Below are positions 1-64,000 of a stretch of 64,000 nt of DNA, one piece after another (position 1 is the first letter of the stretch; each line of letters starts with the position of its first letter). The notes under the pieces were generated by a model. It was not told where the DNA came from, did not search any database, and was given only the letters and a program-made list of their open reading frames with translations. The DNA is taken from positions 116,004 through 180,003 of the forward strand of contig NZ_JAPMLM010000072.1 of NCBI RefSeq assembly GCF_026410195.1. Direction: 5' to 3'. Made by a program: the position numbers and the translations under genes. This DNA is from Xanthomarina sp. F2636L (lineage in GTDB: Bacteria; Bacteroidota; Bacteroidia; Flavobacteriales; Flavobacteriaceae).

Positions 1-3000
1 TCAAATATGGCTGCTCCATCTCCAGTTGCTGTTACTTCAATAATATGATTGTTTGCAAAAGCCTCTGTAGTAACTGTAGCAACTACATTTGGTGGCGAAC
101 TTACTTGAACCACGGTGGAAGCCGAACTAGAACAAAAACTTAATATATCTGTTACAAAAACTGTGTAGTTTCCTGCAACAGTTGGCTCGTATGCTGGATC
201 TGTACTTAAAATAGTAGCTGGATCCCCATCTTCAATCCATTCAAAAGTATAAGAAGCTGAACTTAAACCTGTATCAATATAAGGAGCCCCCACTACCTCT
301 GTTCCATTCAAATTAATACAAATGGTATATAAATCATCTAGATTAAATGCTGGTACTGGATCTACTTGTAAGGTCATTGGCTCAATATCATAACAAATAG
401 AATCAACAGTAGTATCATTATCTATTCTTACCCATATAATCTGTGGGTTTGATGTATTAGAGTAAACCAAAGAGGTATCTATAGCATTAACACTATTTTC
501 TGCATCATCCAATGATTCATAATAAGTAACAGTAAAATTAGCTGGATCTTGTCCGTTTAAAATAATAACATTTTGTGATGCAAGATCAAACTCTACACTA
601 TCATTGCTTGGGTCTCCATCGAACTCCATATTGTCGTCGCATAATGCATAGGTATCATAATTCGGATTTACCTCAGCATCTTCCTGAACCTCAATAAAGA
701 AACTTACTGTTGCAATATCACAGCCTGTAATTGTATTTGTAATATTTACAAAAATCTCCTGCGGATTAAGAGGCATTCCTGGGTTTGCAGGGTCTTCCAT
801 ATTTGTATATGCAGAAGGATTTGCTATAAATCCTGTTCCAGATTCTGCTGCTGCTAAAGAAGTATAATAAGTTACCAAGAACTCTGGTTCTGGCTGACCA
901 TTTAAGATGTCGTCATTCCTATCTGTTAAATCGAAGGTATAGTATCCATCTGTATTCAATTCACAAGCTACAATATTATCAACTGGAACTGTATCTGGTA
1001 ATGGATTTACAATAATATCGAAAGTAACAACTGTAGAACACCCTGTTCCCATATCTGTTGGATCAGAAGGATCTCCTGTATTTGTTACACGTACATAAAT
1101 AGTTTGACTAGGACTTGTATTTGTGTATGTTGTTGGGTTAAGAATTGGGTTAACTCCAGACTCGGCATCTGCCATAGTTGTATGATACGTAACTGTTTCG
1201 TTAAAAGCATTTAACATGGCAGGTTCATTAACCGTAATATCAAAAATCTCTTCTAAATCTCCGGTATTATTATCATCACATAAATCTAAATCCGATAAAA
1301 CAGGATTTGGAGTTGGCAATGTATTAACAACTAAAGTTAAGGTTGATAATGCATAACAATCTAAACCGTTTTCTGTAGAAGATACCGTAACAAATATTGT
1401 CTGAGGGTTATGCGGTGCTCCTCCTACGGAAGTATTAGCATAAGCTGTATAATCAGCAATAGGATTGTTTGCAGTTACATCTGCCATAGTCTCAAAATAA
1501 TCAACAGACCAGCCGGCGTTTCCTCCCGTAATAATTGCATCCTGATTTGTTAAATCGAAAATAGCATATCCATCATTATCCGCTGTATCATCACAAATCT
1601 CATATTGTAATGCCTCCGTTGTTGTTACTGGAACTGGCAACGGATTTACAATAAGCTCTAAGGATGTTACTGTGAAACATGCTGTTGTATTGTTTTCAAC
1701 ACGAACCCAAACAATCTGACTTGGAGCTATCGTATTGGTAAAAGCACCTGGTGTTGCTATATAGGTTAATGCTGTTATACCTATTTCTGCGCCTGCTTGA
1801 TCCGTATAATAAGATACAGAATAATCAAGTGGATTTAATCCATTTAAAATTTCTGTATTACTTAAAGTCAAATCAAACTGAGTCATGCCATCTGCTACTC
1901 CATCTTCATCACACATTACAATAGCCTCTGGATTCAGTTCTATTTCTGGTGTAGGATCTACAATAAGTTGTAATTCTAAAATGGTTGGACAACCTGTGCC
2001 TGTTCCATAATCTACACGAATATAGATAATCTGTCCAGCAACATTTGTAAAAACATCTGGCTGAGGAAGATCGTCATCAATAGCATTCTGTTCTGTTAGG
2101 TGAAATGACACCTCATAGGTTGGATCTATAGCTTCAATATCATTTCTTGTATCTGTTAAATCAAAAACACCTAAACCATCATTATCAGGATCGCAATAAT
2201 GTAAAGGCGCCTGAGCGGGAACAGCTGGTGCATCTACCACACCAAGTGTTAAAGTAGTAGTATCCCAACAACCTGTAGTAGCGTCTTCAATTCTTACCCA
2301 AAGTACTTCACCATCTGTACCAACGTAAGTTGAAGAAGAAGGTAGTACTTCTGGGGTACCATTCTGAGCATCTAATAAATTGGCATGATAAGTGACTACA
2401 TAATTAACATTTCCACCTGAAATTTCATCGTTTTTATCATTTAAATCCATTTCGGTCATGCCATCAGCTACATTATCATCACAAACGACTAAAGGTGTTG
2501 GTACTACAAAAGTTGGTAAAGGATTAATAGTTACAACAAAACTGTTTTCATCAGTACAGTTTGGTGTTGTACTGGTGTCGGCATATACATAAATGGTTTG
2601 CGTAGTTGTAATAGCATCTCCTGCATTTAATACCGTTCCTGTTCCTCCTGTACCTGTATAATAAGTTCCATTTGTTAAGGCTGGCAAGGTATAACTAACA
2701 CATTCTGAAACATCAGCTGGAGCATCTACTATTGGTGTTGTATTAACTGTTACAACAAAACTGTTTTCTGCAAAACAATTAGGCGTTGTCCCTGTTTCAG
2801 CATATATAAAAATGGTTTGTGTACTTGTTATGACATCTCCGGCATTTAAAACAGTTCCGGCACCTCCAGTGCTAGTATAATAGGTTCCAACCGTTAAGGC
2901 TGGTAAGATATAAGTATCACACACGGTAACATCCACTGGTGCATCAACTATTGGAGTATCGTTAATAGTCACGACAAAACTATTTTCTGCTGAACAATTT

Positions 3001-6000
3001 GGTGTGGTTCCTGTTTCTGCATACACATAAATGGTTTGTGTACTTGTTATTGCATCTCCGGCATTTAACGTTGCTCCTGTGCCTCCAGTTCCTGAGTAAT
3101 AAGTTCCATTTGTTAAGGCTGGCAAGGTATAACTATCACACATAGTTACGTCTGTTGGTGCATCAACTAAAGGAGTTGTATTAATAGTTACAATAAAATC
3201 ATTTTCAGAGAAACAATTTGGCGTTGTTCCAGTTTCAGCATATACATAAATAGTTTGACTAGTTAAGATAGCATCACCTGCATTTAATACGGTTCCTGTT
3301 CCACCAGCAGCTGTGTAGTATGTTCCACCTGTTAAGGCTGGTAACGTATACGAGTCACATGCAGAAACATCAGCAGGATCATCAATTATTGGTGTTGTGT
3401 TAATGGTTACATCAAAACTATTTTCATCTGTACAATTTGGAGTGGTTCCTGTTTCTCCATATACATAAATGGTTTGACTAGTTGAAATAGTATCTCCTGC
3501 ATTTAATGCTGTTCCTGTTCCACCTGCTCCTGTAAAATAACTTCCACTTCCTAAAGCTGGTAAAATATAACTATCACATGCGGTAACATCTATCGGAGCA
3601 TCGACCGTTGGGGTAGTATTAACAACTACGGTAACCGTACTTGTTGCTGTGTCACTTGGCGGTGTAAGTCCACTATCAGTTAAAGTTACTTCATATGTCG
3701 TGGTTGCAGCTGGGGGCGGTGATAACACTAATGTAGGATTTGTTCCTAAAACCGTGGCATCACCTTGTACTGTCCAACTATAACTATAGGTTCCTATGGC
3801 AACTGCAGGGCTTGGAGCTGCTGTTAAAGTAACATCTGCTCCTGCATCGTGACAAATAGATGGCATATCAGCAGTTGCTGTAACAGAGATAGTACAAACA
3901 TCAATAGTAACTAAGAAACTGTTTTCTGCAAAACAATTAGGCGTGGTGCCTGTTTCAGCATATACATAAATAGTTTGTGTGCTTGTAATTAAGTCTCCAG
4001 CATTTAACACGGTCCCTGTCCCTCCTGTTGCTGTGTAATAAGTTCCACTTGTTAATGCAGGTAATGCATATTCATTACAAACTGTAACATCAACTGGGGC
4101 ATCTACTGCTGGGGTTGAATTAACCGTTACAATAAAACTGTTTTCTGCATAACAATTTGGTGTGCTTGCTGTTTCTGCATAAACATAAATAGTTTGGGTT
4201 GTTGTTATTGGGTCTCCGGCGTTTAACACCATTCCTGTGCCTAATGCTCCAGTATAATAAATTCCTCCACTTGTTAAAGCTGGCAAAGTATAACTGTCGC
4301 AAACTGTAACATCTGCTGGGGCATCAATAATTGGAGTAGAATTAACCGTTACTGTAAAACTATTCTCATCAAAACAGTTTGGTGTGGTTCCTGTTTCATC
4401 ATAAACATAAATTGTTTGAGTAGTTGTAATAGCATCTCCTGCGTTTAATACAGTTCCAGTACCTCCTGATCCAGTATAATAAGTCCCACTTCCTAAGGCT
4501 AATAAGGTAAAACTGTCACAAACTGTCACATCTGCTGGGGCATCGACTGTTGGTGTTGTGTTTACCGTTACAGTTACTGTATTTGTTACCGTATCGTTAG
4601 GTGGTGTTAAACCACTATCTGTTAAGGTTACTTCGTATGTTATGGTTGCAGCTGGGGGTGGCGACAACACTAAGGTCGCGTTTGTTCCAACCGATGTAGC
4701 ATCACCAAGTACGGTCCAGTTATAACTATAGGTTCCTACCGCCACTGCTGGACTTGGGGTAGCTGTTAAAGTAACATCTGCTCCTGCATCATGACAAATG
4801 GATGGCATATCGGCAGTTGCCGTTACAGATAATGTACAAGAATCTATGGTAACTACAAAACTGTTTTCATCTGTGCAATTAGGTGTTGTACCTGTTTCTC
4901 CATATACATATATGGTTTGTGTGGTTGTAATAACATCGCCTGCGTTTAACATGGTTCCTGTGCCTCCTGCTGCTGTATAATAATCTCCACTTGTTAAAGC
5001 AGGTAAGGTATAATCGTTACATGCTGTAAGGTCTGTTGGTGCATCTACGGTTGGTGAAGTAAATACATTCACTGTTTCAGATACAGACATGGGACCACCA
5101 CATACAGAGTTATAATTATCTGCAGACAATAAGTTAATAGTTTGTGTAGTGGTTATTCCAGGAATGGTTATAACAAACATTCCAGTAGCATCTAAAGTTA
5201 CTACTTGCGTAGCTCCTCCATTCAGGTTGTATTCCACAATATCGTTTTCTGCTCCATTAATTGTAAACACAGCATCTCCTGTATCACAAACATCTGCACT
5301 ACTTGTTACCGTAACCAATGGCGTTGGAGACACCACTACTGTTATTGGTTTATAAGCCACACGTTCTGTATAAGGTGGTAAGGCATCTGTATAAGTTACT
5401 TGAGCAATATAAGTTGTGGTTTGGCTTGGAGACACCGCTAAACCTGTTGGGTCTGTTCCTAAAACGTTACCTGCATCATCTAACCATTCAAAACTTGTAA
5501 TAGGGGTTCCATTAGGATAAAACTGCCAAGCTTCTGGAGCTGTAAAAGGAATATCCCAAGTCCCAGTACTTCTTCCCGGAGGGTAAATACCAGCAGTTCC
5601 TGCAGGATTTTGAATACCAATGGCTGCAACTCCTCCTTGCCAAGAATTACAAACATCTTTTTGAAAGATATAGGTTTCAATAATGTTAGTGGTTTCATAA
5701 AACATAATCATTTGAGACGTTCTTGCTGCACCCCAACAACTCCATTGTCCAACATTAAAAAAACTAAACACAAACACTCTAAAAGGCGCTTCTCCTTTTA
5801 CAGCATAAGTTGTACTAAAACTAGCAGGATCAATATTACCCAAACCATTACCCACAGGATAAATATCATGCATAGCTCCAAAAATATTTGCTCCACTAAA
5901 TGCTGCACTATTATTTGGAATTATGTTGGTATTATTAAATCCCCAAGGATGATATGTCCCAGCTTTAGCTGTATTAAAACTCACTGCACCATTAGTTGAC

Positions 6001-6692
6001 AACACACATTGGGAGTAATCAGTTTGATAGAACTCAAAATCGAAGGCAAAATTCAAAACCGTACTCCACTCATCATCAACATTTAAAGGGGTGTCACCTG
6101 CTGTATCTCCAAAAGAAAAGGGTGGATTCACCGGTATGGATCTCACTCCATAACTATTAGACTCCCCTACCACGGTATAATCTGCAGTTAATGTCAAAGG
6201 AGGAATAGTTCCCGTGTTTAAATCGATACAAAAAGGATCTGATATACAAACATTATTACCACAATTAATATTTCCACTACTTGCTGAAATACTCATTTCC
6301 GATGATCCTGACCCAGCACTGATTGTTGCTGGAAAAACTCTAATTTCTATTTCTGCCGTATCGCAATTACCTGGATTGGCGTTTTCACAAATTTGATAGG
6401 TAATATAGTAAATACCTTGAGGCGTATTGGCAGCAATATTGACAAACCCTAAAGGATTGAAAGTGGTAAACCCTGTTGGATCGGGAACCGCTTCTGTAAA
6501 CGTAAAGTTTCCATAAGTACCAAAATTAAGGGCTGTGCCATTAAAATAATCGTTTTGAAACACACGATTACCAGTCGATGTAGACGAAGCAGGGTTATCG
6601 GACCTACCAACAACCACATCATCAATGGCTATTAACTGTGCATAAGTTGTACTAATAAACAAAAGAAAACAGAGGGTAATTAACTTTTTCAT
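1..6692 (-). CDS. Giant repetitive secreted surface protein (partial, C-terminus off the left edge)
   Basis: The reading frame is open from an ATG at 6692 to the window edge, about 2230 residues with no stop. It starts with a Sec signal peptide (MKKLITLCFLLF...TYAQ). After a short N-terminal region comes a ~300-residue module (about 5340-6240) related to one in the protein at 53248-58368. Then follow nine ~73-residue repeats interrupted by two Ig/PKD-like domains (2520-5060), and seven ~100-residue units with a C-D-D-N...F-D-L-T signature (391-2515). The last visible part is Ig-like, the usual prelude to a T9SS type B (gliding-motility-associated) C-terminal sorting domain; that domain is not in the window, so T9SS export is inferred. 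Likely an adhesin or extracellular matrix protein. No enzymatic motif was seen. Confidence 0.85.
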   Translation of the reverse strand, partial: MKKLITLCFLLFISTTYAQLIAIDDVVVGRSDNPASSTSTGNRVFQNDYFNGTALNFGTYGNFTFTEAVPDPTGFTTFNPLGFVNIAANTPQGIYYITYQICENANPGNCDTAEIEIRVFPATISAGSGSSEMSISASSGNINCGNNVCISDPFCIDLNTGTIPPLTLTADYTVVGESNSYGVRSIPVNPPFSFGDTAGDTPLNVDDEWSTVLNFAFDFEFYQTDYSQCVLSTNGAVSFNTAKAGTYHPWGFNNTNIIPNNSAAFSGANIFGAMHDIYPVGNGLGNIDPASFSTTYAVKGEAPFRVFVFSFFNVGQWSCWGAARTSQMIMFYETTNIIETYIFQKDVCNSWQGGVAAIGIQNPAGTAGIYPPGRSTGTWDIPFTAPEAWQFYPNGTPITSFEWLDDAGNVLGTDPTGLAVSPSQTTTYIAQVTYTDALPPYTERVAYKPITVVVSPTPLVTVTSSADVCDTGDAVFTINGAENDIVEYNLNGGATQVVTLDATGMFVITIPGITTTQTINLLSADNYNSVCGGPMSVSETVNVFTSPTVDAPTDLTACNDYTLPALTSGDYYTAAGGTGTMLNAGDVITTTQTIYVYGETGTTPNCTDENSFVVTIDSCTLSVTATADMPSICHDAGADVTLTATPSPAVAVGTYSYNWTVLGDATSVGTNATLVLSPPPAATITYEVTLTDSGLTPPNDTVTNTVTVTVNTTPTVDAPADVTVCDSFTLLALGSGTYYTGSGGTGTVLNAGDAITTTQTIYVYDETGTTPNCFDENSFTVTVNSTPIIDAPADVTVCDSYTLPALTSGGIYYTGALGTGMVLNAGDPITTTQTIYVYAETASTPNCYAENSFIVTVNSTPAVDAPVDVTVCNEYALPALTSGTYYTATGGTGTVLNAGDLITSTQTIYVYAETGTTPNCFAENSFLVTIDVCTISVTATADMPSICHDAGADVTLTAAPSPAVAIGTYSYSWTVQGDATVLGTNPTLVLSPPPAATTTYEVTLTDSGLTPPSDTATSTVTVVVNTTPTVDAPIDVTACDSYILPALGSGSYFTGAGGTGTALNAGDTISTSQTIYVYGETGTTPNCTDENSFDVTINTTPIIDDPADVSACDSYTLPALTGGTYYTAAGGTGTVLNAGDAILTSQTIYVYAETGTTPNCFSENDFIVTINTTPLVDAPTDVTMCDSYTLPALTNGTYYSGTGGTGATLNAGDAITSTQTIYVYAETGTTPNCSAENSFVVTINDTPIVDAPVDVTVCDTYILPALTVGTYYTSTGGAGTVLNAGDVITSTQTIFIYAETGTTPNCFAENSFVVTVNTTPIVDAPADVSECVSYTLPALTNGTYYTGTGGTGTVLNAGDAITTTQTIYVYADTSTTPNCTDENSFVVTINPLPTFVVPTPLVVCDDNVADGMTEMDLNDKNDEISGGNVNYVVTYHANLLDAQNGTPEVLPSSSTYVGTDGEVLWVRIEDATTGCWDTTTLTLGVVDAPAVPAQAPLHYCDPDNDGLGVFDLTDTRNDIEAIDPTYEVSFHLTEQNAIDDDLPQPDVFTNVAGQIIYIRVDYGTGTGCPTILELQLIVDPTPEIELNPEAIVMCDEDGVADGMTQFDLTLSNTEILNGLNPLDYSVSYYTDQAGAEIGITALTYIATPGAFTNTIAPSQIVWVRVENNTTACFTVTSLELIVNPLPVPVTTTEALQYEICDDTADNDGYAIFDLTNQDAIITGGNAGWSVDYFETMADVTANNPIADYTAYANTSVGGAPHNPQTIFVTVSSTENGLDCYALSTLTLVVNTLPTPNPVLSDLDLCDDNNTGDLEEIFDITVNEPAMLNAFNETVTYHTTMADAESGVNPILNPTTYTNTSPSQTIYVRVTNTGDPSDPTDMGTGCSTVVTFDIIVNPLPDTVPVDNIVACELNTDGYYTFDLTDRNDDILNGQPEPEFLVTYYTSLAAAESGTGFIANPSAYTNMEDPANPGMPLNPQEIFVNITNTITGCDIATVSFFIEVQEDAEVNPNYDTYALCDDNMEFDGDPSNDSVEFDLASQNVIILNGQDPANFTVTYYESLDDAENSVNAIDTSLVYSNTSNPQIIWVRIDNDTTVDSICYDIEPMTLQVDPVPAFNLDDLYTICINLNGTEVVGAPYIDTGLSSASYTFEWIEDGDPATILSTDPAYEPTVAGNYTVFVTDILSFCSSSASTVVQVSSPPNVVATVTTEAFANNHIIEVTATGDGAAIF
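391..2515 (-). repeat. Seven ~100-residue surface-protein repeats
   Basis: Downstream in the same protein, seven diverged units each carry a start like L-P-x-P, then C-D-D/E-N...D-G...F-D-L-T, a central V-T-Y-Y/H with A-D-A/A-E segment, I-Y-V-R-V and a final Cys before L-x-V-N. Arrays of this kind are typical of long Flavobacteriia proteins ending in a T9SS type B domain. Aspartate-rich loops suggest calcium binding, which is inference. Confidence 0.7.
2520..5060 (-). repeat. Nine ~73-residue coding repeats with two Ig-like inserts
   Basis: Inside the giant surface gene, a unit of about 216-222 bp occurs nine times. Each encodes the pattern D-A-P-x-D-V-T-x-C...L-P-A-L...Y-Y-T...G-T-x-L-N-A-G-D...Q-T-I-Y-V-Y-A-E-T...T-P-N-C...E-N-S-F. 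In protein order there is one unit, one Ig/PKD-like domain (about 4560-4848), three units, a second Ig/PKD-like domain (about 3615-3898), then five units. The Ig-like copies are themselves close duplicates. Nucleotide similarity between units is high enough to suggest recent duplication and copy-number change by recombination. Confidence 0.85.
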
Positions 6693-6860
6693 AGGGAGAA
6701 TCGTCATAAAGTATATTTAAGTGACATGCTTAATGCCAATTAAACATCATTATATTGTTAAAATTGTGCTGAAAATTAAGGAATTTTTATGAAAAAAACC
6801 GTTAATTTTTTTGTGAAATTAATTCTGTGTTAATAAAACACCTTTAAAAAGGGAATTTCT

Positions 6861-6868
6861 TATCTTTG
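6861..6868 (+). promoter_or_regulatory. -7 promoter box (TATCTTTG) of folE
   Basis: Exact match to the Bacteroidota sigma-A -7 consensus TAnnTTTG, followed by CAG, 29 nt before the folE start. No clear -33 TTTG was found at the usual distance. Confidence 0.55.
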
Positions 6869-6897
6869 CAGATTATATTAAATATTTAATTTTTCGG

Positions 6898-7575
6898 ATG
6901 AAATTTGATAAAAAAATTGATGAATTAGAGTCGTTAGGAGAAAACCATGTTGGAACTTCTTCAGACACTCCTATGCGTGAAGATGCTTTTAAACTTACAA
7001 ACGAAGAGAAGATTGACATTATTAAAGATGATGTACAACATATTCTTGAAACTTTAGGCTTAGACTTAACAGACGATAGCTTAAAAGGAACCCCTAACCG
7101 GGTAGCCAAAATGTTTGTAAAAGAAATTTTTGGAGGTTTAGATCCTAGCAGAAAACCTAATGCATCAACATTTGATAATAAGTATCAATATGGTGAAATG
7201 CTGGTAGAAAAAAACATTACTGTATATTCTACTTGCGAACACCATTTACTTCCTATAGTTGGAAAAGCTCATGTAGCTTATATCTCTAATGGTACCGTAG
7301 TTGGTTTATCTAAAATGAACCGAATTGTTGATTATTATGCTAAACGTCCTCAAGTTCAAGAGCGCTTAACCATTCAAATTGTAAAAGAATTACAAGAGGT
7401 TTTAAATACAGATGATGTAGCTTGCGTAATAGACGCTAAACATTTATGTGTCAATTCTAGAGGAATAAGAGATACTGAAAGCAGCACGATAACCTCTGAA
7501 TTTGGAGGTAAATTCAAAGAAAAAGAAACTAAAAGAGAGTTTTTAGATTATATTAAATTAGACACCTCGTTTTAA
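6898..7575 (+). CDS. folE: GTP cyclohydrolase I
   Basis: Converts GTP to 7,8-dihydroneopterin triphosphate, the first step of tetrahydrofolate (and tetrahydropterin) synthesis; cytoplasmic and zinc dependent. The 225-residue protein has the zinc motif C-E-H-H at 113-116 (C113, H116) and the third ligand C184 in H-L-C-V, followed by S-R-G-I-R-D. The substrate-binding stretch G-L-S-K-M-N-R-I-V precedes the Q-x-Q-E-R-L-T motif. It has a slightly long N-terminal extension of about 30 residues that is not conserved in the catalytic core. It is transcribed away from the surface protein gene and toward cysS; the TAnnTTTG box upstream suggests its own promoter. Confidence 0.97.
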   Translation: MKFDKKIDELESLGENHVGTSSDTPMREDAFKLTNEEKIDIIKDDVQHILETLGLDLTDDSLKGTPNRVAKMFVKEIFGGLDPSRKPNASTFDNKYQYGEMLVEKNITVYSTCEHHLLPIVGKAHVAYISNGTVVGLSKMNRIVDYYAKRPQVQERLTIQIVKELQEVLNTDDVACVIDAKHLCVNSRGIRDTESSTITSEFGGKFKEKETKREFLDYIKLDTSF

Positions 7576-7631
7576 ATCTTATTTATGGAGTTTCCTGACT
7601 GTCGGTAAAGCAACTCCACGAATTTAAGATT
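7575..7631 (+). other. Nested inverted repeat after folE
   Basis: Directly after the folE stop, AATCTTA (7575-7581) pairs with TAAGATT (7625-7631), and inside it GGAGTT (7587-7592) pairs with AACTCC (7612-7617). There is no T tract, so it is not a standard intrinsic terminator. It may be an mRNA-stabilising hairpin or a decayed repeat. The rest of the gap to cysS is A/C-rich simple sequence. Confidence 0.3.
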
Positions 7632-7743
7632 GTTGATTTAAAATTCTCAGCTAACGATTCAAAAATTTAACGGTTTAGATTTTAGATTCTTCGTTTCCCT
7701 CTGAATAACAAACAAACAACTAACAACTCAACAAGAAACAGCA

Positions 7744-9234
7744 ATGCCACTTTATAAAAATCAAGAGATAAAAATATACAATTCCCTTTTGGGCGAAAAA
7801 GAGATTTTTAAACCTATTCACTCAGGCTATGTTGGGATGTATGTTTGTGGTCCAACAGTATATAGTAATGTGCATTTAGGAAACTTAAGAACTTTTATGT
7901 CTTTTGATATGATTTTTCGTTACCTATTACATTTAGGTTACAAAGTCCGTTATGTAAGAAATATTACAGATGCTGGGCATTTAGAAAATGATGCAGATGT
8001 TGGAGAAGATAAGATTACAAAAAAAGCAAGATTAGAAGCTATTGAACCTATGGAAATTGTGCAGAGATATACTGTTGATTTTCATAACATATTAAACAAG
8101 TTTAACTTCCTTCCTCCTAGTATTGAACCTACTGCTACCGGACATATTATTGAACAAATTGAATTGATACAAACTATCATAGATAATGGTTTTGCTTATG
8201 AAGTTAATGGCTCCGTTTATTTTGATGTTCATAAATATAACAAAACGAATGACTATGGTGTCTTAAGTAAACGAAAGCTTGAGGATTTAATCCATAATAC
8301 TCGGGAATTGGATGGACAAAGTGATAAGAAAAATCCTCAGGATTTTGCACTTTGGAAAAGAGCTGAACCAACTCATATTATGCGTTGGCCTTCACCATGG
8401 AGCGATGGTTTTCCCGGATGGCATTTAGAATGTACTGCCATGAGCACCAAGTATCTTGGTGAGTATTTTGATATACATGGTGGTGGAATGGATTTAAAAT
8501 TTCCTCATCACGAATGTGAAATTGCACAGAATAAAGCTGCAAAAGGAAAGGACCCAGTAAAATATTGGATGCACGCCAACATGCTTGAACTTAATGGTGC
8601 ACGTATGAGTAAATCTACCGGAAACTATATAAATCCTGCCGAATTACTTTCTGGAGAAAACGATATCATGTCTAAATCTTATAGCCCAAGTGTTATAAGA
8701 TTCTTTATGATGCAAGCCTCTTATAGAAGTGTTTTAGATTTAACAGATGATGGCTTATTAGCAAGCGAAAAGGGTTTTAATCGTTTAATGGAAGCCATTA
8801 ATTCATTAAAGACTTTAACGACATCTAATGAAACATCTAAAAACGTTAAAGACACACTAGAAATTTTAAAACAGAAGTTTTACCAATCCATGAATGATGA
8901 CTTCAATACGCCTATATTAATATCCTGGTTATTTGAAGGTGTTTCTGTCATTAATAAAATAAAGTCGGTTAGCGAAACCATTACAAAAGAAGATTTAGAT
9001 GAATTTTCTAAGCTTATTCATGTTTTCGTTTTTGATGTTTTAGGCTTAGAACATATTACAGAAAAAGGCTCAGACACAGGAAAACTTTCTGGAACGGTGG
9101 AACTTTTAATTAAACTGCGTCAAGAAGCTAGAGCGAATAAAGATTTTGCGTTATCCGATCAAATTAGAGATGAACTCGATGCACTTGGAATTCAATTAAA
9201 AGATGGCAGAGATGGGACAACATTTAACTTGTAG
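7744..9234 (+). CDS. cysS: Cysteinyl-tRNA synthetase
   Basis: Class I aminoacyl-tRNA synthetase that charges tRNA-Cys. The 496-residue protein has the HIGH-type motif H-L-G-N at 44-47 and the KMSKS-type motif R-M-S-K-S-T at 287-292. The active-site zinc ligands are C35, the Cys in H-L-E-C-T, and H-H-E-C-E. The DALR/C-terminal helical region ends in the usual R-D-G-x-x-G-T motif. Length is normal for bacterial CysRS. It lies between folE and yidD in the same direction; a four-helix-bundle element fills the gap to yidD. Confidence 0.98.
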
Positions 9235-9255
9235 CACCTTCTATATCCTCCTCTC

Positions 9256-9730
9256 GTTTGTCGTTAAGTCGTTTGGCGTTAATTATTAAGTTGTTTGATT
9301 TTAGTTAGTTATATTTATACTCTATAATTCTAAAATCTTAAAATATGCATGTTTATTCCTTCGAAAAGCTAGAGGTTTGGAAAGAAAGCATTCAATTAGC
9401 TATTAAAACGTACAAAACAACAAATTTTTTTCCAAGTGAAGAGAAATTTGGCTTAACATCCCAAATGAGACGATGCTCTATTTCCGTTTCTTCAAATATT
9501 GCTGAAGGGACTTCTAGAGCAACAAATAATGACAAAGCTCATTTGATGACAATGGCTTATAGCTCTGCAATTGAATTATTAAATCAATCCATTATTTCCA
9601 AAGAGTTACATTTTATCACCAATGATGATTATCTAGCAATTAGATATGAAATAGAATCAATTACAAATAAGATAAATGCTTTAAGAAAACATTTTTTAAA
9701 GACTTAATATCTAAACGACAAACGACAAAC
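9256..9730 (+). repeat. Inverted-repeat-bounded four-helix-bundle unit 1
   Basis: The four-helix-bundle gene is bracketed by imperfect inverted repeats. The left arm is 9256-9275 (GTTTGTCGTT then GTCGTTTG) and the right arm is 9713-9730 (AAACGACAAACGACAAAC). The first ten bases of the left arm pair perfectly with the right arm and another eight pair after a one-base offset. The unit begins 21 nt after the cysS stop and ends 17 nt before the yidD start, so it fills the intergenic gap. By analogy with stem-bounded 23S rRNA intervening sequences that carry this protein family, it may be a mobile or processed RNA unit; that is inference. Confidence 0.45.
9345..9707 (+). CDS. Four-helix-bundle protein (23S rRNA intervening-sequence / Avd-like family)
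   Basis: The 120-residue protein matches the small all-helical family first known from open reading frames inside 23S rRNA intervening sequences and related to the Avd protein of diversity-generating retroelements. The family signature is seen as L-x-V-W at 9-12, Q-M-R-R at 40-43 and S-x-N-I-A-E-G at 49-55. The helical pattern covers the full length and there are no membrane segments. No rRNA or reverse transcriptase gene is nearby, so neither classical role applies directly. It sits between cysS and yidD in sense orientation, enclosed by inverted repeats. A divergent relative is encoded at 31312-31683. Molecular function is unknown; nucleic acid binding is likely from the family's basic surface. 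Confidence 0.85.
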   Translation: MHVYSFEKLEVWKESIQLAIKTYKTTNFFPSEEKFGLTSQMRRCSISVSSNIAEGTSRATNNDKAHLMTMAYSSAIELLNQSIISKELHFITNDDYLAIRYEIESITNKINALRKHFLKT

Positions 9731-9747
9731 AACTTTACTTAAAGATT

Positions 9748-9981
9748 TTGAAGAAGATATTAACATATCCATTTTTATTACTTATAAAAATATATCAGAC
9801 GTTTATTTCTCCATTTACGCCTGCTACTTGTAGATTTCAACCCACCTGTTCTTATTATACCAAAGAAGCTTTAGAGAAACACGGATTTTTCAAGGGTGGG
9901 AAATTAGCGATTATTAGGATTTTTAGTTGTCATCCCTGGGGCCGTTCTGGCTATGATCCAGTTCCGGAGAAGGATGAGTAA
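9748..9981 (+). CDS. yidD: Membrane protein insertion efficiency factor YidD
   Basis: Small membrane-associated protein that assists YidC/Sec-dependent insertion of inner-membrane proteins. The 77 residues show the family pattern: an amphipathic N-terminal helix ([11 protein letters not shown]), then C-R-F-x-P-T-C-S-Y-Y at 28-37, C-H-P-W-G at 61-65 and G-Y-D-P-V-P at 68-73. The start is a TTG at 9748, chosen because the family N-terminus begins exactly here and no in-frame ATG fits. It is downstream of cysS and the four-helix-bundle unit. The 235 bases to lgt hold no gene but contain a short sequence resembling the arms of the four-helix-bundle units (about 9990-10012). Confidence 0.93.
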
Positions 9982-10216
9982 ATAGTTAACAGTCTCAGTG
10001 TTTGGTGTTTGGCGCTCTATAAATCAGTTTTATTTTCTTTATTCCTTCAGGTTTTTATTTTTCTATTTCATATTCTGCTTTTCATTACACTTATAGAGTC
10101 TAAGTCACTTTAAACATTCCTGTCAACGCTTAAATGATAAATTCTCGTTAATCCTTTTTAACATATCCATTTAAATAGTCCATAAATGTTATATTTACAT
10201 TCCTAAAATATACTCT

Positions 10217-11146
10217 ATGTTTTTACTTAAGTTCGATTGGAATCCTATATCTGGAATCGATATCATTGGAAATTTCAAGCTTCATTTTTACAGTTTGATG
10301 TGGATTATTGCTTTTATGCTAGGTTGGTATATCATGAAACGCATTTTTGTAAAGGAAAAAATAAAACTGGAATACTTAGATCCTTTATTTATTTATACCG
10401 TTTTTGCAACCATGCTTGGGGCACGTTTAGGACATGTTATCTTCTATCAATCGGAATTAATTTCTCAAGATTTCTTTAGCATCTTTTTGCCTTTTCGATT
10501 TCAGCCAGAATTCGAATTTACTGGTTTTCAAGGTTTAGCAAGTCATGGTGCTGCTATTGGAATAATCATCGGCATGTATCTCTACCGAAGAAAGTACAAG
10601 TACAAATCTTTAATGTGGATTTTAGATCGCGTCGTTATTCCTGTAGCCTCAGGAGCTGTTTTTATTAGAGTTGGAAATTTTATTAATTCAGAAATCATTG
10701 GAAAAGTAACAGATTCAGTCTATGGAGTACGTTTTATTCAAGATCAATATGGCCAAGGTGAAGCCATGCAACTTACAGGCATGAAAACACCTAAAGCTGC
10801 TTATGATGCTATTGCAAATAACTCACAATTTCAGGAATTGTTACTAGATGTTCCTTATAGACATCCAGCACAGCTTTACGAAGCCTTCTGCTATATTTTT
10901 GTGTTTGTAATTTTATGGTATTTTTACTCTAAAACCAGTAAAGGCAATCAGACAGGATTTTTATTTGGTCTGTTCTTAGTGTTATTATGGACAGTAAGAT
11001 TGTTTGTAGAATTTGTAAAAGAACCACAAGGCGAAGAATATATTACTTTAATGGGCCTAAATACAGGGCAAATGTTAAGTATTCCATTTATTATTATTGG
11101 ACTCTATTTTATGTTTGGGTTTAAACCAAAAAATAAAGAAAGCTAG
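10217..11146 (+). CDS. lgt: Prolipoprotein diacylglyceryl transferase
   Basis: Inner-membrane enzyme that transfers diacylglycerol from phosphatidylglycerol to the lipobox cysteine of prolipoproteins, the first step of lipoprotein maturation. The 309-residue protein has about seven hydrophobic segments, the conserved S-H-G-A-A-I-G motif (equivalent to the essential His-Gly region) and the Lgt signature R-V-G-N-F-I-N-S-E. A conserved acidic/arginine region R-L-F-V-E-F-V-K-E lies near the C-terminus. An extra ~40-residue insertion after the signature is usual in Bacteroidota Lgt. Its stop overlaps the region of the next start, indicating co-transcription with the DUF192 lipoprotein. Confidence 0.96.
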   Translation: MFLLKFDWNPISGIDIIGNFKLHFYSLMWIIAFMLGWYIMKRIFVKEKIKLEYLDPLFIYTVFATMLGARLGHVIFYQSELISQDFFSIFLPFRFQPEFEFTGFQGLASHGAAIGIIIGMYLYRRKYKYKSLMWILDRVVIPVASGAVFIRVGNFINSEIIGKVTDSVYGVRFIQDQYGQGEAMQLTGMKTPKAAYDAIANNSQFQELLLDVPYRHPAQLYEAFCYIFVFVILWYFYSKTSKGNQTGFLFGLFLVLLWTVRLFVEFVKEPQGEEYITLMGLNTGQMLSIPFIIIGLYFMFGFKPKNKES

Positions 11147-11148
11147 TG

Positions 11149-11652
11149 ATGCATTTCAAAACAAAACATTCTTTTATCTTGGTTATAGCGATAAGCACCA
11201 TGGTTTTTGGGATTACATCCTCTTGCAAAGACGACAAGAAAATTATTAAAACAACCGAGGTTCCTTTTACAAAAGAAGGTGAATTAACCTTATACAAGTC
11301 AGATACAGACTCTATAGTTTCCCAACTAGAAATTGAAATAGCTGACAACGAATACGAAACTCAGACTGGCTTAATGTATAGGACCTCCATGAAAGAGAAT
11401 CAAGGGATGTTGTTTGTTTTTGAAGATGAAAGACCTCGATCGTTTTACATGAAAAACACACAATTTGCATTGGATTTAATCTATCTGGATACCAATAAAT
11501 TTATAGTCAGTTTTCAAGAAAATGCACAGCCTTTAGATGAAAGTTCCTTACCATCAAACGCAGCTGCAAAATATGTACTAGAAGTCAATGCTGGCTTGGT
11601 TAACAAATGGCAATTGGAAGTTGGGGATAAGATGATGTATTCTAATGAGTAG
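11149..11652 (+). CDS. DUF192 family lipoprotein
   Basis: About 167 residues. An N-terminal hydrophobic segment ends in a lipobox-like S-S-C followed by K-D-D-K-K, so it is probably a lipoprotein, consistent with its position just after lgt. The DUF192 domain covers roughly residues 50-165, with T-G-L-M-Y-R at its start, F-x-M-K-N-T in the middle and V-L-E-V-N-A-G near the end. The biochemical role of DUF192 is not established. The ATG at 11149 is preferred over the GTG at 11146, which overlaps the lgt stop codon. Confidence 0.88.
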   Translation: MHFKTKHSFILVIAISTMVFGITSSCKDDKKIIKTTEVPFTKEGELTLYKSDTDSIVSQLEIEIADNEYETQTGLMYRTSMKENQGMLFVFEDERPRSFYMKNTQFALDLIYLDTNKFIVSFQENAQPLDESSLPSNAAAKYVLEVNAGLVNKWQLEVGDKMMYSNE

Positions 11653-11793
11653 CTATTCAGCTTCTCTAAAACACGAATAAAAAGACAGATCTGAAATTTG
11701 AAAGCTTCACTATTAGCAAGTAATAAAAGAGGCTCAAGCTACTTGTTTAGCAAATAAATTAACATCCCGTTTTAATTAGACTCAAGAAACTAG

Positions 11794-12651
11794 ATGAATT
11801 ATAGCGTGAAAACCATATCATTAAAAACAAGGTCTAATCACCATATTGGAGTGTCTGTTTATCATCCTAAACACTCAAACAATAAAAGCCTCATTATTTC
11901 TTCTGCAACGGGAGTTTTACAAAAATACTACTCGAGATTTGCTAGCCATTTTAGCACATTAGGCTTCACAGTTTATACTTTTGATTATTATGGGATTGGT
12001 AGCTCTAATTCAAAAAACATCAAACATATTACCGCTAATTTAGACGACTGGGCATTAGACCAAACTGCTGTTTTAAAACTTGCCAAGCAAACTCATCCGG
12101 AACATAAACTCATATTAATAACGCATAGTATAGGAGGTCAATTAATCGGTTTAAATCCTGAGATTAAACTGGTAGATGCCATCATAACCATTGGGTCTCA
12201 AACGGGATATTGGAAATATTTTAATGGATTTTCACGTTTTAGAATGTTTATGTTTTGGTATGCTTTAATTCCTTTTTTTACACCAATATTCGGATATTTC
12301 CCAGCTAAAAAATTGGGGCTATTTGAAAACATTCCAAAACAAGTGGTTTACCAATGGCGTAAATGGGGAATACATCCAGACTATATGTTTGGACAGTATA
12401 ACAGCTCAAAATTACATTTCAATTCCGTTACATGTAAGGTTCTTATTATTAGTTTTCCAAGAGATGTATTTGCTTCTAAAGCCTCTGTAGATTGGTTAGC
12501 CTCTAAATTCACTAAGGCACAAGTAGACAGAAGACACCTAATTCCTGAGGAATTAAATATTAAAGATGTCAAGCATTTTGGATACTTTAAAAAGGATTAT
12601 AAAGAATCACTATGGAAAATGACTGAATACTGGATTAAAGATATCTGTTAA
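11794..12651 (+). CDS. Alpha/beta hydrolase (serine aminopeptidase-like)
   Basis: The 285-residue protein has an alpha/beta-hydrolase fold pattern. The nucleophile elbow is T-H-S-I-G-G with Ser112, preceded by the F-D-Y-Y-G-I-G-S oxyanion-side loop near 63-70. Candidate acid and base are the Asp in S-F-P-R-D and the His in K-H-F-G-Y-F near the C-terminus. There is no signal peptide, so it is probably cytoplasmic. It resembles the predicted hydrolase group COG4757. Substrate is unknown. It lies between the lgt cluster and a bidirectional terminator shared with secDF. Confidence 0.85.
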   Translation: MNYSVKTISLKTRSNHHIGVSVYHPKHSNNKSLIISSATGVLQKYYSRFASHFSTLGFTVYTFDYYGIGSSNSKNIKHITANLDDWALDQTAVLKLAKQTHPEHKLILITHSIGGQLIGLNPEIKLVDAIITIGSQTGYWKYFNGFSRFRMFMFWYALIPFFTPIFGYFPAKKLGLFENIPKQVVYQWRKWGIHPDYMFGQYNSSKLHFNSVTCKVLIISFPRDVFASKASVDWLASKFTKAQVDRRHLIPEELNIKDVKHFGYFKKDYKESLWKMTEYWIKDIC

Positions 12652-12704
12652 TTTTTTAAAATTTGATCCCCTAACTTCAGAATAAACCTAAAGAATCTAA
12701 AAAC

Positions 12705-12742
12705 AAAAAAGCCTTTTTGAGTTTAATCAAAAAGGCTTTTTA
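12705..12742. terminator. Bidirectional intrinsic terminator
   Basis: Stem AAAAAGCCTTTTTGA / TCAAAAAGGCTTTTT with a 6-nt loop and T tracts on both strands, between the convergent hydrolase and secDF genes. Confidence 0.85.
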
Positions 12743-12761
12743 TTTATTTTTAAAGAGCTAA

Positions 12762-15755
12762 TTAAGCTTTCGCTTCTTCAATCTCTTCTTTTACTTTGTC
12801 TTTTAATGAATCTTGAGCATCTCCTCTTTTAACAGAATCGTACATAATAGGAGTTGCAATAAATAAAGATGAATAAGTACCAATAATAACACCTACTATT
12901 AAGGCAAACATAAAGCCTCTAATAGAATCTCCACCAAAAATAAAGATTGCTAATAATACAACCAATGTTGTTAAAGAGGTATTTAAGGTTCTACTTAAAG
13001 TACTACTCAATGATGAATTAATTACTTTCCCGAAAGGCCAGCTTGTATGTTCGTTAAAGAACTCACGAATTCTATCGAATACTACCACGGTATCATTTAA
13101 TGAATAACCAATTACCGTTAAGATAGCTGCAATAAAAGCTTGATCTATTTCCATTGTAAATGGCATAAATTTGTATGTTAAAGAGAAAACTCCTAATACA
13201 ATTACCACATCATGGAATACTGCCGCAACTGCTCCAAGAGAGAATTGCCATCTTTTAAAACGGAATAAGATATAAAGGAAAACAACTACTAAGGATCCTA
13301 AGATCGCCCAAACAGATGCCTTTTTAATATCATCTGCAATGGTTGGACTTACTTTATAGTACTTCATTAACCCAACCGTTTTATGTTCGTTGTCACTAAT
13401 AAAGTCTTCATAAGAAACACCCTCTAAATGTGGTTGTAAGGCTGTATATAATGTTTTTCTTAATTCCTCATCAACTTCTGCACTAGTTTCATCTACTTTA
13501 AACTTGGTTGTAATTTTTAACTGACTAGTATTACCAAACGTTTTAGCATCTGCAGAACTAAAAAATTCAGGTTCTGAAAGGATGCTTGTTATTTCTGACG
13601 CACTTACAGGTTGGTCAAAACGCACTTGATAGGTTCTTCCTCCTACAAAATCGACACCTTCATCTAAACCATTTGTCAATAAAGATCCAACACTAACTGT
13701 TAACATAATAGCTGAAAATATATAAGCAGTCTTATGTTTCTTTAAGAAATCAATATTGATATTTCTAAATAAATTCTTAGTTAATGATGTTGAGAAATCT
13801 AATTTCCCTCCTTTTTCTGAATACCAATCCACGACTAATCTTGTAATAAATATAGCAGTGAATAAAGACGTAGCAATACCAATAATTAAGGTAGTAGCAA
13901 ACCCTTTAATAGGTCCTGTTCCAAATATAAATAAGATTAAAGCGGTTAAACCCGTTGTAATGTTGGCATCTAAAATAGAAGACAAGGCATTGCTAAATCC
14001 ATCTTGAATAGATTCTTTTTGACCTTTACCTTTGGCAAGCTCCTCTCGAATCCTTTCAAAAATAAGAACATTCGCATCTACCGACATACCAATTGTTAAA
14101 ACGATACCTGCAATACCAGGCAGTGTTAATACAGCACCTAAGCCAGACAACACTCCAAAGATTAATAAGATATTTAATGCCATAGCAATGTCTGCAAAAA
14201 GACCTGCTTTACCATAATAGAAAATCATCCATAACAACACCATTGCTAATGCAATTAAGAAAGATAATTTTCCACTATCAATAGCTTCTTGACCTAAAGA
14301 AGGTCCTACAACTTCACTTTGAATAATATCTGCTGAAGCTGGTAATTTACCTGCACGTAATACGTTAGCTAAATCGGTTGCTTCATTCAAACTAAAGTCA
14401 CCAGATATCTGAGAGTTCCCTCCAGAAATAGCTCCTGTTGTAACTCCAGGTGCAGAATACACCACGTTATCAAGTACAATAGCAATTTGACTTCCTTGAG
14501 CAAATGCTTTTCCAGTCATTTCTTCCCAGATTTTAGCACCCTTTGCATTCATTTGCATAGAAACTACAGGCTTACTTGTTGCTCCATATTCCTGACGCGC
14601 ATCTGTAACAACAGCTCCACTTAAAGGTGGCACATTATCTCTGTTACCTACTAAAGCATATAAATCTACTATTTCACTGTCTTTTTTAGGTTTTCCGAAT
14701 AAGAATTTAACATCACGCATTTCTGCAGGAATTAAAGCTCTTACTTCAGGCATATTTAAATACTTAAGAACCTGATCTTTATCTTTTATAGCAAATTGAG
14801 CTACTACTGGTCCACCTTGATAACCAAAACCTCTGATTAATTTTCCAATAGGATTGCTTTCAACATCTAAAGAATCTGGATCGTCACCAAGTAAATCGGC
14901 AATTTTATCATCTTCAGAATCTTGAGATTCTTCAACAACTTCTTCAGTGGCAGCTTCTTCATCTTCTACTGAAGCTTCCATTTCTTTAATTAATTCGTTA
15001 GCTTGGTTTAAGAAGCCCATGAATTGCTCACCTTTATAAGTATCCCAAAATTCTAATTGGGCTGTACTTTGAAGTAAAGCTGTAGCACGTTCTACATCTT
15101 TTACACCTGGTAATTCTACAAGAATTCTTCCAGAGCTTCCTAAACGTTGAATGTTTGGCGAGGTAACACCAAATTCATCTATACGTTTACGCAATACTTC
15201 GAAAGCAGAAATAATTGACTCATCGATTTTTCTTTCAATGATAGGCTTCACCTGATCATCAGACATATCGAAAGTTATTTCCTCACTTAAAGTTCTATTA
15301 GCAAAAATGTCTGGAGACGCTAATTTTGAATCTCCTTTAATTTTATCAAATGCTGTAAAAAAGTCACTTAAATACGTATTCTGACTATTTTTTTGAAGTT
15401 CGGAAGCATCATCTAAAGCTTTGTTAAAAACAGGATCTTTACTGTAGTTAGCTAATCCTTTTAAAATATCTTTAACAGATACTTGTAAAATAACGTTTAC
15501 ACCACCTTTTAGGTCAAGACCTAAGTTCATGGCGTTTTCCTTCACTTCTTCATACGTATAATCTGCAATTCCTAAGCTATACACATTTATGTTCGCTAGA
15601 GAATCTAAATACTGACGTTCTTTAACTGCATCGCCACTTGCATATACTCTTGCATCTTCGTCTATACTGTTTGCCTTAAATGTAAAAGACAATTGGTAAA
15701 TACTTACCAAACCAAATAAAATTGCAAATAACTTTACTAATCCTTTATTCTGCAT
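12762..15755 (-). CDS. secDF: Protein translocase subunit SecDF (fused)
   Basis: Inner-membrane RND-type protein that uses the proton gradient to help pull proteins through SecYEG. The 997 residues are a natural SecD-SecF fusion, normal for Bacteroidota. The N-terminal TM is followed by a SecD P1 domain with G-L-D-L-K-G-G-V near residue 75-82, then the SecD membrane half with G-M-S-V-D-A-N-V-L-I-F-E-R-I. The SecF half starts with a second TM and D-F-V-G-G-R, and ends with G-Y-S-L-N-D-T-V-V-V-F-D-R-I. An acidic low-complexity insert (many E/D, about 262-310) sits in the SecD periplasmic domain. It has its own -7 box 48 nt upstream. Confidence 0.98.
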   Translation of the reverse strand: MQNKGLVKLFAILFGLVSIYQLSFTFKANSIDEDARVYASGDAVKERQYLDSLANINVYSLGIADYTYEEVKENAMNLGLDLKGGVNVILQVSVKDILKGLANYSKDPVFNKALDDASELQKNSQNTYLSDFFTAFDKIKGDSKLASPDIFANRTLSEEITFDMSDDQVKPIIERKIDESIISAFEVLRKRIDEFGVTSPNIQRLGSSGRILVELPGVKDVERATALLQSTAQLEFWDTYKGEQFMGFLNQANELIKEMEASVEDEEAATEEVVEESQDSEDDKIADLLGDDPDSLDVESNPIGKLIRGFGYQGGPVVAQFAIKDKDQVLKYLNMPEVRALIPAEMRDVKFLFGKPKKDSEIVDLYALVGNRDNVPPLSGAVVTDARQEYGATSKPVVSMQMNAKGAKIWEEMTGKAFAQGSQIAIVLDNVVYSAPGVTTGAISGGNSQISGDFSLNEATDLANVLRAGKLPASADIIQSEVVGPSLGQEAIDSGKLSFLIALAMVLLWMIFYYGKAGLFADIAMALNILLIFGVLSGLGAVLTLPGIAGIVLTIGMSVDANVLIFERIREELAKGKGQKESIQDGFSNALSSILDANITTGLTALILFIFGTGPIKGFATTLIIGIATSLFTAIFITRLVVDWYSEKGGKLDFSTSLTKNLFRNINIDFLKKHKTAYIFSAIMLTVSVGSLLTNGLDEGVDFVGGRTYQVRFDQPVSASEITSILSEPEFFSSADAKTFGNTSQLKITTKFKVDETSAEVDEELRKTLYTALQPHLEGVSYEDFISDNEHKTVGLMKYYKVSPTIADDIKKASVWAILGSLVVVFLYILFRFKRWQFSLGAVAAVFHDVVIVLGVFSLTYKFMPFTMEIDQAFIAAILTVIGYSLNDTVVVFDRIREFFNEHTSWPFGKVINSSLSSTLSRTLNTSLTTLVVLLAIFIFGGDSIRGFMFALIVGVIIGTYSSLFIATPIMYDSVKRGDAQDSLKDKVKEEIEEAKA

Positions 15756-15802
15756 TATTAATTAAATTAATTAGTTTCCTTGTTGTTCATTTTAAAAACG
15801 AG

Positions 15803-15810
15803 CAAATATA
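15803..15810 (-). promoter_or_regulatory. -7 promoter box (TATATTTG) of secDF
   Basis: On the minus strand TATATTTG matches TAnnTTTG, 47 nt before the secDF start. Confidence 0.45.
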
Positions 15811-15851
15811 TATCTTCTATACTTATTTAACAAAATGTTTGAGATATATAA

Positions 15852-15885
15852 CAAAAAAAAACAGCCATTAAAGCTGTTTTTTTTA
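15852..15885. terminator. Intrinsic terminator after the mdh-DUF4412 unit
   Basis: Stem AAAAAAAACAGC / GCTGTTTTTTTT with a CATTAAA-type loop, ending in a T tract in the minus direction. It closes the mdh-DUF4412 transcript before the secDF promoter. Confidence 0.75.
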
Positions 15886-15904
15886 TTATCATAAAATTAC
15901 CGGG

Positions 15905-15985
15905 TTACATACCTTGTAACTTATCTGTTTTTTCGTATCCTTCTGGAGGTGTCATATCGAATTTATCGTCTGGAACAGATTCTTT
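15905..15985 (-). other. Out-of-frame C-terminal tail of the DUF4412 gene
   Basis: After an A7 tract at about 15980-15986 the annotated frame stops quickly (15963). The +1 frame continues with a plausible acidic tail (K-K-E-S-V-P-D-D-K-F-D-M-T-P-P-E-G-Y-E) to a TAA at 15905. The F-D-M-T-P-P-E-G-Y pattern is what such proteins usually end with, so a single extra A in the tract is the simplest explanation: a base-calling error, a real frameshift, or slippage. Confidence 0.6.
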
Positions 15986-16568
15986 TTTTAATCTCTGTTG
16001 TTTCTTGAGTAATGGTTAAATTCATTCCCATTTGGCTCATATCCATTTTTAAATACATTGGAAACCCATTAATATCTGCACCAATCATAGTTGATTGTTG
16101 AGAATGAGCACTTAATTTATCAGTAGTATAGATGTCCATTTTTACAACAACGCCATCTTTATTTACTTCCACATTATATTCTTGACACTCATATCCTAGA
16201 ACCATTTTAGTTTCGTCTCCTTTAGTAACTGTAACATTCTCAGAATTCTCATCTGAAGCATCCATTGTTTGTAAGACATATTTTTTACCAGTTGCTTGAT
16301 TATTTAATGCCATTAACATTTGGTTACTATCACTATCCATAATTGTTACAGTAGAACCTGTCATGAAGTTATTAGTTTCAGAACGTGTTTTATTGCCTTT
16401 AAAATAAGTGGTTGTTACAATATCTCCAATCATAGCTAATTGCCCTTGTAATTCAGCATTATCTGTAGACATAGTTTGTTTTGACAACACAACACCTTCA
16501 GTTAATTTGTCTTGCGAAAAACCAACAGTAGAAATTGAAACCAATAGTATTAATAATATATTTTTCAT
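15963..16568 (-). CDS. DUF4412 domain secreted protein, C-terminus frameshifted as read
   Basis: The start is set at the ATG at 16568, which gives a clean signal peptide (M-K-N-I-L-L-I-L-L-V...F-S-Q). A longer reading to 16673 would overlap mdh and add no sensible sequence. As read the protein is about 201 residues. The body shows the DUF4412 pattern: T-Y-F-K-G-N-K-T-R-S-E near 55-65, a middle K-M-V-L-G-Y-E-C-Q-E-Y and a C-terminal Y-L-K-M-D-M-S-Q. These are features of small periplasmic or outer-membrane-associated proteins of unknown function. It starts 34 nt after the mdh stop, so it is probably co-transcribed. The last residues (K-R-I-C-S-R-R) come from a frameshift in an A7 tract. Confidence 0.8.
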   Translation of the reverse strand: MKNILLILLVSISTVGFSQDKLTEGVVLSKQTMSTDNAELQGQLAMIGDIVTTTYFKGNKTRSETNNFMTGSTVTIMDSDSNQMLMALNNQATGKKYVLQTMDASDENSENVTVTKGDETKMVLGYECQEYNVEVNKDGVVVKMDIYTTDKLSAHSQQSTMIGADINGFPMYLKMDMSQMGMNLTITQETTEIKKRICSRR

Positions 16569-16602
16569 GTTATCTAAATTGTATTTGATTAAATTAAAAA
16601 TT

Positions 16603-17529
16603 CTATAATTCCAGTAAGCCGTTTGTTTTTCTAACTGCTTCTGCACTATTAAGCATGTTTTCTTTTTCGGCATCTGTTAAATTCATATCAACAATTTTTT
16701 CAATACCATTTCTTCCAAGAATTACAGGAACACCTATACAGATGTCATTCATTCCATATTCACCTTCTAAAAATACCGAACAAGGAAAAAGTTTCTTTTG
16801 GTCGCAAGCAATGGCTTGAACTAAGCCACTTACAGCTGCACCTGGCGCATACCAAGCCGAAGTTCCTAATAGCTTAGTAAGTGTGGCTCCTCCAACTTTC
16901 GTGTCCTCTTTAACTTGTTCTAAACGTTCTTTAGTTAAAAAATCAGATACTGGAACCGAATTTCTTGTAGCTAACCTGGTTAATGGAATCATTCCAGTAT
17001 CGCTATGTCCACCAAGTACCATACCATCTACATCGCTAATTGGAGCACCTAATGCTTCAGCCAACCTATATTTAAAACGAGCCGAATCTAAAGCGCCTCC
17101 CATTCCAATAATTCTATGCTTTGGCAAACCTGTAGCTTTTGCTGCTAAGTAAGTCATGGTATCCATAGGATTACTAACAACAATTAAAATAGTATTTGGA
17201 GAATGTTCTACTAAACTTGAAGATACAGCCTTAACTATTCCAGCGTTTATTCCTATTAACTCTTCACGAGTCATACCTGGTTTCCTAGGAATTCCAGAGG
17301 TAATCACACAAATATCGCTATTTGCTGTTGCCGTATAATCGTTAGTAATTCCAGTTATTTTAGTATCAAATCCGTTTAATGAAGCTGTTTGCATTAAATC
17401 CATAGCTTTACCTTCAGCAAAACCCTCTTTAATATCTAACAAAACGACTTCTGAAGCAAAGTTTTTAATAGCTATGTATTCTGCACAACTTGCGCCAACT
17501 GCTCCTGCTCCTACTACTGTTACTTTCAT
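16603..17529 (-). CDS. mdh: Malate dehydrogenase (NAD-dependent)
   Basis: Oxidises malate to oxaloacetate in the TCA cycle. The 308-residue protein is of the LDH-like type. The Rossmann motif G-A-G-A-V-G is at 7-12, and D32 in L-L-D should bind the NAD ribose. Substrate arginines fall in I-P-R-K-P-G-M-T-R (R82, R88), N120 is in V-S-N-P, D148 and R151 are in D-S-A-R, and the catalytic histidine is H175 in G-G-H-S-D. Length is normal. A -7 box lies about 60 nt upstream. The DUF4412 gene follows closely. Confidence 0.97.
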   Translation of the reverse strand: MKVTVVGAGAVGASCAEYIAIKNFASEVVLLDIKEGFAEGKAMDLMQTASLNGFDTKITGITNDYTATANSDICVITSGIPRKPGMTREELIGINAGIVKAVSSSLVEHSPNTILIVVSNPMDTMTYLAAKATGLPKHRIIGMGGALDSARFKYRLAEALGAPISDVDGMVLGGHSDTGMIPLTRLATRNSVPVSDFLTKERLEQVKEDTKVGGATLTKLLGTSAWYAPGAAVSGLVQAIACDQKKLFPCSVFLEGEYGMNDICIGVPVILGRNGIEKIVDMNLTDAEKENMLNSAEAVRKTNGLLEL

Positions 17530-17587
17530 AAAATTATATATTTAAATTATGCCTGTCTGTGTGGCAGACTGATTATTTGATTTTCAG

Positions 17588-17595
17588 CAAATTTA
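17588..17595 (-). promoter_or_regulatory. -7 promoter box (TAAATTTG) of mdh
   Basis: Minus-strand TAAATTTG fits TAnnTTTG, 58 nt before the mdh start. A small hairpin GTCTG/CAGAC (17555-17569) lies in the implied leader. Confidence 0.4.
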
Positions 17596-17634
17596 ACATA
17601 TTTATATCATTTATGTTTGAAGATTTAACGAAAT

Positions 17635-18651
17635 CTAAAATGAAAAATTTAAACCTAAGGTTGCACTATTAAATTCTGCAAAAGTATAATCAAGGTTTAC
17701 AGCAAAAAACCCTAGTTTTACATTAGCACCTAATGTGGTGCGAACACCCGAAACTTTTTCCTCTATAGAGAATGGATTGATAATTTCTTCTGAATACAAC
17801 AATCCATCTGTTACCACATAAGCACCAAGCAAGTCGGTTTCAGACTTTCCGTTTAAATAACCCAATGCACCATAAGCGTTTAATATTTTAAAATTTGTTG
17901 AAGCTATTAATTCAAAAAGCAACGTGTTTACTGCTGTTTTAAGATGCTGATCGTAACCTTCTACAATGTTAGCATCGCTAAAATCATAACTTCCATCTAA
18001 ATGTGTATAAGCTATCAGCCCAGAAATAGCCACTGGAAAGAACTTATCTTTAGGCAACCAAGCTGTAAATTCCTGTTGTATCCCAAAACCATAAAGACCC
18101 GTTTTAACATTGTCTGTCTCTATTTTTGGAAAATATCGTGCTTTTATTTGTGTGCCTCTAAAAGGTGAAAATGCAGCTTGTAAAAATGCCGTTGGTATAA
18201 TATTAACTCCAGTTGAACCAATACCTGTAGGTAAGGTTATCTCGGTTTCTTGATTTCCAAAAATAGGGTCGTCGTATGTAATAATTACGGCAATATCTGG
18301 ATCGTTATGCCCTAAAGCAGTGGCTACAGTTTTAGAAGTACTATTATCTGAAAAGCGAATGTTTTCATATTCATTAACTCGCATCTCGAACGATTTTTTA
18401 TCGTCATTTATAAATGACGTATTAGCAACTAAACCAATTTCAAAACCAAATTGCTTTTGTCCTTTAGCATGATTAAACCAACCGTTGTTTATGCCATATG
18501 CCAATCCTTCGGTTGCAGGTGCTAAGTAATCTTTACTAAACTGTTTTGCATCATCAACTCCTGCAGCTAATAAATCGTCCATGTTGTTTTGGGATTGAAC
18601 TGCGCAAGCAATCAAAAAGGAGCAAATTAAAAAAGAAATTTTTCTCATCAT
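17635..18651 (-). CDS. DUF6588-type outer-membrane-like protein
   Basis: About 338 residues with a signal peptide (M-M-R-K-I-S-F-L-I-C-S-F-L...Q-S-Q). The mature N-terminus M-D-D-L-L-A-A-G-V-D-D-A-K and later S-P-F-R-G-T, G-L-Y-G-F-G-I-Q resemble the Bacteroidota DUF6588 family. Alternating hydrophobic strands and an aromatic final F-S-F suggest a beta-barrel. Function is unknown. The start is ATG 18651 (or 18648) rather than an upstream ATG at 18675, because a TATATTTG box at 18673-18680 overlaps the upstream candidate. It lies between gyrB and mdh with a terminator on the gyrB side. Confidence 0.75.
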   Translation of the reverse strand: MMRKISFLICSFLIACAVQSQNNMDDLLAAGVDDAKQFSKDYLAPATEGLAYGINNGWFNHAKGQKQFGFEIGLVANTSFINDDKKSFEMRVNEYENIRFSDNSTSKTVATALGHNDPDIAVIITYDDPIFGNQETEITLPTGIGSTGVNIIPTAFLQAAFSPFRGTQIKARYFPKIETDNVKTGLYGFGIQQEFTAWLPKDKFFPVAISGLIAYTHLDGSYDFSDANIVEGYDQHLKTAVNTLLFELIASTNFKILNAYGALGYLNGKSETDLLGAYVVTDGLLYSEEIINPFSIEEKVSGVRTTLGANVKLGFFAVNLDYTFAEFNSATLGLNFSF

Positions 18652-18672
18652 TCTTATTTTGTAGGTTATACT

Positions 18673-18680
18673 CAAATATA
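18673..18680 (-). promoter_or_regulatory. -7 promoter box (TATATTTG) of the DUF6588-type gene
   Basis: Minus-strand match to TAnnTTTG, 21 nt before the ATG at 18651. It rules out the longer start. Confidence 0.5.
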
Positions 18681-18747
18681 TTAATATTAGTTCAATTTTA
18701 TATTCGCCATTGATATAAAATTTAGCATTATAGAATCTTGTTTAATA

Positions 18748-18783
18748 AAAAAACCTGCAAGATTTTTCAACTTTGCAGGTTTC
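18748..18783. terminator. Intrinsic terminator after gyrB
   Basis: Stem AAACCTGCAAG / CTTTGCAGGTTT with A/T tracts on both sides, just downstream of the gyrB stop on the minus strand. Confidence 0.75.
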
Positions 18784-18829
18784 TTATTATTAATTTTTAA
18801 CTTAAATAAAATATGTATTTAAAAGAGTT

Positions 18830-21111
<2,282 letters not shown>

Positions 21112-22785
21112 TTAAATTACAGCATAAGCATCTGCATGCACTTTTGCAACTGCTCTTCCAGAAGGGTCATTCATGTTTTTAAATGCCTCATCCCATTCTA
21201 ATGCTATTTTAGTACTGCAAGCCACACTAGCTTCTTGTGGCACGCTTAAAGCTGCTGCATCACTTGGAAAATGTTCTGTAAAAAGAGTACGATAATAAAA
21301 TTCTTCCTTACTTGTTGGAGTTTGAATTGGAAACTTGTATTTAGCATTTGCTAATTGTTCGTCTGTTACCTCTTTAGCAACAAGTTCTTTCAGTGTATCT
21401 ATCCAACTATAACCAACACCATCACTAAATTGTTCTTTTTGTCTCCATGCTATAGCTTCTGGAATCATGTCTTCGAAAGCTTTTCTTAATACCCATTTTT
21501 CCATGCGCTCACCATCAATCATTTTATCTTGTGGGTTGATACTCATAACCACATCAATAAACTCTTTATCTAAAAATGGTACGCGCCCTTCTATACCCCA
21601 TGCTGCTAAGCTTTTATTTGCTCTTAAACAATCGTATTGGTGTAGTTTGCTTAACTTCCTTACTGTTTCTTCATGAAACTCTTTAGCGTCTGGCGCTTTA
21701 TGGAAATACAAATATCCTCCTAAAAGTTCATCTGCTCCTTCTCCAGACAGCACCATTTTTACTCCCATCGATTTAATAACTCTCGCCATTAAATACATGG
21801 GTGTACTGGCACGAATTGTGGTTACATCATAAGTTTCTAATTGATAAATAACATCACGAATGGCATCTAACCCTTCCTGAATGGTGAATTTTATTTCATG
21901 ATGAACTGTTCCTATATGGTCTGCAACTTTTCTAGCAGCAGCCAAATCTGGCGACCCTTCTAATCCGACAGAAAAACTATGAAGTTGTGGCCACCAAGCT
22001 TCAGAGGTGTCATTACTTTCAATTCTTTTTTGTGAATATTTTTTTGCAATTGCCGAAGTTATGGAAGAATCTAATCCCCCTGACAACAATACCCCATAAG
22101 GCACATCACTCATTAATTGTCTGTGAACAGCTGCTTCAAGTGCTTCCTTTATTTTTTTAATGCTTGTTTCATTATCTTTTACAGCATCAAACTCCGTCCA
22201 ATCGCGTTTGTACCACTTTACTAATTTACCATCTACACTAGACATATAATGTCCTGGAGGAAATAGCTCTATTTTGGAACAAACTCCTTCCAGAGCTTTT
22301 AATTCGGAAGCCACGTAAAATGTTCCATTTTCATCCCAACCAATATACAAAGGAATAATCCCCATATGGTCTCTAGCAACAAAATAGCTGTCTTTTTCAA
22401 CATCATAAATAGCAAAACCAAAGATACCATTCATATCATCCACAAAATCGACACCTTTTTCTTTATATAAGGCTAAAATAACTTCACAGTCGCTTTCTGT
22501 TTGAAAGTTATATGCAGATTTTAATTGCTTACGAAGTTCTCTATGGTTATAAATTTCTCCATTGGCTGCTAAAATGAGTTTTTTATCATCGCTCAATAGA
22601 GGTTGTTTTCCAGACGCAGGATCTACAATTGCCAAACGTTCATGAGCCATAATCACTTTATCATCACTATAAATCCCACTCCAATCAGGACCTCTATGAC
22701 GGATCTTTTTCGCCATTTCTAAAATTTGAGGTCTTAAATATTCAGCTTTCTGTTTTAAATCGAATGCACATACTATTCCACACAT
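21112..22785 (-). CDS. asnB: Asparagine synthetase B (glutamine-hydrolysing)
   Basis: Makes asparagine from aspartate, ATP and glutamine. The 557-residue protein begins M-C-G-I-V, so Cys2 is the N-terminal nucleophile of the glutaminase domain after Met removal. R-H-R-G-P-D (about 30-35) and N-G-E-I-Y-N-H (about 75-81) are glutamine-binding motifs. The synthetase domain has the pyrophosphate loop L-L-S-G-G-L-D-S-S and G-E-G-A-D-E-L-L-G-G-Y. Length and motifs fit the E. coli AsnB type. It is monocistronic, with a terminator after it, and diverges from the T9SS protein at 22950. Confidence 0.97.
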   Translation of the reverse strand: MCGIVCAFDLKQKAEYLRPQILEMAKKIRHRGPDWSGIYSDDKVIMAHERLAIVDPASGKQPLLSDDKKLILAANGEIYNHRELRKQLKSAYNFQTESDCEVILALYKEKGVDFVDDMNGIFGFAIYDVEKDSYFVARDHMGIIPLYIGWDENGTFYVASELKALEGVCSKIELFPPGHYMSSVDGKLVKWYKRDWTEFDAVKDNETSIKKIKEALEAAVHRQLMSDVPYGVLLSGGLDSSITSAIAKKYSQKRIESNDTSEAWWPQLHSFSVGLEGSPDLAAARKVADHIGTVHHEIKFTIQEGLDAIRDVIYQLETYDVTTIRASTPMYLMARVIKSMGVKMVLSGEGADELLGGYLYFHKAPDAKEFHEETVRKLSKLHQYDCLRANKSLAAWGIEGRVPFLDKEFIDVVMSINPQDKMIDGERMEKWVLRKAFEDMIPEAIAWRQKEQFSDGVGYSWIDTLKELVAKEVTDEQLANAKYKFPIQTPTSKEEFYYRTLFTEHFPSDAAALSVPQEASVACSTKIALEWDEAFKNMNDPSGRAVAKVHADAYAVI

Positions 22786-22949
22786 AATCTATTTCTTATT
22801 GTATTGTTTTAAATATGCTACAAATATGCACTTATTATATATACATTAAAACAATAAAACTAAAATTAGTTTCAATTTAAAACTAAAATTAGAATATACA
22901 TTTATTATTGTAATTTTATCAAGTAATTATTCTTGATTATCTTTACGAA

Positions 22950-24221
22950 ATGAAATATCTAAAATTATTCCTATTACTGTTTACCTTTTCTATTTACGGT
23001 CAAACATGGCAAAGCACTAGTATCTCTCCAAATGCAAACGGTCAACGTTTTGATGACGTCTTTTTTTTAACAGATGACATTGGATGGGCTGCCAATGGAT
23101 ACTACGCTGCAGTTTACAAAACTATTGATGGTGGACTTACCTGGACCGAACAACTAAACGAAAGCATGTTGGGTGGAAATTATTATTTTAGAAATATCGA
23201 ATTTTTAAATACAAATATTGGTTTTTTAGGGACTTTGAATGGGAAAGTATTTTCTACTAATGATGGTGGAACTAATTGGAATGAGATTATAAACATTTCA
23301 CCCAACCCGGCTGCCATTTGTGGTTTTACAACAGTTGGAACTAATACTGTTTATGGTTGTGGCGCTTACTTTTCGCCAGCATACATTATAAAATCAACCG
23401 ACAGTGGGGCTACTTGGGACTATATAGATATGTCTGCTTACGCAAATGCCTTGGTAGAAATTAAGTTTTTAACTGAAGATACTGGCTACGCTTGTGGCAG
23501 TAGTAGTTCTGGAGCCGTTATTTTAAAAACAACGGATGGAGGAACTTCATGGTCAGAGATATACAACTCCAATATTACTGGAGAGTATGTTTGGAAACTA
23601 CAAATTTTAGAAGATAACCCAGATGTATTTTTTGGCGCTATTTCTTCCATTTCACCATTTAATGGAAAATTAATATCATCATTAGATAATGGCACTACAT
23701 GGAACAGTTATGATGCTCCAGAAACCGATATACAAGCTGTTGGTTTTATTAACGAAAATCAAGGATGGATGGGTGGCCACACTACAGGATTTTACGAAAC
23801 ACTTAATGGTGGACAAACATGGACCAATTTGAATGTTGGCTCTAATTTAAATCGAATATTTATTGTTAATTCATCATTGGCTTATGCGTCTGGGACATCT
23901 ATCTATAAATTTACAGACGAAATTTTAGACACTCATAATTTGACTGATAACCCATCTAAATCTTTAAATATCCAATTGCATAATAATCCTGTGACTTCTG
24001 TTTTAGAATTCAGTATATATTTTCCAAGTAGCGACAATATGCTTATTGAACTATACGACAGCAAAGGGTCTTATATCAGACAGTTATCTAGAGAGAGTAT
24101 TAAAACTAACGATGTGAAAAAAAATTACAGTTTTCCAGTTGACGATTTGCAAGCTGGTATTTACTTAATAAATTTTCATAATAATTTCCAACGTCAATCG
24201 TTAAAATTTGTAAAGCAATAA
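22950..24221 (+). CDS. T9SS type A secreted protein with YCF48/BNR-like beta-propeller repeats
   Basis: The 423 residues start with a signal peptide (M-K-Y-L-K-L-F-L-L-L-F...Y-G-Q). The body contains repeated blades of the photosystem-stability (YCF48)/BNR type, with D-G-G-x-T-W or similar in each: T-I-D-G-G-L-T-W, T-N-D-G-G-T-N-W, S-T-D-S-G-A-T-W, T-T-D-G-G-T-S-W, S-L-D-N-G-T-T-W and L-N-G-G-Q-T-W. The last ~85 residues are a type A sorting domain (L-Y-D-S-K-G...L-Q-A-G-I-Y-L-I-N-F), so it is exported by T9SS and anchored or released at the surface. Function is unknown. A TATCTTTA box lies only 4 nt before the ATG, suggesting a leaderless mRNA. Confidence 0.88.
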   Translation: MKYLKLFLLLFTFSIYGQTWQSTSISPNANGQRFDDVFFLTDDIGWAANGYYAAVYKTIDGGLTWTEQLNESMLGGNYYFRNIEFLNTNIGFLGTLNGKVFSTNDGGTNWNEIINISPNPAAICGFTTVGTNTVYGCGAYFSPAYIIKSTDSGATWDYIDMSAYANALVEIKFLTEDTGYACGSSSSGAVILKTTDGGTSWSEIYNSNITGEYVWKLQILEDNPDVFFGAISSISPFNGKLISSLDNGTTWNSYDAPETDIQAVGFINENQGWMGGHTTGFYETLNGGQTWTNLNVGSNLNRIFIVNSSLAYASGTSIYKFTDEILDTHNLTDNPSKSLNIQLHNNPVTSVLEFSIYFPSSDNMLIELYDSKGSYIRQLSRESIKTNDVKKNYSFPVDDLQAGIYLINFHNNFQRQSLKFVKQ

Positions 24222-24262
24222 ACCTATTTGTTTTTATTCTGTTATATTTATAAAAAAAATCT

Positions 24263-24796
24263 ATGAAAAAATCAACAATTATTTCCGCTATAGCATTTTC
24301 AATTGTCATGCTATTTTCAACAAATCTTTCAGCTCAAAATTTTAGCGACCTTGACAAGAGCCCAATGGACGCTGCCTCTTTTCCTAGCAGCTATAAAGTA
24401 TCAGACAAACAGGTGAAAGTTATTTATAGCCGACCACAATTAAAAGGTAGAGATGTCAATTCACTTACTCCAAATGGAAAAGTATGGCGAACAGGTGCAA
24501 ATGAAGCTGTTGAGATTACCTTCTATGAAAACAAAATGTTTGGTGACAAAGAAGTTAAAGCTGGAACTTATTCCATGTTTACAATTCCCGGCCAAAAAGA
24601 GTGGACAGTTATTTTAAATTCAGACATGAATGTTTGGGGAGCCTATTCTTATAACGAAGCTAATGATGTTGCCAGAGTAACAGTTCCAGTAACTGAAGAC
24701 AAAAAATCTTTAGAAGCATTTTCTATTGCCTTTGATGATGAAGGAACCATGCATTTAGGTTGGGATACCTTAAGAGTTGCTGTTCCTATAAAATAA
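24263..24796 (+). CDS. DUF2911 domain secreted protein
   Basis: 177 residues with a signal peptide (K-K-S-T-I-I-S-A-I-A-F-S...L-S-A-Q). The DUF2911 domain fills the mature part: V-I-Y-S-R-P-x-L-K-G-R near 54-64, W-R-T-G-A-N-E-A near 76-83, then A-G-T-Y-S-M-F-T-I-P, W-T-V-I-L-N and W-G-A-Y-S-Y. The family is common in Bacteroidota envelopes and has no assigned activity. It follows the T9SS protein by 41 nt and is closed by a terminator at 24825-24866. Confidence 0.9.
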   Translation: MKKSTIISAIAFSIVMLFSTNLSAQNFSDLDKSPMDAASFPSSYKVSDKQVKVIYSRPQLKGRDVNSLTPNGKVWRTGANEAVEITFYENKMFGDKEVKAGTYSMFTIPGQKEWTVILNSDMNVWGAYSYNEANDVARVTVPVTEDKKSLEAFSIAFDDEGTMHLGWDTLRVAVPIK

Positions 24797-24824
24797 AAGC
24801 TTGGAATTAAATTTCCATATCAAT

Positions 24825-24866
24825 AAAAAAATGTTCCAAGAATAAACTCTTGGAACATTTTTTTTA
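24825..24866. terminator. Bidirectional intrinsic terminator
   Basis: Stem AAAAAAATGTTCCAAG / CTTGGAACATTTTTTTT, loop AATAAACT, between the convergent DUF2911 and queE genes. Confidence 0.87.
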
Positions 24867-24909
24867 TAAGTATTCGTGTGTGTTTTTAAAACCTAAATCT
24901 AATGCCTAT

Positions 24910-25542
24910 TTAAGGAATATTTAAGTATTTATGAGTTTGCAGAGACACTTTCCATTTCGGATTAGCCATAACATAATCCACAATTTCAGGAACCATTTTA
25001 TCGCGCTTACTCCACTCTGGTTGTAAATATAAGATGCAATCTTTATTTACTTTAGCAGCTTGTTCTTCGGCAAATTTAAAATCGCTTTTATTGAAAATAA
25101 TCATTTTAAGCTCATGAGCTTTCTGATAGATTTCTTCAGTTGGAAGCTTTAGTTTTTTTGGCGATAAACAAATCCAATCCCAAACCCCCGTTAACTTATA
25201 AGCTCCAGAAGTTTCTATATGAGTTTGTAATTTTTTTTCTTTTAATTGCGTTGTCAATGGCCCCATATCCCAAGTTAATGGCTCTCCTCCAGTAACTACA
25301 ATGGTTTTACTGTAAGTAGCTGCATTTTCTACAATCTTTTCAACTTCGGTTGGAGGATGTAATTCTGCCAACCAACTTTCTTTTACATCGCACCAATGGC
25401 AACCAACATCGCAACCACCAATTCTAACAAAATAAGCAGCTGTCCCCTTATGAAAACCTTCTCCTTGAATGGTGTAAAACTCTTCCATTAAAGGTAACAA
25501 CAACCCTTTATCTATTAACTCTTGTCTTTCACTTCTTGTCAT
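24910..25542 (-). CDS. queE: 7-carboxy-7-deazaguanine synthase
   Basis: Radical SAM enzyme that turns 6-carboxy-tetrahydropterin into 7-carboxy-7-deazaguanine on the way to queuosine; folE in this window supplies the earlier pterin step. About 210 residues. The cluster-binding pattern is the QueE-type C-D-V-G-C-H-W-C-D, preceded by E-F-Y-T-I-Q-G-E-G-F-H-K-G-T-A. V-V-T-G-G-E-P-L is the SAM-side glycine motif. C-terminal Y-L-Q-P-E-W is also seen. The start is placed at ATG 25542: the longer reading uses a TTG at 25551 that lies inside the TATCTTTG promoter box. Confidence 0.94.
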   Translation of the reverse strand: MTRSERQELIDKGLLLPLMEEFYTIQGEGFHKGTAAYFVRIGGCDVGCHWCDVKESWLAELHPPTEVEKIVENAATYSKTIVVTGGEPLTWDMGPLTTQLKEKKLQTHIETSGAYKLTGVWDWICLSPKKLKLPTEEIYQKAHELKMIIFNKSDFKFAEEQAAKVNKDCILYLQPEWSKRDKMVPEIVDYVMANPKWKVSLQTHKYLNIP

Positions 25543-25548
25543 AGCCTG

Positions 25549-25556
25549 CAAAGATA
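25549..25556 (-). promoter_or_regulatory. -7 promoter box (TATCTTTG) of queE, 6 nt before the ATG
   Basis: Exact TAnnTTTG followed by CAGGCT and then the ATG. The implied transcription start is at or next to the start codon. Confidence 0.55.
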
Positions 25557-25563
25557 GTTATTT

Positions 25564-25600
25564 AAGTATTTAAAGCATTAAGTGCTTAAAGTATTTAAAG
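25564..25600. repeat. 12-bp direct repeat upstream of queE
   Basis: AAGTATTTAAAG occurs at 25564-25575 and 25589-25600, 25 bp apart, directly upstream of the queE -7 box, with a CATTAAGTGCTT segment between. A candidate operator. Confidence 0.3.
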
Positions 25601-25745
25601 TTAAAATTTCTCATATCATTCATTATAATTGAAAACTAAAAGTTTTAATATGATATATACTTGAAAAAATTTTAGTTGAAAAGTTGAAAGATTTTTTTCT
25701 AAGGTTTAGACTAAAGATTAGTATTTTTATAAAAATTTTTAAAAC

Positions 25746-27284
25746 ATGAATAAACAGGAAGCGTTCTTTAATCATATTGAAGAAGGAAATACAAACAAAG
25801 GCGAATTTATCACCCTAGGTGCAGCCATGCTGGATGGTAAAACCGTAAAAGATGCTTTTGTAAATGTGCCTTTAAAAACCATGAATAGACATGGCTTAAT
25901 TGCTGGCGCTACCGGAACGGGTAAAACAAAAACCTTACAAGTAATTGCTGAAAACCTAAGCGAAAAAGGTGTTCCCGTAATTCTCATGGACATTAAAGGC
26001 GATTTAAGTGGTTTGGCAAAACCAAGTCCTGGACATGCAAAAATAGACGAACGTCATGAGCAAATAGGTTTACCATTTGAAGCCAAAGGATTTCCGGTTG
26101 AAATTCTAACACTTTCTGCACAAAATGGTGTGAGACTTCGAGCTACTATTAGTGAGTTTGGACCTGTGTTAATTTCTAGAATTTTAGATGTTACTGAAAC
26201 GCAGGCAGGTATTATTTCTGTAATTTTTAAATATTGTGATGACAATAAATACCCTTTATTAGATTTAAAAGATTTTAAAAAAATTCTTCAATATGCTACT
26301 AACGAAGGAAAAGAAGAATTTGAAGAGGCCTATGGTCGAATCTCAACAGCTTCCACTGGAGCAATCTTAAGAAAAATTGTAGAAATTGAACAACAAGGAG
26401 GCGATTTGTTTTTTGGTGAAAAGTCTTTCGATCCTCAAGATCTATTAAGAGTTGACGACAATGGAAGAGGCTACATAAACATTATTCGTTTAACAGACAT
26501 TCAAGACAAACCAAAATTATTTTCAACCTTCATGTTGAGTTTGTTAGCCGAAATTTACTCCACATTTCCAGAGCAAGGAGATACTGGAAGGCCAGAACTT
26601 ATCATGTTTATAGATGAAGCTCATTTAATATTTAACGAAGCTTCCAAAGCGCTTTTAAATCAGATTGAAAGCATTGTAAAACTTATTAGAAGTAAAGGTG
26701 TTGGCTTGTATTTTGTAACTCAAAACCCAACCGATGTTCCTGAAGCAGTTTTAAGTCAGCTAGGTTTAAAAGTACAACACGCGTTAAGAGCTTTTACTGC
26801 TAAAGACAGAAAAGCCATAAAACTTACAGCACAAAATTATCCAGACACAGAATATTATGATACCGCCAGCGTTCTTACCTCTTTAGGCACAGGAGAAGCA
26901 TTGGTTTCTGCTTTAAACGAAAAAGGAAGACCAACACCATTGGCTGCAACCATGATGCGTGCACCAATGAGTAGAATGGATATTCTAACCGATTCTGAAC
27001 TAAATTATTTATTAGATAATTCTAAACTAGTAAAAAAATATAATGAAGAAGTTGACAGAGAAAGTGCTTACGAAATGCTCAATGAAAAAATTGAACAAGC
27101 CGAAGCTGAAGAATTAAAAGAAAAAGCAAAAAAAGAAAAAGAAGCACTAGAAAAAGCTGAATCAAAAAGCAGAAGTTCATCCACTAGAAAAAGTACCAGA
27201 ATGAACCCCATAGTAAAAGTGCTTACAAGTGCTACTTTTATTAGAAGTGTCTTTGGAATATTAACCAAAGTTATGAAAAAATAA
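25746..27284 (+). CDS. HerA-like ATPase (DUF853 family)
   Basis: The 512-residue P-loop ATPase has Walker A G-A-T-G-T-G-K-T at 54-61 after N-R-H-G-L-I-A, and a Walker B-like L-I-M-F-I-D-E-A-H near 285-293. Also seen are V-T-Q-N-P-T-D-V-P and A-L-R-A-F-T-A-K-D, characteristic of the HerA/VirB4-type DUF853 family. A Lys/Glu-rich coiled stretch (about 445-485) precedes a basic C-terminus. The family is linked to DNA translocation or repair by homology only; no NurA or other HerA partner gene is adjacent. It leads a co-directional group with a lipoprotein, a cupin and a hydrolase. Confidence 0.88.
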   Translation: MNKQEAFFNHIEEGNTNKGEFITLGAAMLDGKTVKDAFVNVPLKTMNRHGLIAGATGTGKTKTLQVIAENLSEKGVPVILMDIKGDLSGLAKPSPGHAKIDERHEQIGLPFEAKGFPVEILTLSAQNGVRLRATISEFGPVLISRILDVTETQAGIISVIFKYCDDNKYPLLDLKDFKKILQYATNEGKEEFEEAYGRISTASTGAILRKIVEIEQQGGDLFFGEKSFDPQDLLRVDDNGRGYINIIRLTDIQDKPKLFSTFMLSLLAEIYSTFPEQGDTGRPELIMFIDEAHLIFNEASKALLNQIESIVKLIRSKGVGLYFVTQNPTDVPEAVLSQLGLKVQHALRAFTAKDRKAIKLTAQNYPDTEYYDTASVLTSLGTGEALVSALNEKGRPTPLAATMMRAPMSRMDILTDSELNYLLDNSKLVKKYNEEVDRESAYEMLNEKIEQAEAEELKEKAKKEKEALEKAESKSRSSSTRKSTRMNPIVKVLTSATFIRSVFGILTKVMKK

Positions 27285-27331
27285 ACATCAAACTTAACCC
27301 TTAAAGCAATTTAAAATTTACCTATTTTTAT

Positions 27332-27883
27332 ATGAAAAAAAACATTTTAGGCTTAGCCATTGTCTCCCTTTTATTTGTTGGTTGTAAAAAAGAGCAAAAC
27401 CCTTTTCAAATAAGTAAACACCACATTGGCTTACTAACAGATTCTACCCAAGTAAAAGAATTAAAATCTATTTTTGCAAACGATTCCGTTGTAGAAAGAC
27501 GATTGGATAACGAATTCACCTTTAACCGGACCGATATTGATATTTTTGATAAACAAGGAAACAAATTACTTACATTGACACCAAAGGTTGTCCAAGATTC
27601 TACGTCTACCCTTGAAACAATAAAAATCCTAGATGCTAGATTTAAGACAGACAAAGGTATTTCTACCCTAAGTACTTTTGCAGATATTGAGAAAAATTAT
27701 AAAATTTCAAGCATTCAAAATACGCTTAAAAATATTGTCGTTTTTGTTAATGAGATCAATGCTTTTTTTACAATAGCTAAAAGCGAATTACCTGGCGAAT
27801 TACAATTTGACACCAGTGCTAAAATTGAAGCTGTACAAATTCCAGGAAAAGCAAAAATTAAATATTTTATGATTGGTTGGTAG
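27332..27883 (+). CDS. Hypothetical lipoprotein
   Basis: I do not recognise this 183-residue protein. It starts with a lipoprotein signal (M-K-K-N-I-L-G-L-A-I-V...F-V-G-C), with the lipid-modified Cys at about position 18. The mature part is soluble with mixed alpha/beta composition (H-H-I-G-L-L-T-D-S-T, D-I-F-D-K-Q-G-N-K-L-L) and no catalytic motif. It is 47 nt after the HerA-like gene and 40 nt before the cupin gene, so it is probably in one transcript with them. Confidence 0.75.
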   Translation: MKKNILGLAIVSLLFVGCKKEQNPFQISKHHIGLLTDSTQVKELKSIFANDSVVERRLDNEFTFNRTDIDIFDKQGNKLLTLTPKVVQDSTSTLETIKILDARFKTDKGISTLSTFADIEKNYKISSIQNTLKNIVVFVNEINAFFTIAKSELPGELQFDTSAKIEAVQIPGKAKIKYFMIGW

Positions 27884-27923
27884 ATTCTGCAGTTAGCGGC
27901 AGTCACGCAAGAAATAAAAAAAC

Positions 27924-28298
27924 ATGCAAAAAAAGAAAAAATATATCATTCAAGACGCACCATTTGTAATACCTACAACAGATGGCAAGGTTATAAAGGA
28001 ACATTTTGGCAATGCTTCTCAAGGAAACTCACAAATTAGCATTGCTCACATGGTGGCTCCAGCAGGTTGGAGCGAGCCTTTTCAAACTCCAGAGTTTGAA
28101 GAATACACCTTTATAATAAAAGGCAAAAAACAATTTATAATTGATGGAGAAGAAATTGTTTTGGAAGCTGGGCAATCTATTAAGATAGAGAAAAACACTA
28201 GAGTACAATATTCAAATCCATTTACAGAACCTTGCGTATATCTTGCTATCTGCTTACCAGCCTTTTCTATAAACCTTGTAAATAGAGAAGGTGAATGA
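27924..28298 (+). CDS. Cupin domain protein
   Basis: 124 residues forming a single small beta-barrel cupin. The first cupin motif is degenerate (G-W-S-E-P-F-Q-T-P-E-F-E-E-Y-T-F), lacking the usual histidines. The second region reads L-E-A-G-Q-S-I-K-I-E-K-N-T-R-V-Q-Y. The missing metal-binding histidines make a metal-dependent activity doubtful. Ligand binding or a structural role is possible. Its stop overlaps the next start by 4 nt (ATGA), indicating translational coupling to the hydrolase. Confidence 0.83.
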   Translation: MQKKKKYIIQDAPFVIPTTDGKVIKEHFGNASQGNSQISIAHMVAPAGWSEPFQTPEFEEYTFIIKGKKQFIIDGEEIVLEAGQSIKIEKNTRVQYSNPFTEPCVYLAICLPAFSINLVNREGE

Positions 28299-29122
28299 AA
28301 ATAATCCTGCAGAAATTCATTGGTTTCTTTATAAATATAATTGGCATATTTTTTCCAAAATTGGCTGCAAGAATGGCTTTGTTTTTATTTACAAAACCAT
28401 TAAAAGGAAAACCAGACGAAAAACAATCCGATTTTTTAGATACGGCTTTTAGAGAAGAACTCACATTTAACAACATGCCCATCATGACCTATCGCTGGCT
28501 AGGAGACAAAGGAACCATTTTATTAGCTCATGGCTGGGAAAGCAATTCCGCTAGATGGAAAGAATTGATTACAAATTTAAAGAAAAAAGGTTTTAGTGTC
28601 GTGGCTTTAGATGCTCCAGCACATGGCCGTTCTGGAAGCAATAGGTTTAACGCGATTATTTATTCTGAATTTATAAAAGTGGTGGCCGAGCGTTTTCAAC
28701 CAAACATCATTATTGGTCATTCTGTTGGAGGCATGGCTTCTGCTTATTATCAATACAAATATCAAAAAGAGTCTATTGAAAAAATGATTCTTTTAGGCGC
28801 TCCTTCAGAATTTAGTGATGTTTTAAAAAGATATACAGACATGCTTAGTTATAGTAATCGTGTTAAAAAAAATCTTAATTTAATTATTAAAGTGCGTTAT
28901 GGCGAGCTCCCTGAAGCCTTTTCAACAGCTAATTACTCAGAACATATCACCTCAAAAGGGTTGATAATTCACGATAAAAAGGACAACATTATTCCCTATA
29001 ACGATGCATTGCTTATTAAAACCAAGTATAAAAACAGTGTATTGATTTCTACTGAAGGTTATGGTCACTCTCTAGCTACAGACGAAGTTTCAAATTATAT
29101 TTACGATTTTATAGACAACTAA
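28295..29122 (+). CDS. Alpha/beta hydrolase
   Basis: 275 residues. An N-terminal hydrophobic segment (about 1-35) could anchor it in the membrane. The hydrolase core shows L-L-A-H-G-W-E-S-N-S (HG oxyanion motif) near 70-80, D-A-P-A-H-G-R-S-G, the nucleophile elbow I-G-H-S-V-G-G near residue 143, an acid candidate in H-D-K-K-D-N-I-I-P and the C-terminal catalytic His in G-Y-G-H-S. The substrate is unknown; lipase/esterase-type activity is plausible from the fold. It overlaps the cupin gene by 4 nt. Confidence 0.87.
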   Translation: MKIILQKFIGFFINIIGIFFPKLAARMALFLFTKPLKGKPDEKQSDFLDTAFREELTFNNMPIMTYRWLGDKGTILLAHGWESNSARWKELITNLKKKGFSVVALDAPAHGRSGSNRFNAIIYSEFIKVVAERFQPNIIIGHSVGGMASAYYQYKYQKESIEKMILLGAPSEFSDVLKRYTDMLSYSNRVKKNLNLIIKVRYGELPEAFSTANYSEHITSKGLIIHDKKDNIIPYNDALLIKTKYKNSVLISTEGYGHSLATDEVSNYIYDFIDN

Positions 29123-29128
29123 AGTTAC

Positions 29129-29136
29129 TATCTTTG
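29129..29136 (+). promoter_or_regulatory. -7 promoter box (TATCTTTG) of the RluF-like gene, 4 nt before the ATG
   Basis: Exact TAnnTTTG separated from the ATG at 29141 by CCCT only, so the transcript is probably leaderless. Confidence 0.5.
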
Positions 29137-29140
29137 CCCT

Positions 29141-29902
29141 ATGGAAGAAAATTTAAAACGAATAAATAAGTTTTTAAGTGAAGTTGGATATTGTTCGCGT
29201 CGTGAAGCAGATAAACTTATAGATGCTGGGCGTGTCACTATAAATGGTGAAGTTCCTGAAATGGGAACAAAAATAAGCCCAACAGACGTGGTACATGTTG
29301 ATGGAGAACTAATAAAAAACACCAAAGAAGAATTTGTTTATTTAGCTTTCAACAAACCAATTGGTATTGTTTGCACAACAGATACTCGTGTTGAAAAAGA
29401 CAACATTATCGATTATATAAAATATCCAAAACGTATTTTTCCTATTGGCAGGTTAGACAAACCCAGCGAAGGTTTGATTCTATTAACTGACGATGGAGAC
29501 ATTGTTAATAAAATACTTCGAGCTAACAACAATCATGACAAAGAATATATTGTGACGGTCGATAAGCCCATTTCTCAAACCTTTTTAAAACACATGTCTG
29601 AAGGCGTGCCCATTTTAGATACCATTACAAAAAAATGTGAAGTTGAAAAACTAGGAACTTACGAATTTAGAATTATTCTTACTCAAGGTTTAAATAGACA
29701 AATTCGTCGTATGTGCGAATATTTAAATTATGAGGTACAAACACTTAAACGGGTGCGAATTATGAATATTAAACTCGATATGCCTTTAGGAGAATACAGA
29801 GAATTAACAGATTCTGAATTTAAGAATTTATCTAAATTGTTAGAGGATTCTTCAAAACAATTCAATCTAAAACCTAAAGTTGTTAGAAAAAACAAGCCAT
29901 AA
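29141..29902 (+). CDS. rluF: 23S rRNA pseudouridine synthase (RluF type)
   Basis: Isomerises uridine to pseudouridine in 23S rRNA (RluF modifies U2604 in E. coli). The 253-residue protein has an S4 RNA-binding domain (about 6-55, with R-I-N-K-F-L-S-E and S-R-R-E-A-D) and the RsuA-type catalytic motif [10 protein letters not shown] with Asp106. The C-terminal motif [13 protein letters not shown] supports RluF rather than RluB, RluE or RsuA. Paralogue discrimination from sequence alone is not absolute. A VOC protein gene follows after 2 nt. Confidence 0.9.
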
Positions 29903-29904
29903 AC

Positions 29905-30324
29905 ATGCTGTCTCCTTTTCATATTGCCATTCCTGTTCATAATTTAGAAACTTGCAGAATATTTTATCGTGAGGTTTTAAATTGCGAAGAAGGCAGAAGT
30001 AGCAACCATTGGGTAGATTTTAATTTTTTCGGACATCAATTGGTTATTCATTATAAACCAAAATCTGAGGAAACCGATTTGCATACAAATCCTGTTGATG
30101 GGAAACATGTGCCAGTTCCACATTATGGCGTAGTTTTGGCTTGGGATGTATTTCAAAGTTTTGCTGAAGACTTAAAACAAAAAGGCATCGATTTTATAAT
30201 TGCTCCTTATATTCGTTTTGAAGGGGAAATTGGAGAACAAACTACCATGTTCTTTTTAGATCCAGCTGGAAATGCCTTAGAATTTAAAGCTTTTAAAGAC
30301 ATGAATCAGCTGTTTGCTAAATAA
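29905..30324 (+). CDS. VOC (glyoxalase/bleomycin resistance) family protein
   Basis: 139 residues with the paired beta-alpha-beta-beta-beta pattern of the vicinal oxygen chelate fold. H-I-A-I-P-V begins the first module, followed by F-Y-R-E-V-L and G-H-Q-L-V-I-H. The second module has H-Y-G-V-V-L and ends with [13 protein letters not shown]. The His and Glu positions expected to hold a metal (H6-type, H in the middle, E in L-E-F-K) are present. Substrate is unknown. It starts 2 nt after the RluF-like gene stop, so it is co-transcribed. Confidence 0.87.
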
Positions 30325-30347
30325 GCTAGAAATACTTTTTCTTATTG

Positions 30348-31226
30348 CTATTTGTGGCGCAACTCTCTAGCTAATAAGGTGTTTTTTAATAACATGGCAA
30401 TAGTCATTGGCCCAACACCTCCAGGAACAGGAGTAATAAAACTAGCTTTTTTACTCACGTTCTCAAAATCAACGTCGCCTGTAATCACATATCCTTTTGG
30501 TGAAGTTTCATCAACAACACGAGTAATTCCAACATCAATAATAACCACATCATCTTTAACCATTTCGGCTTTTAAGAAATTAGGAACTCCTAGGGCTGAA
30601 ATAATAATATCTGCTTGAGAGGTAATTTGAGTGATGTTTTTTGTGTGACTATGAGTAATGGTTACTGTAGAATTTCCAGGAAACCCTTTTCTTCCCATTA
30701 AGATACTCATAGGACGACCAACAATATGCGAACGGCCAATAACAACCGTATGTTTTCCTTTGGTTTCCACATTATACCTATCTAATAATTCAAGAATTCC
30801 AAAAGGTGTTGCAGGAATAAATGTGGACATGTCGAGGGCCATTTTTCCAAAATTCATTGGGTGAAAACCATCCACATCTTTATCTGGATCTACAGACATT
30901 AATACTTTTTGAGTATCTATTTGCTTTGGAAGTGGTAATTGAATAATAAATCCATCTATATCATCATTTAGATTTAGTTCTTCAATTTTATCTAATAATT
31001 CAATTTCACTTGTGGTATTAGACATTCTAATCATGGTAGATTCAAAACCCACACGTTCGCAAGCTTTCACTTTACTGCCAACATAGGTTAAACTAGCGCC
31101 ATCGTTTCCAACAATTACAGCAGCTAAATGAGGTACTTTTTCTCCTAAAGCCTTCATTTTTTTTACCTCTTCAGCAATTTCATTTTTAATATCGTTGCTT
31201 ACTTTTTTTCCGTCTAAAATTGTCAT
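30348..31226 (-). CDS. folD: Methylenetetrahydrofolate dehydrogenase/cyclohydrolase
   Basis: Bifunctional enzyme that interconverts 5,10-methylene-, 5,10-methenyl- and 10-formyl-THF. The 292-residue protein has the Y-V-G-S-K-V-K-A-C motif with the catalytic Lys near 57. Other matches are D-G-F-I-I-Q-L-P-L-P near 98-107, D-V-D-G-F-H-P-M-N and the NADP-binding G-R-S-H-I-V-G-R-P near 164-172. The C-terminal P-G-G-V-G-P-M-T motif is also present. Length is normal. It is downstream of ffh on the minus strand; the gap between them is filled by a second four-helix-bundle unit that ends 11 nt before the folD start. Confidence 0.97.
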   Translation of the reverse strand: MTILDGKKVSNDIKNEIAEEVKKMKALGEKVPHLAAVIVGNDGASLTYVGSKVKACERVGFESTMIRMSNTTSEIELLDKIEELNLNDDIDGFIIQLPLPKQIDTQKVLMSVDPDKDVDGFHPMNFGKMALDMSTFIPATPFGILELLDRYNVETKGKHTVVIGRSHIVGRPMSILMGRKGFPGNSTVTITHSHTKNITQITSQADIIISALGVPNFLKAEMVKDDVVIIDVGITRVVDETSPKGYVITGDVDFENVSKKASFITPVPGGVGPMTIAMLLKNTLLARELRHK

Positions 31227-31236
31227 AGTTAAAATA

Positions 31237-31773
31237 GTTTTCAGTCATAGTCACAGTTTACAGACTTACTCTGTCGCTTATGCGTTTATAGTTTTCAGTA
31301 AAAAGATTAAGTTATTCTACTTTCACTCCAAACTTCTCTGGATTGTTTATCATATAATTTATTAATTTACCAACTTCAATTCCTTTATTTGATAAACTTG
31401 TGTGTTGTTCGCTTGAAATATATTTACAGGCTAGAGCGAAATCTATCCATGTATTTGTCTCAGAATTCTCACCATCAGCATCCGTTAATTTACTAGTAAA
31501 ATGCTTCGGATATACTCGTTTTCTATATGCTTCAGCCAAATTAGCATTTACTGAACGAGAGCTTCTTCTTATCTGATCCGTAAGAGAATACGTTTCTTCT
31601 TTTGGAAATGATTTTGAAATTTCAAAAATAGACATCGCCAAATCAAATGCTTTCTGATATGCTATTAATTTTTTGAAATCCATTTTATCTTTTTCTAAAT
31701 GTCATTACTTAAAACTAAACACTAAAAACTGAGACTGCAAACTGAGACTGAGACTGAGACTGAGACTGAAAAC
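31237..31773 (-). repeat. Inverted-repeat-bounded four-helix-bundle unit 2
   Basis: The left arm 31237-31265 begins GTTTTCAGTC and ends CAGTTTACAGAC. The right arm 31733-31773 is, in reverse complement, GTTTTCAGTC followed by repeated TCAGTC and then CAGTTTGCAGTC. Allowing two extra TCAGTC copies in the right arm, 24 of 29 positions match. The unit lies 4 nt from the ffh stop and 11 nt from the folD start, so it makes up nearly the whole gap. It has the same architecture as 9256-9730, with unrelated arm sequence. Confidence 0.5.
31312..31683 (-). CDS. Four-helix-bundle protein (23S rRNA intervening-sequence / Avd-like family), second copy
   Basis: The 123-residue all-helical protein has the same family signature as 9345-9707: an N-terminal F-K-K-L-x-A-Y-Q-K-A, then Q-I-R-R-S-S-R-S-V at 37-45, and N-x-A-E-A-Y-R-K-R at 48-56. 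Overall identity to the first copy is low, so they are not a recent duplication. It is transcribed in the same sense as its neighbours ffh (upstream) and folD (downstream), and is enclosed by inverted repeats made of TCAGTC units. No 23S rRNA gene or retroelement is near. Role unknown. Confidence 0.85.
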   Translation of the reverse strand: MDFKKLIAYQKAFDLAMSIFEISKSFPKEETYSLTDQIRRSSRSVNANLAEAYRKRVYPKHFTSKLTDADGENSETNTWIDFALACKYISSEQHTSLSNKGIEVGKLINYMINNPEKFGVKVE

Positions 31774-31776
31774 TTG

Positions 31777-33105
31777 TTATTTCATCCCCTTCATAGCCTG
31801 CATCATGGCTTTTCCTTTTCCACCTTGCATCATTTTCATCATTTTGCTCATTTGGTCGAATTGCTTTAACAACTGATTTACCTCCTGAACTGATGTTCCA
31901 GAACCTTTACCAATACGTTTTTTTCTACTCGCATTTATAACAGACGGATTTGAACGCTCTAAAGGTGTCATGGAATGAATAATGGCTTCAATACCTTTAA
32001 AAGCATCGTCGTCTATATCGATATCTTTCATCATTTTTCCAGCTCCAGGAATCATTCCAATAAGGTCTTTCATGTTCCCCATTTTCTTGATTTGCTGAAT
32101 CTGCTTTAAGAAGTCGTCAAAACCAAATTGGTTCTTCGCAATTTTCTTCTGAATTTTTCTAGCCTCTTCTTCATCGTATTGTTCTTGAGCTCTTTCTACA
32201 AGAGACACAACGTCTCCCATTCCAAGAATTCTGTCTGCCATACGAGATGGGTAGAACACATCAATAGCTTCCATTTTTTCACCGGTACCAATAAACTTAA
32301 TAGGTTTATTAACAACAGATTTAATAGAAATAGCTGCTCCTCCACGAGTATCACCATCTAATTTGGTAAGAATTACCCCGTCAAAATTCAAGACATCGTT
32401 AAAGGCTTTTGCGGTATTTACAGCATCTTGCCCTGTCATAGAATCTACTACAAATAATGTTTCTTGTGGCTGAATGGCTTTATGGATGTTCGAGATTTCG
32501 GTCATCATGGCCTCATCTACAGCCAAACGTCCGGCAGTATCTATAATCACTACATTGAAACCGTTAGCTTTAGCATGAGCTACACCCGCTTTTGCAATAG
32601 CAACAGGATCGTTATTGCCTTTATCGCTAAAAACCTCGACATTAATTTGTTCTCCAACGACATGTAATTGGTCTATTGCGGCTGGACGATAAACATCACA
32701 GGCAACTAATAAAGGTTTCTTTGTTTTTTTATTTTTAAGGAAGTTTGCTAATTTACCAGAGAAGGTTGTCTTACCCGACCCCTGCAAACCAGACATTAAA
32801 ATAATGCTTGGATTTTCAGATAAATTGAGGCCTTCTGCATCTCCACCCATTAATTCGGTTAATTCGTCTTTTACGATTTTAACCATTAACTGACCTGGCT
32901 GAAGCGTCGTTAATACGTTTTGTCCTAAAGCTTTTTCTTTTACACGAACGGTAAAATCTTTAGCAATTTTAAAGTTAACATCGGCATCTAAAAGCGCTCT
33001 ACGAACTTCTTTTAAGGTTTCGGCAACGTTTACTTCCGTAATGCTTCCGTGACCTTTTAATACGTGTAAGGCTTTATCTAATTTTTCGCTTAAATTATTA
33101 AACAT
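31777..33105 (-). CDS. ffh: Signal recognition particle protein Ffh
   Basis: GTPase of the bacterial SRP that binds signal sequences and 4.5S RNA and docks with FtsY. The 442-residue protein has the N domain (1-~90) and the G domain with P-loop G-L-Q-G-S-G-K-T-T at 106-114, D-T-A-G-R near 189 and T-K-L-D-G-D-T-R-G-G. The methionine-rich M domain after ~300 includes R-x-R-K-R-I-G-K-G-S-G and repeated M-M runs at the C-terminus. Length is normal. A TATTTTTG box lies 24 nt upstream. The stop is followed within 4 nt by the arm of the four-helix-bundle unit. Confidence 0.97.
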   Translation of the reverse strand: MFNNLSEKLDKALHVLKGHGSITEVNVAETLKEVRRALLDADVNFKIAKDFTVRVKEKALGQNVLTTLQPGQLMVKIVKDELTELMGGDAEGLNLSENPSIILMSGLQGSGKTTFSGKLANFLKNKKTKKPLLVACDVYRPAAIDQLHVVGEQINVEVFSDKGNNDPVAIAKAGVAHAKANGFNVVIIDTAGRLAVDEAMMTEISNIHKAIQPQETLFVVDSMTGQDAVNTAKAFNDVLNFDGVILTKLDGDTRGGAAISIKSVVNKPIKFIGTGEKMEAIDVFYPSRMADRILGMGDVVSLVERAQEQYDEEEARKIQKKIAKNQFGFDDFLKQIQQIKKMGNMKDLIGMIPGAGKMMKDIDIDDDAFKGIEAIIHSMTPLERSNPSVINASRKKRIGKGSGTSVQEVNQLLKQFDQMSKMMKMMQGGKGKAMMQAMKGMK

Positions 33106-33129
33106 AATCTTCTATCCATTTTAAGAGCA

Positions 33130-33137
33130 CAAAAATA
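33130..33137 (-). promoter_or_regulatory. -7 promoter box (TATTTTTG) of ffh
   Basis: Minus-strand TATTTTTG matches TAnnTTTG, 24 nt before the ffh ATG. Confidence 0.4.
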
Positions 33138-33243
33138 GCAATTTCATGCGTATATTTAAAGTTTAGGTTAGATTAAAACAAAACTTTAATGACATTTTCT
33201 AATTAACTCAGAAATGTGTTTGTGATTGGAATATTTTTGAGGA

Positions 33244-33576
33244 TTATTCTTTTTTCTCATGATGTTTATTTTTCTGGTGAATTTTTCCAACAAAATATCC
33301 CAAAAGAAATGGTAAAAATAAAAGGATAGTAAAAAGTAATACGAAGTAAAGCAATAGTGTTCCTGTTAAATCTTTAATATAAACCATGGCTTCATCCACC
33401 ACACGAACTGAAATATCAGCAGCCTCAATGGCTACTGCTTTTCGTTCTCTTAAAATAATACTATCTAAAGCAATACGTTCACGTCTAATAATGGTATCGA
33501 TGGCCTGACGTTCAAGTAACATACGTTCACTAACAAAAACTATTTGCTCATTGAGACTATAAAACAAATAACGCAT
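33244..33576 (-). CDS. Small coiled-coil membrane protein of unknown function
   Basis: Not recognised. The 110 residues show three tandem ~11-residue units (pattern R-E-R-x-A-x-D-x-I-I, about 22-52), typical of a hendecad coiled coil. Then comes one strong hydrophobic segment (about 74-93, L-L-L-Y-F-V-L-L-F-T), then a basic tail (K-I-H-Q-K-N-K-H-H-E-K-K). This suggests a single-pass membrane protein. The frame is open for 16 more codons upstream of the ATG and reads like natural protein, but has no standard start, so the N-terminus may be lost or use a rare start. It stands alone between ffh and the NUDIX gene. Confidence 0.65.
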   Translation of the reverse strand: MRYLFYSLNEQIVFVSERMLLERQAIDTIIRRERIALDSIILRERKAVAIEAADISVRVVDEAMVYIKDLTGTLLLYFVLLFTILLFLPFLLGYFVGKIHQKNKHHEKKE

Positions 33577-33727
33577 ATCGTTGGAAAATGATTTTAAAGC
33601 AACATGTAATTTTTCCGGAGTGTTTTATGATATAAATATAACAACTAATTGTGGAATCATTTCATATCCAATAAAACACTAAATAGTTTTGACAGGAATA
33701 TATTATAATTTTTAAGAATTCGCAGTA

Positions 33728-34309
33728 TTAAATAAGAGATCTAATATTGGCATAAGAATTTTCAAGAGCTTTATTAGCTTGCTCCTTATCCAACCAGACT
33801 ACCTTTGTAATCCCTTCATTTTCCTGAGGCTCCAACTTACCATGATACATTGTTTTCATTTCAAACCAATGGGTAACCTTAATTTTATTCCTACCATTTC
33901 GTTTAAAAATATGATAGGTTGTATCTAGTGGTTTAACTATTTCGAGGTTTTTTACCCCTGTTTCCTCTTCTACTTCTCTAATAGCTGTTTTCTCAATAGA
34001 CTCTTTTTTTTCGGTTTTACCCTTTGGTAAATCCCACTTATCATTTCTAAAAATAAAAAGAATTTCATTTTTATCATTATAGACTTTTCCTCCACCTGCA
34101 ATGACATTAGGTAGTTTTTTTAAAAATTTTTTTAAGAGTTTCTCTTCGTTTTTATGAATTAATCTAACCTCTTTTAAGGGTGTTTTATTCAACTCCTTAA
34201 CAACCTTATTTAGGTTAACCGTTTTTAAGGAATAATTTTTAAACCCTTCTTCTTTTTCAACTTTAGTTGTTAAAATGATAGGCTTGTCGTTTACAAAGAC
34301 TTTATGCAT
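33728..34309 (-). CDS. NUDIX hydrolase
   Basis: 193 residues. Residues 1-65 form a Lys-rich N-terminal extension. The NUDIX domain then starts with A-G-G-G-K-V-Y and L-F-I-F-R-N-D-K-W-D-L-P-K-G, and carries the Nudix box at 97-119 with the metal-binding R-E-V-E-E-E-T-G at 111-118. The substrate cannot be deduced; it should be a nucleoside diphosphate linked to another moiety. It is divergent from pyrE, as often seen in Flavobacteriia, so the two may share the AT-rich intergenic control region. Confidence 0.9.
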   Translation of the reverse strand: MHKVFVNDKPIILTTKVEKEEGFKNYSLKTVNLNKVVKELNKTPLKEVRLIHKNEEKLLKKFLKKLPNVIAGGGKVYNDKNEILFIFRNDKWDLPKGKTEKKESIEKTAIREVEEETGVKNLEIVKPLDTTYHIFKRNGRNKIKVTHWFEMKTMYHGKLEPQENEGITKVVWLDKEQANKALENSYANIRSLI

Positions 34310-34422
34310 AATGTGTTTAAAGCAATTATGAAATGTAAAAATAAAAACTTTTAGTTGAAAACAATAGATTTCATAAGTAATTATAAATACATATTCAAAT
34401 TTAAAAATTAATTAAAATAGTG

Positions 34423-34430
34423 TAATTTTG
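34423..34430 (+). promoter_or_regulatory. -7 promoter box (TAATTTTG) of pyrE, 5 nt before the ATG
   Basis: Exact TAnnTTTG followed by CAGCT and the ATG, so the pyrE mRNA is probably leaderless. Confidence 0.55.
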
Positions 34431-34435
34431 CAGCT

Positions 34436-35080
34436 ATGATTTTTAACAAACATACCGCAAGGAAAACAGCAGAAGTTTTATTGCAGATAAACGCTATTAA
34501 ATTAAGTCCAAGCGAACCATTTACTTGGGCTTCAGGATGGAAATCGCCAATATATTGCGATAATAGAATTATATTGTCTTATCCAACCATTCGTAATTAT
34601 ATTCGTGAAACCATGGCCAAGCATATTGAAAAACAATTTGGCAAACCTGATGTTATAGCTGGAGTTGCAACTGGTGCCATTGGCATTGGTATGTTGGTTG
34701 CTGAATATTTAGGAGTTCCTTTTATATATGTACGTCCTGAAGCAAAATCTCATGGAAGAAAAAACCAAATTGAAGGTCATGCTGAAAGCGGACAAAATGT
34801 GGTGGTAATTGAGGATTTAATTAGCACAGGAAACAGTAGTTTGAATGCTGTTAAAGCATTAAAAGAAGCCAATTTAAATGTAAAAGGCATGATTGCTATT
34901 TTTTCATATGGTTTTGATGTGTCAGTTAAAAATTTTGAATCTGAAAATATCTTGCTTCATACCTTAAGCAATTACGAAAGTTTATTGGAAGAGGCTTTAG
35001 AAACTAATTATATTACACAAAAAGAATTACAAACTTTATCAGACTGGAATGCCAATCCTAGCGAATGGAACAATAATTGA
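34436..35080 (+). CDS. pyrE: Orotate phosphoribosyltransferase
   Basis: Joins orotate to PRPP to form OMP in de novo pyrimidine synthesis. The 214-residue type I phosphoribosyltransferase has W-A-S-G-W-K-S-P-I-Y-C-D-N-R at 31-44 (orotate site), V-A-T-G-A-I near 78-83 and Y-V-R-P-E-A-K-S-H-G at 98-107. The PRPP-binding loop V-V-V-I-E-D-L-I-S-T-G at 122-132 is intact. Length is normal. An SRPBCC gene follows by 24 nt and is probably co-transcribed. Confidence 0.97.
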   Translation: MIFNKHTARKTAEVLLQINAIKLSPSEPFTWASGWKSPIYCDNRIILSYPTIRNYIRETMAKHIEKQFGKPDVIAGVATGAIGIGMLVAEYLGVPFIYVRPEAKSHGRKNQIEGHAESGQNVVVIEDLISTGNSSLNAVKALKEANLNVKGMIAIFSYGFDVSVKNFESENILLHTLSNYESLLEEALETNYITQKELQTLSDWNANPSEWNNN

Positions 35081-35104
35081 TATTGTTTAAAAACACAACA
35101 CAAC

Positions 35105-35500
35105 ATGAATTTAGAATCACCAAAAGTTACAGTTAATAAACCGACAGAAGACGTTTTTAATTTTTTATCTGAAATAAAAAATTTCGAAAAATTAATGCCC
35201 GAAAACATTAGTAAGTTTGAAGTTTTAAGCGATGATAAATTTTTATTTGCATTAAAAGGTATGCCTGAAATAGTTCTTAAGAAAAAAGAATTAATATCTC
35301 CAAACAAAATTGTTTTAGGTGCTGCAGGTGGAAAAATAGATTTTTCCTTAACAGGAATTATTACTGAAATCGATGCAGAAAAAAGTGATGTACAATTACT
35401 TTTTGATGGCGAATTCAATGCCATGATGGCCATGATGATTAAAGGTCCAATCTCAAAATTTATTGAGACTCTGGCTAGCAATATTCCTGCATCTATCTAA
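35105..35500 (+). CDS. SRPBCC family protein
   Basis: 131 residues with the START/Bet v1-like helix-grip pattern of polyketide-cyclase-like SRPBCC proteins. The N-terminal strand is followed by V-F-N-F-L-S-E-I-K-N-F-E-K-L-M-P (typical first helices), then alternating strands, and a long C-terminal helix (F-N-A-M-M-A-M-M-I-K-G...F-I-E-T-L-A). It is a hydrophobic ligand-binding fold of unknown ligand. It is encoded directly after pyrE; its stop overlaps the convergent birA stop by 4 nt. Confidence 0.8.
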   Translation: MNLESPKVTVNKPTEDVFNFLSEIKNFEKLMPENISKFEVLSDDKFLFALKGMPEIVLKKKELISPNKIVLGAAGGKIDFSLTGIITEIDAEKSDVQLLFDGEFNAMMAMMIKGPISKFIETLASNIPASI

Positions 35501-36228
35501 TATAACAGACTAATTTCTTTTAAATCGAATTCTTTTATAATGTCGTCTTCCAACAACACTTGAAGGCTTCCAGAATTTGAAACCGATTTAATAAAACCAG
35601 AAAACATCAAACCTTCAGCATTTGTAAATGTTGAAGGTTTGTCTTTTCTAAACAGTAGGTTTTGGTAAACATCTTTTAATTCCTGGTATTTTTCATCTTT
35701 TAGCAAGGTAAAATAATATTCAATATTTTGAATAATGGCCAACATAACTTCATCCAAACTAAAAACTTGACCAGAAATTAAACGCAAAGACGAGGCTTTT
35801 GGTAAATTGGAAAAATTTGTTTGATTTACATTTAAGCCAATACCAATAATCGTACTGTTCAATTGATTTTGTTTTATGACATTTTCAATTAAAACGCCAC
35901 ATATCTTCGTATTTTCTGACAAAATGTCGTTAGGCCACTTAATACTTAGTTTTGGAATATAAAACTGCTCTAAAGCTTTAATTAAAGCCAAAGATACAGA
36001 TATACTTATATAAAAACTCTTATCGGCTTGAAGCCAAGAAACATCTTTCAACACGCTAAACATAAGGTTTTTAGAATCATCAGAAACCCAAGTAGTTCCC
36101 ATTTGCCCTCGTCCCTTAGTTTGATAATTTGCAACCACAATGGTATTGTCAGCTAAAGTCTCATCAACACTTAATTGCTTTAAATAGCTATTTGTTGAAT
36201 CGATGGCATTAAGTTTGATTATACGCAT
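35497..36228 (-). CDS. birA: Biotin--[acetyl-CoA-carboxylase] ligase
   Basis: Attaches biotin to the biotin carboxyl carrier protein through biotinyl-AMP. The 243-residue catalytic-domain-only form has D-S-T-N-S-Y-L near 9-15, the biotin-binding loop T-K-G-R-G-Q-M-G-T-T-W near 37-47 and S-I-K-W-P-N-D-I near 100-107. I-G-I-G-L-N-V-N is also present. It has no N-terminal winged helix, so it should not act as the biotin operon repressor as E. coli BirA does. It is divergent from rsfS. Confidence 0.95.
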   Translation of the reverse strand: MRIIKLNAIDSTNSYLKQLSVDETLADNTIVVANYQTKGRGQMGTTWVSDDSKNLMFSVLKDVSWLQADKSFYISISVSLALIKALEQFYIPKLSIKWPNDILSENTKICGVLIENVIKQNQLNSTIIGIGLNVNQTNFSNLPKASSLRLISGQVFSLDEVMLAIIQNIEYYFTLLKDEKYQELKDVYQNLLFRKDKPSTFTNAEGLMFSGFIKSVSNSGSLQVLLEDDIIKEFDLKEISLLY

Positions 36229-36295
36229 AATAAATGGTTATATTCGTACTGAAAAATCTTATGAAAATTTTAAAGTATAAAGAACTAAAAAATAA

Positions 36296-36303
36296 TAACT
36301 TTG
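36296..36303 (+). promoter_or_regulatory. -7 promoter box (TAACTTTG) of rsfS-ftsH
   Basis: Exact TAnnTTTG, 19 nt before the rsfS ATG. Confidence 0.5.
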
Positions 36304-36322
36304 CACAAATTAAAAATCATTA

Positions 36323-36694
36323 ATGGCGAAAAAAGAATCTAACGCAGACTTGCTAATAGCAAATATCTTAACTGGAATTGAAGATGTAAAAGGAGAAGAA
36401 GTCAATATTCTCGATTTAAGAGAAATTGATAACACAGTTTGCGACTACTTTATTATTTGCGAAGGTAAATCTAACACACAAGTTAATGCCATAGTAAATT
36501 CCATACAGAAAAAAGTAAGTAAAGAATTAAAAGACAAACCTTGGCATATTGAAGGACAAGATAATGCTGAATGGGTTTTAATGGATTATGTTAACGTTGT
36601 TGTTCATGTCTTCCAAAAACACATCAGAGAGTATTACGACATTGAAAGCCTTTGGGGAGATGCAAAAACAACTGTTATTGAAACAAAATATTAA
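36323..36694 (+). CDS. rsfS: Ribosome silencing factor RsfS
   Basis: Binds ribosomal protein L14 and blocks 30S-50S joining under nutrient limitation. The 123-residue Iojap-family protein has V-C-D-Y-F-I-I-C-E-G near 38-47, the conserved H-I-E-G-Q-D-N-A-E-W-V-L-M-D-Y region near 80-94 and V-V-V-H-V-F-Q-K-H-I-R-E-Y-Y-D. Length is normal. It is followed after 9 nt by ftsH, and both probably share a promoter. This rsfS-ftsH pairing is common in Flavobacteriia. Confidence 0.96.
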   Translation: MAKKESNADLLIANILTGIEDVKGEEVNILDLREIDNTVCDYFIICEGKSNTQVNAIVNSIQKKVSKELKDKPWHIEGQDNAEWVLMDYVNVVVHVFQKHIREYYDIESLWGDAKTTVIETKY

Positions 36695-36703
36695 AAAAGA
36701 TTA

Positions 36704-38704
36704 ATGGCAAATAAAAAAATAAATCCTAAAAAACCAAAATTCAGTCCTTACTGGATTTATGGTATCATCATCGTCATATTTTTAGCTATGCAATTATTTA
36801 GTGGAAGTAGTTTTCAAGATGCAAGCTTGACTACACCTTCACAATTTATGACATATTTAAAAGATGGTGATATAGAAAAAGTAGAGATTGTAAATAGGCG
36901 CGAAGCAAAAGTATATTTAACTACCGAAGCTGAACAAAAAGAGGTTCATAAAAAATCGAAACCTACTTCCCTATTACCTTCTGCTACACAATTACCAAAT
37001 TATAAATTTGAGTTTGGAGATCTTCAAAATTTTGAAGATGACATCTCTAAAGCTATAGCCGAAGAGCAATTAGATCCTAAACCTAAAATCGAGTATAAAA
37101 CCGAACAAAACCTTTGGGGAGATTTCATCATTGGCTTACTTCCTTTCATACTATTAATAGGTGTTTGGATATTTATTATGCGTCGCATGTCATCAGGTGG
37201 AGCTGGAGGTGGCGGTGGTCAAATATTCAATATTGGTAAATCTCGTGCAAAATTATTTGATGAAAACACCGAAGTAAAAACATCTTTTAAAGATGTAGCA
37301 GGACTGGAAGGCGCTAAAGAAGAAGTACAAGAAATTGTAGACTTTCTTAAAAATCCTGAAAAATACACCTCTTTAGGAGGTAAAATTCCAAAAGGAGCCT
37401 TATTGGTTGGTGCTCCAGGAACTGGTAAAACCTTATTAGCAAAAGCTGTTGCAGGAGAAGCTAAAGTACCTTTCTTCTCTTTGTCTGGTTCAGATTTTGT
37501 TGAAATGTTTGTTGGAGTTGGTGCGTCTCGAGTAAGAGACCTTTTTAAACAAGCTAAAGAAAAATCGCCAGCCATTATCTTTATTGATGAGATAGATGCT
37601 ATTGGTCGTGCTAGAGGAAAAAACAATATGTCTGGCTCTAATGATGAAAGAGAGAATACGCTAAACCAACTTTTAACAGAGATGGATGGTTTTGGAACCA
37701 ACACCAACGTGATTGTTTTGGCTGCAACCAACAGAGCAGATGTTTTAGATAAAGCTTTAATGCGTGCTGGACGTTTTGACAGACAGATTTTTGTCGATCT
37801 TCCAGACATTAGAGAACGTAAGGAAATTTTTGAAGTTCACTTAAGACCTCTTAAAAAAGCTGAAGATTTAGATATTGATTTCTTAGCGAGACAAACCCCT
37901 GGGTTTTCTGGAGCAGATATTGCAAACGTTTGTAACGAAGCCGCTTTAATTGCTGCCAGACAAGGAAAAAAATCTGTAGACAAGCAAGATTTCTTGGATG
38001 CTGTAGATAGAATTATAGGTGGTTTAGAAAAGAAAAATAAAATCATGACTGTTGCTGAAAAGAAAGCTATTGCTTACCACGAAGCGGGTCATGCTACAGT
38101 AAGTTGGATGCTGGAACACGCTGCCCCATTAGTAAAAGTTACAATTGTTCCTCGTGGACGTTCTTTAGGAGCTGCTTGGTATTTACCAGAGGAGCGCTTG
38201 ATTGTTCATCCAGAACAAATGCTAGACGAAATGTGTGCGGCTTTAGGTGGTCGTGCTGCTGAAAAAGTTGTTTTTAATAGAATTTCTACAGGAGCTTTAA
38301 GTGACTTAGAGAAAGTAACCAAACAAGCTAGAGCTATGGTAACCATCTATGGCTTAAGTGAAAAAGTTGGAAACTTAACCTATTACGATTCTTCAGGACA
38401 AAACGAATATGGTTTTACAAAACCTTATAGTGAGAAAACTGCCGAATTAATTGACAAAGAAATCTCAGATATTATTGAAGAGCAATATCAAAGAGCTGTT
38501 AAACTTCTTGAAGAAAACAGAGATAAATTAACAGAACTTGCTGAAGTACTACTTGAAAAAGAAGTTATTTTTAAAGATAATTTAGAGAAAATATTTGGTA
38601 AACGTCCTTTTGAAAAGGAAGAACTTGTTGCAGATAAAGTTGTTGCTGAGAAAAAGGAAGAAGTAGAAGAAAAAAAGGAACTTGACAAAACTGAAGAAGA
38701 ATAA
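36704..38704 (+). CDS. ftsH: ATP-dependent zinc metalloprotease FtsH
   Basis: Membrane-bound AAA+ protease for quality control of membrane and regulatory proteins. The 666-residue protein has two TM segments (about 17-33 and 140-158) around a periplasmic domain, followed by a Gly-rich linker (S-G-G-A-G-G-G-G-G). The AAA domain has Walker A G-A-P-G-T-G-K-T at 236-243, Walker B I-I-F-I-D-E-I-D-A-I and the second region of homology with R-A-G-R-F-D-R. The zinc site H-E-A-G-H is at 459-463. The C-terminus is highly charged (E/K-rich). It is second in the rsfS transcript and closed by a terminator. Confidence 0.98.
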   Translation: MANKKINPKKPKFSPYWIYGIIIVIFLAMQLFSGSSFQDASLTTPSQFMTYLKDGDIEKVEIVNRREAKVYLTTEAEQKEVHKKSKPTSLLPSATQLPNYKFEFGDLQNFEDDISKAIAEEQLDPKPKIEYKTEQNLWGDFIIGLLPFILLIGVWIFIMRRMSSGGAGGGGGQIFNIGKSRAKLFDENTEVKTSFKDVAGLEGAKEEVQEIVDFLKNPEKYTSLGGKIPKGALLVGAPGTGKTLLAKAVAGEAKVPFFSLSGSDFVEMFVGVGASRVRDLFKQAKEKSPAIIFIDEIDAIGRARGKNNMSGSNDERENTLNQLLTEMDGFGTNTNVIVLAATNRADVLDKALMRAGRFDRQIFVDLPDIRERKEIFEVHLRPLKKAEDLDIDFLARQTPGFSGADIANVCNEAALIAARQGKKSVDKQDFLDAVDRIIGGLEKKNKIMTVAEKKAIAYHEAGHATVSWMLEHAAPLVKVTIVPRGRSLGAAWYLPEERLIVHPEQMLDEMCAALGGRAAEKVVFNRISTGALSDLEKVTKQARAMVTIYGLSEKVGNLTYYDSSGQNEYGFTKPYSEKTAELIDKEISDIIEEQYQRAVKLLEENRDKLTELAEVLLEKEVIFKDNLEKIFGKRPFEKEELVADKVVAEKKEEVEEKKELDKTEEE

Positions 38705-38735
38705 AATTTCTCTTATAATTTTGTTAAGGTTAAGT

Positions 38736-38777
38736 AAAAATCTTAAATTGACCCTATGGTTAATTTAAGATTTTTTA
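38736..38777. terminator. Intrinsic terminator after ftsH
   Basis: 13-bp perfect stem AAAATCTTAAATT / AATTTAAGATTTT, loop GACCCTATGGTT, ending in a T tract on the plus strand. Confidence 0.8.
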
Positions 38778-38783
38778 TATTTG
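38776..38783 (+). promoter_or_regulatory. -7 promoter box (TATATTTG) of the LUD gene
   Basis: Matches TAnnTTTG and overlaps the tail of the ftsH terminator, 41 nt before the LUD protein ATG. Confidence 0.4.
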
Positions 38784-38824
38784 AATAATAGCCTACTATG
38801 CTTAGATTAATAGCTAAAACTTAA

Positions 38825-39433
38825 ATGAGTCTTTTTAGAAAAATTTTTGGTTCCAAATCTGAAAAATCAGAAGAAGAATTAAAGTCAAATGTGAGAGGCA
38901 AATATATGCCGGAAATAAAACTTCCCGTAGATGAAAGGTTTACAATAAACTTTAAAGCTAATGGTGGCAAGTTCTTATATTGCGAAAATTTAGATGAAAT
39001 ATATAATTCTTTAAATAATATTATTGAAGAAAACAATTGGGAAGATAAGAAAGTACTCGTTTTTGACAATAACCTAAAAGATCGTTTTAAAGATTTTAAT
39101 TTATCTATCTCCTCATATAATCAAGAAGCTGCATATTTTTTAACTACTTGTGAAAATTTAATTGCAGACGATGGTTCTTTATTAATTTCGTCTAGCCAAA
39201 TAGCTGAAAAAAGATTGAAAGAATTGCCTGAAAACTTTATTGTTTTTGCAACAACCAGTCAAATAGTAGAAAATATTGGAGAAGGCCTTAAAGGCATTAA
39301 GTCAAAAAACAAAAAACAAATCCCCACAAACATTACAACCATTAAACACTTTAAATCTTCAGAAGAAAAAGACTTTTTGTCTTATGGAAGTAGTTCAAAA
39401 AATTTATATTTGCTACTATTAGAAGATTTATAG
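38825..39433 (+). CDS. LUD domain protein (LutC/YkgG-like)
   Basis: 202 residues with features of the LUD family (LutB/LutC, L-lactate utilisation). A variable Lys/Glu-rich N-terminus precedes a domain with A-A-Y-F-L-T-T-C-E-N-L-I-A-D-D-G-S near 109-125, G-x-L-L-I-S-S-S-Q and a V-F-A-T-T-S-Q-I-V-E-N strand-helix. Lactate operon partners LutA and LutB are not nearby, so a role in lactate oxidation is not supported here. In Flavobacteriia this gene commonly sits between ftsH and cdsA. Actual function unknown. Confidence 0.8.
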   Translation: MSLFRKIFGSKSEKSEEELKSNVRGKYMPEIKLPVDERFTINFKANGGKFLYCENLDEIYNSLNNIIEENNWEDKKVLVFDNNLKDRFKDFNLSISSYNQEAAYFLTTCENLIADDGSLLISSSQIAEKRLKELPENFIVFATTSQIVENIGEGLKGIKSKNKKQIPTNITTIKHFKSSEEKDFLSYGSSSKNLYLLLLEDL

Positions 39434-39515
39434 TTTAACCAACAAACCATCTCTAATCTAAATACATGCTAATTAATGCATGATTCATTTTTAGATAGAA
39501 AACAAATACGATTGC

Positions 39516-40337
39516 ATGAAAGAAATTCTCGTAAGATCCTTTTCTGGTCTTTTATATGTTTCTTTATTGGTTTTTTCGCTTTACAACAAACATGTGTTTA
39601 TACTGTTGTTTTTCCTATTTGGGATAATTTGTTTAGCAGAATTAAAAAAGTTAATCGCATATAAATCTTTTTTTCCTTTTATTGTATTTACTCTATTATT
39701 TGGTGTTTTTGGTTACTGGCAATTTGTAATGAAATCGAGTAAAGGCTTATCTGAAGCCACTCAAATTCTTCAAGTAATAACCATATTTGTTCAGTTATTT
39801 TTAATAAAAGATTTATTTACCGAAAAAAACATTCCTCTATTCATTACTAAAAAAATAACCATCACTACTTTTTATCTCTCTAGTGGTTTTGTTTTCTTAG
39901 TATTAATTGCAAATTATCACGAAACATTTAGCCCATTAATCATCTTAGGATCCTTTATATTAGTCTGGACTAATGACACCTTTGCTTACTTAGTTGGAAA
40001 GAATTTTGGAAAACAAAAACTGTTTCCAAGCATTTCGCCTAAAAAAACTGTTGAAGGGTTTTTAGGAGGATTATTTTTTGCTAGTATTGCAAGTTATTTT
40101 ATTGCTACCTTTACAGAAACCTTAAGTTTTAACCATTGGCTAATATTAAGTATTATTATTAGTGTTTTTGGTACTCTTGGCGATTTGATAGAGTCCAAAT
40201 TTAAACGCCAAGCCAATGTTAAGGATAGTGGTATTATTATGCCAGGACATGGTGGATTATTAGATAGGTTTGATAGCATTATTTTTGCTGCTCCTTTTAT
40301 ATATTTATTTTTACGCATTATAAATTATGTTTCATAA
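39516..40337 (+). CDS. cdsA: Phosphatidate cytidylyltransferase
   Basis: Inner-membrane enzyme that makes CDP-diacylglycerol from phosphatidate and CTP, the branch point of phospholipid synthesis. The 273-residue protein has multiple TM helices and the signature F-P-S-I-S-P-K-K-T-V-E-G-F-L-G-G near 169-184. The C-terminal D-S-G-I-I-M-P-G-H-G-G-L-L-D-R-F-D family motif is also present. It overlaps psd by 11 nt, so the two phospholipid genes are coupled. The start M-K-E-I-L-V-R-S-F-S-G fits the family N-terminus. Confidence 0.96.
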   Translation: MKEILVRSFSGLLYVSLLVFSLYNKHVFILLFFLFGIICLAELKKLIAYKSFFPFIVFTLLFGVFGYWQFVMKSSKGLSEATQILQVITIFVQLFLIKDLFTEKNIPLFITKKITITTFYLSSGFVFLVLIANYHETFSPLIILGSFILVWTNDTFAYLVGKNFGKQKLFPSISPKKTVEGFLGGLFFASIASYFIATFTETLSFNHWLILSIIISVFGTLGDLIESKFKRQANVKDSGIIMPGHGGLLDRFDSIIFAAPFIYLFLRIINYVS

Positions 40338-40977
40338 AGAAGGTCATAAAATCATTTTAGTAACACTTGTTATAGTTGTTGCTTTATTTCTACTTATTGA
40401 TAGTTTTGTAACTATTGCTTGGTTAAGTACGTTATTAATGATTGTATTTTTAGCATTTCTAATTATTGTTTTACAATTTTTTAGAAATCCAAAACGCTTA
40501 ACTCATAGAAACAGCGACACTGTTGTATCTCCTGTAGATGGTAAGGTTGTTGTAATCGAAGAGGTATTTGAAAAAGAATATTTCAATGAAAAACGACTTC
40601 AAGTTAGTGTTTTTATGTCTCCAATAAATGTGCATGTTACGCGTTATCCTATTGGAGGAAAAATTCTATTTAGTAAGTATCACAAAGGGAAATACTTGGT
40701 GGCATGGCATCCAAAAGCTAGTGAAGAAAATGAACGTACTACCGTAGTTGTAGAGAATCCAACCTATGGCAAAGTATTGTACAGACAAATTGCTGGTGCT
40801 TTAGCAAAGCGTATTGTAAATTATGCCAAAGTAGATGATACGGCATTACAAGGGGAAGATTCTGGGTTTATTAAATTTGGTTCGAGAGTAGATTTATTTT
40901 TACCTTTAGATACCAATATTAAAGTACAATTAAATCAAAAAGTTCGTGGTGGAGAAACCATCATTGCTGAAAAATAA
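40327..40977 (+). CDS. psd: Phosphatidylserine decarboxylase proenzyme
   Basis: Converts phosphatidylserine to phosphatidylethanolamine. The 216-residue protein is the short archaeal/Bacteroidota type, with N-terminal hydrophobic helices (about 10-55). Seen are V-S-P-V-D-G-K-V near 67-74, F-M-S-P-I-N-V-H-V-T-R near 98-108, and the self-cleavage site in F-I-K-F-G-S-R-V-D, where the Ser becomes the pyruvoyl group. It overlaps cdsA by 11 nt and the acyl-CoA-binding protein gene by 1 nt (TAATG). Confidence 0.95.
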   Translation: MFHKEGHKIILVTLVIVVALFLLIDSFVTIAWLSTLLMIVFLAFLIIVLQFFRNPKRLTHRNSDTVVSPVDGKVVVIEEVFEKEYFNEKRLQVSVFMSPINVHVTRYPIGGKILFSKYHKGKYLVAWHPKASEENERTTVVVENPTYGKVLYRQIAGALAKRIVNYAKVDDTALQGEDSGFIKFGSRVDLFLPLDTNIKVQLNQKVRGGETIIAEK

Positions 40978-41243
40978 TGACTTCAGAAGAAATAGATATC
41001 GAATTTATGGAGGCAGTTGATCGTATTAACGATTATACAGAACCGTTTCCTGCAGACTTTTTGTTGCGCCTATATGCGTATTATAAAAAGGCAACCAACG
41101 ATTACAGCAGACCCAGTAGTAGCAAACCATTAATTACTGCTTTTAAAACGAATGCCTTGTTTCAGATTCAAAATATTTCTCAAGACGAAGCCAAACAAAC
41201 TTATATAGCACTTGTAAATAATTATTTTCTTTATAGAAAATAA
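40977..41243 (+). CDS. Acyl-CoA-binding protein
   Basis: 88 residues matching the eukaryote-like ACBP fold: F-M-E-A-V-D-R-I near 10-17, L-L-R-L-Y-A-Y-Y-K-K-A-T-N-D near 29-42 (the Tyr and Lys that contact acyl-CoA), and a final helix with A-K-Q-T-Y-I-A-L-V. The usual W-x-A-W motif is replaced by A-F-K-T-N-A-L. It likely buffers long-chain acyl-CoA. Its start overlaps the psd stop by one base, so it is translated with the phospholipid genes. Confidence 0.87.
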   Translation: MTSEEIDIEFMEAVDRINDYTEPFPADFLLRLYAYYKKATNDYSRPSSSKPLITAFKTNALFQIQNISQDEAKQTYIALVNNYFLYRK

Positions 41244-41317
41244 AACTTACTCAAATTCAAAGTTTTAATATTCCTCATGAAGCATTTTACTTCTTAACAA
41301 CCAACACCTACAACAAA

Positions 41318-42979
41318 CTATTCCAACACAAACTCTAATGGTAGTCCAGTTGCGCCATTTGGAAAGCTAATTCCTAATAAAGCAGAGATTGTTGGAGCAA
41401 TATCTACAATTTTTGTTTTTTGAAATGTACTGCCCTTAACGATTCCTTTTCCATAAAATAAAAGAGGCACATGTGTATCATAATTTAAACCAGAACCATG
41501 TGTAGATCCTGTTTTACTGTAAGAGATATAAGAAGGGTCGTTAACTACGATAACATCTCCAGAACGCTTTTGATTGAAACCATTTTGTATTAATTCCTCA
41601 ATACCATTAGAAAATGAAGTAGAACTCATGGCTGATGCAGTGTACACTTTATCAATATTAGGATAGTTAATAATTTCATTAACTATTTTTTTCTGTACAA
41701 CTTCTAAATCTAAATTTAATAATGCTAACTTCTCTCTGTTTAAAAATAGTTGATTGTTGCTGACATTTTCTATCAAGTCTGAAGCCCCAAACGTCTTTTC
41801 CATAAAGGCCTTAAATTTTTCTTTATTCGCTTTATTATCAACATAACCTGCAGGTATACCTACACTTTGTAAATATGAAGGCACCTCTATTGCTCCATGA
41901 TCTGAAGTTAAAAACAAAGTATACTCACCTTTTCCCACTTTAGCATCAAGGGCATTAATTAATCGCTCAATATCTTTATCTAAACGGATGTAGGTATCTT
42001 GAACTTCTTTAGAGTTTACACCAAAATTATGACCTACATAATCTGTACTAGAATAACTAACGGCAAGCACATCTGTAATAGCATCTTGTCCTAATTGTTC
42101 TCCATCAATTGCTGCAATGGCAAAATCTGTGGTTAACGCATTTCCATAAGCAGTCGCTTTTAATATATCAAACCCTTTGTTGTCTTTACTTAATGCTTTT
42201 AAATCATACGGAAAAGTAGCTGTTTCTTTTCCTTTAAATCCTCCTTCAAATGTATTTAAATCGGATCCACTTTCTGTGTACGTATCTATATCATATAGGG
42301 TATTCCAAATTTTTAAATAAGACTCTGCAACCTCTGAAGTATTAAAGCTTGTTACCCAATTAGGTAAATTGTCTCTATAAAAAGAACTTGTTATCCAATT
42401 GCCTTCGTCTTTTCCTTGAAACCAGTATGCTGCATTTGCTGTATGTCCTGCTGGTAATATAGCACCTCGATCTTTTATAGAAATTCCAATAGTTTTTCCT
42501 CGCATTTGAGTGAATAATCTATTTTCATCTGCAAATGATGTTGTTTTCATTCTGCTTGGCGACATTTGACCTGAGTTAGCTTCTGTACCAACAGACCTTA
42601 CAGTGTCATCTCCTGCACAATAAACTGACTCTTTAATTTCTTTATCATACCAGTAATTGGCAATAATACCATGATATTTTGGTGTCGTACCCGTATAAAC
42701 AGAGGCATGACCTGGGCCAGTATATGTTGGGATATAATTGTAATGATTGTTTTTACAATTAAACCCTTCATTCATTAAGAGTTTGAATCCACCTTCACCA
42801 AATTTGTTATAAAAACGTGTTAAATAATCGTAACGCATTTGGTCAACTACAATTCCAATGACTAACTTTGGGTTCTCTTGAGAAACTGAAACTTTTGTAT
42901 TTAAAACAGCTGTTTCGTTTTGAGATTTACAAGAAACGGTTAACATTAAAAGGCTTAGAACTAGAAGGTTTTTTTTCAT
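41318..42979 (-). CDS. pafA: Alkaline phosphatase family lipoprotein (PafA-like)
   Basis: 553 residues. The signal ends in a lipobox (L-T-V-S-C at 13-17), so it is probably a lipoprotein in the periplasm or outer membrane. The metal-binding D46 is in V-V-D-Q-M-R-Y-D-Y. The threonine nucleophile T87 is in T-Y-T-G-P-G-H-A-S, as in the Elizabethkingia phosphate-irrepressible phosphatase PafA. Further metal ligands are in T-S-D-H-G and S-T-H-G-S. It hydrolyses phosphomonoesters. A TATTTTTG box is 23 nt upstream. It is monocistronic. Confidence 0.9.
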   Translation of the reverse strand: MKKNLLVLSLLMLTVSCKSQNETAVLNTKVSVSQENPKLVIGIVVDQMRYDYLTRFYNKFGEGGFKLLMNEGFNCKNNHYNYIPTYTGPGHASVYTGTTPKYHGIIANYWYDKEIKESVYCAGDDTVRSVGTEANSGQMSPSRMKTTSFADENRLFTQMRGKTIGISIKDRGAILPAGHTANAAYWFQGKDEGNWITSSFYRDNLPNWVTSFNTSEVAESYLKIWNTLYDIDTYTESGSDLNTFEGGFKGKETATFPYDLKALSKDNKGFDILKATAYGNALTTDFAIAAIDGEQLGQDAITDVLAVSYSSTDYVGHNFGVNSKEVQDTYIRLDKDIERLINALDAKVGKGEYTLFLTSDHGAIEVPSYLQSVGIPAGYVDNKANKEKFKAFMEKTFGASDLIENVSNNQLFLNREKLALLNLDLEVVQKKIVNEIINYPNIDKVYTASAMSSTSFSNGIEELIQNGFNQKRSGDVIVVNDPSYISYSKTGSTHGSGLNYDTHVPLLFYGKGIVKGSTFQKTKIVDIAPTISALLGISFPNGATGLPLEFVLE

Positions 42980-43002
42980 GATAAATAATCTTATTAAAGT
43001 TC

Positions 43003-43010
43003 AAAAATAC
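43003..43010 (-). promoter_or_regulatory. -7 promoter box (TATTTTTG) of the PafA-like gene
   Basis: Minus-strand match to TAnnTTTG, 23 nt before the ATG. Confidence 0.4.
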
Positions 43011-43089
43011 GCATTTTAAAATATCATAATTTAAAATTAAGGTTAAATAAGTCTTAGTTTTTCATACTTTAGCAATTACAAATTAAAAT

Positions 43090-43827
43090 ATGAAATACCT
43101 ACATAATATTGGTGCTTATTTTATAATGATTAAAGATATGTTTCGCAAACCTACCAAATGGTCTGTAATGAAAACACTTATCTTTAAAGATATAGACGAT
43201 TTAATTATTGGCTCCTTAGGCATTGTAGCTTTTATATCGTTTTTTGTTGGTGGCGTTGTAACCATTCAAACCGCTTTAAATATTACGAGCCCAATAATTC
43301 CTAAATATTTAGTTGGTTTTGCTACCAGACAATCCATTATTTTAGAGTTTGCCCCTACATTTATTTCTATTATTATGGCCGGAAAAGTTGGTTCCTTTAT
43401 AACCTCTAGTATAGGTACCATGCGTGTTACAGAACAAATAGATGCTTTAGAAGTTATGGGTATCAATGCCATTAACTACTTGGTTTTTCCAAAATTTATA
43501 GCTTTAATGCTTTACCCTTTTGTAATTTCTATTGCAATGTTTTTAGGAATTATTGGAGGTATGGCCGCATGTGTTTATGGTGGCTTTAGCACTCTCGATG
43601 ATTATATTACTGGAGTACAGTTAGATTTTATTCCGTTTCATATTACTTATGCGTTTATAAAAACGATAGTATTTGCTTTTGTTTTAGCAACTATTCCTTC
43701 TTTTCATGGCTATTTCATGAAAGGTGGCGCGTTAGAAGTTGGGAAAGCAAGTACAACAGCCTTTGTTTGGACAAGTGTTGTTATTATTCTTTTAAACTAT
43801 GTCTTAACCCAACTCCTGCTTAGCTAA
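43090..43827 (+). CDS. MlaE-family ABC transporter permease
   Basis: 245 residues of the MlaE/YrbE family (retrograde or anterograde phospholipid transport across the envelope). There are about five hydrophobic helices with the family features G-S-L-G-I-V-A-F, L-E-F-A-P-T-F-I-S-I-I-M-A-G-K-V-G near 84-100 and G-T-M-R-V-T-E-Q-I-D-A-L-E-V-M-G. Its stop overlaps the start of the ATPase gene, so it is the membrane half of a two-gene transporter. No MCE-domain (MlaD) gene follows here, unlike in Proteobacteria. Confidence 0.92.
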   Translation: MKYLHNIGAYFIMIKDMFRKPTKWSVMKTLIFKDIDDLIIGSLGIVAFISFFVGGVVTIQTALNITSPIIPKYLVGFATRQSIILEFAPTFISIIMAGKVGSFITSSIGTMRVTEQIDALEVMGINAINYLVFPKFIALMLYPFVISIAMFLGIIGGMAACVYGGFSTLDDYITGVQLDFIPFHITYAFIKTIVFAFVLATIPSFHGYFMKGGALEVGKASTTAFVWTSVVIILLNYVLTQLLLS

Positions 43828-44594
43828 TGATAGAAGTAAAAAATGTACATAAATCTTTTGGAGATGCACATATTTTAAAAGGCATTTCTACCTCTTTTGA
43901 AAAAGGTAAAACCAGTTTGGTAATTGGACAAAGTGGATCTGGAAAAACAGTTTTTCTAAAATGTTTATTAGGGTTATTTCAACCTGAAGAAGGTAGTATT
44001 TCTTACGATGGAAAAATTTATTCAGAATTGGATGCCAACCAAAAAAGAGAACTTCGTTCTGAAATGGGAATGGTTTTTCAAGGCAGTGCTTTATTCGACT
44101 CGATGACCATTATGGAAAACGTCATGTTTCCCTTGCGCATGTTTACCAAACAAAGTAAAAGCGAAATGGAAGATCGTGCTAATTTTGTTTTAAAACGTGT
44201 CAAGCTTGAAGATGCTCACAACAAGATGCCAAGTGAAGCTTCTGGTGGAATGCAAAAAAGAGTTGCTATTGCTAGAGCTATAGTAAATAAGCCTAAATAT
44301 TTATTTTGTGATGAACCTAATTCTGGCTTAGATCCAAAAACAGCTATTGTAATTGATAATTTAATTCAAGAGATTACTGAAGAATATAATATTACAACCA
44401 TTATAAATTCTCATGATATGAATTCAGTTATGGAAATTGGTGAAAAAATCGTGTTTTTAAAAGATGGGTTAAAAGCTTGGGAAGGCTCCAAAGAAAACAT
44501 CTTTAAAACAGATAATGAAGTGGTAACCGATTTTGTTTATTCCTCTGAATTATTCAAAAAAGTGCGTCAGATGTATTTAGAGGAAAGACAGTAA
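43827..44594 (+). CDS. ABC transporter ATP-binding protein (MlaF-like)
   Basis: 255-residue ATPase partner of the MlaE-type permease. Walker A is G-Q-S-G-S-G-K-T near 34-41, the Q-loop M-V-F-Q is near 83, and the ABC signature A-S-G-G-M-Q-K-R (a degenerate form usual in MlaF) is near 138. Walker B is Y-L-F-C-D-E-P-N-S-G-L-D-P and the switch His is in N-S-H-D. It overlaps the permease gene by one base. It is likely to power lipid transport between the membranes. Confidence 0.93.
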   Translation: MIEVKNVHKSFGDAHILKGISTSFEKGKTSLVIGQSGSGKTVFLKCLLGLFQPEEGSISYDGKIYSELDANQKRELRSEMGMVFQGSALFDSMTIMENVMFPLRMFTKQSKSEMEDRANFVLKRVKLEDAHNKMPSEASGGMQKRVAIARAIVNKPKYLFCDEPNSGLDPKTAIVIDNLIQEITEEYNITTIINSHDMNSVMEIGEKIVFLKDGLKAWEGSKENIFKTDNEVVTDFVYSSELFKKVRQMYLEERQ

Positions 44595-44654
44595 AGTAAA
44601 CAGTTTAATCTTTTATAGCTCCCTATAAAGGTTCTTCAATTTCTTTCATCAACA

Positions 44655-46142
44655 CTAATATGTTCGTCTTACAACCAACGTATCCAGTTTTAATTTAACT
44701 TTTAACCAACGTTCTAATTTGTCTTGTTCTTTATCAATGTCTTTTTCTTTTATTTTTTCTATGTCCCAAGTCACTAAAAACTCTGGAATAGTATCAACAG
44801 TTTTGAAGTTTGTTTTGATAAAGTTTGCATAACTAAAAGCAGATAAGTTCTCGTAATTAATTTTTACTTCTTGAACGACATCGTTAAAAGGAATCGTGTT
44901 TTTTTCTAAAGCCGATAAAGATTTTACACGATCTTCTAAAAATGCTATCTTTTGATTTTGTGACATTAAATCTACAGAGTCACGATATCGTATTTGCTCC
45001 ATATATTTCATATTATCATACTGCTCTGCCCTACTTTGATTAAAGACTATTTTTGTGTTTGCTAAAGCTGGGTAGGCATCTTTTCTATATTTTAATAAAT
45101 CTATAGTAGACTGTGGCATTTCGCTTAATCCATAGGTGTTAAACACAATATAAGGTTCTTTTTTATCATACTTATATACAATGTTTTTTTTAATGTATTC
45201 GTAATCTGGTAAACCACTAACCTCTTTTTCTACATAACTTCTAGCGTCTGCATAAAAATTACTCTCTTTTAATACCTCAACAAAAGTCCATACAGCAGGT
45301 ACCATTACAATAATTGCTAATACAGAAGCTATTCTAGCAATACGTTTTCTCTTTTGAGAATTAGCATATTTAAGCATTGGAAAACGTAACGCTTTTAATA
45401 TAATAAAGGTTGCTAAAGCTATAAAAATGGTATTTATTATAAACAAATACATGGCTCCAAAAAAGTAAGGCCAGTTGGCTTTTGCTAAGCCATACCCAGC
45501 TGTACAAAGTGGAGGCATTAATGCCGTTGCAATAGCTACTCCAAAAATGGCAGATGCAATAGTACCTCGCTTAGTTTTTGCAATAATCAATGCCGAACCA
45601 CCAAAAAAGGCAATTAAAACATCTCGAATATCAGGTTTTACTCTTCCTAATAACTCTGAGGTATCTTCACTCAACGGAAAAAGATAAAAGAATAAAAAGG
45701 CTGTTAATAAACTTAAAACAATCATAATTGCTAGATTTATTAACGACTTTTTCATGGTGTCTATATCATTAACTGCCACCGACATACCTATTCCTAAAAT
45801 AGGTCCCATAAGCGGGGAAATTAACATGGCTCCAATGACAACTGCTGTAGAATTGGCATTTAATCCAATGGAAGCCACAAAAATAGAACAGACTAAAATC
45901 CATGCTGTAGCACCTTTAAAAGAAATATCTCTTTTTATGGCTTCTATGGTTTCGTCTCTATCCGTATCGTCTCTAAAGTCTAAAAGTTCGTTTAAAAACT
46001 TTTTTATATTCTGAAATAAGCCTTTAGCATCCTTTTTTACTGCTTCTTTAGAATCTTTAACAGCTTGCTCTTTTTTAGCGTTTTCTACTGCGTCCTTCTT
46101 GTTAGCTTCTTCTTCAGAAAAGTTAAATTTGTTTTCTTCCAT
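44655..46142 (-). CDS. DUF389 membrane protein
   Basis: 495 residues. A charged, Lys/Glu-rich N-terminus (1-55) precedes a membrane domain with about six TM helices (about 75-290). The DUF389 motifs A-T-A-W-I-L-V-C-S-I, A-V-V-I-G-A-M-L-I-S-P-L-M-G-P-I and G-G-S-A-L-I-I-A-K-T are present. A soluble C-terminal domain (about 300-495) with predicted alpha/beta content follows. The family has no firm function. It is monocistronic and convergent with the MlaF-like gene. Confidence 0.88.
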   Translation of the reverse strand: MEENKFNFSEEEANKKDAVENAKKEQAVKDSKEAVKKDAKGLFQNIKKFLNELLDFRDDTDRDETIEAIKRDISFKGATAWILVCSIFVASIGLNANSTAVVIGAMLISPLMGPILGIGMSVAVNDIDTMKKSLINLAIMIVLSLLTAFLFFYLFPLSEDTSELLGRVKPDIRDVLIAFFGGSALIIAKTKRGTIASAIFGVAIATALMPPLCTAGYGLAKANWPYFFGAMYLFIINTIFIALATFIILKALRFPMLKYANSQKRKRIARIASVLAIIVMVPAVWTFVEVLKESNFYADARSYVEKEVSGLPDYEYIKKNIVYKYDKKEPYIVFNTYGLSEMPQSTIDLLKYRKDAYPALANTKIVFNQSRAEQYDNMKYMEQIRYRDSVDLMSQNQKIAFLEDRVKSLSALEKNTIPFNDVVQEVKINYENLSAFSYANFIKTNFKTVDTIPEFLVTWDIEKIKEKDIDKEQDKLERWLKVKLKLDTLVVRRTY

Positions 46143-46228
46143 TGTATGTTAATTAAAACTCAGACCAATATATAAATAAAAATCGTTGGTATTCTCTTTT
46201 GAATTACTTCTTATAGGAGTTTTTAAAT

Positions 46229-47308
46229 CTAGCCTAAAGAATTCCCAAAAGCATCTTTTACTTTATTCAAAACTATTTTAATATCTTGTTCTTTAGCCTT
46301 AGGGTAGATAAGCAAAACCTCATCTTTATCTACAATAATATAATCGTTTAAACCATCTACCACAACCACTTTATCTTTTTTAGTCCGAATCATGTTTCCT
46401 GAAGCATCTTCTATTAAAGCACGCGCATTAACAATGGCGTTTTGGTTGGAGTCTTTATCAAGCTTGTCATACAAACTTCCCCAGGTCCCAAGATCGTTCC
46501 AATCGAAAGTAGCAGGAATAACATATACATTATTTGAGGCTTCCATAATGGCATAATCTACAGAAATATTCTCTGCTTTTCCGTAATTTTCATTTATAAA
46601 ATCACTTTCTTTCTCTGTATTATAAACAGGAATTCCTTTTTCAAAAAGCTCAAATAATTGTTTCTGATTGTTTTTAAAAGCAGCAATCACATGTTTCACA
46701 TGCCACATAAAAATTCCTGCATTCCATAAAAAATTACCTTGTTCTATAAACTTTTTAGCTGTTTCGTAATTTGGTTTCTCTCTAAATTGAATAACCTGCT
46801 TGATATCTGTTTCAAAACTAGTATTGTATTCAATATAACCATACCCCGTATTTGGGAATGTGGGCTTAATACCTAGTGTCATTAACGCATCGTTATTCGT
46901 GCAATAATCAAAAGCTTGCTGCACATTGTCTGTAAAAGCTTGTTCGTCTTCTATCCAATGGTCGCTTGGTGCGACAATCATGACAGCATCTGGGTTTTCC
47001 TTTTGAATTTTTAATGCAGCATAAAGTATGCATGGAGCTGTGTTACGCATGGCTGGTTCTAATACAACCTGGCGTTTGGTTACATCTGGTAATTGCTCGA
47101 AAACTAAATCGTTATATCTTTCATTTGTCAAAATAAAGATATTTTCTTTAGGAATAAGCTTAGACAGTCTTTGAAACGTTTTTTGGATTAATGTATCTCC
47201 AGTACCTAACATATCATGAAATTGTTTAGGGAAATCCTGCGTGCTTACTGGCCAAAATCTCGAGCCTACTCCTCCTGCCATTAATATGGCGTAATAATTT
47301 TTGTTCAT
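46229..47308 (-). CDS. manC: Mannose-1-phosphate guanylyltransferase
   Basis: Makes GDP-mannose from mannose-1-phosphate and GTP for glycan and capsule synthesis. The 359-residue nucleotidyltransferase has the N-terminal motif M-A-G-G-V-G-S-R-F-W-P-V-S near 9-21 followed by F-P-K-Q-F. Also seen are I-V-A-P-S-D-H-W-I near 110-118, G-Y-G-Y-I-E and F-x-E-K-P, and F-D-W-N-D-L-G-T-W-G-S. It lacks the C-terminal isomerase domain of bifunctional ManC/AlgA, so it is the monofunctional form. No other GDP-sugar gene is adjacent. Confidence 0.94.
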   Translation of the reverse strand: MNKNYYAILMAGGVGSRFWPVSTQDFPKQFHDMLGTGDTLIQKTFQRLSKLIPKENIFILTNERYNDLVFEQLPDVTKRQVVLEPAMRNTAPCILYAALKIQKENPDAVMIVAPSDHWIEDEQAFTDNVQQAFDYCTNNDALMTLGIKPTFPNTGYGYIEYNTSFETDIKQVIQFREKPNYETAKKFIEQGNFLWNAGIFMWHVKHVIAAFKNNQKQLFELFEKGIPVYNTEKESDFINENYGKAENISVDYAIMEASNNVYVIPATFDWNDLGTWGSLYDKLDKDSNQNAIVNARALIEDASGNMIRTKKDKVVVVDGLNDYIIVDKDEVLLIYPKAKEQDIKIVLNKVKDAFGNSLG

Positions 47309-47441
47309 AAATTTAATTTATCAATTTCAAGACGTTAAGGTCTTAACAATCTATATTATAAAAACTATATAATTTGAAAATGTTTACTAACTCATAATTA
47401 AAATATTAAATTTCCAATCTTCTGTTGTCATAAGAATAATA

Positions 47442-48041
47442 CTATAATTTCAACAACTCTACTTCCGCATTTGGATTGAAAAGATACAACTTTCCACTAC
47501 TTATTTCAACACATTCAATACGTTTTGTTCTTGTGGTTCCTTTCTTAAAAATTTTTCCATTATAAAGTTTAAAAGTTGCTCCTTTTGGCACTTCAAAAAC
47601 AAAAGTTTTATCGTTAGGGGCATCGTACTGCTTCAAAGCTAAAGATAAAGCAGTATCTGTATCGCTACTAGCTTTTGGATTTTTAAAATGTTTTGCTAAA
47701 AGCGGTAATAATTCATTAGGAAACACCTCTGGGTTTAGAAAAGGGAGCATCAATCTCTGAAAGGTATATTTCCATTCTTTGCCATGTGGTTTAATACTTC
47801 TTCCAAAAGAATTATAAGCCTCAAAATGAGCCACTTCATGTATTAAAGTTATTAAAAACCGATAGGAATTTAAATTAGAATTTACCGTAATTTCATGCGC
47901 TCCATTCGTTAATCGCCTATAGTCTCCATGCCTGGTTTTACGTTCACTTTTTACTTTAACTGTTAAATGCTCGTGATTTAAAAGCTCTAAAACTTGATCT
48001 AAAACACATTCATTAACAAACGGCTGTAAGGTCTTCTTCAT
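47442..48041 (-). CDS. SprT-like zinc metalloprotease domain protein
   Basis: 199 residues. The zinc motif H-E-V-A-H is at 68-72 in L-I-T-L-I-H-E-V-A-H-F-E-A-Y, followed by H-G-K-E-W-K and F-Q-R-L, the usual SprT-family pattern. A small beta-rich C-terminal part (Y-N-G-K-I-F-K-K-G-T-T-R-T-K-R-I-E-C) resembles the zinc-ribbon-like or RNA-binding-type tail in other SprT proteins, but only one Cys is visible. The physiological substrate is unknown. A TATTTTTG box lies 4 nt before the ATG. Confidence 0.87.
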   Translation of the reverse strand: MKKTLQPFVNECVLDQVLELLNHEHLTVKVKSERKTRHGDYRRLTNGAHEITVNSNLNSYRFLITLIHEVAHFEAYNSFGRSIKPHGKEWKYTFQRLMLPFLNPEVFPNELLPLLAKHFKNPKASSDTDTALSLALKQYDAPNDKTFVFEVPKGATFKLYNGKIFKKGTTRTKRIECVEISSGKLYLFNPNAEVELLKL

Positions 48042-48045
48042 ACAA

Positions 48046-48053
48046 CAAAAATA
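48046..48053 (-). promoter_or_regulatory. -7 promoter box (TATTTTTG) of the SprT-like gene, 4 nt before the ATG
   Basis: Minus-strand TAnnTTTG separated from the ATG by TTGT only, consistent with a leaderless transcript. Confidence 0.5.
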
Positions 48054-48227
48054 GTGTTTTATTCAAATAAAAATAACCTCATTTCACTGATAAATGAAGG
48101 ATTAAATTTAGACCTATAATCTAAGTTTATTTATTGCTTATTCAGTAAATATCAGAATTTTATCGCTATTTTTATTTATCAATAAAACATTTTTACTATT
48201 TTCACTTTCCAAATATCTATTTTAAAA

Positions 48228-49217
48228 ATGAAAAAACTTATCTATTTAGCAGCTATAGGCTTGCTAACTTTTTCTTGTTCTGAAGATGCAGACGACACTA
48301 TTTATTCGCCAATTCCCCCAGAACCAACCCCAGAAGTTGTTCCGGAATTCTTGCCCAATTTATCTGAGCTCAATTTATTTACTGAAAATCTAAACGATTT
48401 AACACCTAGCGATCGCGCTTTTATTTATGATTTAAATACCACGCTCTTTACAGATTACTCTCACAAACAACGTGTTTTAGCTTTACCAGCTGGAACTTCC
48501 ATGGAATATATAGACGATGGGTTTCCAAATTTTCCAGACAATACAGTTATGGCAAAAACCTTTTATTATTTTAATAACGAAAGGGATGAAACGGAAGGAA
48601 GACATTTAATTGAAACTCGTATCTTAATTAAGAAAAGTGGAATTTGGGAACTTGGAAATTACAAATGGAACGCTGAACAAACCGATGCTGTTTTAGATAA
48701 CACAACTGGTACTGTACCTGTTAGTTATACAGACATGACCGGAAGCACTGTAAATGTAGATTATGTTATTCCGTCTGCTACTCAATGTATAGAATGTCAT
48801 AATTCTAACAATATTGTCATGCCTATTGGTCCTAGATTAAGAGCTTTAAACGGAAATAATCAGCTAGAAGACTGGGTTTCTAAAAATTATATATCTGGAT
48901 TATCAGATGTAACTCAAGTGTCTCAGCTGCCTGACTGGGAAGATACTGCTAATTACACTTTAGAAGAACGTGCACGAGCTTATTTCGATATGAATTGTGC
49001 TCATTGCCACAGCGAAGGAGGCTTTTGTGGAGACCAATCATATTTACGATTATCTTATGAAACACCATTTGCTGAAACCTATATTTTAGAGGACAAACCA
49101 AACATTGATTTTAGAATGTCTATGTATTATGCTGGAATAAGCATGCCTTTAACAGGAACCACCATGATACATTCTGAAGGATACGATTTAGTAAGAGAAT
49201 ATTTAAATACCTTATAG
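48228..49217 (+). CDS. Diheme c-type cytochrome lipoprotein (SO2930-like)
   Basis: 329 residues. The signal ends in a lipobox (T-F-S-C at about 14-17). Two heme c motifs are present, C-I-E-C-H at 187-191 and C-A-H-C-H at 257-261. The N-terminal half (L-S-E-L-N-L-F near 45, Y-D-L-N-T-T-L-F-T-D-Y, P-A-G-T-S-M-E-Y) matches the SO2930-type family. It should transfer electrons in the periplasm or at the outer membrane. Met ligands near the C-terminus (S-M-P-L-T-G) fit the second heme. No partner oxidase gene is adjacent. Confidence 0.86.
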   Translation: MKKLIYLAAIGLLTFSCSEDADDTIYSPIPPEPTPEVVPEFLPNLSELNLFTENLNDLTPSDRAFIYDLNTTLFTDYSHKQRVLALPAGTSMEYIDDGFPNFPDNTVMAKTFYYFNNERDETEGRHLIETRILIKKSGIWELGNYKWNAEQTDAVLDNTTGTVPVSYTDMTGSTVNVDYVIPSATQCIECHNSNNIVMPIGPRLRALNGNNQLEDWVSKNYISGLSDVTQVSQLPDWEDTANYTLEERARAYFDMNCAHCHSEGGFCGDQSYLRLSYETPFAETYILEDKPNIDFRMSMYYAGISMPLTGTTMIHSEGYDLVREYLNTL

Positions 49218-49289
49218 TCAATTTTAAGCCTATATTAAACTATTTCATTATTTAACTGTCTTAGTATTATAACATAAAAACAGATAAAG

Positions 49290-49745
49290 ATGAAAAAGTT
49301 AGTATGTATTACCTTCGTATTTATAGCAAGCTTTACCCAGGCGCAGGAAAAAAACCATGGCAAGCAAAAAATGCAGGATTATACGCCTGAAGAAGTAGCT
49401 GAATTGCAAACAAAACAGCTTACTCTGGATTTAAATTTAACTGAAGCCCAACAAAAACAAGTTGCACAATTACAACTCGAAAATGCAAAGGCTAGAAGGG
49501 ACAAATCCAAACAGATGCAAACCAATAAAAGTTTAGCATCTAAAAAAGAATTGTCTAAAGAAGAAAAACTTCAAATGAAAAATGATAGATTAGATTATCA
49601 AATTGAAATGAAGAAAAAAATGAAGGAAATTCTTGATGACGAACAGTTTACTAAATGGGAAAAGATGACAGAGAAGAAAAGAGAGAATCGTCAAAAAAGC
49701 ATGCATAAAAAAAGAAAAGCAAGCATGGGTGAACAAAAAAAGTAA
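49290..49745 (+). CDS. Secreted Spy/DUF4890-like helical protein
   Basis: 151 residues. The signal peptide is M-K-K-L-V-C-I-T-F-V-F-I-A-S-F-T-Q-A-Q, then a Lys/Gln/Glu-rich, all-helical sequence. L-D-L-N-L-T-E-A-Q-Q-K-Q-V near 49-61 and I-L-D-D-E-Q-F-T-K-W-E-K near 113-124 resemble Spy/CpxP-type periplasmic repeats (LTxxQ-like). The tail is very basic. A periplasmic chaperone or stress role is inference. It follows the cytochrome gene by 72 nt and is ended by a terminator. Confidence 0.78.
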   Translation: MKKLVCITFVFIASFTQAQEKNHGKQKMQDYTPEEVAELQTKQLTLDLNLTEAQQKQVAQLQLENAKARRDKSKQMQTNKSLASKKELSKEEKLQMKNDRLDYQIEMKKKMKEILDDEQFTKWEKMTEKKRENRQKSMHKKRKASMGEQKK

Positions 49746-49765
49746 TTTGTATTTAATAAAAAGTC

Positions 49766-49801
49766 AAAAAAGCTATCTAAACAAATTAGATAGCTTTTTT
49801 T
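49766..49801. terminator. Bidirectional intrinsic terminator
   Basis: Stem AAAAAAGCTATCTAA / TTAGATAGCTTTTTT, loop ACAAA, between the convergent Spy-like gene and hemL. Confidence 0.87.
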
Positions 49802-49802
49802 A

Positions 49803-51089
49803 TTATAAAGTACTACAAACTTTATCGCAAGCTGCTATGGTTTTATCTAAGTCGCTATAAGTTAAAGCATCTGTAATAAACCAGGTTTCAAAAGCACTTG
49901 GAGCTATATAAATGCCCTCTTTTAGCATGCCATGAAAAAAGGCTTTAAAGCGATTGTTATTACCTTCGGCTGCTGTTTCAAAATCCACCACATCTGTATC
50001 GGAAAAATGTATAGAAATCATTGAGCCAATTCTATTAATTGTATGTGGAATTTTGTGTTTATTTAAAACCTCAGCACAGCCTTTATGCAGATAAGCTGTT
50101 TTATCTGCCAAACGCTTATAAATATCTTTATCGGCATTTAATTCGGTTAACATAGCCAAGCCTGCTGCCATAGCTAACGGATTTCCACTTAAAGTTCCTG
50201 CCTGATAAACAGGTCCAAGAGGAGCTAAGTGATTCATAATTTCAGAACGCCCGGCAAAAGCCCCCACTGGCAATCCGCCACCAATTACTTTTCCAAAACA
50301 AACCAAATCTGCTTCTATTCCATACAATTCTTGTGCGCCACCTTTAGCAAGCCTAAAACCCGTCATTACTTCATCAAAAATTAGTAAAATACTATTAGCT
50401 GTACATAAAGCTCTTAATTTTTGTAGAAAATTATCATTTGGAGGAATACAACCCATATTTCCAGCTACTGGCTCTAAAATAATACAAGCAATTTCTCCTT
50501 TATTTGCTTCTATAAGCTGTTCAACATTTTCAATATCGTTGTATACTGCTAATAAAGTATCTTGAGCAGTTCCTTTAGTAACCCCTGGGCTATTAGGACT
50601 TCCAAAAGTAACAGCTCCGGATCCTGCTTGAATTAAAAACGAGTCGCTATGACCGTGATAACAGCCAGCAAATTTTATAATCTTATCTTTCCCTGTATAA
50701 CCTCTGGCCAATCTTACGGCGCTCATACAAGCCTCTGTTCCAGAGTTTACAAATCTTATTTTATCAATATTAGGAACCATAGAAACGGCCAGTTGAGCAA
50801 TTTTTGTTTCTATTTCTGTAGGAGTTCCAAAAGAAGTTCCCAACTTCGTTTTTTCAATAACAGCATCTACAACAGGCTTGTAGGCATGACCAAGAATCAT
50901 AGGTCCCCATGAATTTATATAATCTATATACTCATTATTATCTTCATCAATTAAATTAGCTCCTTTAGCTTTTTTAATAAAAACAGGAGTTCCTCCAACA
51001 GCATTAAAAGCTCTTACTGGCGAGTTTACTCCTCCGGGAATGACAGTTTCAGCTTCGGCAAACAAAGCACTACTTCTTTTATATAACAT
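49803..51089 (-). CDS. hemL: Glutamate-1-semialdehyde 2,1-aminomutase
   Basis: PLP enzyme that converts glutamate-1-semialdehyde to 5-aminolevulinate in the C5 pathway of heme and tetrapyrrole synthesis. 428 residues. Seen are [11 protein letters not shown] near 18-28, [14 protein letters not shown] near 117-130 (cofactor phosphate site), D-E-V-M-T-G-F-R near 239 and the Schiff-base Lys in [10 protein letters not shown] near 266. Length is normal. It is the last gene of a tight operon with the glucosaminidase (14 nt) and the ACC-deaminase-like gene. Confidence 0.97.
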
Positions 51090-51103
51090 GAAATACGTTC
51101 TTA

Positions 51104-51925
51104 TTAATTAGATTTTACTATCAAGATTTCACCTATAGTTAAATCGTTATTTGTTAAATTATTTATTCTCTTAAGGTCGTCAACCGTTGTATTGTATTTT
51201 CTAGATAACGAGTACAAGGTATCTCCTTTAATAATTAGATGCGTGTCTTTTGCTTCTACTGAAACTGTTTGGGTAACTTTACCTCCAGTAACCTCATCGT
51301 CATATTTATCAAGGTCGTAACGCTCAATTAAACTTATTAACTTATCTGGATACTTTCTATCGGTAGCATAACCTGCAGCTCTTAAGCCTTTAGCCCAACC
51401 TTTATAATCGTCTATATCTAAGGCAAATAAACCTTTATAACGCGATCTATGTGTTAAGAACAAGGAGTGATCACGATAAGAGTATTTTGCATCGTTATAT
51501 TTTCTAAAGCATTCTTGTGCAGCATCATCATCGTGATAAATTTTAGCACCTGTCCATTCGTGACATTTAATTCCAAAGTGATTATTTGCTTCAACTGCCA
51601 AACGTCCTTTTCCAGAAGCAGATTCTAAAATACCTTGAGCTAAAGTAATGCTAGCTGGAATGGCATATAGTCGCATTTCTTCCTGAGCTATAGGGGCAAA
51701 GATGGCTATATAATCATCGATTGAATTTGGAATTCTTTCAGGTGTTTTTTCTTCTACAATTACTTCTACGGCCTCCTCTTTTGTAACACTTGGTTTTGTT
51801 CTGGGATCTATTACAACACGTTCCGTTTTTGTTTTACTTTTAGATTTTCTGGAGCTCGTTTTTTTACTCGAACCACAACTAAAAACAAAAACACCTAAAA
51901 CAAAAAGCAATACAAGTTTTCTCAT
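51104..51925 (-). CDS. Glucosaminidase with C-terminal LysM domain
   Basis: 273 residues. The lipoprotein signal ends in V-F-S-C at about 14-17, followed by a Ser/Lys-rich linker. The glucosaminidase (FlgJ/LytG-like) domain runs from about 70 to 210, with [18 protein letters not shown] (catalytic Glu in L-E-S), N-H-F-G-I-K-C and [11 protein letters not shown]. The LysM domain is at about 228-273 ([15 protein letters not shown]). It is a peptidoglycan hydrolase anchored at the outer membrane. Gaps of 7 nt and 14 nt to its neighbours show operon membership. Confidence 0.93.
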
Positions 51926-51932
51926 TTATCTA

Positions 51933-52823
51933 TTAATTAATTATTGGTAATTTCTTTCTTATCAATTCAGCATTCATTCCTTCAATTCCTTGCAATCCTC
52001 CTGTATGAATGGCTAAAATTTTAGAGTTTTTAGAAAAATAGCCGCGACGAATTAAATCAAAAACTCCAAACATCATTTTTCCAGTATACACTGGATCTAA
52101 AGGCATGCCATACTGAGATTTAAATTCATTAATAAAACTAATTAATTCAGCATTTATTTTAGCATAACCTCCAAAATGATAATCTGTAATTAATTCCCAA
52201 TTTGAATTAGTTGCAAATTTACTAATTTCTTCTTGCAAAAAGTCACCTTTTAGTGCAGGAAAACCTAGAATCTTCTGATGAGGAGAACTCGAATTAATCA
52301 ACCCACTAATCGTACCACCTGTTCCAACGGGGCAACACACAAAATCGAAGTCTTTATCAGCCTCAGTTAATATCTCTTCACATCCTTTAACCGCTAAATT
52401 ATTAGTTCCTCCTTCTGGGATTAAGTAAAAATCTCCAAACTTACTTTGTAAGTCCTCTAGAAAAGCTTGAGTATTTTTCTCTCTATAAGCAGCTCTGGAG
52501 ACAAAATAAAAGCGCATGCCTTGCTTTCTTGCAAACCTTAGGGTTGGATTCTCTTCAATCTTATTTTCTAATTCCTCTCCTCTGATAACGCCAATAGTTT
52601 GAAATCCGAACTCACCTCCTGCTGCAGCAACGGCTGCAATATGATTGGAATAGGCTCCTCCAAAAGTTAACAGTGTTTGATTATTGAGATTCTTAGCTTC
52701 AAGAATATTATATTTTAATTTCCGGTATTTATTTCCAGAAATAAATGGATGATTTAAATAATCTGGCTTAATAAAAAGCTGATTGTTTATTCTAATATTG
52801 GGCTGGACTTTTATCTGAATCAC
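51933..52823 (-). CDS. ACC deaminase / D-cysteine desulfhydrase-like PLP enzyme
   Basis: 296 residues of the tryptophan-synthase-beta-fold PLP family. The cofactor-lysine motif is I-S-G-N-K-Y-R-K-L-K-Y at 28-38. T-F-G-G-A-Y-S-N-H-I-A near 53-63 holds the substrate loop, V-G-T-G-G-T-I-S-G near 168-176 binds phosphate, and H-T-G-G-L-Q-G is near the C-terminus. The two activities cannot be told apart by sequence here, and many Bacteroidota members are untested. It starts with GTG at 52823. It leads the operon with glucosaminidase and hemL. Confidence 0.87.
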   Translation of the reverse strand: MIQIKVQPNIRINNQLFIKPDYLNHPFISGNKYRKLKYNILEAKNLNNQTLLTFGGAYSNHIAAVAAAGGEFGFQTIGVIRGEELENKIEENPTLRFARKQGMRFYFVSRAAYREKNTQAFLEDLQSKFGDFYLIPEGGTNNLAVKGCEEILTEADKDFDFVCCPVGTGGTISGLINSSSPHQKILGFPALKGDFLQEEISKFATNSNWELITDYHFGGYAKINAELISFINEFKSQYGMPLDPVYTGKMMFGVFDLIRRGYFSKNSKILAIHTGGLQGIEGMNAELIRKKLPIIN

Positions 52824-53247
52824 TACATCTTTAATTATATCTATCTAACAAAGATAAGAATAGCTAACGGTAAGCAAATACTTATAAAAAGAAAATATAT
52901 ATTCAAAATAATAGCATCTCATCTTTAATTTATAGCGTTTTATCGAAAAACCAAAAAGCATAATAAGCTATTAAAAAAATAATCTATTTTTATGTTAACA
53001 AATACTTAATAAAAACAACTTAACAGTATCGTTAAATTTAAAATAACAGTTAATTTTATAAAATATTAGTTGTTTTTATTTAAAAAACATTAAAATAATT
53101 CATTTTCCTTAAGATTTCCCCAAAATCTACATTCTCTTAACCCTTTGTTATTTATAGCAAAGCCTAAAAAGCTTGCAATTAATTTTCTTAAACTAAGAAT
53201 ATTTATAAATAGGTTTAAAACATGTTTATATAACAAATTAATAGCGC
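52824..53247. other. AT-rich divergent intergenic region
   Basis: 424 bases without a gene. Apart from the operon -7 box at 52849-52856 (minus), I see a short inverted repeat CTTTG/CAAAG around 53143-53162 and A/T runs. No clear TAnnTTTG was found for the large plus-strand surface gene at 53248. Confidence 0.5.
52849..52856 (-). promoter_or_regulatory. -7 promoter box (TATCTTTG) of the PLP-enzyme/glucosaminidase/hemL operon
   Basis: Exact minus-strand TAnnTTTG, 25 nt before the GTG start at 52823. Confidence 0.55.
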
Positions 53248-56200
53248 ATGAAACAAGAATACACTTCTACTTACTTAATCAGGTTTTACATATTAAGTAT
53301 CTTATTATTAATATTCTTTAATGGATTTGGGCAGACAACTCATATTTCTCCTACAGGGAATGGGGGTTTTGAAATAGGAGCAACATTTGCACTAAATGGT
53401 TGGACAGCAACAACGAGCACAACAACTACTAATAATCAATGGGTATGCAATACAGGTGCTACAACAGGGTTTACAGGTATAAGAGCAGCATACGTTTCTA
53501 ACAATACAGCAGGAACACCTCCACCACACACCTATACTAACAGTGCTACTAGAGTTTCACACATCTATAGAAACATTACTGTATCACCAGGAGAATCTAA
53601 TATTACACTTAATTTTGATTGGATTTGTGATGGAGAAGGTACATATGACAGAATGCGCATATGGTTAACACCAACAACTTTCACCCCTACTTACGGTAAC
53701 CAAATTGCGGCAACAGGTACTGCTCCTACAGGAAGAGTGCAAGTTGGAGGTAACTTTAGCGAACAAACAACATGGGGTTCATCTACATTTACTCTTCCTT
53801 CCGGATATGCTGGAAGCACATTTAGAATTATTTTTGAATGGCGAAATGATAGTAGTGTTGGAGGCAATCCCCCAATTGCAGTTGATAATATTTCTTTAGT
53901 TTCAAACATACCACCACCACCTCCTGCAAATGACCTATGTGTAAATGCAACACCTTTACCTTGTGGCACCACCACTCTTACAGGCACAACAAATAACACT
54001 ACAAATTTTGCACATAACACAGGGTGTACAATGTCTAATTATGGGGTATGGTACACATTTACTGGAGATGGCAATCAAACCACCATAACAGCTACAGGAA
54101 GTGGTTTTGATCTCGAAATGGCTACAACAAGCGGAAGCTGTGGTGCTTTAACTAATATAGATTGTGATGATGCTTTTGGTGGAAGCGAAACCTACACATT
54201 TATAACTACAAATGGTGTTAACTATTATATATACATAGCCTATTGGACTACTGGTACTACCACAGGAAATTTCACAATTTCTAGAACGTGTACAACTGTA
54301 ACCCCTCCGCCAAATGATGAGCCTTGTGCTGCAACACCTGTATTAACAAACAATGACTTTAACTGTTCAAATTTTGCGTCTGGGACAGTAGAGTTTGCAT
54401 CCAATTCTGGAGCAAATAATTGTACAGGTACAGAAGATGATGACGTTTGGTTCAGTTTTGTGGCGACTTCAACTTATCACACTGTAGATTTAAATAATAT
54501 TTCTGGAAGCGTTACAGATTTAGTACATGCGGTTTATAATGGCGCTTGTGGTACTCTTGGTACCCCAATTATATGCTCAGATCCTAACTCTAGTACTATT
54601 ACAGGGTTAACTATAGGAAACACATATTATGTTCAAGTTTACACATATACGGCTACAACTGGACAAAATACTAATTTTAATATTTGTATTGGCACTCCTC
54701 CTCCTCCTCCTACAAACGATGACCCTTGTGGTGCTGTAAGTTTAACAGTAAATCCAGATTATTCCTGTTCAAACACAACATCTGGAACAATTGCTAGTGC
54801 AACAAACTCTGGTATTAATCCTTGTTTTGGAACTTCCGATGATGATGTCTGGTATCATTTTGTGGCTACTGGACCTAGTCATACTGTTGATTTAATAAAT
54901 GTTGCAGGCAGTACAACCGACTTATATCATGCTGTATACGGTCCATTTGCTAATGCTAATCCACCAAACTGTACAAATGCTACTGTTTCTGGCTCAAATA
55001 TTAGTTGTTCAGACCCAAACTCTAGTACATTAACTGGCTTGGTAACCGGCCAAACCTATTTTGTACAAGTCTATTCTTGGACATCAACATCTGGTCAAAC
55101 ATCTACTTTTGATATATGTATTGGAACACCTCCTCCACCTCCAACTAACGATGAACCTTGTGGGGCAATCAGCTTAACGGTAAATTCAACTTGTATTGGC
55201 ACTACAGGCTCTGTTGGAAGTGCAACCAATTCTGGTATAGATGCTTGTTCTGGAACTCCAAATGATGACGTTTGGTATAGCTTCGTGGCTACAAACACAA
55301 GTCAAACAGTAAGCCTATTTAATGTTTCTGGAAGCACTACAGATATGTACCATGCGGTATATGGTCCATTTACTCCACCAGATTGTAGTGTAGCAGTGGC
55401 AGATAATATTTCATGTAATGATTCTGACTCAACTGACTTAATTGGTTTAACTGTTGGAGCTACTTATTTCGTACAAGTATTTACTTGGTCATCTACAACA
55501 GGTGCTACCTCAACATTTAATATCTGTGTTACGGAACCTTGTACATCATCAGGAACAGTAGTAGCATCCCCTACCCTTTGCCCAACAATAATTATTGACG
55601 AACAAGGCAATAACCCGTTTATTGCAGACCCATTTGATTTAAACCCAAGTGCTTCACTAGATTGTGCAACGGACAATATAACCTTAGTGGCAAATCCTAA
55701 TTTAAAGGAAACCACTAGTTATATCGTAGAGCAAATAACATACCCTACAAGCCCTGCTCCAGATTATGGTTTTGCCGTATTAGCAGGAACTGTAAACTCA
55801 CAACCTATATCTTCAGATGACACTTGGGCTGCCTCTAGAACTAATCTTGGATTTAATTTTTGTTTTTATGAAAACTCATACACTCAAACGTTAGTTGGTG
55901 CAAATGGAGTAATTACTTTCGATAGCAGTATTACACCAGGTAGTGGTTCTGGCTATAGTTTTAACAATAACCTACCTAGTACTGTAGGAGCTTTATTTGA
56001 GCAAACTATTTATGGTGTCTATCACGATATCGACCCTTACGGATTACCTGCAGACGCCATTAAAAGCCGAATAACTGGTTCTGCCCCTTGCAGGCAATTT
56101 CAAGTATCTTGGCATGATATCCCTATGTTTAGTGACAATTCAATTCTTTATACAGGTATGATTGTGCTTCATGAATCTACAAACATCATAGAAGTGTTTA

Positions 56201-58368
56201 TAGAAGAAAAACGTATAGATAACGGAAATGTTTCTCCATGGAATGGCGGGAATGCTATTGTAGGAATTCAAGGAGATATCACACCTTTGGGTCCTAATAA
56301 CCAATATGCTGTGGCCCCATGTAGAAATGGTCTTGACACCAATTGGGAAACAACAAACGAAGCTTGGCGTTTTACTCCAAATGGAGCTGCCATCGTACCT
56401 TCAAACATTACCTGGTACGAAGGCTCTGTAGCTGTTGGAAATGAAATCCCTTCTAATGGAGATAACAGTGTTACGGTAAATGCAGCGAATTCATACTTTG
56501 CAGTAGCTGAGTTTAATACCTGTTCTGGTCCAGTAACTTTAACAGATGAAATAATTGTAGACCGAACAAGCAAAACTTGGATGGGCCATATAGATAACAA
56601 CTGGTATGTAGATGGTAATTGGGAGCCTATTGGAGTTCCAACTCCAATGGACTGTGTACTTATTCCAGACGCAACTATCTCAAACATAGAACCACCAATA
56701 GCTGATGAGAGTTATTTTACACCACCCACACCCCCAGTTCCAGCTTATGCTTTAAATTTAACCGTTGCTCCTACAGCGAGTCTGGAAGTAGCTTCTAACA
56801 CTAAATTGCTTGTTACAGATTGGGTCCACTTAGATGGAACTATTGATATTAGAGACTCTGGAAGTTTAATACAAATTACAGATGGTGCTACCAACGTGAA
56901 TAACAACACGGGAAATGGTAATATAAACATGAGAAGAACTCCAACAATTGCAAGCTCTTATGATTATATTTATTGGTCATCTCCTGTTGAAGGATTTGGT
57001 ATAACTAATGTTTCTCCCGGATCTTCATTAATATATCAATGGATTCCAACCATTGCAGGTAATGGAGCTGGAAATCATGGAAATTGGCAAGCAACAACAG
57101 AAACCATGCTAAACGGAAAAGGGTATATTATTAGAAATGTAGCTGGTACTCCTACACCTGGTACACCAGAATTTGTAGGAAGACCTAACAATGGTGTCAT
57201 TACAAAAGCTATAACAAGAGGAATCTACAATGGAGGGACTTATACCGGAGGAGGAACCACAATGGCTACCAGACATGATGACAACTGGAATTTGGTAGGT
57301 AATCCATATCCTTCTGCAATCTCTGCAGATCTGTTTATAGCAGAAAATGCAGCAATAATTGCCGATGACACCAATGCATCAATTGCCGGAACGGTATATT
57401 TATGGAGACATTTAGAAACCCCAAGTGATATAATTAATGATCCTTTTTATGATGGCTTTGTTTATAATTACAACCCAAATGATTATATAGCCTATAATAG
57501 CACAGGGTCTAATCCAACTGGTTTTAATGGAGATATAGCAGCTGGACAAGCCTTTTTTGTACTCATGGAACATACGGCAACCACGCCTTCAAATATAATT
57601 TTTAATAATACCATGCGAAGCGAAACCTTAAATAACAGTCAATTTTATAGAACAGATGAATCTTCTGAAAGCTCTACTGAAATAGAAAAACATAGAATCT
57701 GGCTCGATTTAATTGCTCCGGATAATCATGCAAATTCCATTCTAGTGGGGTATGTTGAAAACGCTACCAATGGTATCGATAGACTTTATGATGGCTTCGA
57801 CCTAAGTAAAACCAGTACAAGATTCTACTCTTTATTAGAGGATGATGAGTTTTCTATCCAAGGAAAAACCTTACCTTTCATAGATACAGATTTGGTTCCC
57901 TTAGGAATTATTATTCCTCAAAATGGAAACTATACCATAGCTATAAATTCTGTAGATGGTCTCTTTGGGAATACAACTCAAGATATCTTTTTAGAAGATA
58001 CATATACCGGAATGATTCACGATTTAAGAAGTGTACCTTATAGTTTTAATTCAGAAGTTGGGACTTTTAACGATAGGTTTATACTACGTTATACAGATAA
58101 CGCACTATCCGTTGAAGATTTTGAAACAAATGCAGGAATTTCGATTATAGCTCCAAATAACAGCTATATAAAAGTGACTTCAAGTTTAGAACCTATCAAA
58201 TCTGTAGCAGTTTACGATGTTTTGGGGCGCTTGCTTTATAACAGTAATAATATCCATAACACAGAACTTATTATTAAAAATATAACTAATTCAGATGGTG
58301 TTCTGTTTGTTAAAGCAACTTTAGAAAACGGACTTCAAAAAACTCAGAAAGTAATTATTAAACATTGA
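53248..58368 (+). CDS. Large T9SS type A surface protein
   Basis: 1706 residues. The N-terminus has a hydrophobic signal (about 10-28, L-I-R-F-Y-I-L-S-I-L-L-L-I-F-F). Next is a jelly-roll/MAM-like domain (about 35-222), then four ~130-residue PPC-like units joined by proline linkers (about 228-765). A ~300-residue module (about 800-1100) is shared with the giant protein at 1-6692. After that come a beta-rich region (about 1110-1560) and a type A sorting domain at the end (about 1625-1706, V-A-V-Y-D-V-L-G-R-L-L-Y). It should be exported by T9SS and attached at the cell surface. Adhesion or carbohydrate binding is inference. It is monocistronic, ended by a terminator. Confidence 0.9.
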   Translation: MKQEYTSTYLIRFYILSILLLIFFNGFGQTTHISPTGNGGFEIGATFALNGWTATTSTTTTNNQWVCNTGATTGFTGIRAAYVSNNTAGTPPPHTYTNSATRVSHIYRNITVSPGESNITLNFDWICDGEGTYDRMRIWLTPTTFTPTYGNQIAATGTAPTGRVQVGGNFSEQTTWGSSTFTLPSGYAGSTFRIIFEWRNDSSVGGNPPIAVDNISLVSNIPPPPPANDLCVNATPLPCGTTTLTGTTNNTTNFAHNTGCTMSNYGVWYTFTGDGNQTTITATGSGFDLEMATTSGSCGALTNIDCDDAFGGSETYTFITTNGVNYYIYIAYWTTGTTTGNFTISRTCTTVTPPPNDEPCAATPVLTNNDFNCSNFASGTVEFASNSGANNCTGTEDDDVWFSFVATSTYHTVDLNNISGSVTDLVHAVYNGACGTLGTPIICSDPNSSTITGLTIGNTYYVQVYTYTATTGQNTNFNICIGTPPPPPTNDDPCGAVSLTVNPDYSCSNTTSGTIASATNSGINPCFGTSDDDVWYHFVATGPSHTVDLINVAGSTTDLYHAVYGPFANANPPNCTNATVSGSNISCSDPNSSTLTGLVTGQTYFVQVYSWTSTSGQTSTFDICIGTPPPPPTNDEPCGAISLTVNSTCIGTTGSVGSATNSGIDACSGTPNDDVWYSFVATNTSQTVSLFNVSGSTTDMYHAVYGPFTPPDCSVAVADNISCNDSDSTDLIGLTVGATYFVQVFTWSSTTGATSTFNICVTEPCTSSGTVVASPTLCPTIIIDEQGNNPFIADPFDLNPSASLDCATDNITLVANPNLKETTSYIVEQITYPTSPAPDYGFAVLAGTVNSQPISSDDTWAASRTNLGFNFCFYENSYTQTLVGANGVITFDSSITPGSGSGYSFNNNLPSTVGALFEQTIYGVYHDIDPYGLPADAIKSRITGSAPCRQFQVSWHDIPMFSDNSILYTGMIVLHESTNIIEVFIEEKRIDNGNVSPWNGGNAIVGIQGDITPLGPNNQYAVAPCRNGLDTNWETTNEAWRFTPNGAAIVPSNITWYEGSVAVGNEIPSNGDNSVTVNAANSYFAVAEFNTCSGPVTLTDEIIVDRTSKTWMGHIDNNWYVDGNWEPIGVPTPMDCVLIPDATISNIEPPIADESYFTPPTPPVPAYALNLTVAPTASLEVASNTKLLVTDWVHLDGTIDIRDSGSLIQITDGATNVNNNTGNGNINMRRTPTIASSYDYIYWSSPVEGFGITNVSPGSSLIYQWIPTIAGNGAGNHGNWQATTETMLNGKGYIIRNVAGTPTPGTPEFVGRPNNGVITKAITRGIYNGGTYTGGGTTMATRHDDNWNLVGNPYPSAISADLFIAENAAIIADDTNASIAGTVYLWRHLETPSDIINDPFYDGFVYNYNPNDYIAYNSTGSNPTGFNGDIAAGQAFFVLMEHTATTPSNIIFNNTMRSETLNNSQFYRTDESSESSTEIEKHRIWLDLIAPDNHANSILVGYVENATNGIDRLYDGFDLSKTSTRFYSLLEDDEFSIQGKTLPFIDTDLVPLGIIIPQNGNYTIAINSVDGLFGNTTQDIFLEDTYTGMIHDLRSVPYSFNSEVGTFNDRFILRYTDNALSVEDFETNAGISIIAPNNSYIKVTSSLEPIKSVAVYDVLGRLLYNSNNIHNTELIIKNITNSDGVLFVKATLENGLQKTQKVIIKH
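53929..55545 (+). repeat. Four PPC-like domain repeats with proline linkers
   Basis: Units begin N-D-x-P-C-x-A at about 53929, 54310, 54715 and 55147. Each carries D-D-V-W-Y-S-F-V-A-T or a variant in its middle and a G-L-T-x-G-x-T-Y-F-V-Q-V-Y motif near its end, and is joined to the next by a P-P-P-P-P-T-N-D linker. The last three are clearly closer to each other than to the first. Confidence 0.8.
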
Positions 58369-58403
58369 AAAAGAACTCTTTAATCTCCAATTAATAGCCA
58401 ACC

Positions 58404-58443
58404 AAAAAGTCCTTGATAATCATTTTTTCAAGGGCTTTTTTTT
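58404..58443. terminator. Bidirectional intrinsic terminator
   Basis: Stem AAAAAGTCCTTGA / TCAAGGGCTTTTT with one G-T pair and a T tract, after the surface-protein gene and facing the convergent small gene. Confidence 0.8.
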
Positions 58444-58509
58444 AAAGCAAATATTAAGATTCCTGATATTATTTTGAAGGTAATTTATATAGTTTAAAAC
58501 AAAAATTAA

Positions 58510-58833
58510 TTAAAAATAATTAACAAAATTCCAAAAGGATCTTGACCTTAAATAGTTAAGGTCTTTTTCGTTTGTATAAGATTCTTGTTCAAAAGAAATA
58601 TTTCTATACGCCAAATGCCAGGATCTGTATTGATAAAAACGCCATAGAAATTCCAAAATATACAGTATATAAAAAGGAAGAATTAATAATTCAATTTGCT
58701 GTCGAATATGAATCCGTTCATGATTAATTAAAATCTCATCTTGTTTTAAAGCTTTATGCTTCAGGAAAATAAAAGGCCAAACGCTAAGTCCTAAGTAATG
58801 TTTGGGCACTAGGAATTTTGAAATAACAATCAT
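58510..58833 (-). CDS. Small HExxH-type membrane protein
   Basis: About 107 residues starting M-I-V-I-S-K-F-L-V-P. H-E-R-I-H-I-R-Q-Q-I-E-L-L near 38-50 has the H-E-x-x-H pattern followed by Q, then a hydrophobic helix (L-P-F-Y-I-L-Y-I-L-E-F). This recalls the zinc motif of M56/BlaR1-type peptidases, but the protein is far too short for that family, so it is best called a conserved flavobacterial protein of unknown function. The ATG at 58833 is chosen over a TTG at 58839, because TATTTTTG at 58837-58844 overlaps the longer start. Confidence 0.72.
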   Translation of the reverse strand: MIVISKFLVPKHYLGLSVWPFIFLKHKALKQDEILINHERIHIRQQIELLILPFYILYILEFLWRFYQYRSWHLAYRNISFEQESYTNEKDLNYLRSRSFWNFVNYF

Positions 58834-58836
58834 ATC

Positions 58837-58844
58837 CAAAAATA
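58837..58844 (-). promoter_or_regulatory. -7 promoter box (TATTTTTG) 3 nt before the small HExxH-type gene
   Basis: Minus-strand TAnnTTTG followed by GAT and the ATG at 58833. Confidence 0.45.
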
Positions 58845-58911
58845 ATCAAAATTCAGTCCAAAGAACATCACTGTCTGATTATTTTAGCTAGAATCACACT
58901 CTCTAGATAGT

Positions 58912-58956
58912 CCGTAGATGATCCGTAGATGGCTCGTAGATAGTCCGTACATGGTT
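58912..58956. repeat. 11-bp-period array (CCGTAGATG type)
   Basis: CGTAGAT-like words start at 58913, 58924, 58935 and 58946 (CGTACAT in the last), an exact 11-bp period. The period does not keep a reading frame, so it is not coding. Confidence 0.7.
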
Positions 58957-59079
58957 CGCACCGATTTTTCACCAGAATTTCAGCACAGAGAACCTATAAA
59001 AACCCCGTTATTTTCTTACAAACTATAATTTATACTAAATAAGAAAACACATCTAAAACTGAGTCTAAGACCTAAATAC

Positions 59080-59107
59080 TAATTATTAATTATTAATTAT
59101 TAATTAT
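59080..59107. repeat. TAATTAT x4 tandem repeat
   Basis: Four perfect 7-bp copies. Confidence 0.85.
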
Positions 59108-59208
59108 TTTAAAATTTTTGATAAATATAAAATCAACATTTGCCATTGCGTAAATTTTAATTAAATACAACACCTTTATAATGAACATCTGATAAAAGTC
59201 TCCCCTTA

Positions 59209-59253
59209 CCTTTCCCATACCTTTCCCATACCTTTCCTATGGCTTCCCTATGG
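59209..59253. repeat. 11-bp-period array (CCTTTCCCATA type)
   Basis: Units start at 59209, 59220, 59231 and 59242. Two are identical and the third and fourth are diverged (CCTTTCCTATG, GCTTCCCTATG). Confidence 0.75.
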
Positions 59254-59362
59254 ATAGTGTATGAGAGCTGTAATTTTTTCTTACAAATCTAAGACAGTTA
59301 TGGAATAACCTCTAATAACAACAATCCTCAATCAACAAGCGTTATTCATTAATCATTTCCAT

Positions 59363-59370
59363 TATATTTG
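59363..59370 (+). promoter_or_regulatory. -7 promoter box (TATATTTG) 4 nt before the DUF5522 gene
   Basis: TAnnTTTG separated from the ATG at 59375 by TAAT. Confidence 0.5.
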
Positions 59371-59374
59371 TAAT

Positions 59375-59527
59375 ATGAAGAAGATTATACCCTTAGAAGA
59401 AGGCGATTATTACCTAACTCCAGAAGGCTATCGCTGTTTTACCGAGCAATACCTACTAAAAAGAGGATACTGTTGCGAAAGTGGATGCAGACATTGTCCA
59501 TACGGATTTAATAAAAGAAAGCATTAG
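59375..59527 (+). CDS. DUF5522 small Cys-rich protein
   Basis: A 50-residue protein too short for most gene finders' default cut-off. It begins M-K-K-I-I-P-L-E-E-G-D-Y-Y and contains T-P-E-G-Y-R-C-F-T-E-Q-Y-L-L-K-R-G-Y-C-C and E-S-G-C-R-H-C-P-Y-G-F. Four cysteines in C-C-x3-C-x2-C spacing look like a metal site. The pattern L-x-R-G-x-C-C-x-x-x-C-R-H-C-P-Y matches the small DUF5522 family found in Bacteroidota and other phyla. It is preceded by a TATATTTG box and lies upstream of hutU. Confidence 0.85.
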   Translation: MKKIIPLEEGDYYLTPEGYRCFTEQYLLKRGYCCESGCRHCPYGFNKRKH

Positions 59528-59652
59528 GAAATTGGCATAAGGTTTGAGTTGCGAGAAAATAGATAATAATAAATAAAGTAGAAAACGGTCAACGCGAATC
59601 AGAAATAATAACACAGCAGACAACAGACAACAGATAATAGATAACTGAACAC

Positions 59653-61647
59653 ATGACATTCCAAGAACAAATACTAGAAGGCATACCAGAAAACTTACCA
59701 CAAGTAAAACCTTTTAATAAGAGTGTAAATCACGCACCCAAACGAAAAGAAATTTTAACGATTGAAGAAAAAAAATTAGCACTTAAAAATGCTCTTCGTT
59801 ATTTTGATAAAAAACATCATGAAACATTACTTCCTGAATTTAAAAGTGAACTAGAAACTTACGGAAGAATTTACATGTATCGTTTTCATCCTGAATACGA
59901 CATCTACGCAAGACCTATTGAAGACTATCCGGCTAAATCCAAGCAGGCTGCAGCCATCATGTTGATGATTCAGAACAATTTAGATCATGCTGTGGCTCAA
60001 CATCCTCATGAACTCATTACTTATGGTGGTAACGGTGGCGTTTTTTCTAATTGGGCACAATACCGGTTAACCATGAAGTATTTAGCTGAAATGACCGACG
60101 AACAAACCTTAGTGATGTACTCCGGACATCCAATGGGCTTATTCCCTAGTCATAAAGAAGCACCACGAGTAGTGGTTACCAACGGGATGATGATTCCTAA
60201 TTATTCCAAACCAGACGATTGGGAAAAATTTAATGCCCTTGGTATTACCCAATACGGACAAATGACGGCCGGAAGTTATATGTATATTGGTCCACAGGGC
60301 ATAGTTCATGGAACAACCATTACCGTTTTAAACGGATTTAGAAAAATAAACAAAGACCCCAAAGGAAACCTATTTGTTACTTCTGGTTTAGGCGGCATGA
60401 GTGGCGCGCAACCAAAAGCAGGAAATATTGCTGGTTGTATTACCGTTTGCGCAGAAGTGAACCCAAAAATAACTCAAGTACGTTTGGATCAAGGTTGGAT
60501 TGATGAAAAAATCACAGATTTAGATGCCTTAGTAGAAAGAGTCAAGAAAGCAAAAGCTAACAAAGAAACCATTTCTATAGCCTATTTAGGAAATGTGGTT
60601 AATGTTTGGGAAAAATTTGATGAGGCAAACATCACTATCGATCTGGGAAGCGATCAAACCTCGCTCCACAATCCGTGGGCTGGAGGTTATTACCCAGTAG
60701 ACATTTCTTTTGATGATGCCAACAAAATGATGGCAACCAACCCAGAATTATTTAAAGAAAAAGTCCAGGAAACCTTACGTCGTCATGCCAAAGCCATAAA
60801 CAAGCATACAGAAAAGGGCACCTATTTCTTTGATTATGGAAACGCATTCCTCCTAGAAGCCTCTCGTGCTGGAGCAGACGTGATGTCTAAAAATCCTACT
60901 ATAGGTAAAGAATTTAAATACCCTAGTTATGTTCAAGATATTATGGGACCCATGTGTTTCGATTATGGATTTGGACCTTTCCGTTGGGTTTGTACCTCAG
61001 GAAAAGCAGAAGATTTAGCCAAAACAGATGCCATAGCTTGTCAGGTTTTAGAAGAAATGAAACTTAATTCTCCCAAAGAGATTCAGCAACAAATGGCAGA
61101 TAATATCCAATGGATAAAAGGAGCTCAGGAAAATAAATTGGTAGTAGGGTCTCAAGCTAGAATTCTATATGCTGATGCCGAAGGCCGAATGAAAATAGCG
61201 CAAGCTTTTAACGATGCCATAGCAAAAGGAGAGATCGGTTTAGTGGTTTTAGGAAGAGACCATCATGATGTCTCAGGAACTGATTCGCCTTACAGAGAAA
61301 CAAGTAACATCTACGATGGATCACGCTTTACAGCAGATATGGCTATCCATAATGTGATTGGAGATAGCTTTAGAGGAGCAACATGGGTAAGCATCCATAA
61401 TGGTGGTGGTGTTGGTTGGGGTGAAGTTATAAACGGAGGCTTTGGTATGGTTCTTGATGGTAGTATAGATGCAGAAAGACGCTTAAAGTCTATGCTTTTC
61501 TGGGATGTCAATAACGGTATTTCTAGAAGAAGTTGGGCAAGAAATGAAGGCGCTGTTTTTGCCATTAAAAGAGCCATGGAAGCCGAGCCTAATCTAAAAG
61601 TAACACTTCCAAACTTAGTTGATGAAAAATTGCTAAACTCGTTTTAA
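59653..61647 (+). CDS. hutU: Urocanate hydratase
   Basis: Second step of histidine degradation: urocanate plus water gives 4-imidazolone-5-propanoate, using tightly bound NAD+. The 664-residue protein is the long form (about 660-680), closer in length and motifs to animal urocanase than to the ~557-residue Pseudomonas type. Seen are G-G-N-G-G-V-F-S-N-W-A near 118-128, G-L-G-G-M-S-G-A-Q-P-K-A-G near 245-257 (NAD site) and Y-V-Q-D-I-M-G-P-M near 427-435. F-G-P-F-R-W-V-C follows, with N-G-G-G-V-G-W-G-E near the C-terminus. hutH, hutI and hutG are not in the window. Confidence 0.95.
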   Translation: MTFQEQILEGIPENLPQVKPFNKSVNHAPKRKEILTIEEKKLALKNALRYFDKKHHETLLPEFKSELETYGRIYMYRFHPEYDIYARPIEDYPAKSKQAAAIMLMIQNNLDHAVAQHPHELITYGGNGGVFSNWAQYRLTMKYLAEMTDEQTLVMYSGHPMGLFPSHKEAPRVVVTNGMMIPNYSKPDDWEKFNALGITQYGQMTAGSYMYIGPQGIVHGTTITVLNGFRKINKDPKGNLFVTSGLGGMSGAQPKAGNIAGCITVCAEVNPKITQVRLDQGWIDEKITDLDALVERVKKAKANKETISIAYLGNVVNVWEKFDEANITIDLGSDQTSLHNPWAGGYYPVDISFDDANKMMATNPELFKEKVQETLRRHAKAINKHTEKGTYFFDYGNAFLLEASRAGADVMSKNPTIGKEFKYPSYVQDIMGPMCFDYGFGPFRWVCTSGKAEDLAKTDAIACQVLEEMKLNSPKEIQQQMADNIQWIKGAQENKLVVGSQARILYADAEGRMKIAQAFNDAIAKGEIGLVVLGRDHHDVSGTDSPYRETSNIYDGSRFTADMAIHNVIGDSFRGATWVSIHNGGGVGWGEVINGGFGMVLDGSIDAERRLKSMLFWDVNNGISRRSWARNEGAVFAIKRAMEAEPNLKVTLPNLVDEKLLNSF

Positions 61648-61664
61648 CCTAAAACTCACTTGTT

Positions 61665-62258
61665 ATGAAAAAAGTATCATCACATCGAAAACACTTAAAT
61701 TTTCTTAGTTTTTCGAACAAAAAATTATCTTTTATTTTATTAAGCGCATTTCTATTGGTTACGGTTATGTCTTGTACCTCTGTTAGAGTAGCAGCCGATT
61801 TTGACAAGGAGGCTAATTTTTCTGAATACAAAACCTTTGCTTTTTACAAACCAGGCATTGACAAAGCTGAAATAAACGATTTAGATAAAAGACGCATGCT
61901 TCGAGCTATAGAATCTGAATTAATAACTAAAGGCTTCACCAAATCTGAAACTCCTGATTTATTAGTGAGTATTTTTACTAAATCTAGAGAAAAAGTAAAC
62001 ATTCAACCATCTGGAATGTATCCGTACGGTTATGGTTGGGGCTGGAGTCCTTATTACTATGGAAACTATAATACAGTAACCACTTCTACCGAAGGTATTC
62101 TATATGTAGACTTGATAGATGCTAATAAAAAAGAACTTGTTTGGCAAGGTGTTGGAACGGGCTACTTAAGTAGTAGTTCCAAAAAGAAAGAGGAACGTAT
62201 TAAGGAATTTGTAGCCTCGATTATGGAGAAATATCCTCCTGGAGCTGAAAATAATTAA
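61665..62258 (+). CDS. DUF4136 lipoprotein
   Basis: 197 residues with a long basic n-region before a lipoprotein signal ending T-V-M-S-C (about 33-37). The DUF4136 domain covers the rest: V-R-V-A-A-D-F-D-K-E-A-N-F-S-E-Y-K-T-F near 41-59, a middle D-L-L-V-S-I-F-T-K, a Gly/Tyr-rich loop (Y-P-Y-G-Y-G-W-G-W), G-I-L-Y-V-D-L-I-D and L-V-W-Q-G-V-G-T-G-Y. Function is unknown. It starts 17 nt after hutU, so it may share that transcript, though a metabolic link is not supported. Confidence 0.88.
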   Translation: MKKVSSHRKHLNFLSFSNKKLSFILLSAFLLVTVMSCTSVRVAADFDKEANFSEYKTFAFYKPGIDKAEINDLDKRRMLRAIESELITKGFTKSETPDLLVSIFTKSREKVNIQPSGMYPYGYGWGWSPYYYGNYNTVTTSTEGILYVDLIDANKKELVWQGVGTGYLSSSSKKKEERIKEFVASIMEKYPPGAENN

Positions 62259-62259
62259 C

Positions 62260-62292
62260 AAAAAAGACTCAATTAAATTGAGTCTTTTTTTA
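62260..62292. terminator. Bidirectional intrinsic terminator
   Basis: Stem AAAAAGACTCAATT / AATTGAGTCTTTTT with a very short AA spacer, between the convergent DUF4136 and helical-protein genes. Confidence 0.83.
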
Positions 62293-62308
62293 TATTTATA
62301 TAATTAAC

Positions 62309-62662
62309 TTATTTTTTATCTTTTACTAAAGATTTCTGATAAGTTTCATATTGCTCTGGAGTAAGTATCTTTCTATAATATGCCTGAACCGTTTCATTTA
62401 CAGTTTTTGTTCCATCTTTTCTTAAAGAATCTGTAATATCCTTTTTGTTTAAAGCACCCATATTTTGTTCAGCTTCAACTAGCATATGAAATATAGCAGA
62501 TTGTTGCTCTCCTGTTAACTGTACAAGTTCATGCAACTCATATGTTTTTTGTTTGGCAATTTCTTCAGGACTCTGTTGTCTTGCTGCATCTTGAGCAGAA
62601 GAAGATTGTATCCCAATAAAGAATATAGCGATAAAGCTAAATAAAGAAAGGTATTTTTTCAT
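62309..62662 (-). CDS. Secreted helical protein, Spy/CpxP-like
   Basis: 117 residues. The signal peptide is M-K-K-Y-L-S-L-F-S-F-I-A-I-F...S-A-Q. The mature part is helical: L-H-E-L-V-Q-L-T-G-E-Q-Q-S-A-I-F near 46-61 and K-I-L-T-P-E-Q-Y-E-T-Y near 98-108 are LTxxQ-like motifs seen in Spy/CpxP-type periplasmic proteins and in related Bacteroidota families. No catalytic residues were seen. A stress or metal role is inference. It is monocistronic. Confidence 0.76.
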   Translation of the reverse strand: MKKYLSLFSFIAIFFIGIQSSSAQDAARQQSPEEIAKQKTYELHELVQLTGEQQSAIFHMLVEAEQNMGALNKKDITDSLRKDGTKTVNETVQAYYRKILTPEQYETYQKSLVKDKK

Positions 62663-62859
62663 GATAGTTTTTATTAATATTGATTTTAAAAAAATAAATA
62701 TACAAAAATTATCAATATAGGAGTGCTTCTATGAAATTCTATTATTGAAAATAAATTATTTCTTTAAGTTCAAAACATTTGTAATAAAGGTTCTCATATG
62801 AATTCTTAAAAAAATAAAAACTAAATCTAAAAAAAACTTTAATAATCAGATTATTAGAT

Positions 62860-62867
62860 TACCTTTG
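62860..62867 (+). promoter_or_regulatory. -7 promoter box (TACCTTTG) of the cold shock gene
   Basis: Exact TAnnTTTG, 28 nt before the ATG. The implied short leader is A/T-only, unlike the long structured leader of E. coli cspA. Confidence 0.55.
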
Positions 62868-62895
62868 TCGCTTAATTAAATAAATTATTATTATT

Positions 62896-63087
62896 ATGAG
62901 TACTGGTACAGTAAAATTTTTTAATGACTCTAAAGGTTTTGGATTCATAACAGAAGAAGGAAACAACAAAGAGCATTTTGTACACATTTCTGGCTTAATT
63001 GACGAAGTAAGAGAAGGTGACCAAGTTGAATTTGATTTAACTGAAGGAAAAAAAGGATTAAACGCGATTAACGTAAAAGTTATCTAA
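62896..63087 (+). CDS. Cold shock domain protein
   Basis: A 63-residue single-stranded nucleic acid-binding OB-fold protein. RNP1 is K-G-F-G-F-I at 13-18 and RNP2 is E-H-F-V-H-I-S at 26-32, with the aromatic surface W-like position replaced by F-F-N (K-F-F-N-D). The ending L-N-A-I-N-V-K-V is typical. It is likely an RNA chaperone; cold induction cannot be read from sequence alone. A strong terminator follows. Confidence 0.95.
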   Translation: MSTGTVKFFNDSKGFGFITEEGNNKEHFVHISGLIDEVREGDQVEFDLTEGKKGLNAINVKVI

Positions 63088-63109
63088 TTATATACTTTTA
63101 AAGCTTTAA

Positions 63110-63141
63110 AAAAGAGCCTATCATTACGATAGGCTCTTTTT
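63110..63141. terminator. Bidirectional intrinsic terminator
   Basis: 13-bp perfect stem AAAAGAGCCTATC / GATAGGCTCTTTT, loop ATTAC, with a T tract after the cold shock gene. Confidence 0.88.
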
Positions 63142-63184
63142 CTTTTTAAGATTATTCCAATAATCGATTTAAAACATTAATTTT

Positions 63185-63439
63185 TTAAGAATCGTCATTG
63201 TCTTCTTTGACTTTTATTTTTGTATCGCCGTCGTCGCCTTCCTTAATTTTCACCTTTTTATCTTCGGTTTCCATTTTAATTTTAGTGTCTGAAGCTCGAT
63301 CTTTTACTTCGATATCTGCATCTTTAGCCTGCATCTCTTCTATCAACTCTTCTTTTTGAGTTTTATTTTCTTCCCTACATGATGTCAACGACATGGACAT
63401 AAATAAAGCCATGAACGACATAAAAATTACTTTTTTCAT
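63185..63439 (-). CDS. Small highly charged lipoprotein
   Basis: Not recognised. 84 residues. The signal ends in a lipobox (S-L-T-S-C at 17-21), then an almost purely charged sequence with K-I-K-x-E/D-D-D repeats (K-V-K-I-K-E-G-D-D-G-D, T-K-I-K-V-K-E-D) that alternates basic and acidic patches. It is probably disordered or a short beta-repeat on the membrane surface. Function unknown. Confidence 0.68.
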   Translation of the reverse strand: MKKVIFMSFMALFMSMSLTSCREENKTQKEELIEEMQAKDADIEVKDRASDTKIKMETEDKKVKIKEGDDGDTKIKVKEDNDDS

Positions 63440-63508
63440 AATATTAAATTTTAGTGTTTATAATTTTGAATAAAATTACTCAACATTTAGACTATAATTT
63501 AACTCAAA

Positions 63509-64000
63509 TCAATAATTTAATAACTCATTTATCTTAGTCATAACTTTCTCTGTAGATGGAATCATGGTCTGCTCCAAAGTTGTATTTAATGGAATCGCTG
63601 GCATATTTTCACTTCCAATAGTCATTACAGGTGCATCTAAAAACTTAAAACAGTCTTCTTGAATTTTTCCTGCTAAGGCTCGTGCAAAACTATTATTACT
63701 AGGTTCTTCGGTAACCACCAGACATTTCCCGGTTTTTTTAACCGATTTCATTACGGTTTCTTCATCTAATGGATATAAAGTTCTCAAATCGATAACTTCA
63801 ATTTGATTCTTCATTCCAAGCTCTTCCGAAGCATTCATGGCCCAGTGCACTCCCATGCCATAAGAAACAATAGTGATGGTTTCTACATTTTCTTGTTTCC
63901 ATATCTCTTGTAGAACCCAAGCTTTTCCAAATGGTAATACATAATCTTCTGCAGGCTCAATAGAGGTTGCGCCTTGAGTTCCCGGCACCTTAGACCAATA
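63509..64000 (-). CDS. 2-oxoacid dehydrogenase E1 component, C-terminal part (partial)
   Basis: The frame is open to the right edge, giving the last 163 residues. The apparent start at the GTG at 63988 is an internal Val; the protein continues upstream (Y-W-S-K-V-P-G-T). The fragment is the transketolase C-terminal domain of a pyruvate or branched-chain 2-oxoacid dehydrogenase E1 beta. It shows I-V-S-Y-G-M-G-V-H-W-A, I-D-L-R-T-L-Y-P-L-D, V-T-E-E-P and A-P-V-M-T-I-G-S-E-N-M-P. In Bacteroidota the E1 alpha and beta parts are often fused; whether that is so here cannot be seen. Confidence 0.88.
   Translation of the reverse strand, partial: YWSKVPGTQGATSIEPAEDYVLPFGKAWVLQEIWKQENVETITIVSYGMGVHWAMNASEELGMKNQIEVIDLRTLYPLDEETVMKSVKKTGKCLVVTEEPSNNSFARALAGKIQEDCFKFLDAPVMTIGSENMPAIPLNTTLEQTMIPSTEKVMTKINELLNY

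Follow-up and report, generated by a model that had tools for sequence, protein, structure and literature searches.

What is a gene for a small four-helix-bundle protein doing in the gap between ffh and folD, framed on both sides by inverted arrays of a short word? The gene lies in a stretch of 64,000 nucleotides (the window; G000:C70:116004-180003) that is part of a 3.37-Mb draft genome and holds two such units. We take the neighbors of the second, unit 2, to be ffh and folD, names that a preliminary description of this DNA gives them; those of unit 1 resemble cysS and yidD. Our reading, to which we assign a probability of roughly 0.5, is that unit 2 belongs, as a single copy, to a repeat family with two parts, consisting of a gene of the 23S rRNA intervening-sequence-protein (IVP) family (PF05635/TIGR02436) within cognate arrays and of solo arrays elsewhere. 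The features are as follows.

31777..33105, minus strand: ffh, signal recognition particle GTPase, the 5' neighbor of unit 2 (open reading frame list)
31728..31774, minus strand: left (5') arm, an array with a CAGT core, in sense CAGTCTCAGTCTCAGT..., adjoining the ffh stop codon
31312..31683, minus strand: IVP-family gene of unit 2, four helix bundle protein of 123 amino acids (PF05635/TIGR02436)
31261..31277, minus strand: inner motif, in sense GAGTAAG, beside the right arm (by eye)
31236..31265, minus strand: right (3') arm, an array with an ACTG core, in sense AAACTGTGACTATGACTGAAAACT, about 10 nt before folD
30348..31226, minus strand: folD, the 3' neighbor of unit 2 (open reading frame list)
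9345..9707, plus strand: unit 1, an IVP gene of a different clade, with TCGTTTG/AAACGAC arms

The unit 2 gene, ffh, and folD all lie on the minus strand, and the gene is flanked by inverted arrays that read, in sense, CAGTCTCAGTCTCAGT... on the 5' side and ...GACTATGACTGAAAACT on the 3' side. Positions 31236-31257 are 86% complementary to 31753-31774 (22 nt), and positions 31241-31266 are 81% complementary to 31732-31757 (26 nt). The inverted repeats that the preliminary description had recognized are real, with 24 of 29 positions matching once two TCAGTC copies are set aside, and the spacings that it gave on either side of the unit, toward folD and toward the ffh stop codon, are right to within a base. 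By eye, the inner GAGTAAG motif is present beside some solo arrays as well.

The unit 2 protein is a member of the IVP family, scoring 112.7 bits against PF05635 (curated cutoff, 33.8) and 104.1 bits against TIGR02436 (curated cutoff, 24); the accessible parts of two papers call this family functionally uncharacterized (PMC11270868, PMC4990558). Its structural relatives in the PDB, 2rld and 2gsc, have five chains each, and the accessible part of one report describes a Xanthomonas relative as a toroidal homopentamer of four-helix bundles (PMC4990558). PF05635 and bAvd were the sole domain matches of the unit 2 protein, and no nuclease, transposase, or reverse transcriptase domain was found among the known-domain profile matches of the window's two IVP proteins. 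Avd of the diversity-generating retroelements is related; however, unit 2 scores 36.9 bits against the Avd model (44.4 bits against bAvd), under the 80-bit Avd cutoff, and its adjacent genes are ffh and folD. PADLOC gave no match for either IVP protein of the window, and the unit 2 protein was unmatched in 50,697 phage records; readings as a defense system or as a gene of phage origin were rejected on these grounds. The window had no Rfam match. PF05635 was matched 12 times in the genome itself, 2 to 14 times in each of eight genomes of the genus (one of them, G004, 75% complete), and at least once in 90 of 118 genomes drawn from the phylum to which the window belongs.

We gathered 170 IVP loci, 61 from the genus, 79 from a protein search, and 30 from the phylum as a whole; because the search for related loci kept the best 80 of 252, the CAGT clade of unit 2 is oversampled. 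A usable frame was present in 162 of the 170 (8 were dropped), and these formed 63 gene neighborhood clusters under a rule of 35% identity of both neighbors, with heuristic gene calls. Both neighbors were in sense with the IVP gene in 50 of the 56 clusters for which both are known (the others were +- in 4, -- in 1, and -+ in 1), compared with 577 co-directional cases among the 1,085 gene triplets counted over 1.24 Mb of the unit 2 genome (binomial p=8e-9); the sense orientation remarked on in the window recurs at most sites. Three IVP loci that had no neighbors by simple open reading frame calling (L244, L259, and L267) were unmatched in Rfam.

The two flanks of an IVP gene also pair with each other. 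At 51 sites the own-flank duplex came to -27.05 kcal/mol, against -15.31 kcal/mol for length-matched mismatched flanks (Wilcoxon p=1.7e-9); own flanks were the best against 16 controls at 29 sites and beat at least 14 of the 16 at 37. Co-directional control genes, of which 60 out of an available 194 went through this test, showed no difference (p=0.57), with own flanks the best in 2 and beating at least 14 of 16 in 10. Chance is indeed an unlikely source of the inverted flanks, as the preliminary description had supposed, and with 37 of 51 IVP sites against 10 of 60 control genes, the refuting condition that it had set, that inverted flanks are missing from most family members in related genomes, did not come about. 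For unit 2 itself the duplex was -49.6 kcal/mol, and 16 mismatched pairs of the same length averaged -28.0; one of these pairs, which include other CAGT elements, was equally good. The framed, inverted-arm architecture is common in the IVP family, and the family of units proposed earlier, with a conserved four-helix-bundle gene in inverted, low-complexity arms, is found in many genomes.

Each arm consists of a short core that recurs every 6 to 8 nt and is inverted between the two sides (CAGT...ACTG in unit 2), and the core tends to go with the clade of the protein, not with the site. With 69% identity to the unit 2 protein as the lower limit, the unit 2 clade has 13 site clusters; two of these, L118 and L150, seem to duplicate two others at contig edges, where the both-neighbor rule counted them apart, so the clade occupies about 11 gaps. 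Judging from protein ends, these gaps include what appear to be gmk-hemW and sites at hydroxyacyl-CoA dehydrogenase, yicC, and ABC genes. An average of at least two CAGT on the left and at least two ACTG on the right was found in 11 of the 13 clusters, the misfits being L143 (0 CAGT, 1 ACTG) and L122 (1 CAGT, 5 ACTG), and in none of the remaining 49, whose identity to unit 2 does not exceed 37% and among which L244 has 4 CAGT on the left and 1 ACTG on the right. The cores of the three clades are CAGT for unit 2, GTGA for the copies on contig C50 of the same genome, and TCGTTTG for unit 1.

A site-level Mantel test of protein against arms gave a rho of 0.169, with 11 of 2,000 permutations as high. 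Outside the unit 2 clade, arm similarity climbs from 0.14 below 30% protein identity to 0.42 at 70% or above; 216 site pairs with at least 50% protein identity had an arm similarity of 0.215 against a null of 0.145 (0 of 5,000 permutations), in a test that one locus set entered without clustering by site. The pair L001-L317, with 62% protein identity and an arm similarity of 0.07, is an exception. One gap, site 4, holds different IVP clades in different species, in three groups whose arms differ (proteins L014, L017, and L018 are 71 to 98% alike; L029 and L041 are 34 to 36%). Because cores vary from one protein clade to another, arms and protein make up a single unit. Clade cutoffs were set by hand, and kinship among the genomes makes the p values optimistic.

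These associations bear on another explanation, that the arms are passive repeats that grow by slippage and are homogenized by template switching, with the gene as a bystander. Heptamer arrays do exist in gaps without an IVP gene, and the copy number in the arms at ffh-folD is highly variable, as this would have it. However, the core is associated with the clade across sites and, for two clades, also in trans (see below), and template switching predicts perfect arms, whereas the spacers of the two arms differ systematically. A 7-nt period runs through the arms (identity at lag 7 of 0.419, compared with 0.324 over all gaps), and strong tandem runs are commoner in IVP flanks (29 of 122) than in gaps (24 of 723, of which 7 adjoin IVP genes). 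We regard this already disfavored explanation as very unlikely.

How the arms change was followed at the ffh-folD site, which is common to 46 of the 78 related loci with a frame. Of the 49 rows for this site, 48 carry CAGT twice or more on the left and 44 carry ACTG once or more on the right; three genomes are counted twice, and some right flanks are shortened by the choice of start codon. Copy number and spacers vary among these arms while the cores persist; the preliminary description was right to call the arms fast evolving in the former respect, but they are not free simple repeats. Its expectation that the two arms covary is borne out between elements, along the protein clade, but fails species by species at ffh-folD, where own arm pairs are no better than cross-species pairs (-32.7 versus -31.3; p=0.20; 46 loci). 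The spacers of the left arms are CT in 72 cases and CG in 12, and those of the right arms, read as the reverse complement, are CG in 50 and CT in 9. G.U-type differences between arms were no commoner than A.C-type ones (50.7 versus 54.5 over 48 sites; 13 versus 20 sites, p=0.30). We conclude that inverted cores have been kept and not a perfect RNA stem; a stem as the selected feature was rejected, as it finds no support in the cross-species pairing, the spacer comparison, or the G.U and A.C counts. The units were earlier called stem-bounded: their ends are complementary, but the stem as a selected feature is doubtful. The arms fit better with an end that acts at the DNA level or with an array for protein binding.

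The same results weigh on the idea that unit 2 is an intervening sequence resident in mRNA, whose arm stem RNase III would cut, freeing the unit from a polycistronic transcript. Unit 2 and the 23S rRNA intervening sequences, as far as the accessible part of one account describes them, have in common a PF05635 protein, an open reading frame within complementary ends, an orientation in sense with the host transcript, and a sporadic, decaying distribution, and excision by RNase III is reported there for Coxiella (PMC4990558). The pairing of own arms, the fold of the whole unit (z=-2.48; 2 of 100 shuffles equally good), and the sense insertion would also agree with excision. Unlike the rRNA intervening sequences, unit 2 lies between protein genes and not inside an rRNA gene, arms of its type are arrays of a 6- to 8-nt core that track the protein clade, and solo arrays occur in trans, some of them one-armed. 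There is no sign here of an RNA stem as the selected feature. The spacer differences, the G.U counts, own pairs that are no better than cross-species pairs, and the one-armed solo arrays speak against excision from mRNA, which we consider improbable.

Beyond what the preliminary description had noticed, arrays and hairpins of the same core occur without the gene, in numbers that track the cognate protein. The CAGT pattern is present in all eight genus genomes, and among the matches listed, many lie away from IVP genes. In 64 loci we distinguished 56 clusters of CAGT arrays, with 42 intergenic and having both neighbors (an IVP arm, L152, and a decayed unit, L172, are among them), 13 within open reading frames, and 1 at an edge. 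By eye, about 12 solo arrays are short hairpins that span the gap from stop to start codon (e.g., L168, L177, L169, and L303); one-armed solo arrays occur among the CAGT loci. The strand polarity of solo arrays was dropped as evidence for RNA because an inverted repeat reads alike on both strands. An ACTG-core array (L155; G005:C8) lies in an apparent tRNA spacer of an rRNA operon. Long CTCACGT/CTCACAA heptamer arrays with no IVP gene nearby, which have the GTGA core in common with the IVP copies of the same contig, were seen at G000:C50:67955-68096, 77176-77599, and 124993-125204.

In 120 Flavobacteriaceae genomes from 119 genera, we counted overlapping matches, not arrays, to the two core patterns. 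The clade cutoff for CAGT was set by hand at 60% identity, and five intermediate genomes were set aside. The median number of CAGT matches was 32 in the 20 genomes with the clade, 5 in the 58 with other IVPs only (p=6e-6), and 1 in the 37 without an IVP match (p=9e-10). The excess persists when 6 matches are deducted for the clade's own arms (p=0.0017; reversed control pattern, p=0.08); a stop codon lay inside 6 of the 20 best matches of the clade-positive genomes. For GTGA, with the L001 clade taken at 58% identity or more, the medians were 31.5 (10 genomes with the clade, all with at least 7), 1 (72 with other IVPs; p=8e-6), and 0 (38 without an IVP match; p=3e-9), and the excess remained after deduction of 5 own-arm matches (p=2e-4; control pattern, p=0.12). 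The ratio of GTGA to CAGT distinguishes the genomes with a single clade (9 versus 19; p=3e-4). The correspondence has exceptions: GTGA-only genomes hold CAGT matches too (median, 8), the CAGT count stays below 10 in four genomes that have the CAGT clade, and some genomes are rich in a core without its cognate clade (CAGT in G220, G135, and G184, with 113, 110, and 70 matches; GTGA in G197, G181, and G165, with 126, 51, and 33, and at least 5 in 23 of the 72). CAGT matches are also very numerous in G137 (402); G220 and G135 gave no close match to the unit 2 clade. A repeat word that is tied to one branch of the IVP family and also scattered in trans, as for the two branches tested, suggests a previously unrecognized two-part system.

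The placement of the intergenic arrays invites a different explanation, in which the IVP ring would be a posttranscriptional regulator, autoregulated and inherited mostly vertically, that binds arrays in mRNA untranslated regions, both its own and the solo ones, and sets translation or stability. TRAP, which reads spaced triplets, provides an analogy. CAGT arrays lie between stop and start codons and are depleted in divergent gaps (2 of 42 versus 146 of 723; Fisher p=0.014), the 42 being divided into 31 in co-directional, 9 in convergent, and 2 in divergent gaps (479, 98, and 146 such gaps in the unit 2 genome); purifying selection acts on the ffh-folD copy, which 46 loci retain in place; and the accessible part of a study of TAACTGA arrays, which contain the ACTG core, proposes a role in translation (PMC4679880). 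The 9 of 42 arrays in convergent gaps argue against such a role, however, as do the presence of one and the same clade, arms included, in about 11 separate gaps, the inverted order on two sides, for which a simple untranslated-region site has no need, and the decay and loss of units in close relatives. We consider this regulator rather unlikely, although less so than excision from mRNA.

The history of the units also points to an element. Median dN/dS was 0.154 at ffh-folD (418 pairs), and the median of 16 site medians was 0.13, which indicates purifying selection; medians of 0.47 to 0.59 were found at three sites where different clades occupy one gap. In the genus, ffh and folD stand 49 nt apart in G005, their gap lacks the gene in G003 and G004, and a remnant is left there in G006; these unit-free gaps likely reflect loss rather than non-insertion. 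At unit 1, the neighbors are separated by 2 nt, without the unit, in G003, G005, and G007, and by a longer gap, with the gene absent, in G001; G006 and G002 (L326 and L327) hold apparent decayed remnants, and G004 was unmatched. The flanks of the 2-nt empty gap at unit 1 are too diverged to reveal a target-site duplication. Purifying selection on copies that nonetheless decay characterizes long-lived, dispensable elements and not an essential gene, and the presence of one clade at about 11 gaps, with empty sites in relatives, is a hallmark of mobile elements. Near-identical copies within a genome were absent from the seven genus genomes, of eight, that were compared (closest pairs, 43 to 80% identical), so movement was not seen in action; recent transposition was rejected for these seven.

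The two-part repeat family that we favor would work as follows. The first part would be an IVP gene, probably promoterless, between two inverted core arrays, and the second the solo arrays and hairpins of the same core elsewhere in the genome. By analogy with the solved relatives, a ring of five four-helix bundles probably binds its own core array, and a ring that reads one core every 6 to 8 nt would be a natural model. Copies would have moved, each together with its arms, as units at the DNA level into gaps that run from a stop to a start codon, presumably mobilized by some enzyme, and read-through transcription from the upstream gene would account for their sense orientation.

In this arrangement the IVP units resemble REPINs and their RAYTs, in which a repeat-flanked gene is accompanied by dispersed noncoding hairpins matching its flanks, a likeness that rests here on inspection by eye and on array counts. 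RAYTs (TnpA-REP) are tyrosine transposases, whereas the IVP is a four-helix bundle without a tyrosine (HUH) transposase domain and its repeats are low-complexity arrays. The IVP system would function in the manner of REPIN/RAYT but is no member of that group.

Heptanucleotide STRR repeats are 7-nt arrays of cyanobacteria, the bacteria in which plasmid relatives of the IVP genes are found, and we propose that the two are linked. Cyanobacterial names are borne by 32 of the 33 plasmid records matched with unit 2 and by 22 of the 24 matched with unit 1. We examined 18 cyanobacterial loci from these records. Their arms are inverted in 11 (L340-L344, L347, L349, L350, and L354-L356), direct in 4 (strongly in L348 and L352, with long heptamer arrays on both sides, and weakly in L339 and L353), and neither in 3; the annotated neighbors are in sense upstream in 16 and downstream in 15, in an incomplete gene table. 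The commonest core by eye, GCAGGGG/CCCCTGC, was matched in 11 of 14 plasmid records, in several places away from the IVP gene, and a control pattern in none. Separately, the IVP genes of L352, L354, and L356 lie in sense within CRISPR operons (cas6-cas4 and cas10-cmr3), and those of L339, L341, L344, L347, L351, and L355 adjoin tyrosine recombinase/integrase genes, a possible mobilizing partner.

According to the accessible part of the original report, TAACTGA arrays occur in Beggiatoaceae, cyanobacteria, and five Bacteroidetes, and they are like the present arrays in their heptamer period, their ACTG core, their mostly forward position before start codons, and the overlapping phyla; that part links no IVP protein to them (MacGregor 2015, PMC4679880). 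Arrays with an ACTG core stand before start codons here too, at ffh-folD and solo loci. Because the plasmid relatives of the IVP genes mostly have cyanobacterial names, a link to arrays of the TAACTGA type is worth testing. More broadly, we tentatively suggest, as a possibility somewhat short of even odds, that IVP proteins are the partners of heptamer arrays in Bacteroidota and cyanobacteria, with clade-specific cores of 4 to 5 nt, set in inverted arrays, that are read and propagated; ring protein and repeat would then be related by a code. In the literature searched, mostly in forms other than full text, no description of stand-alone IVP genes in inverted heptamer arrays was found.

In conclusion, the link between clade and core, replicated in trans for two clades, turns two puzzles, the IVP family and the heptamer arrays, into one that can be tested, namely, whether each IVP ring recognizes the core of its own clade. 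Were this so, these would be natural protein-repeat pairs in which recognition by a small helical ring could be studied, and they would offer a clue to the spread of rRNA intervening sequences. If the broader suggestion is true, IVP genes and their arrays would constitute a miniature mobile or regulatory system without a known transposase, which would explain both the orphan "S23" genes and the heptamer repeats, TAACTGA included.
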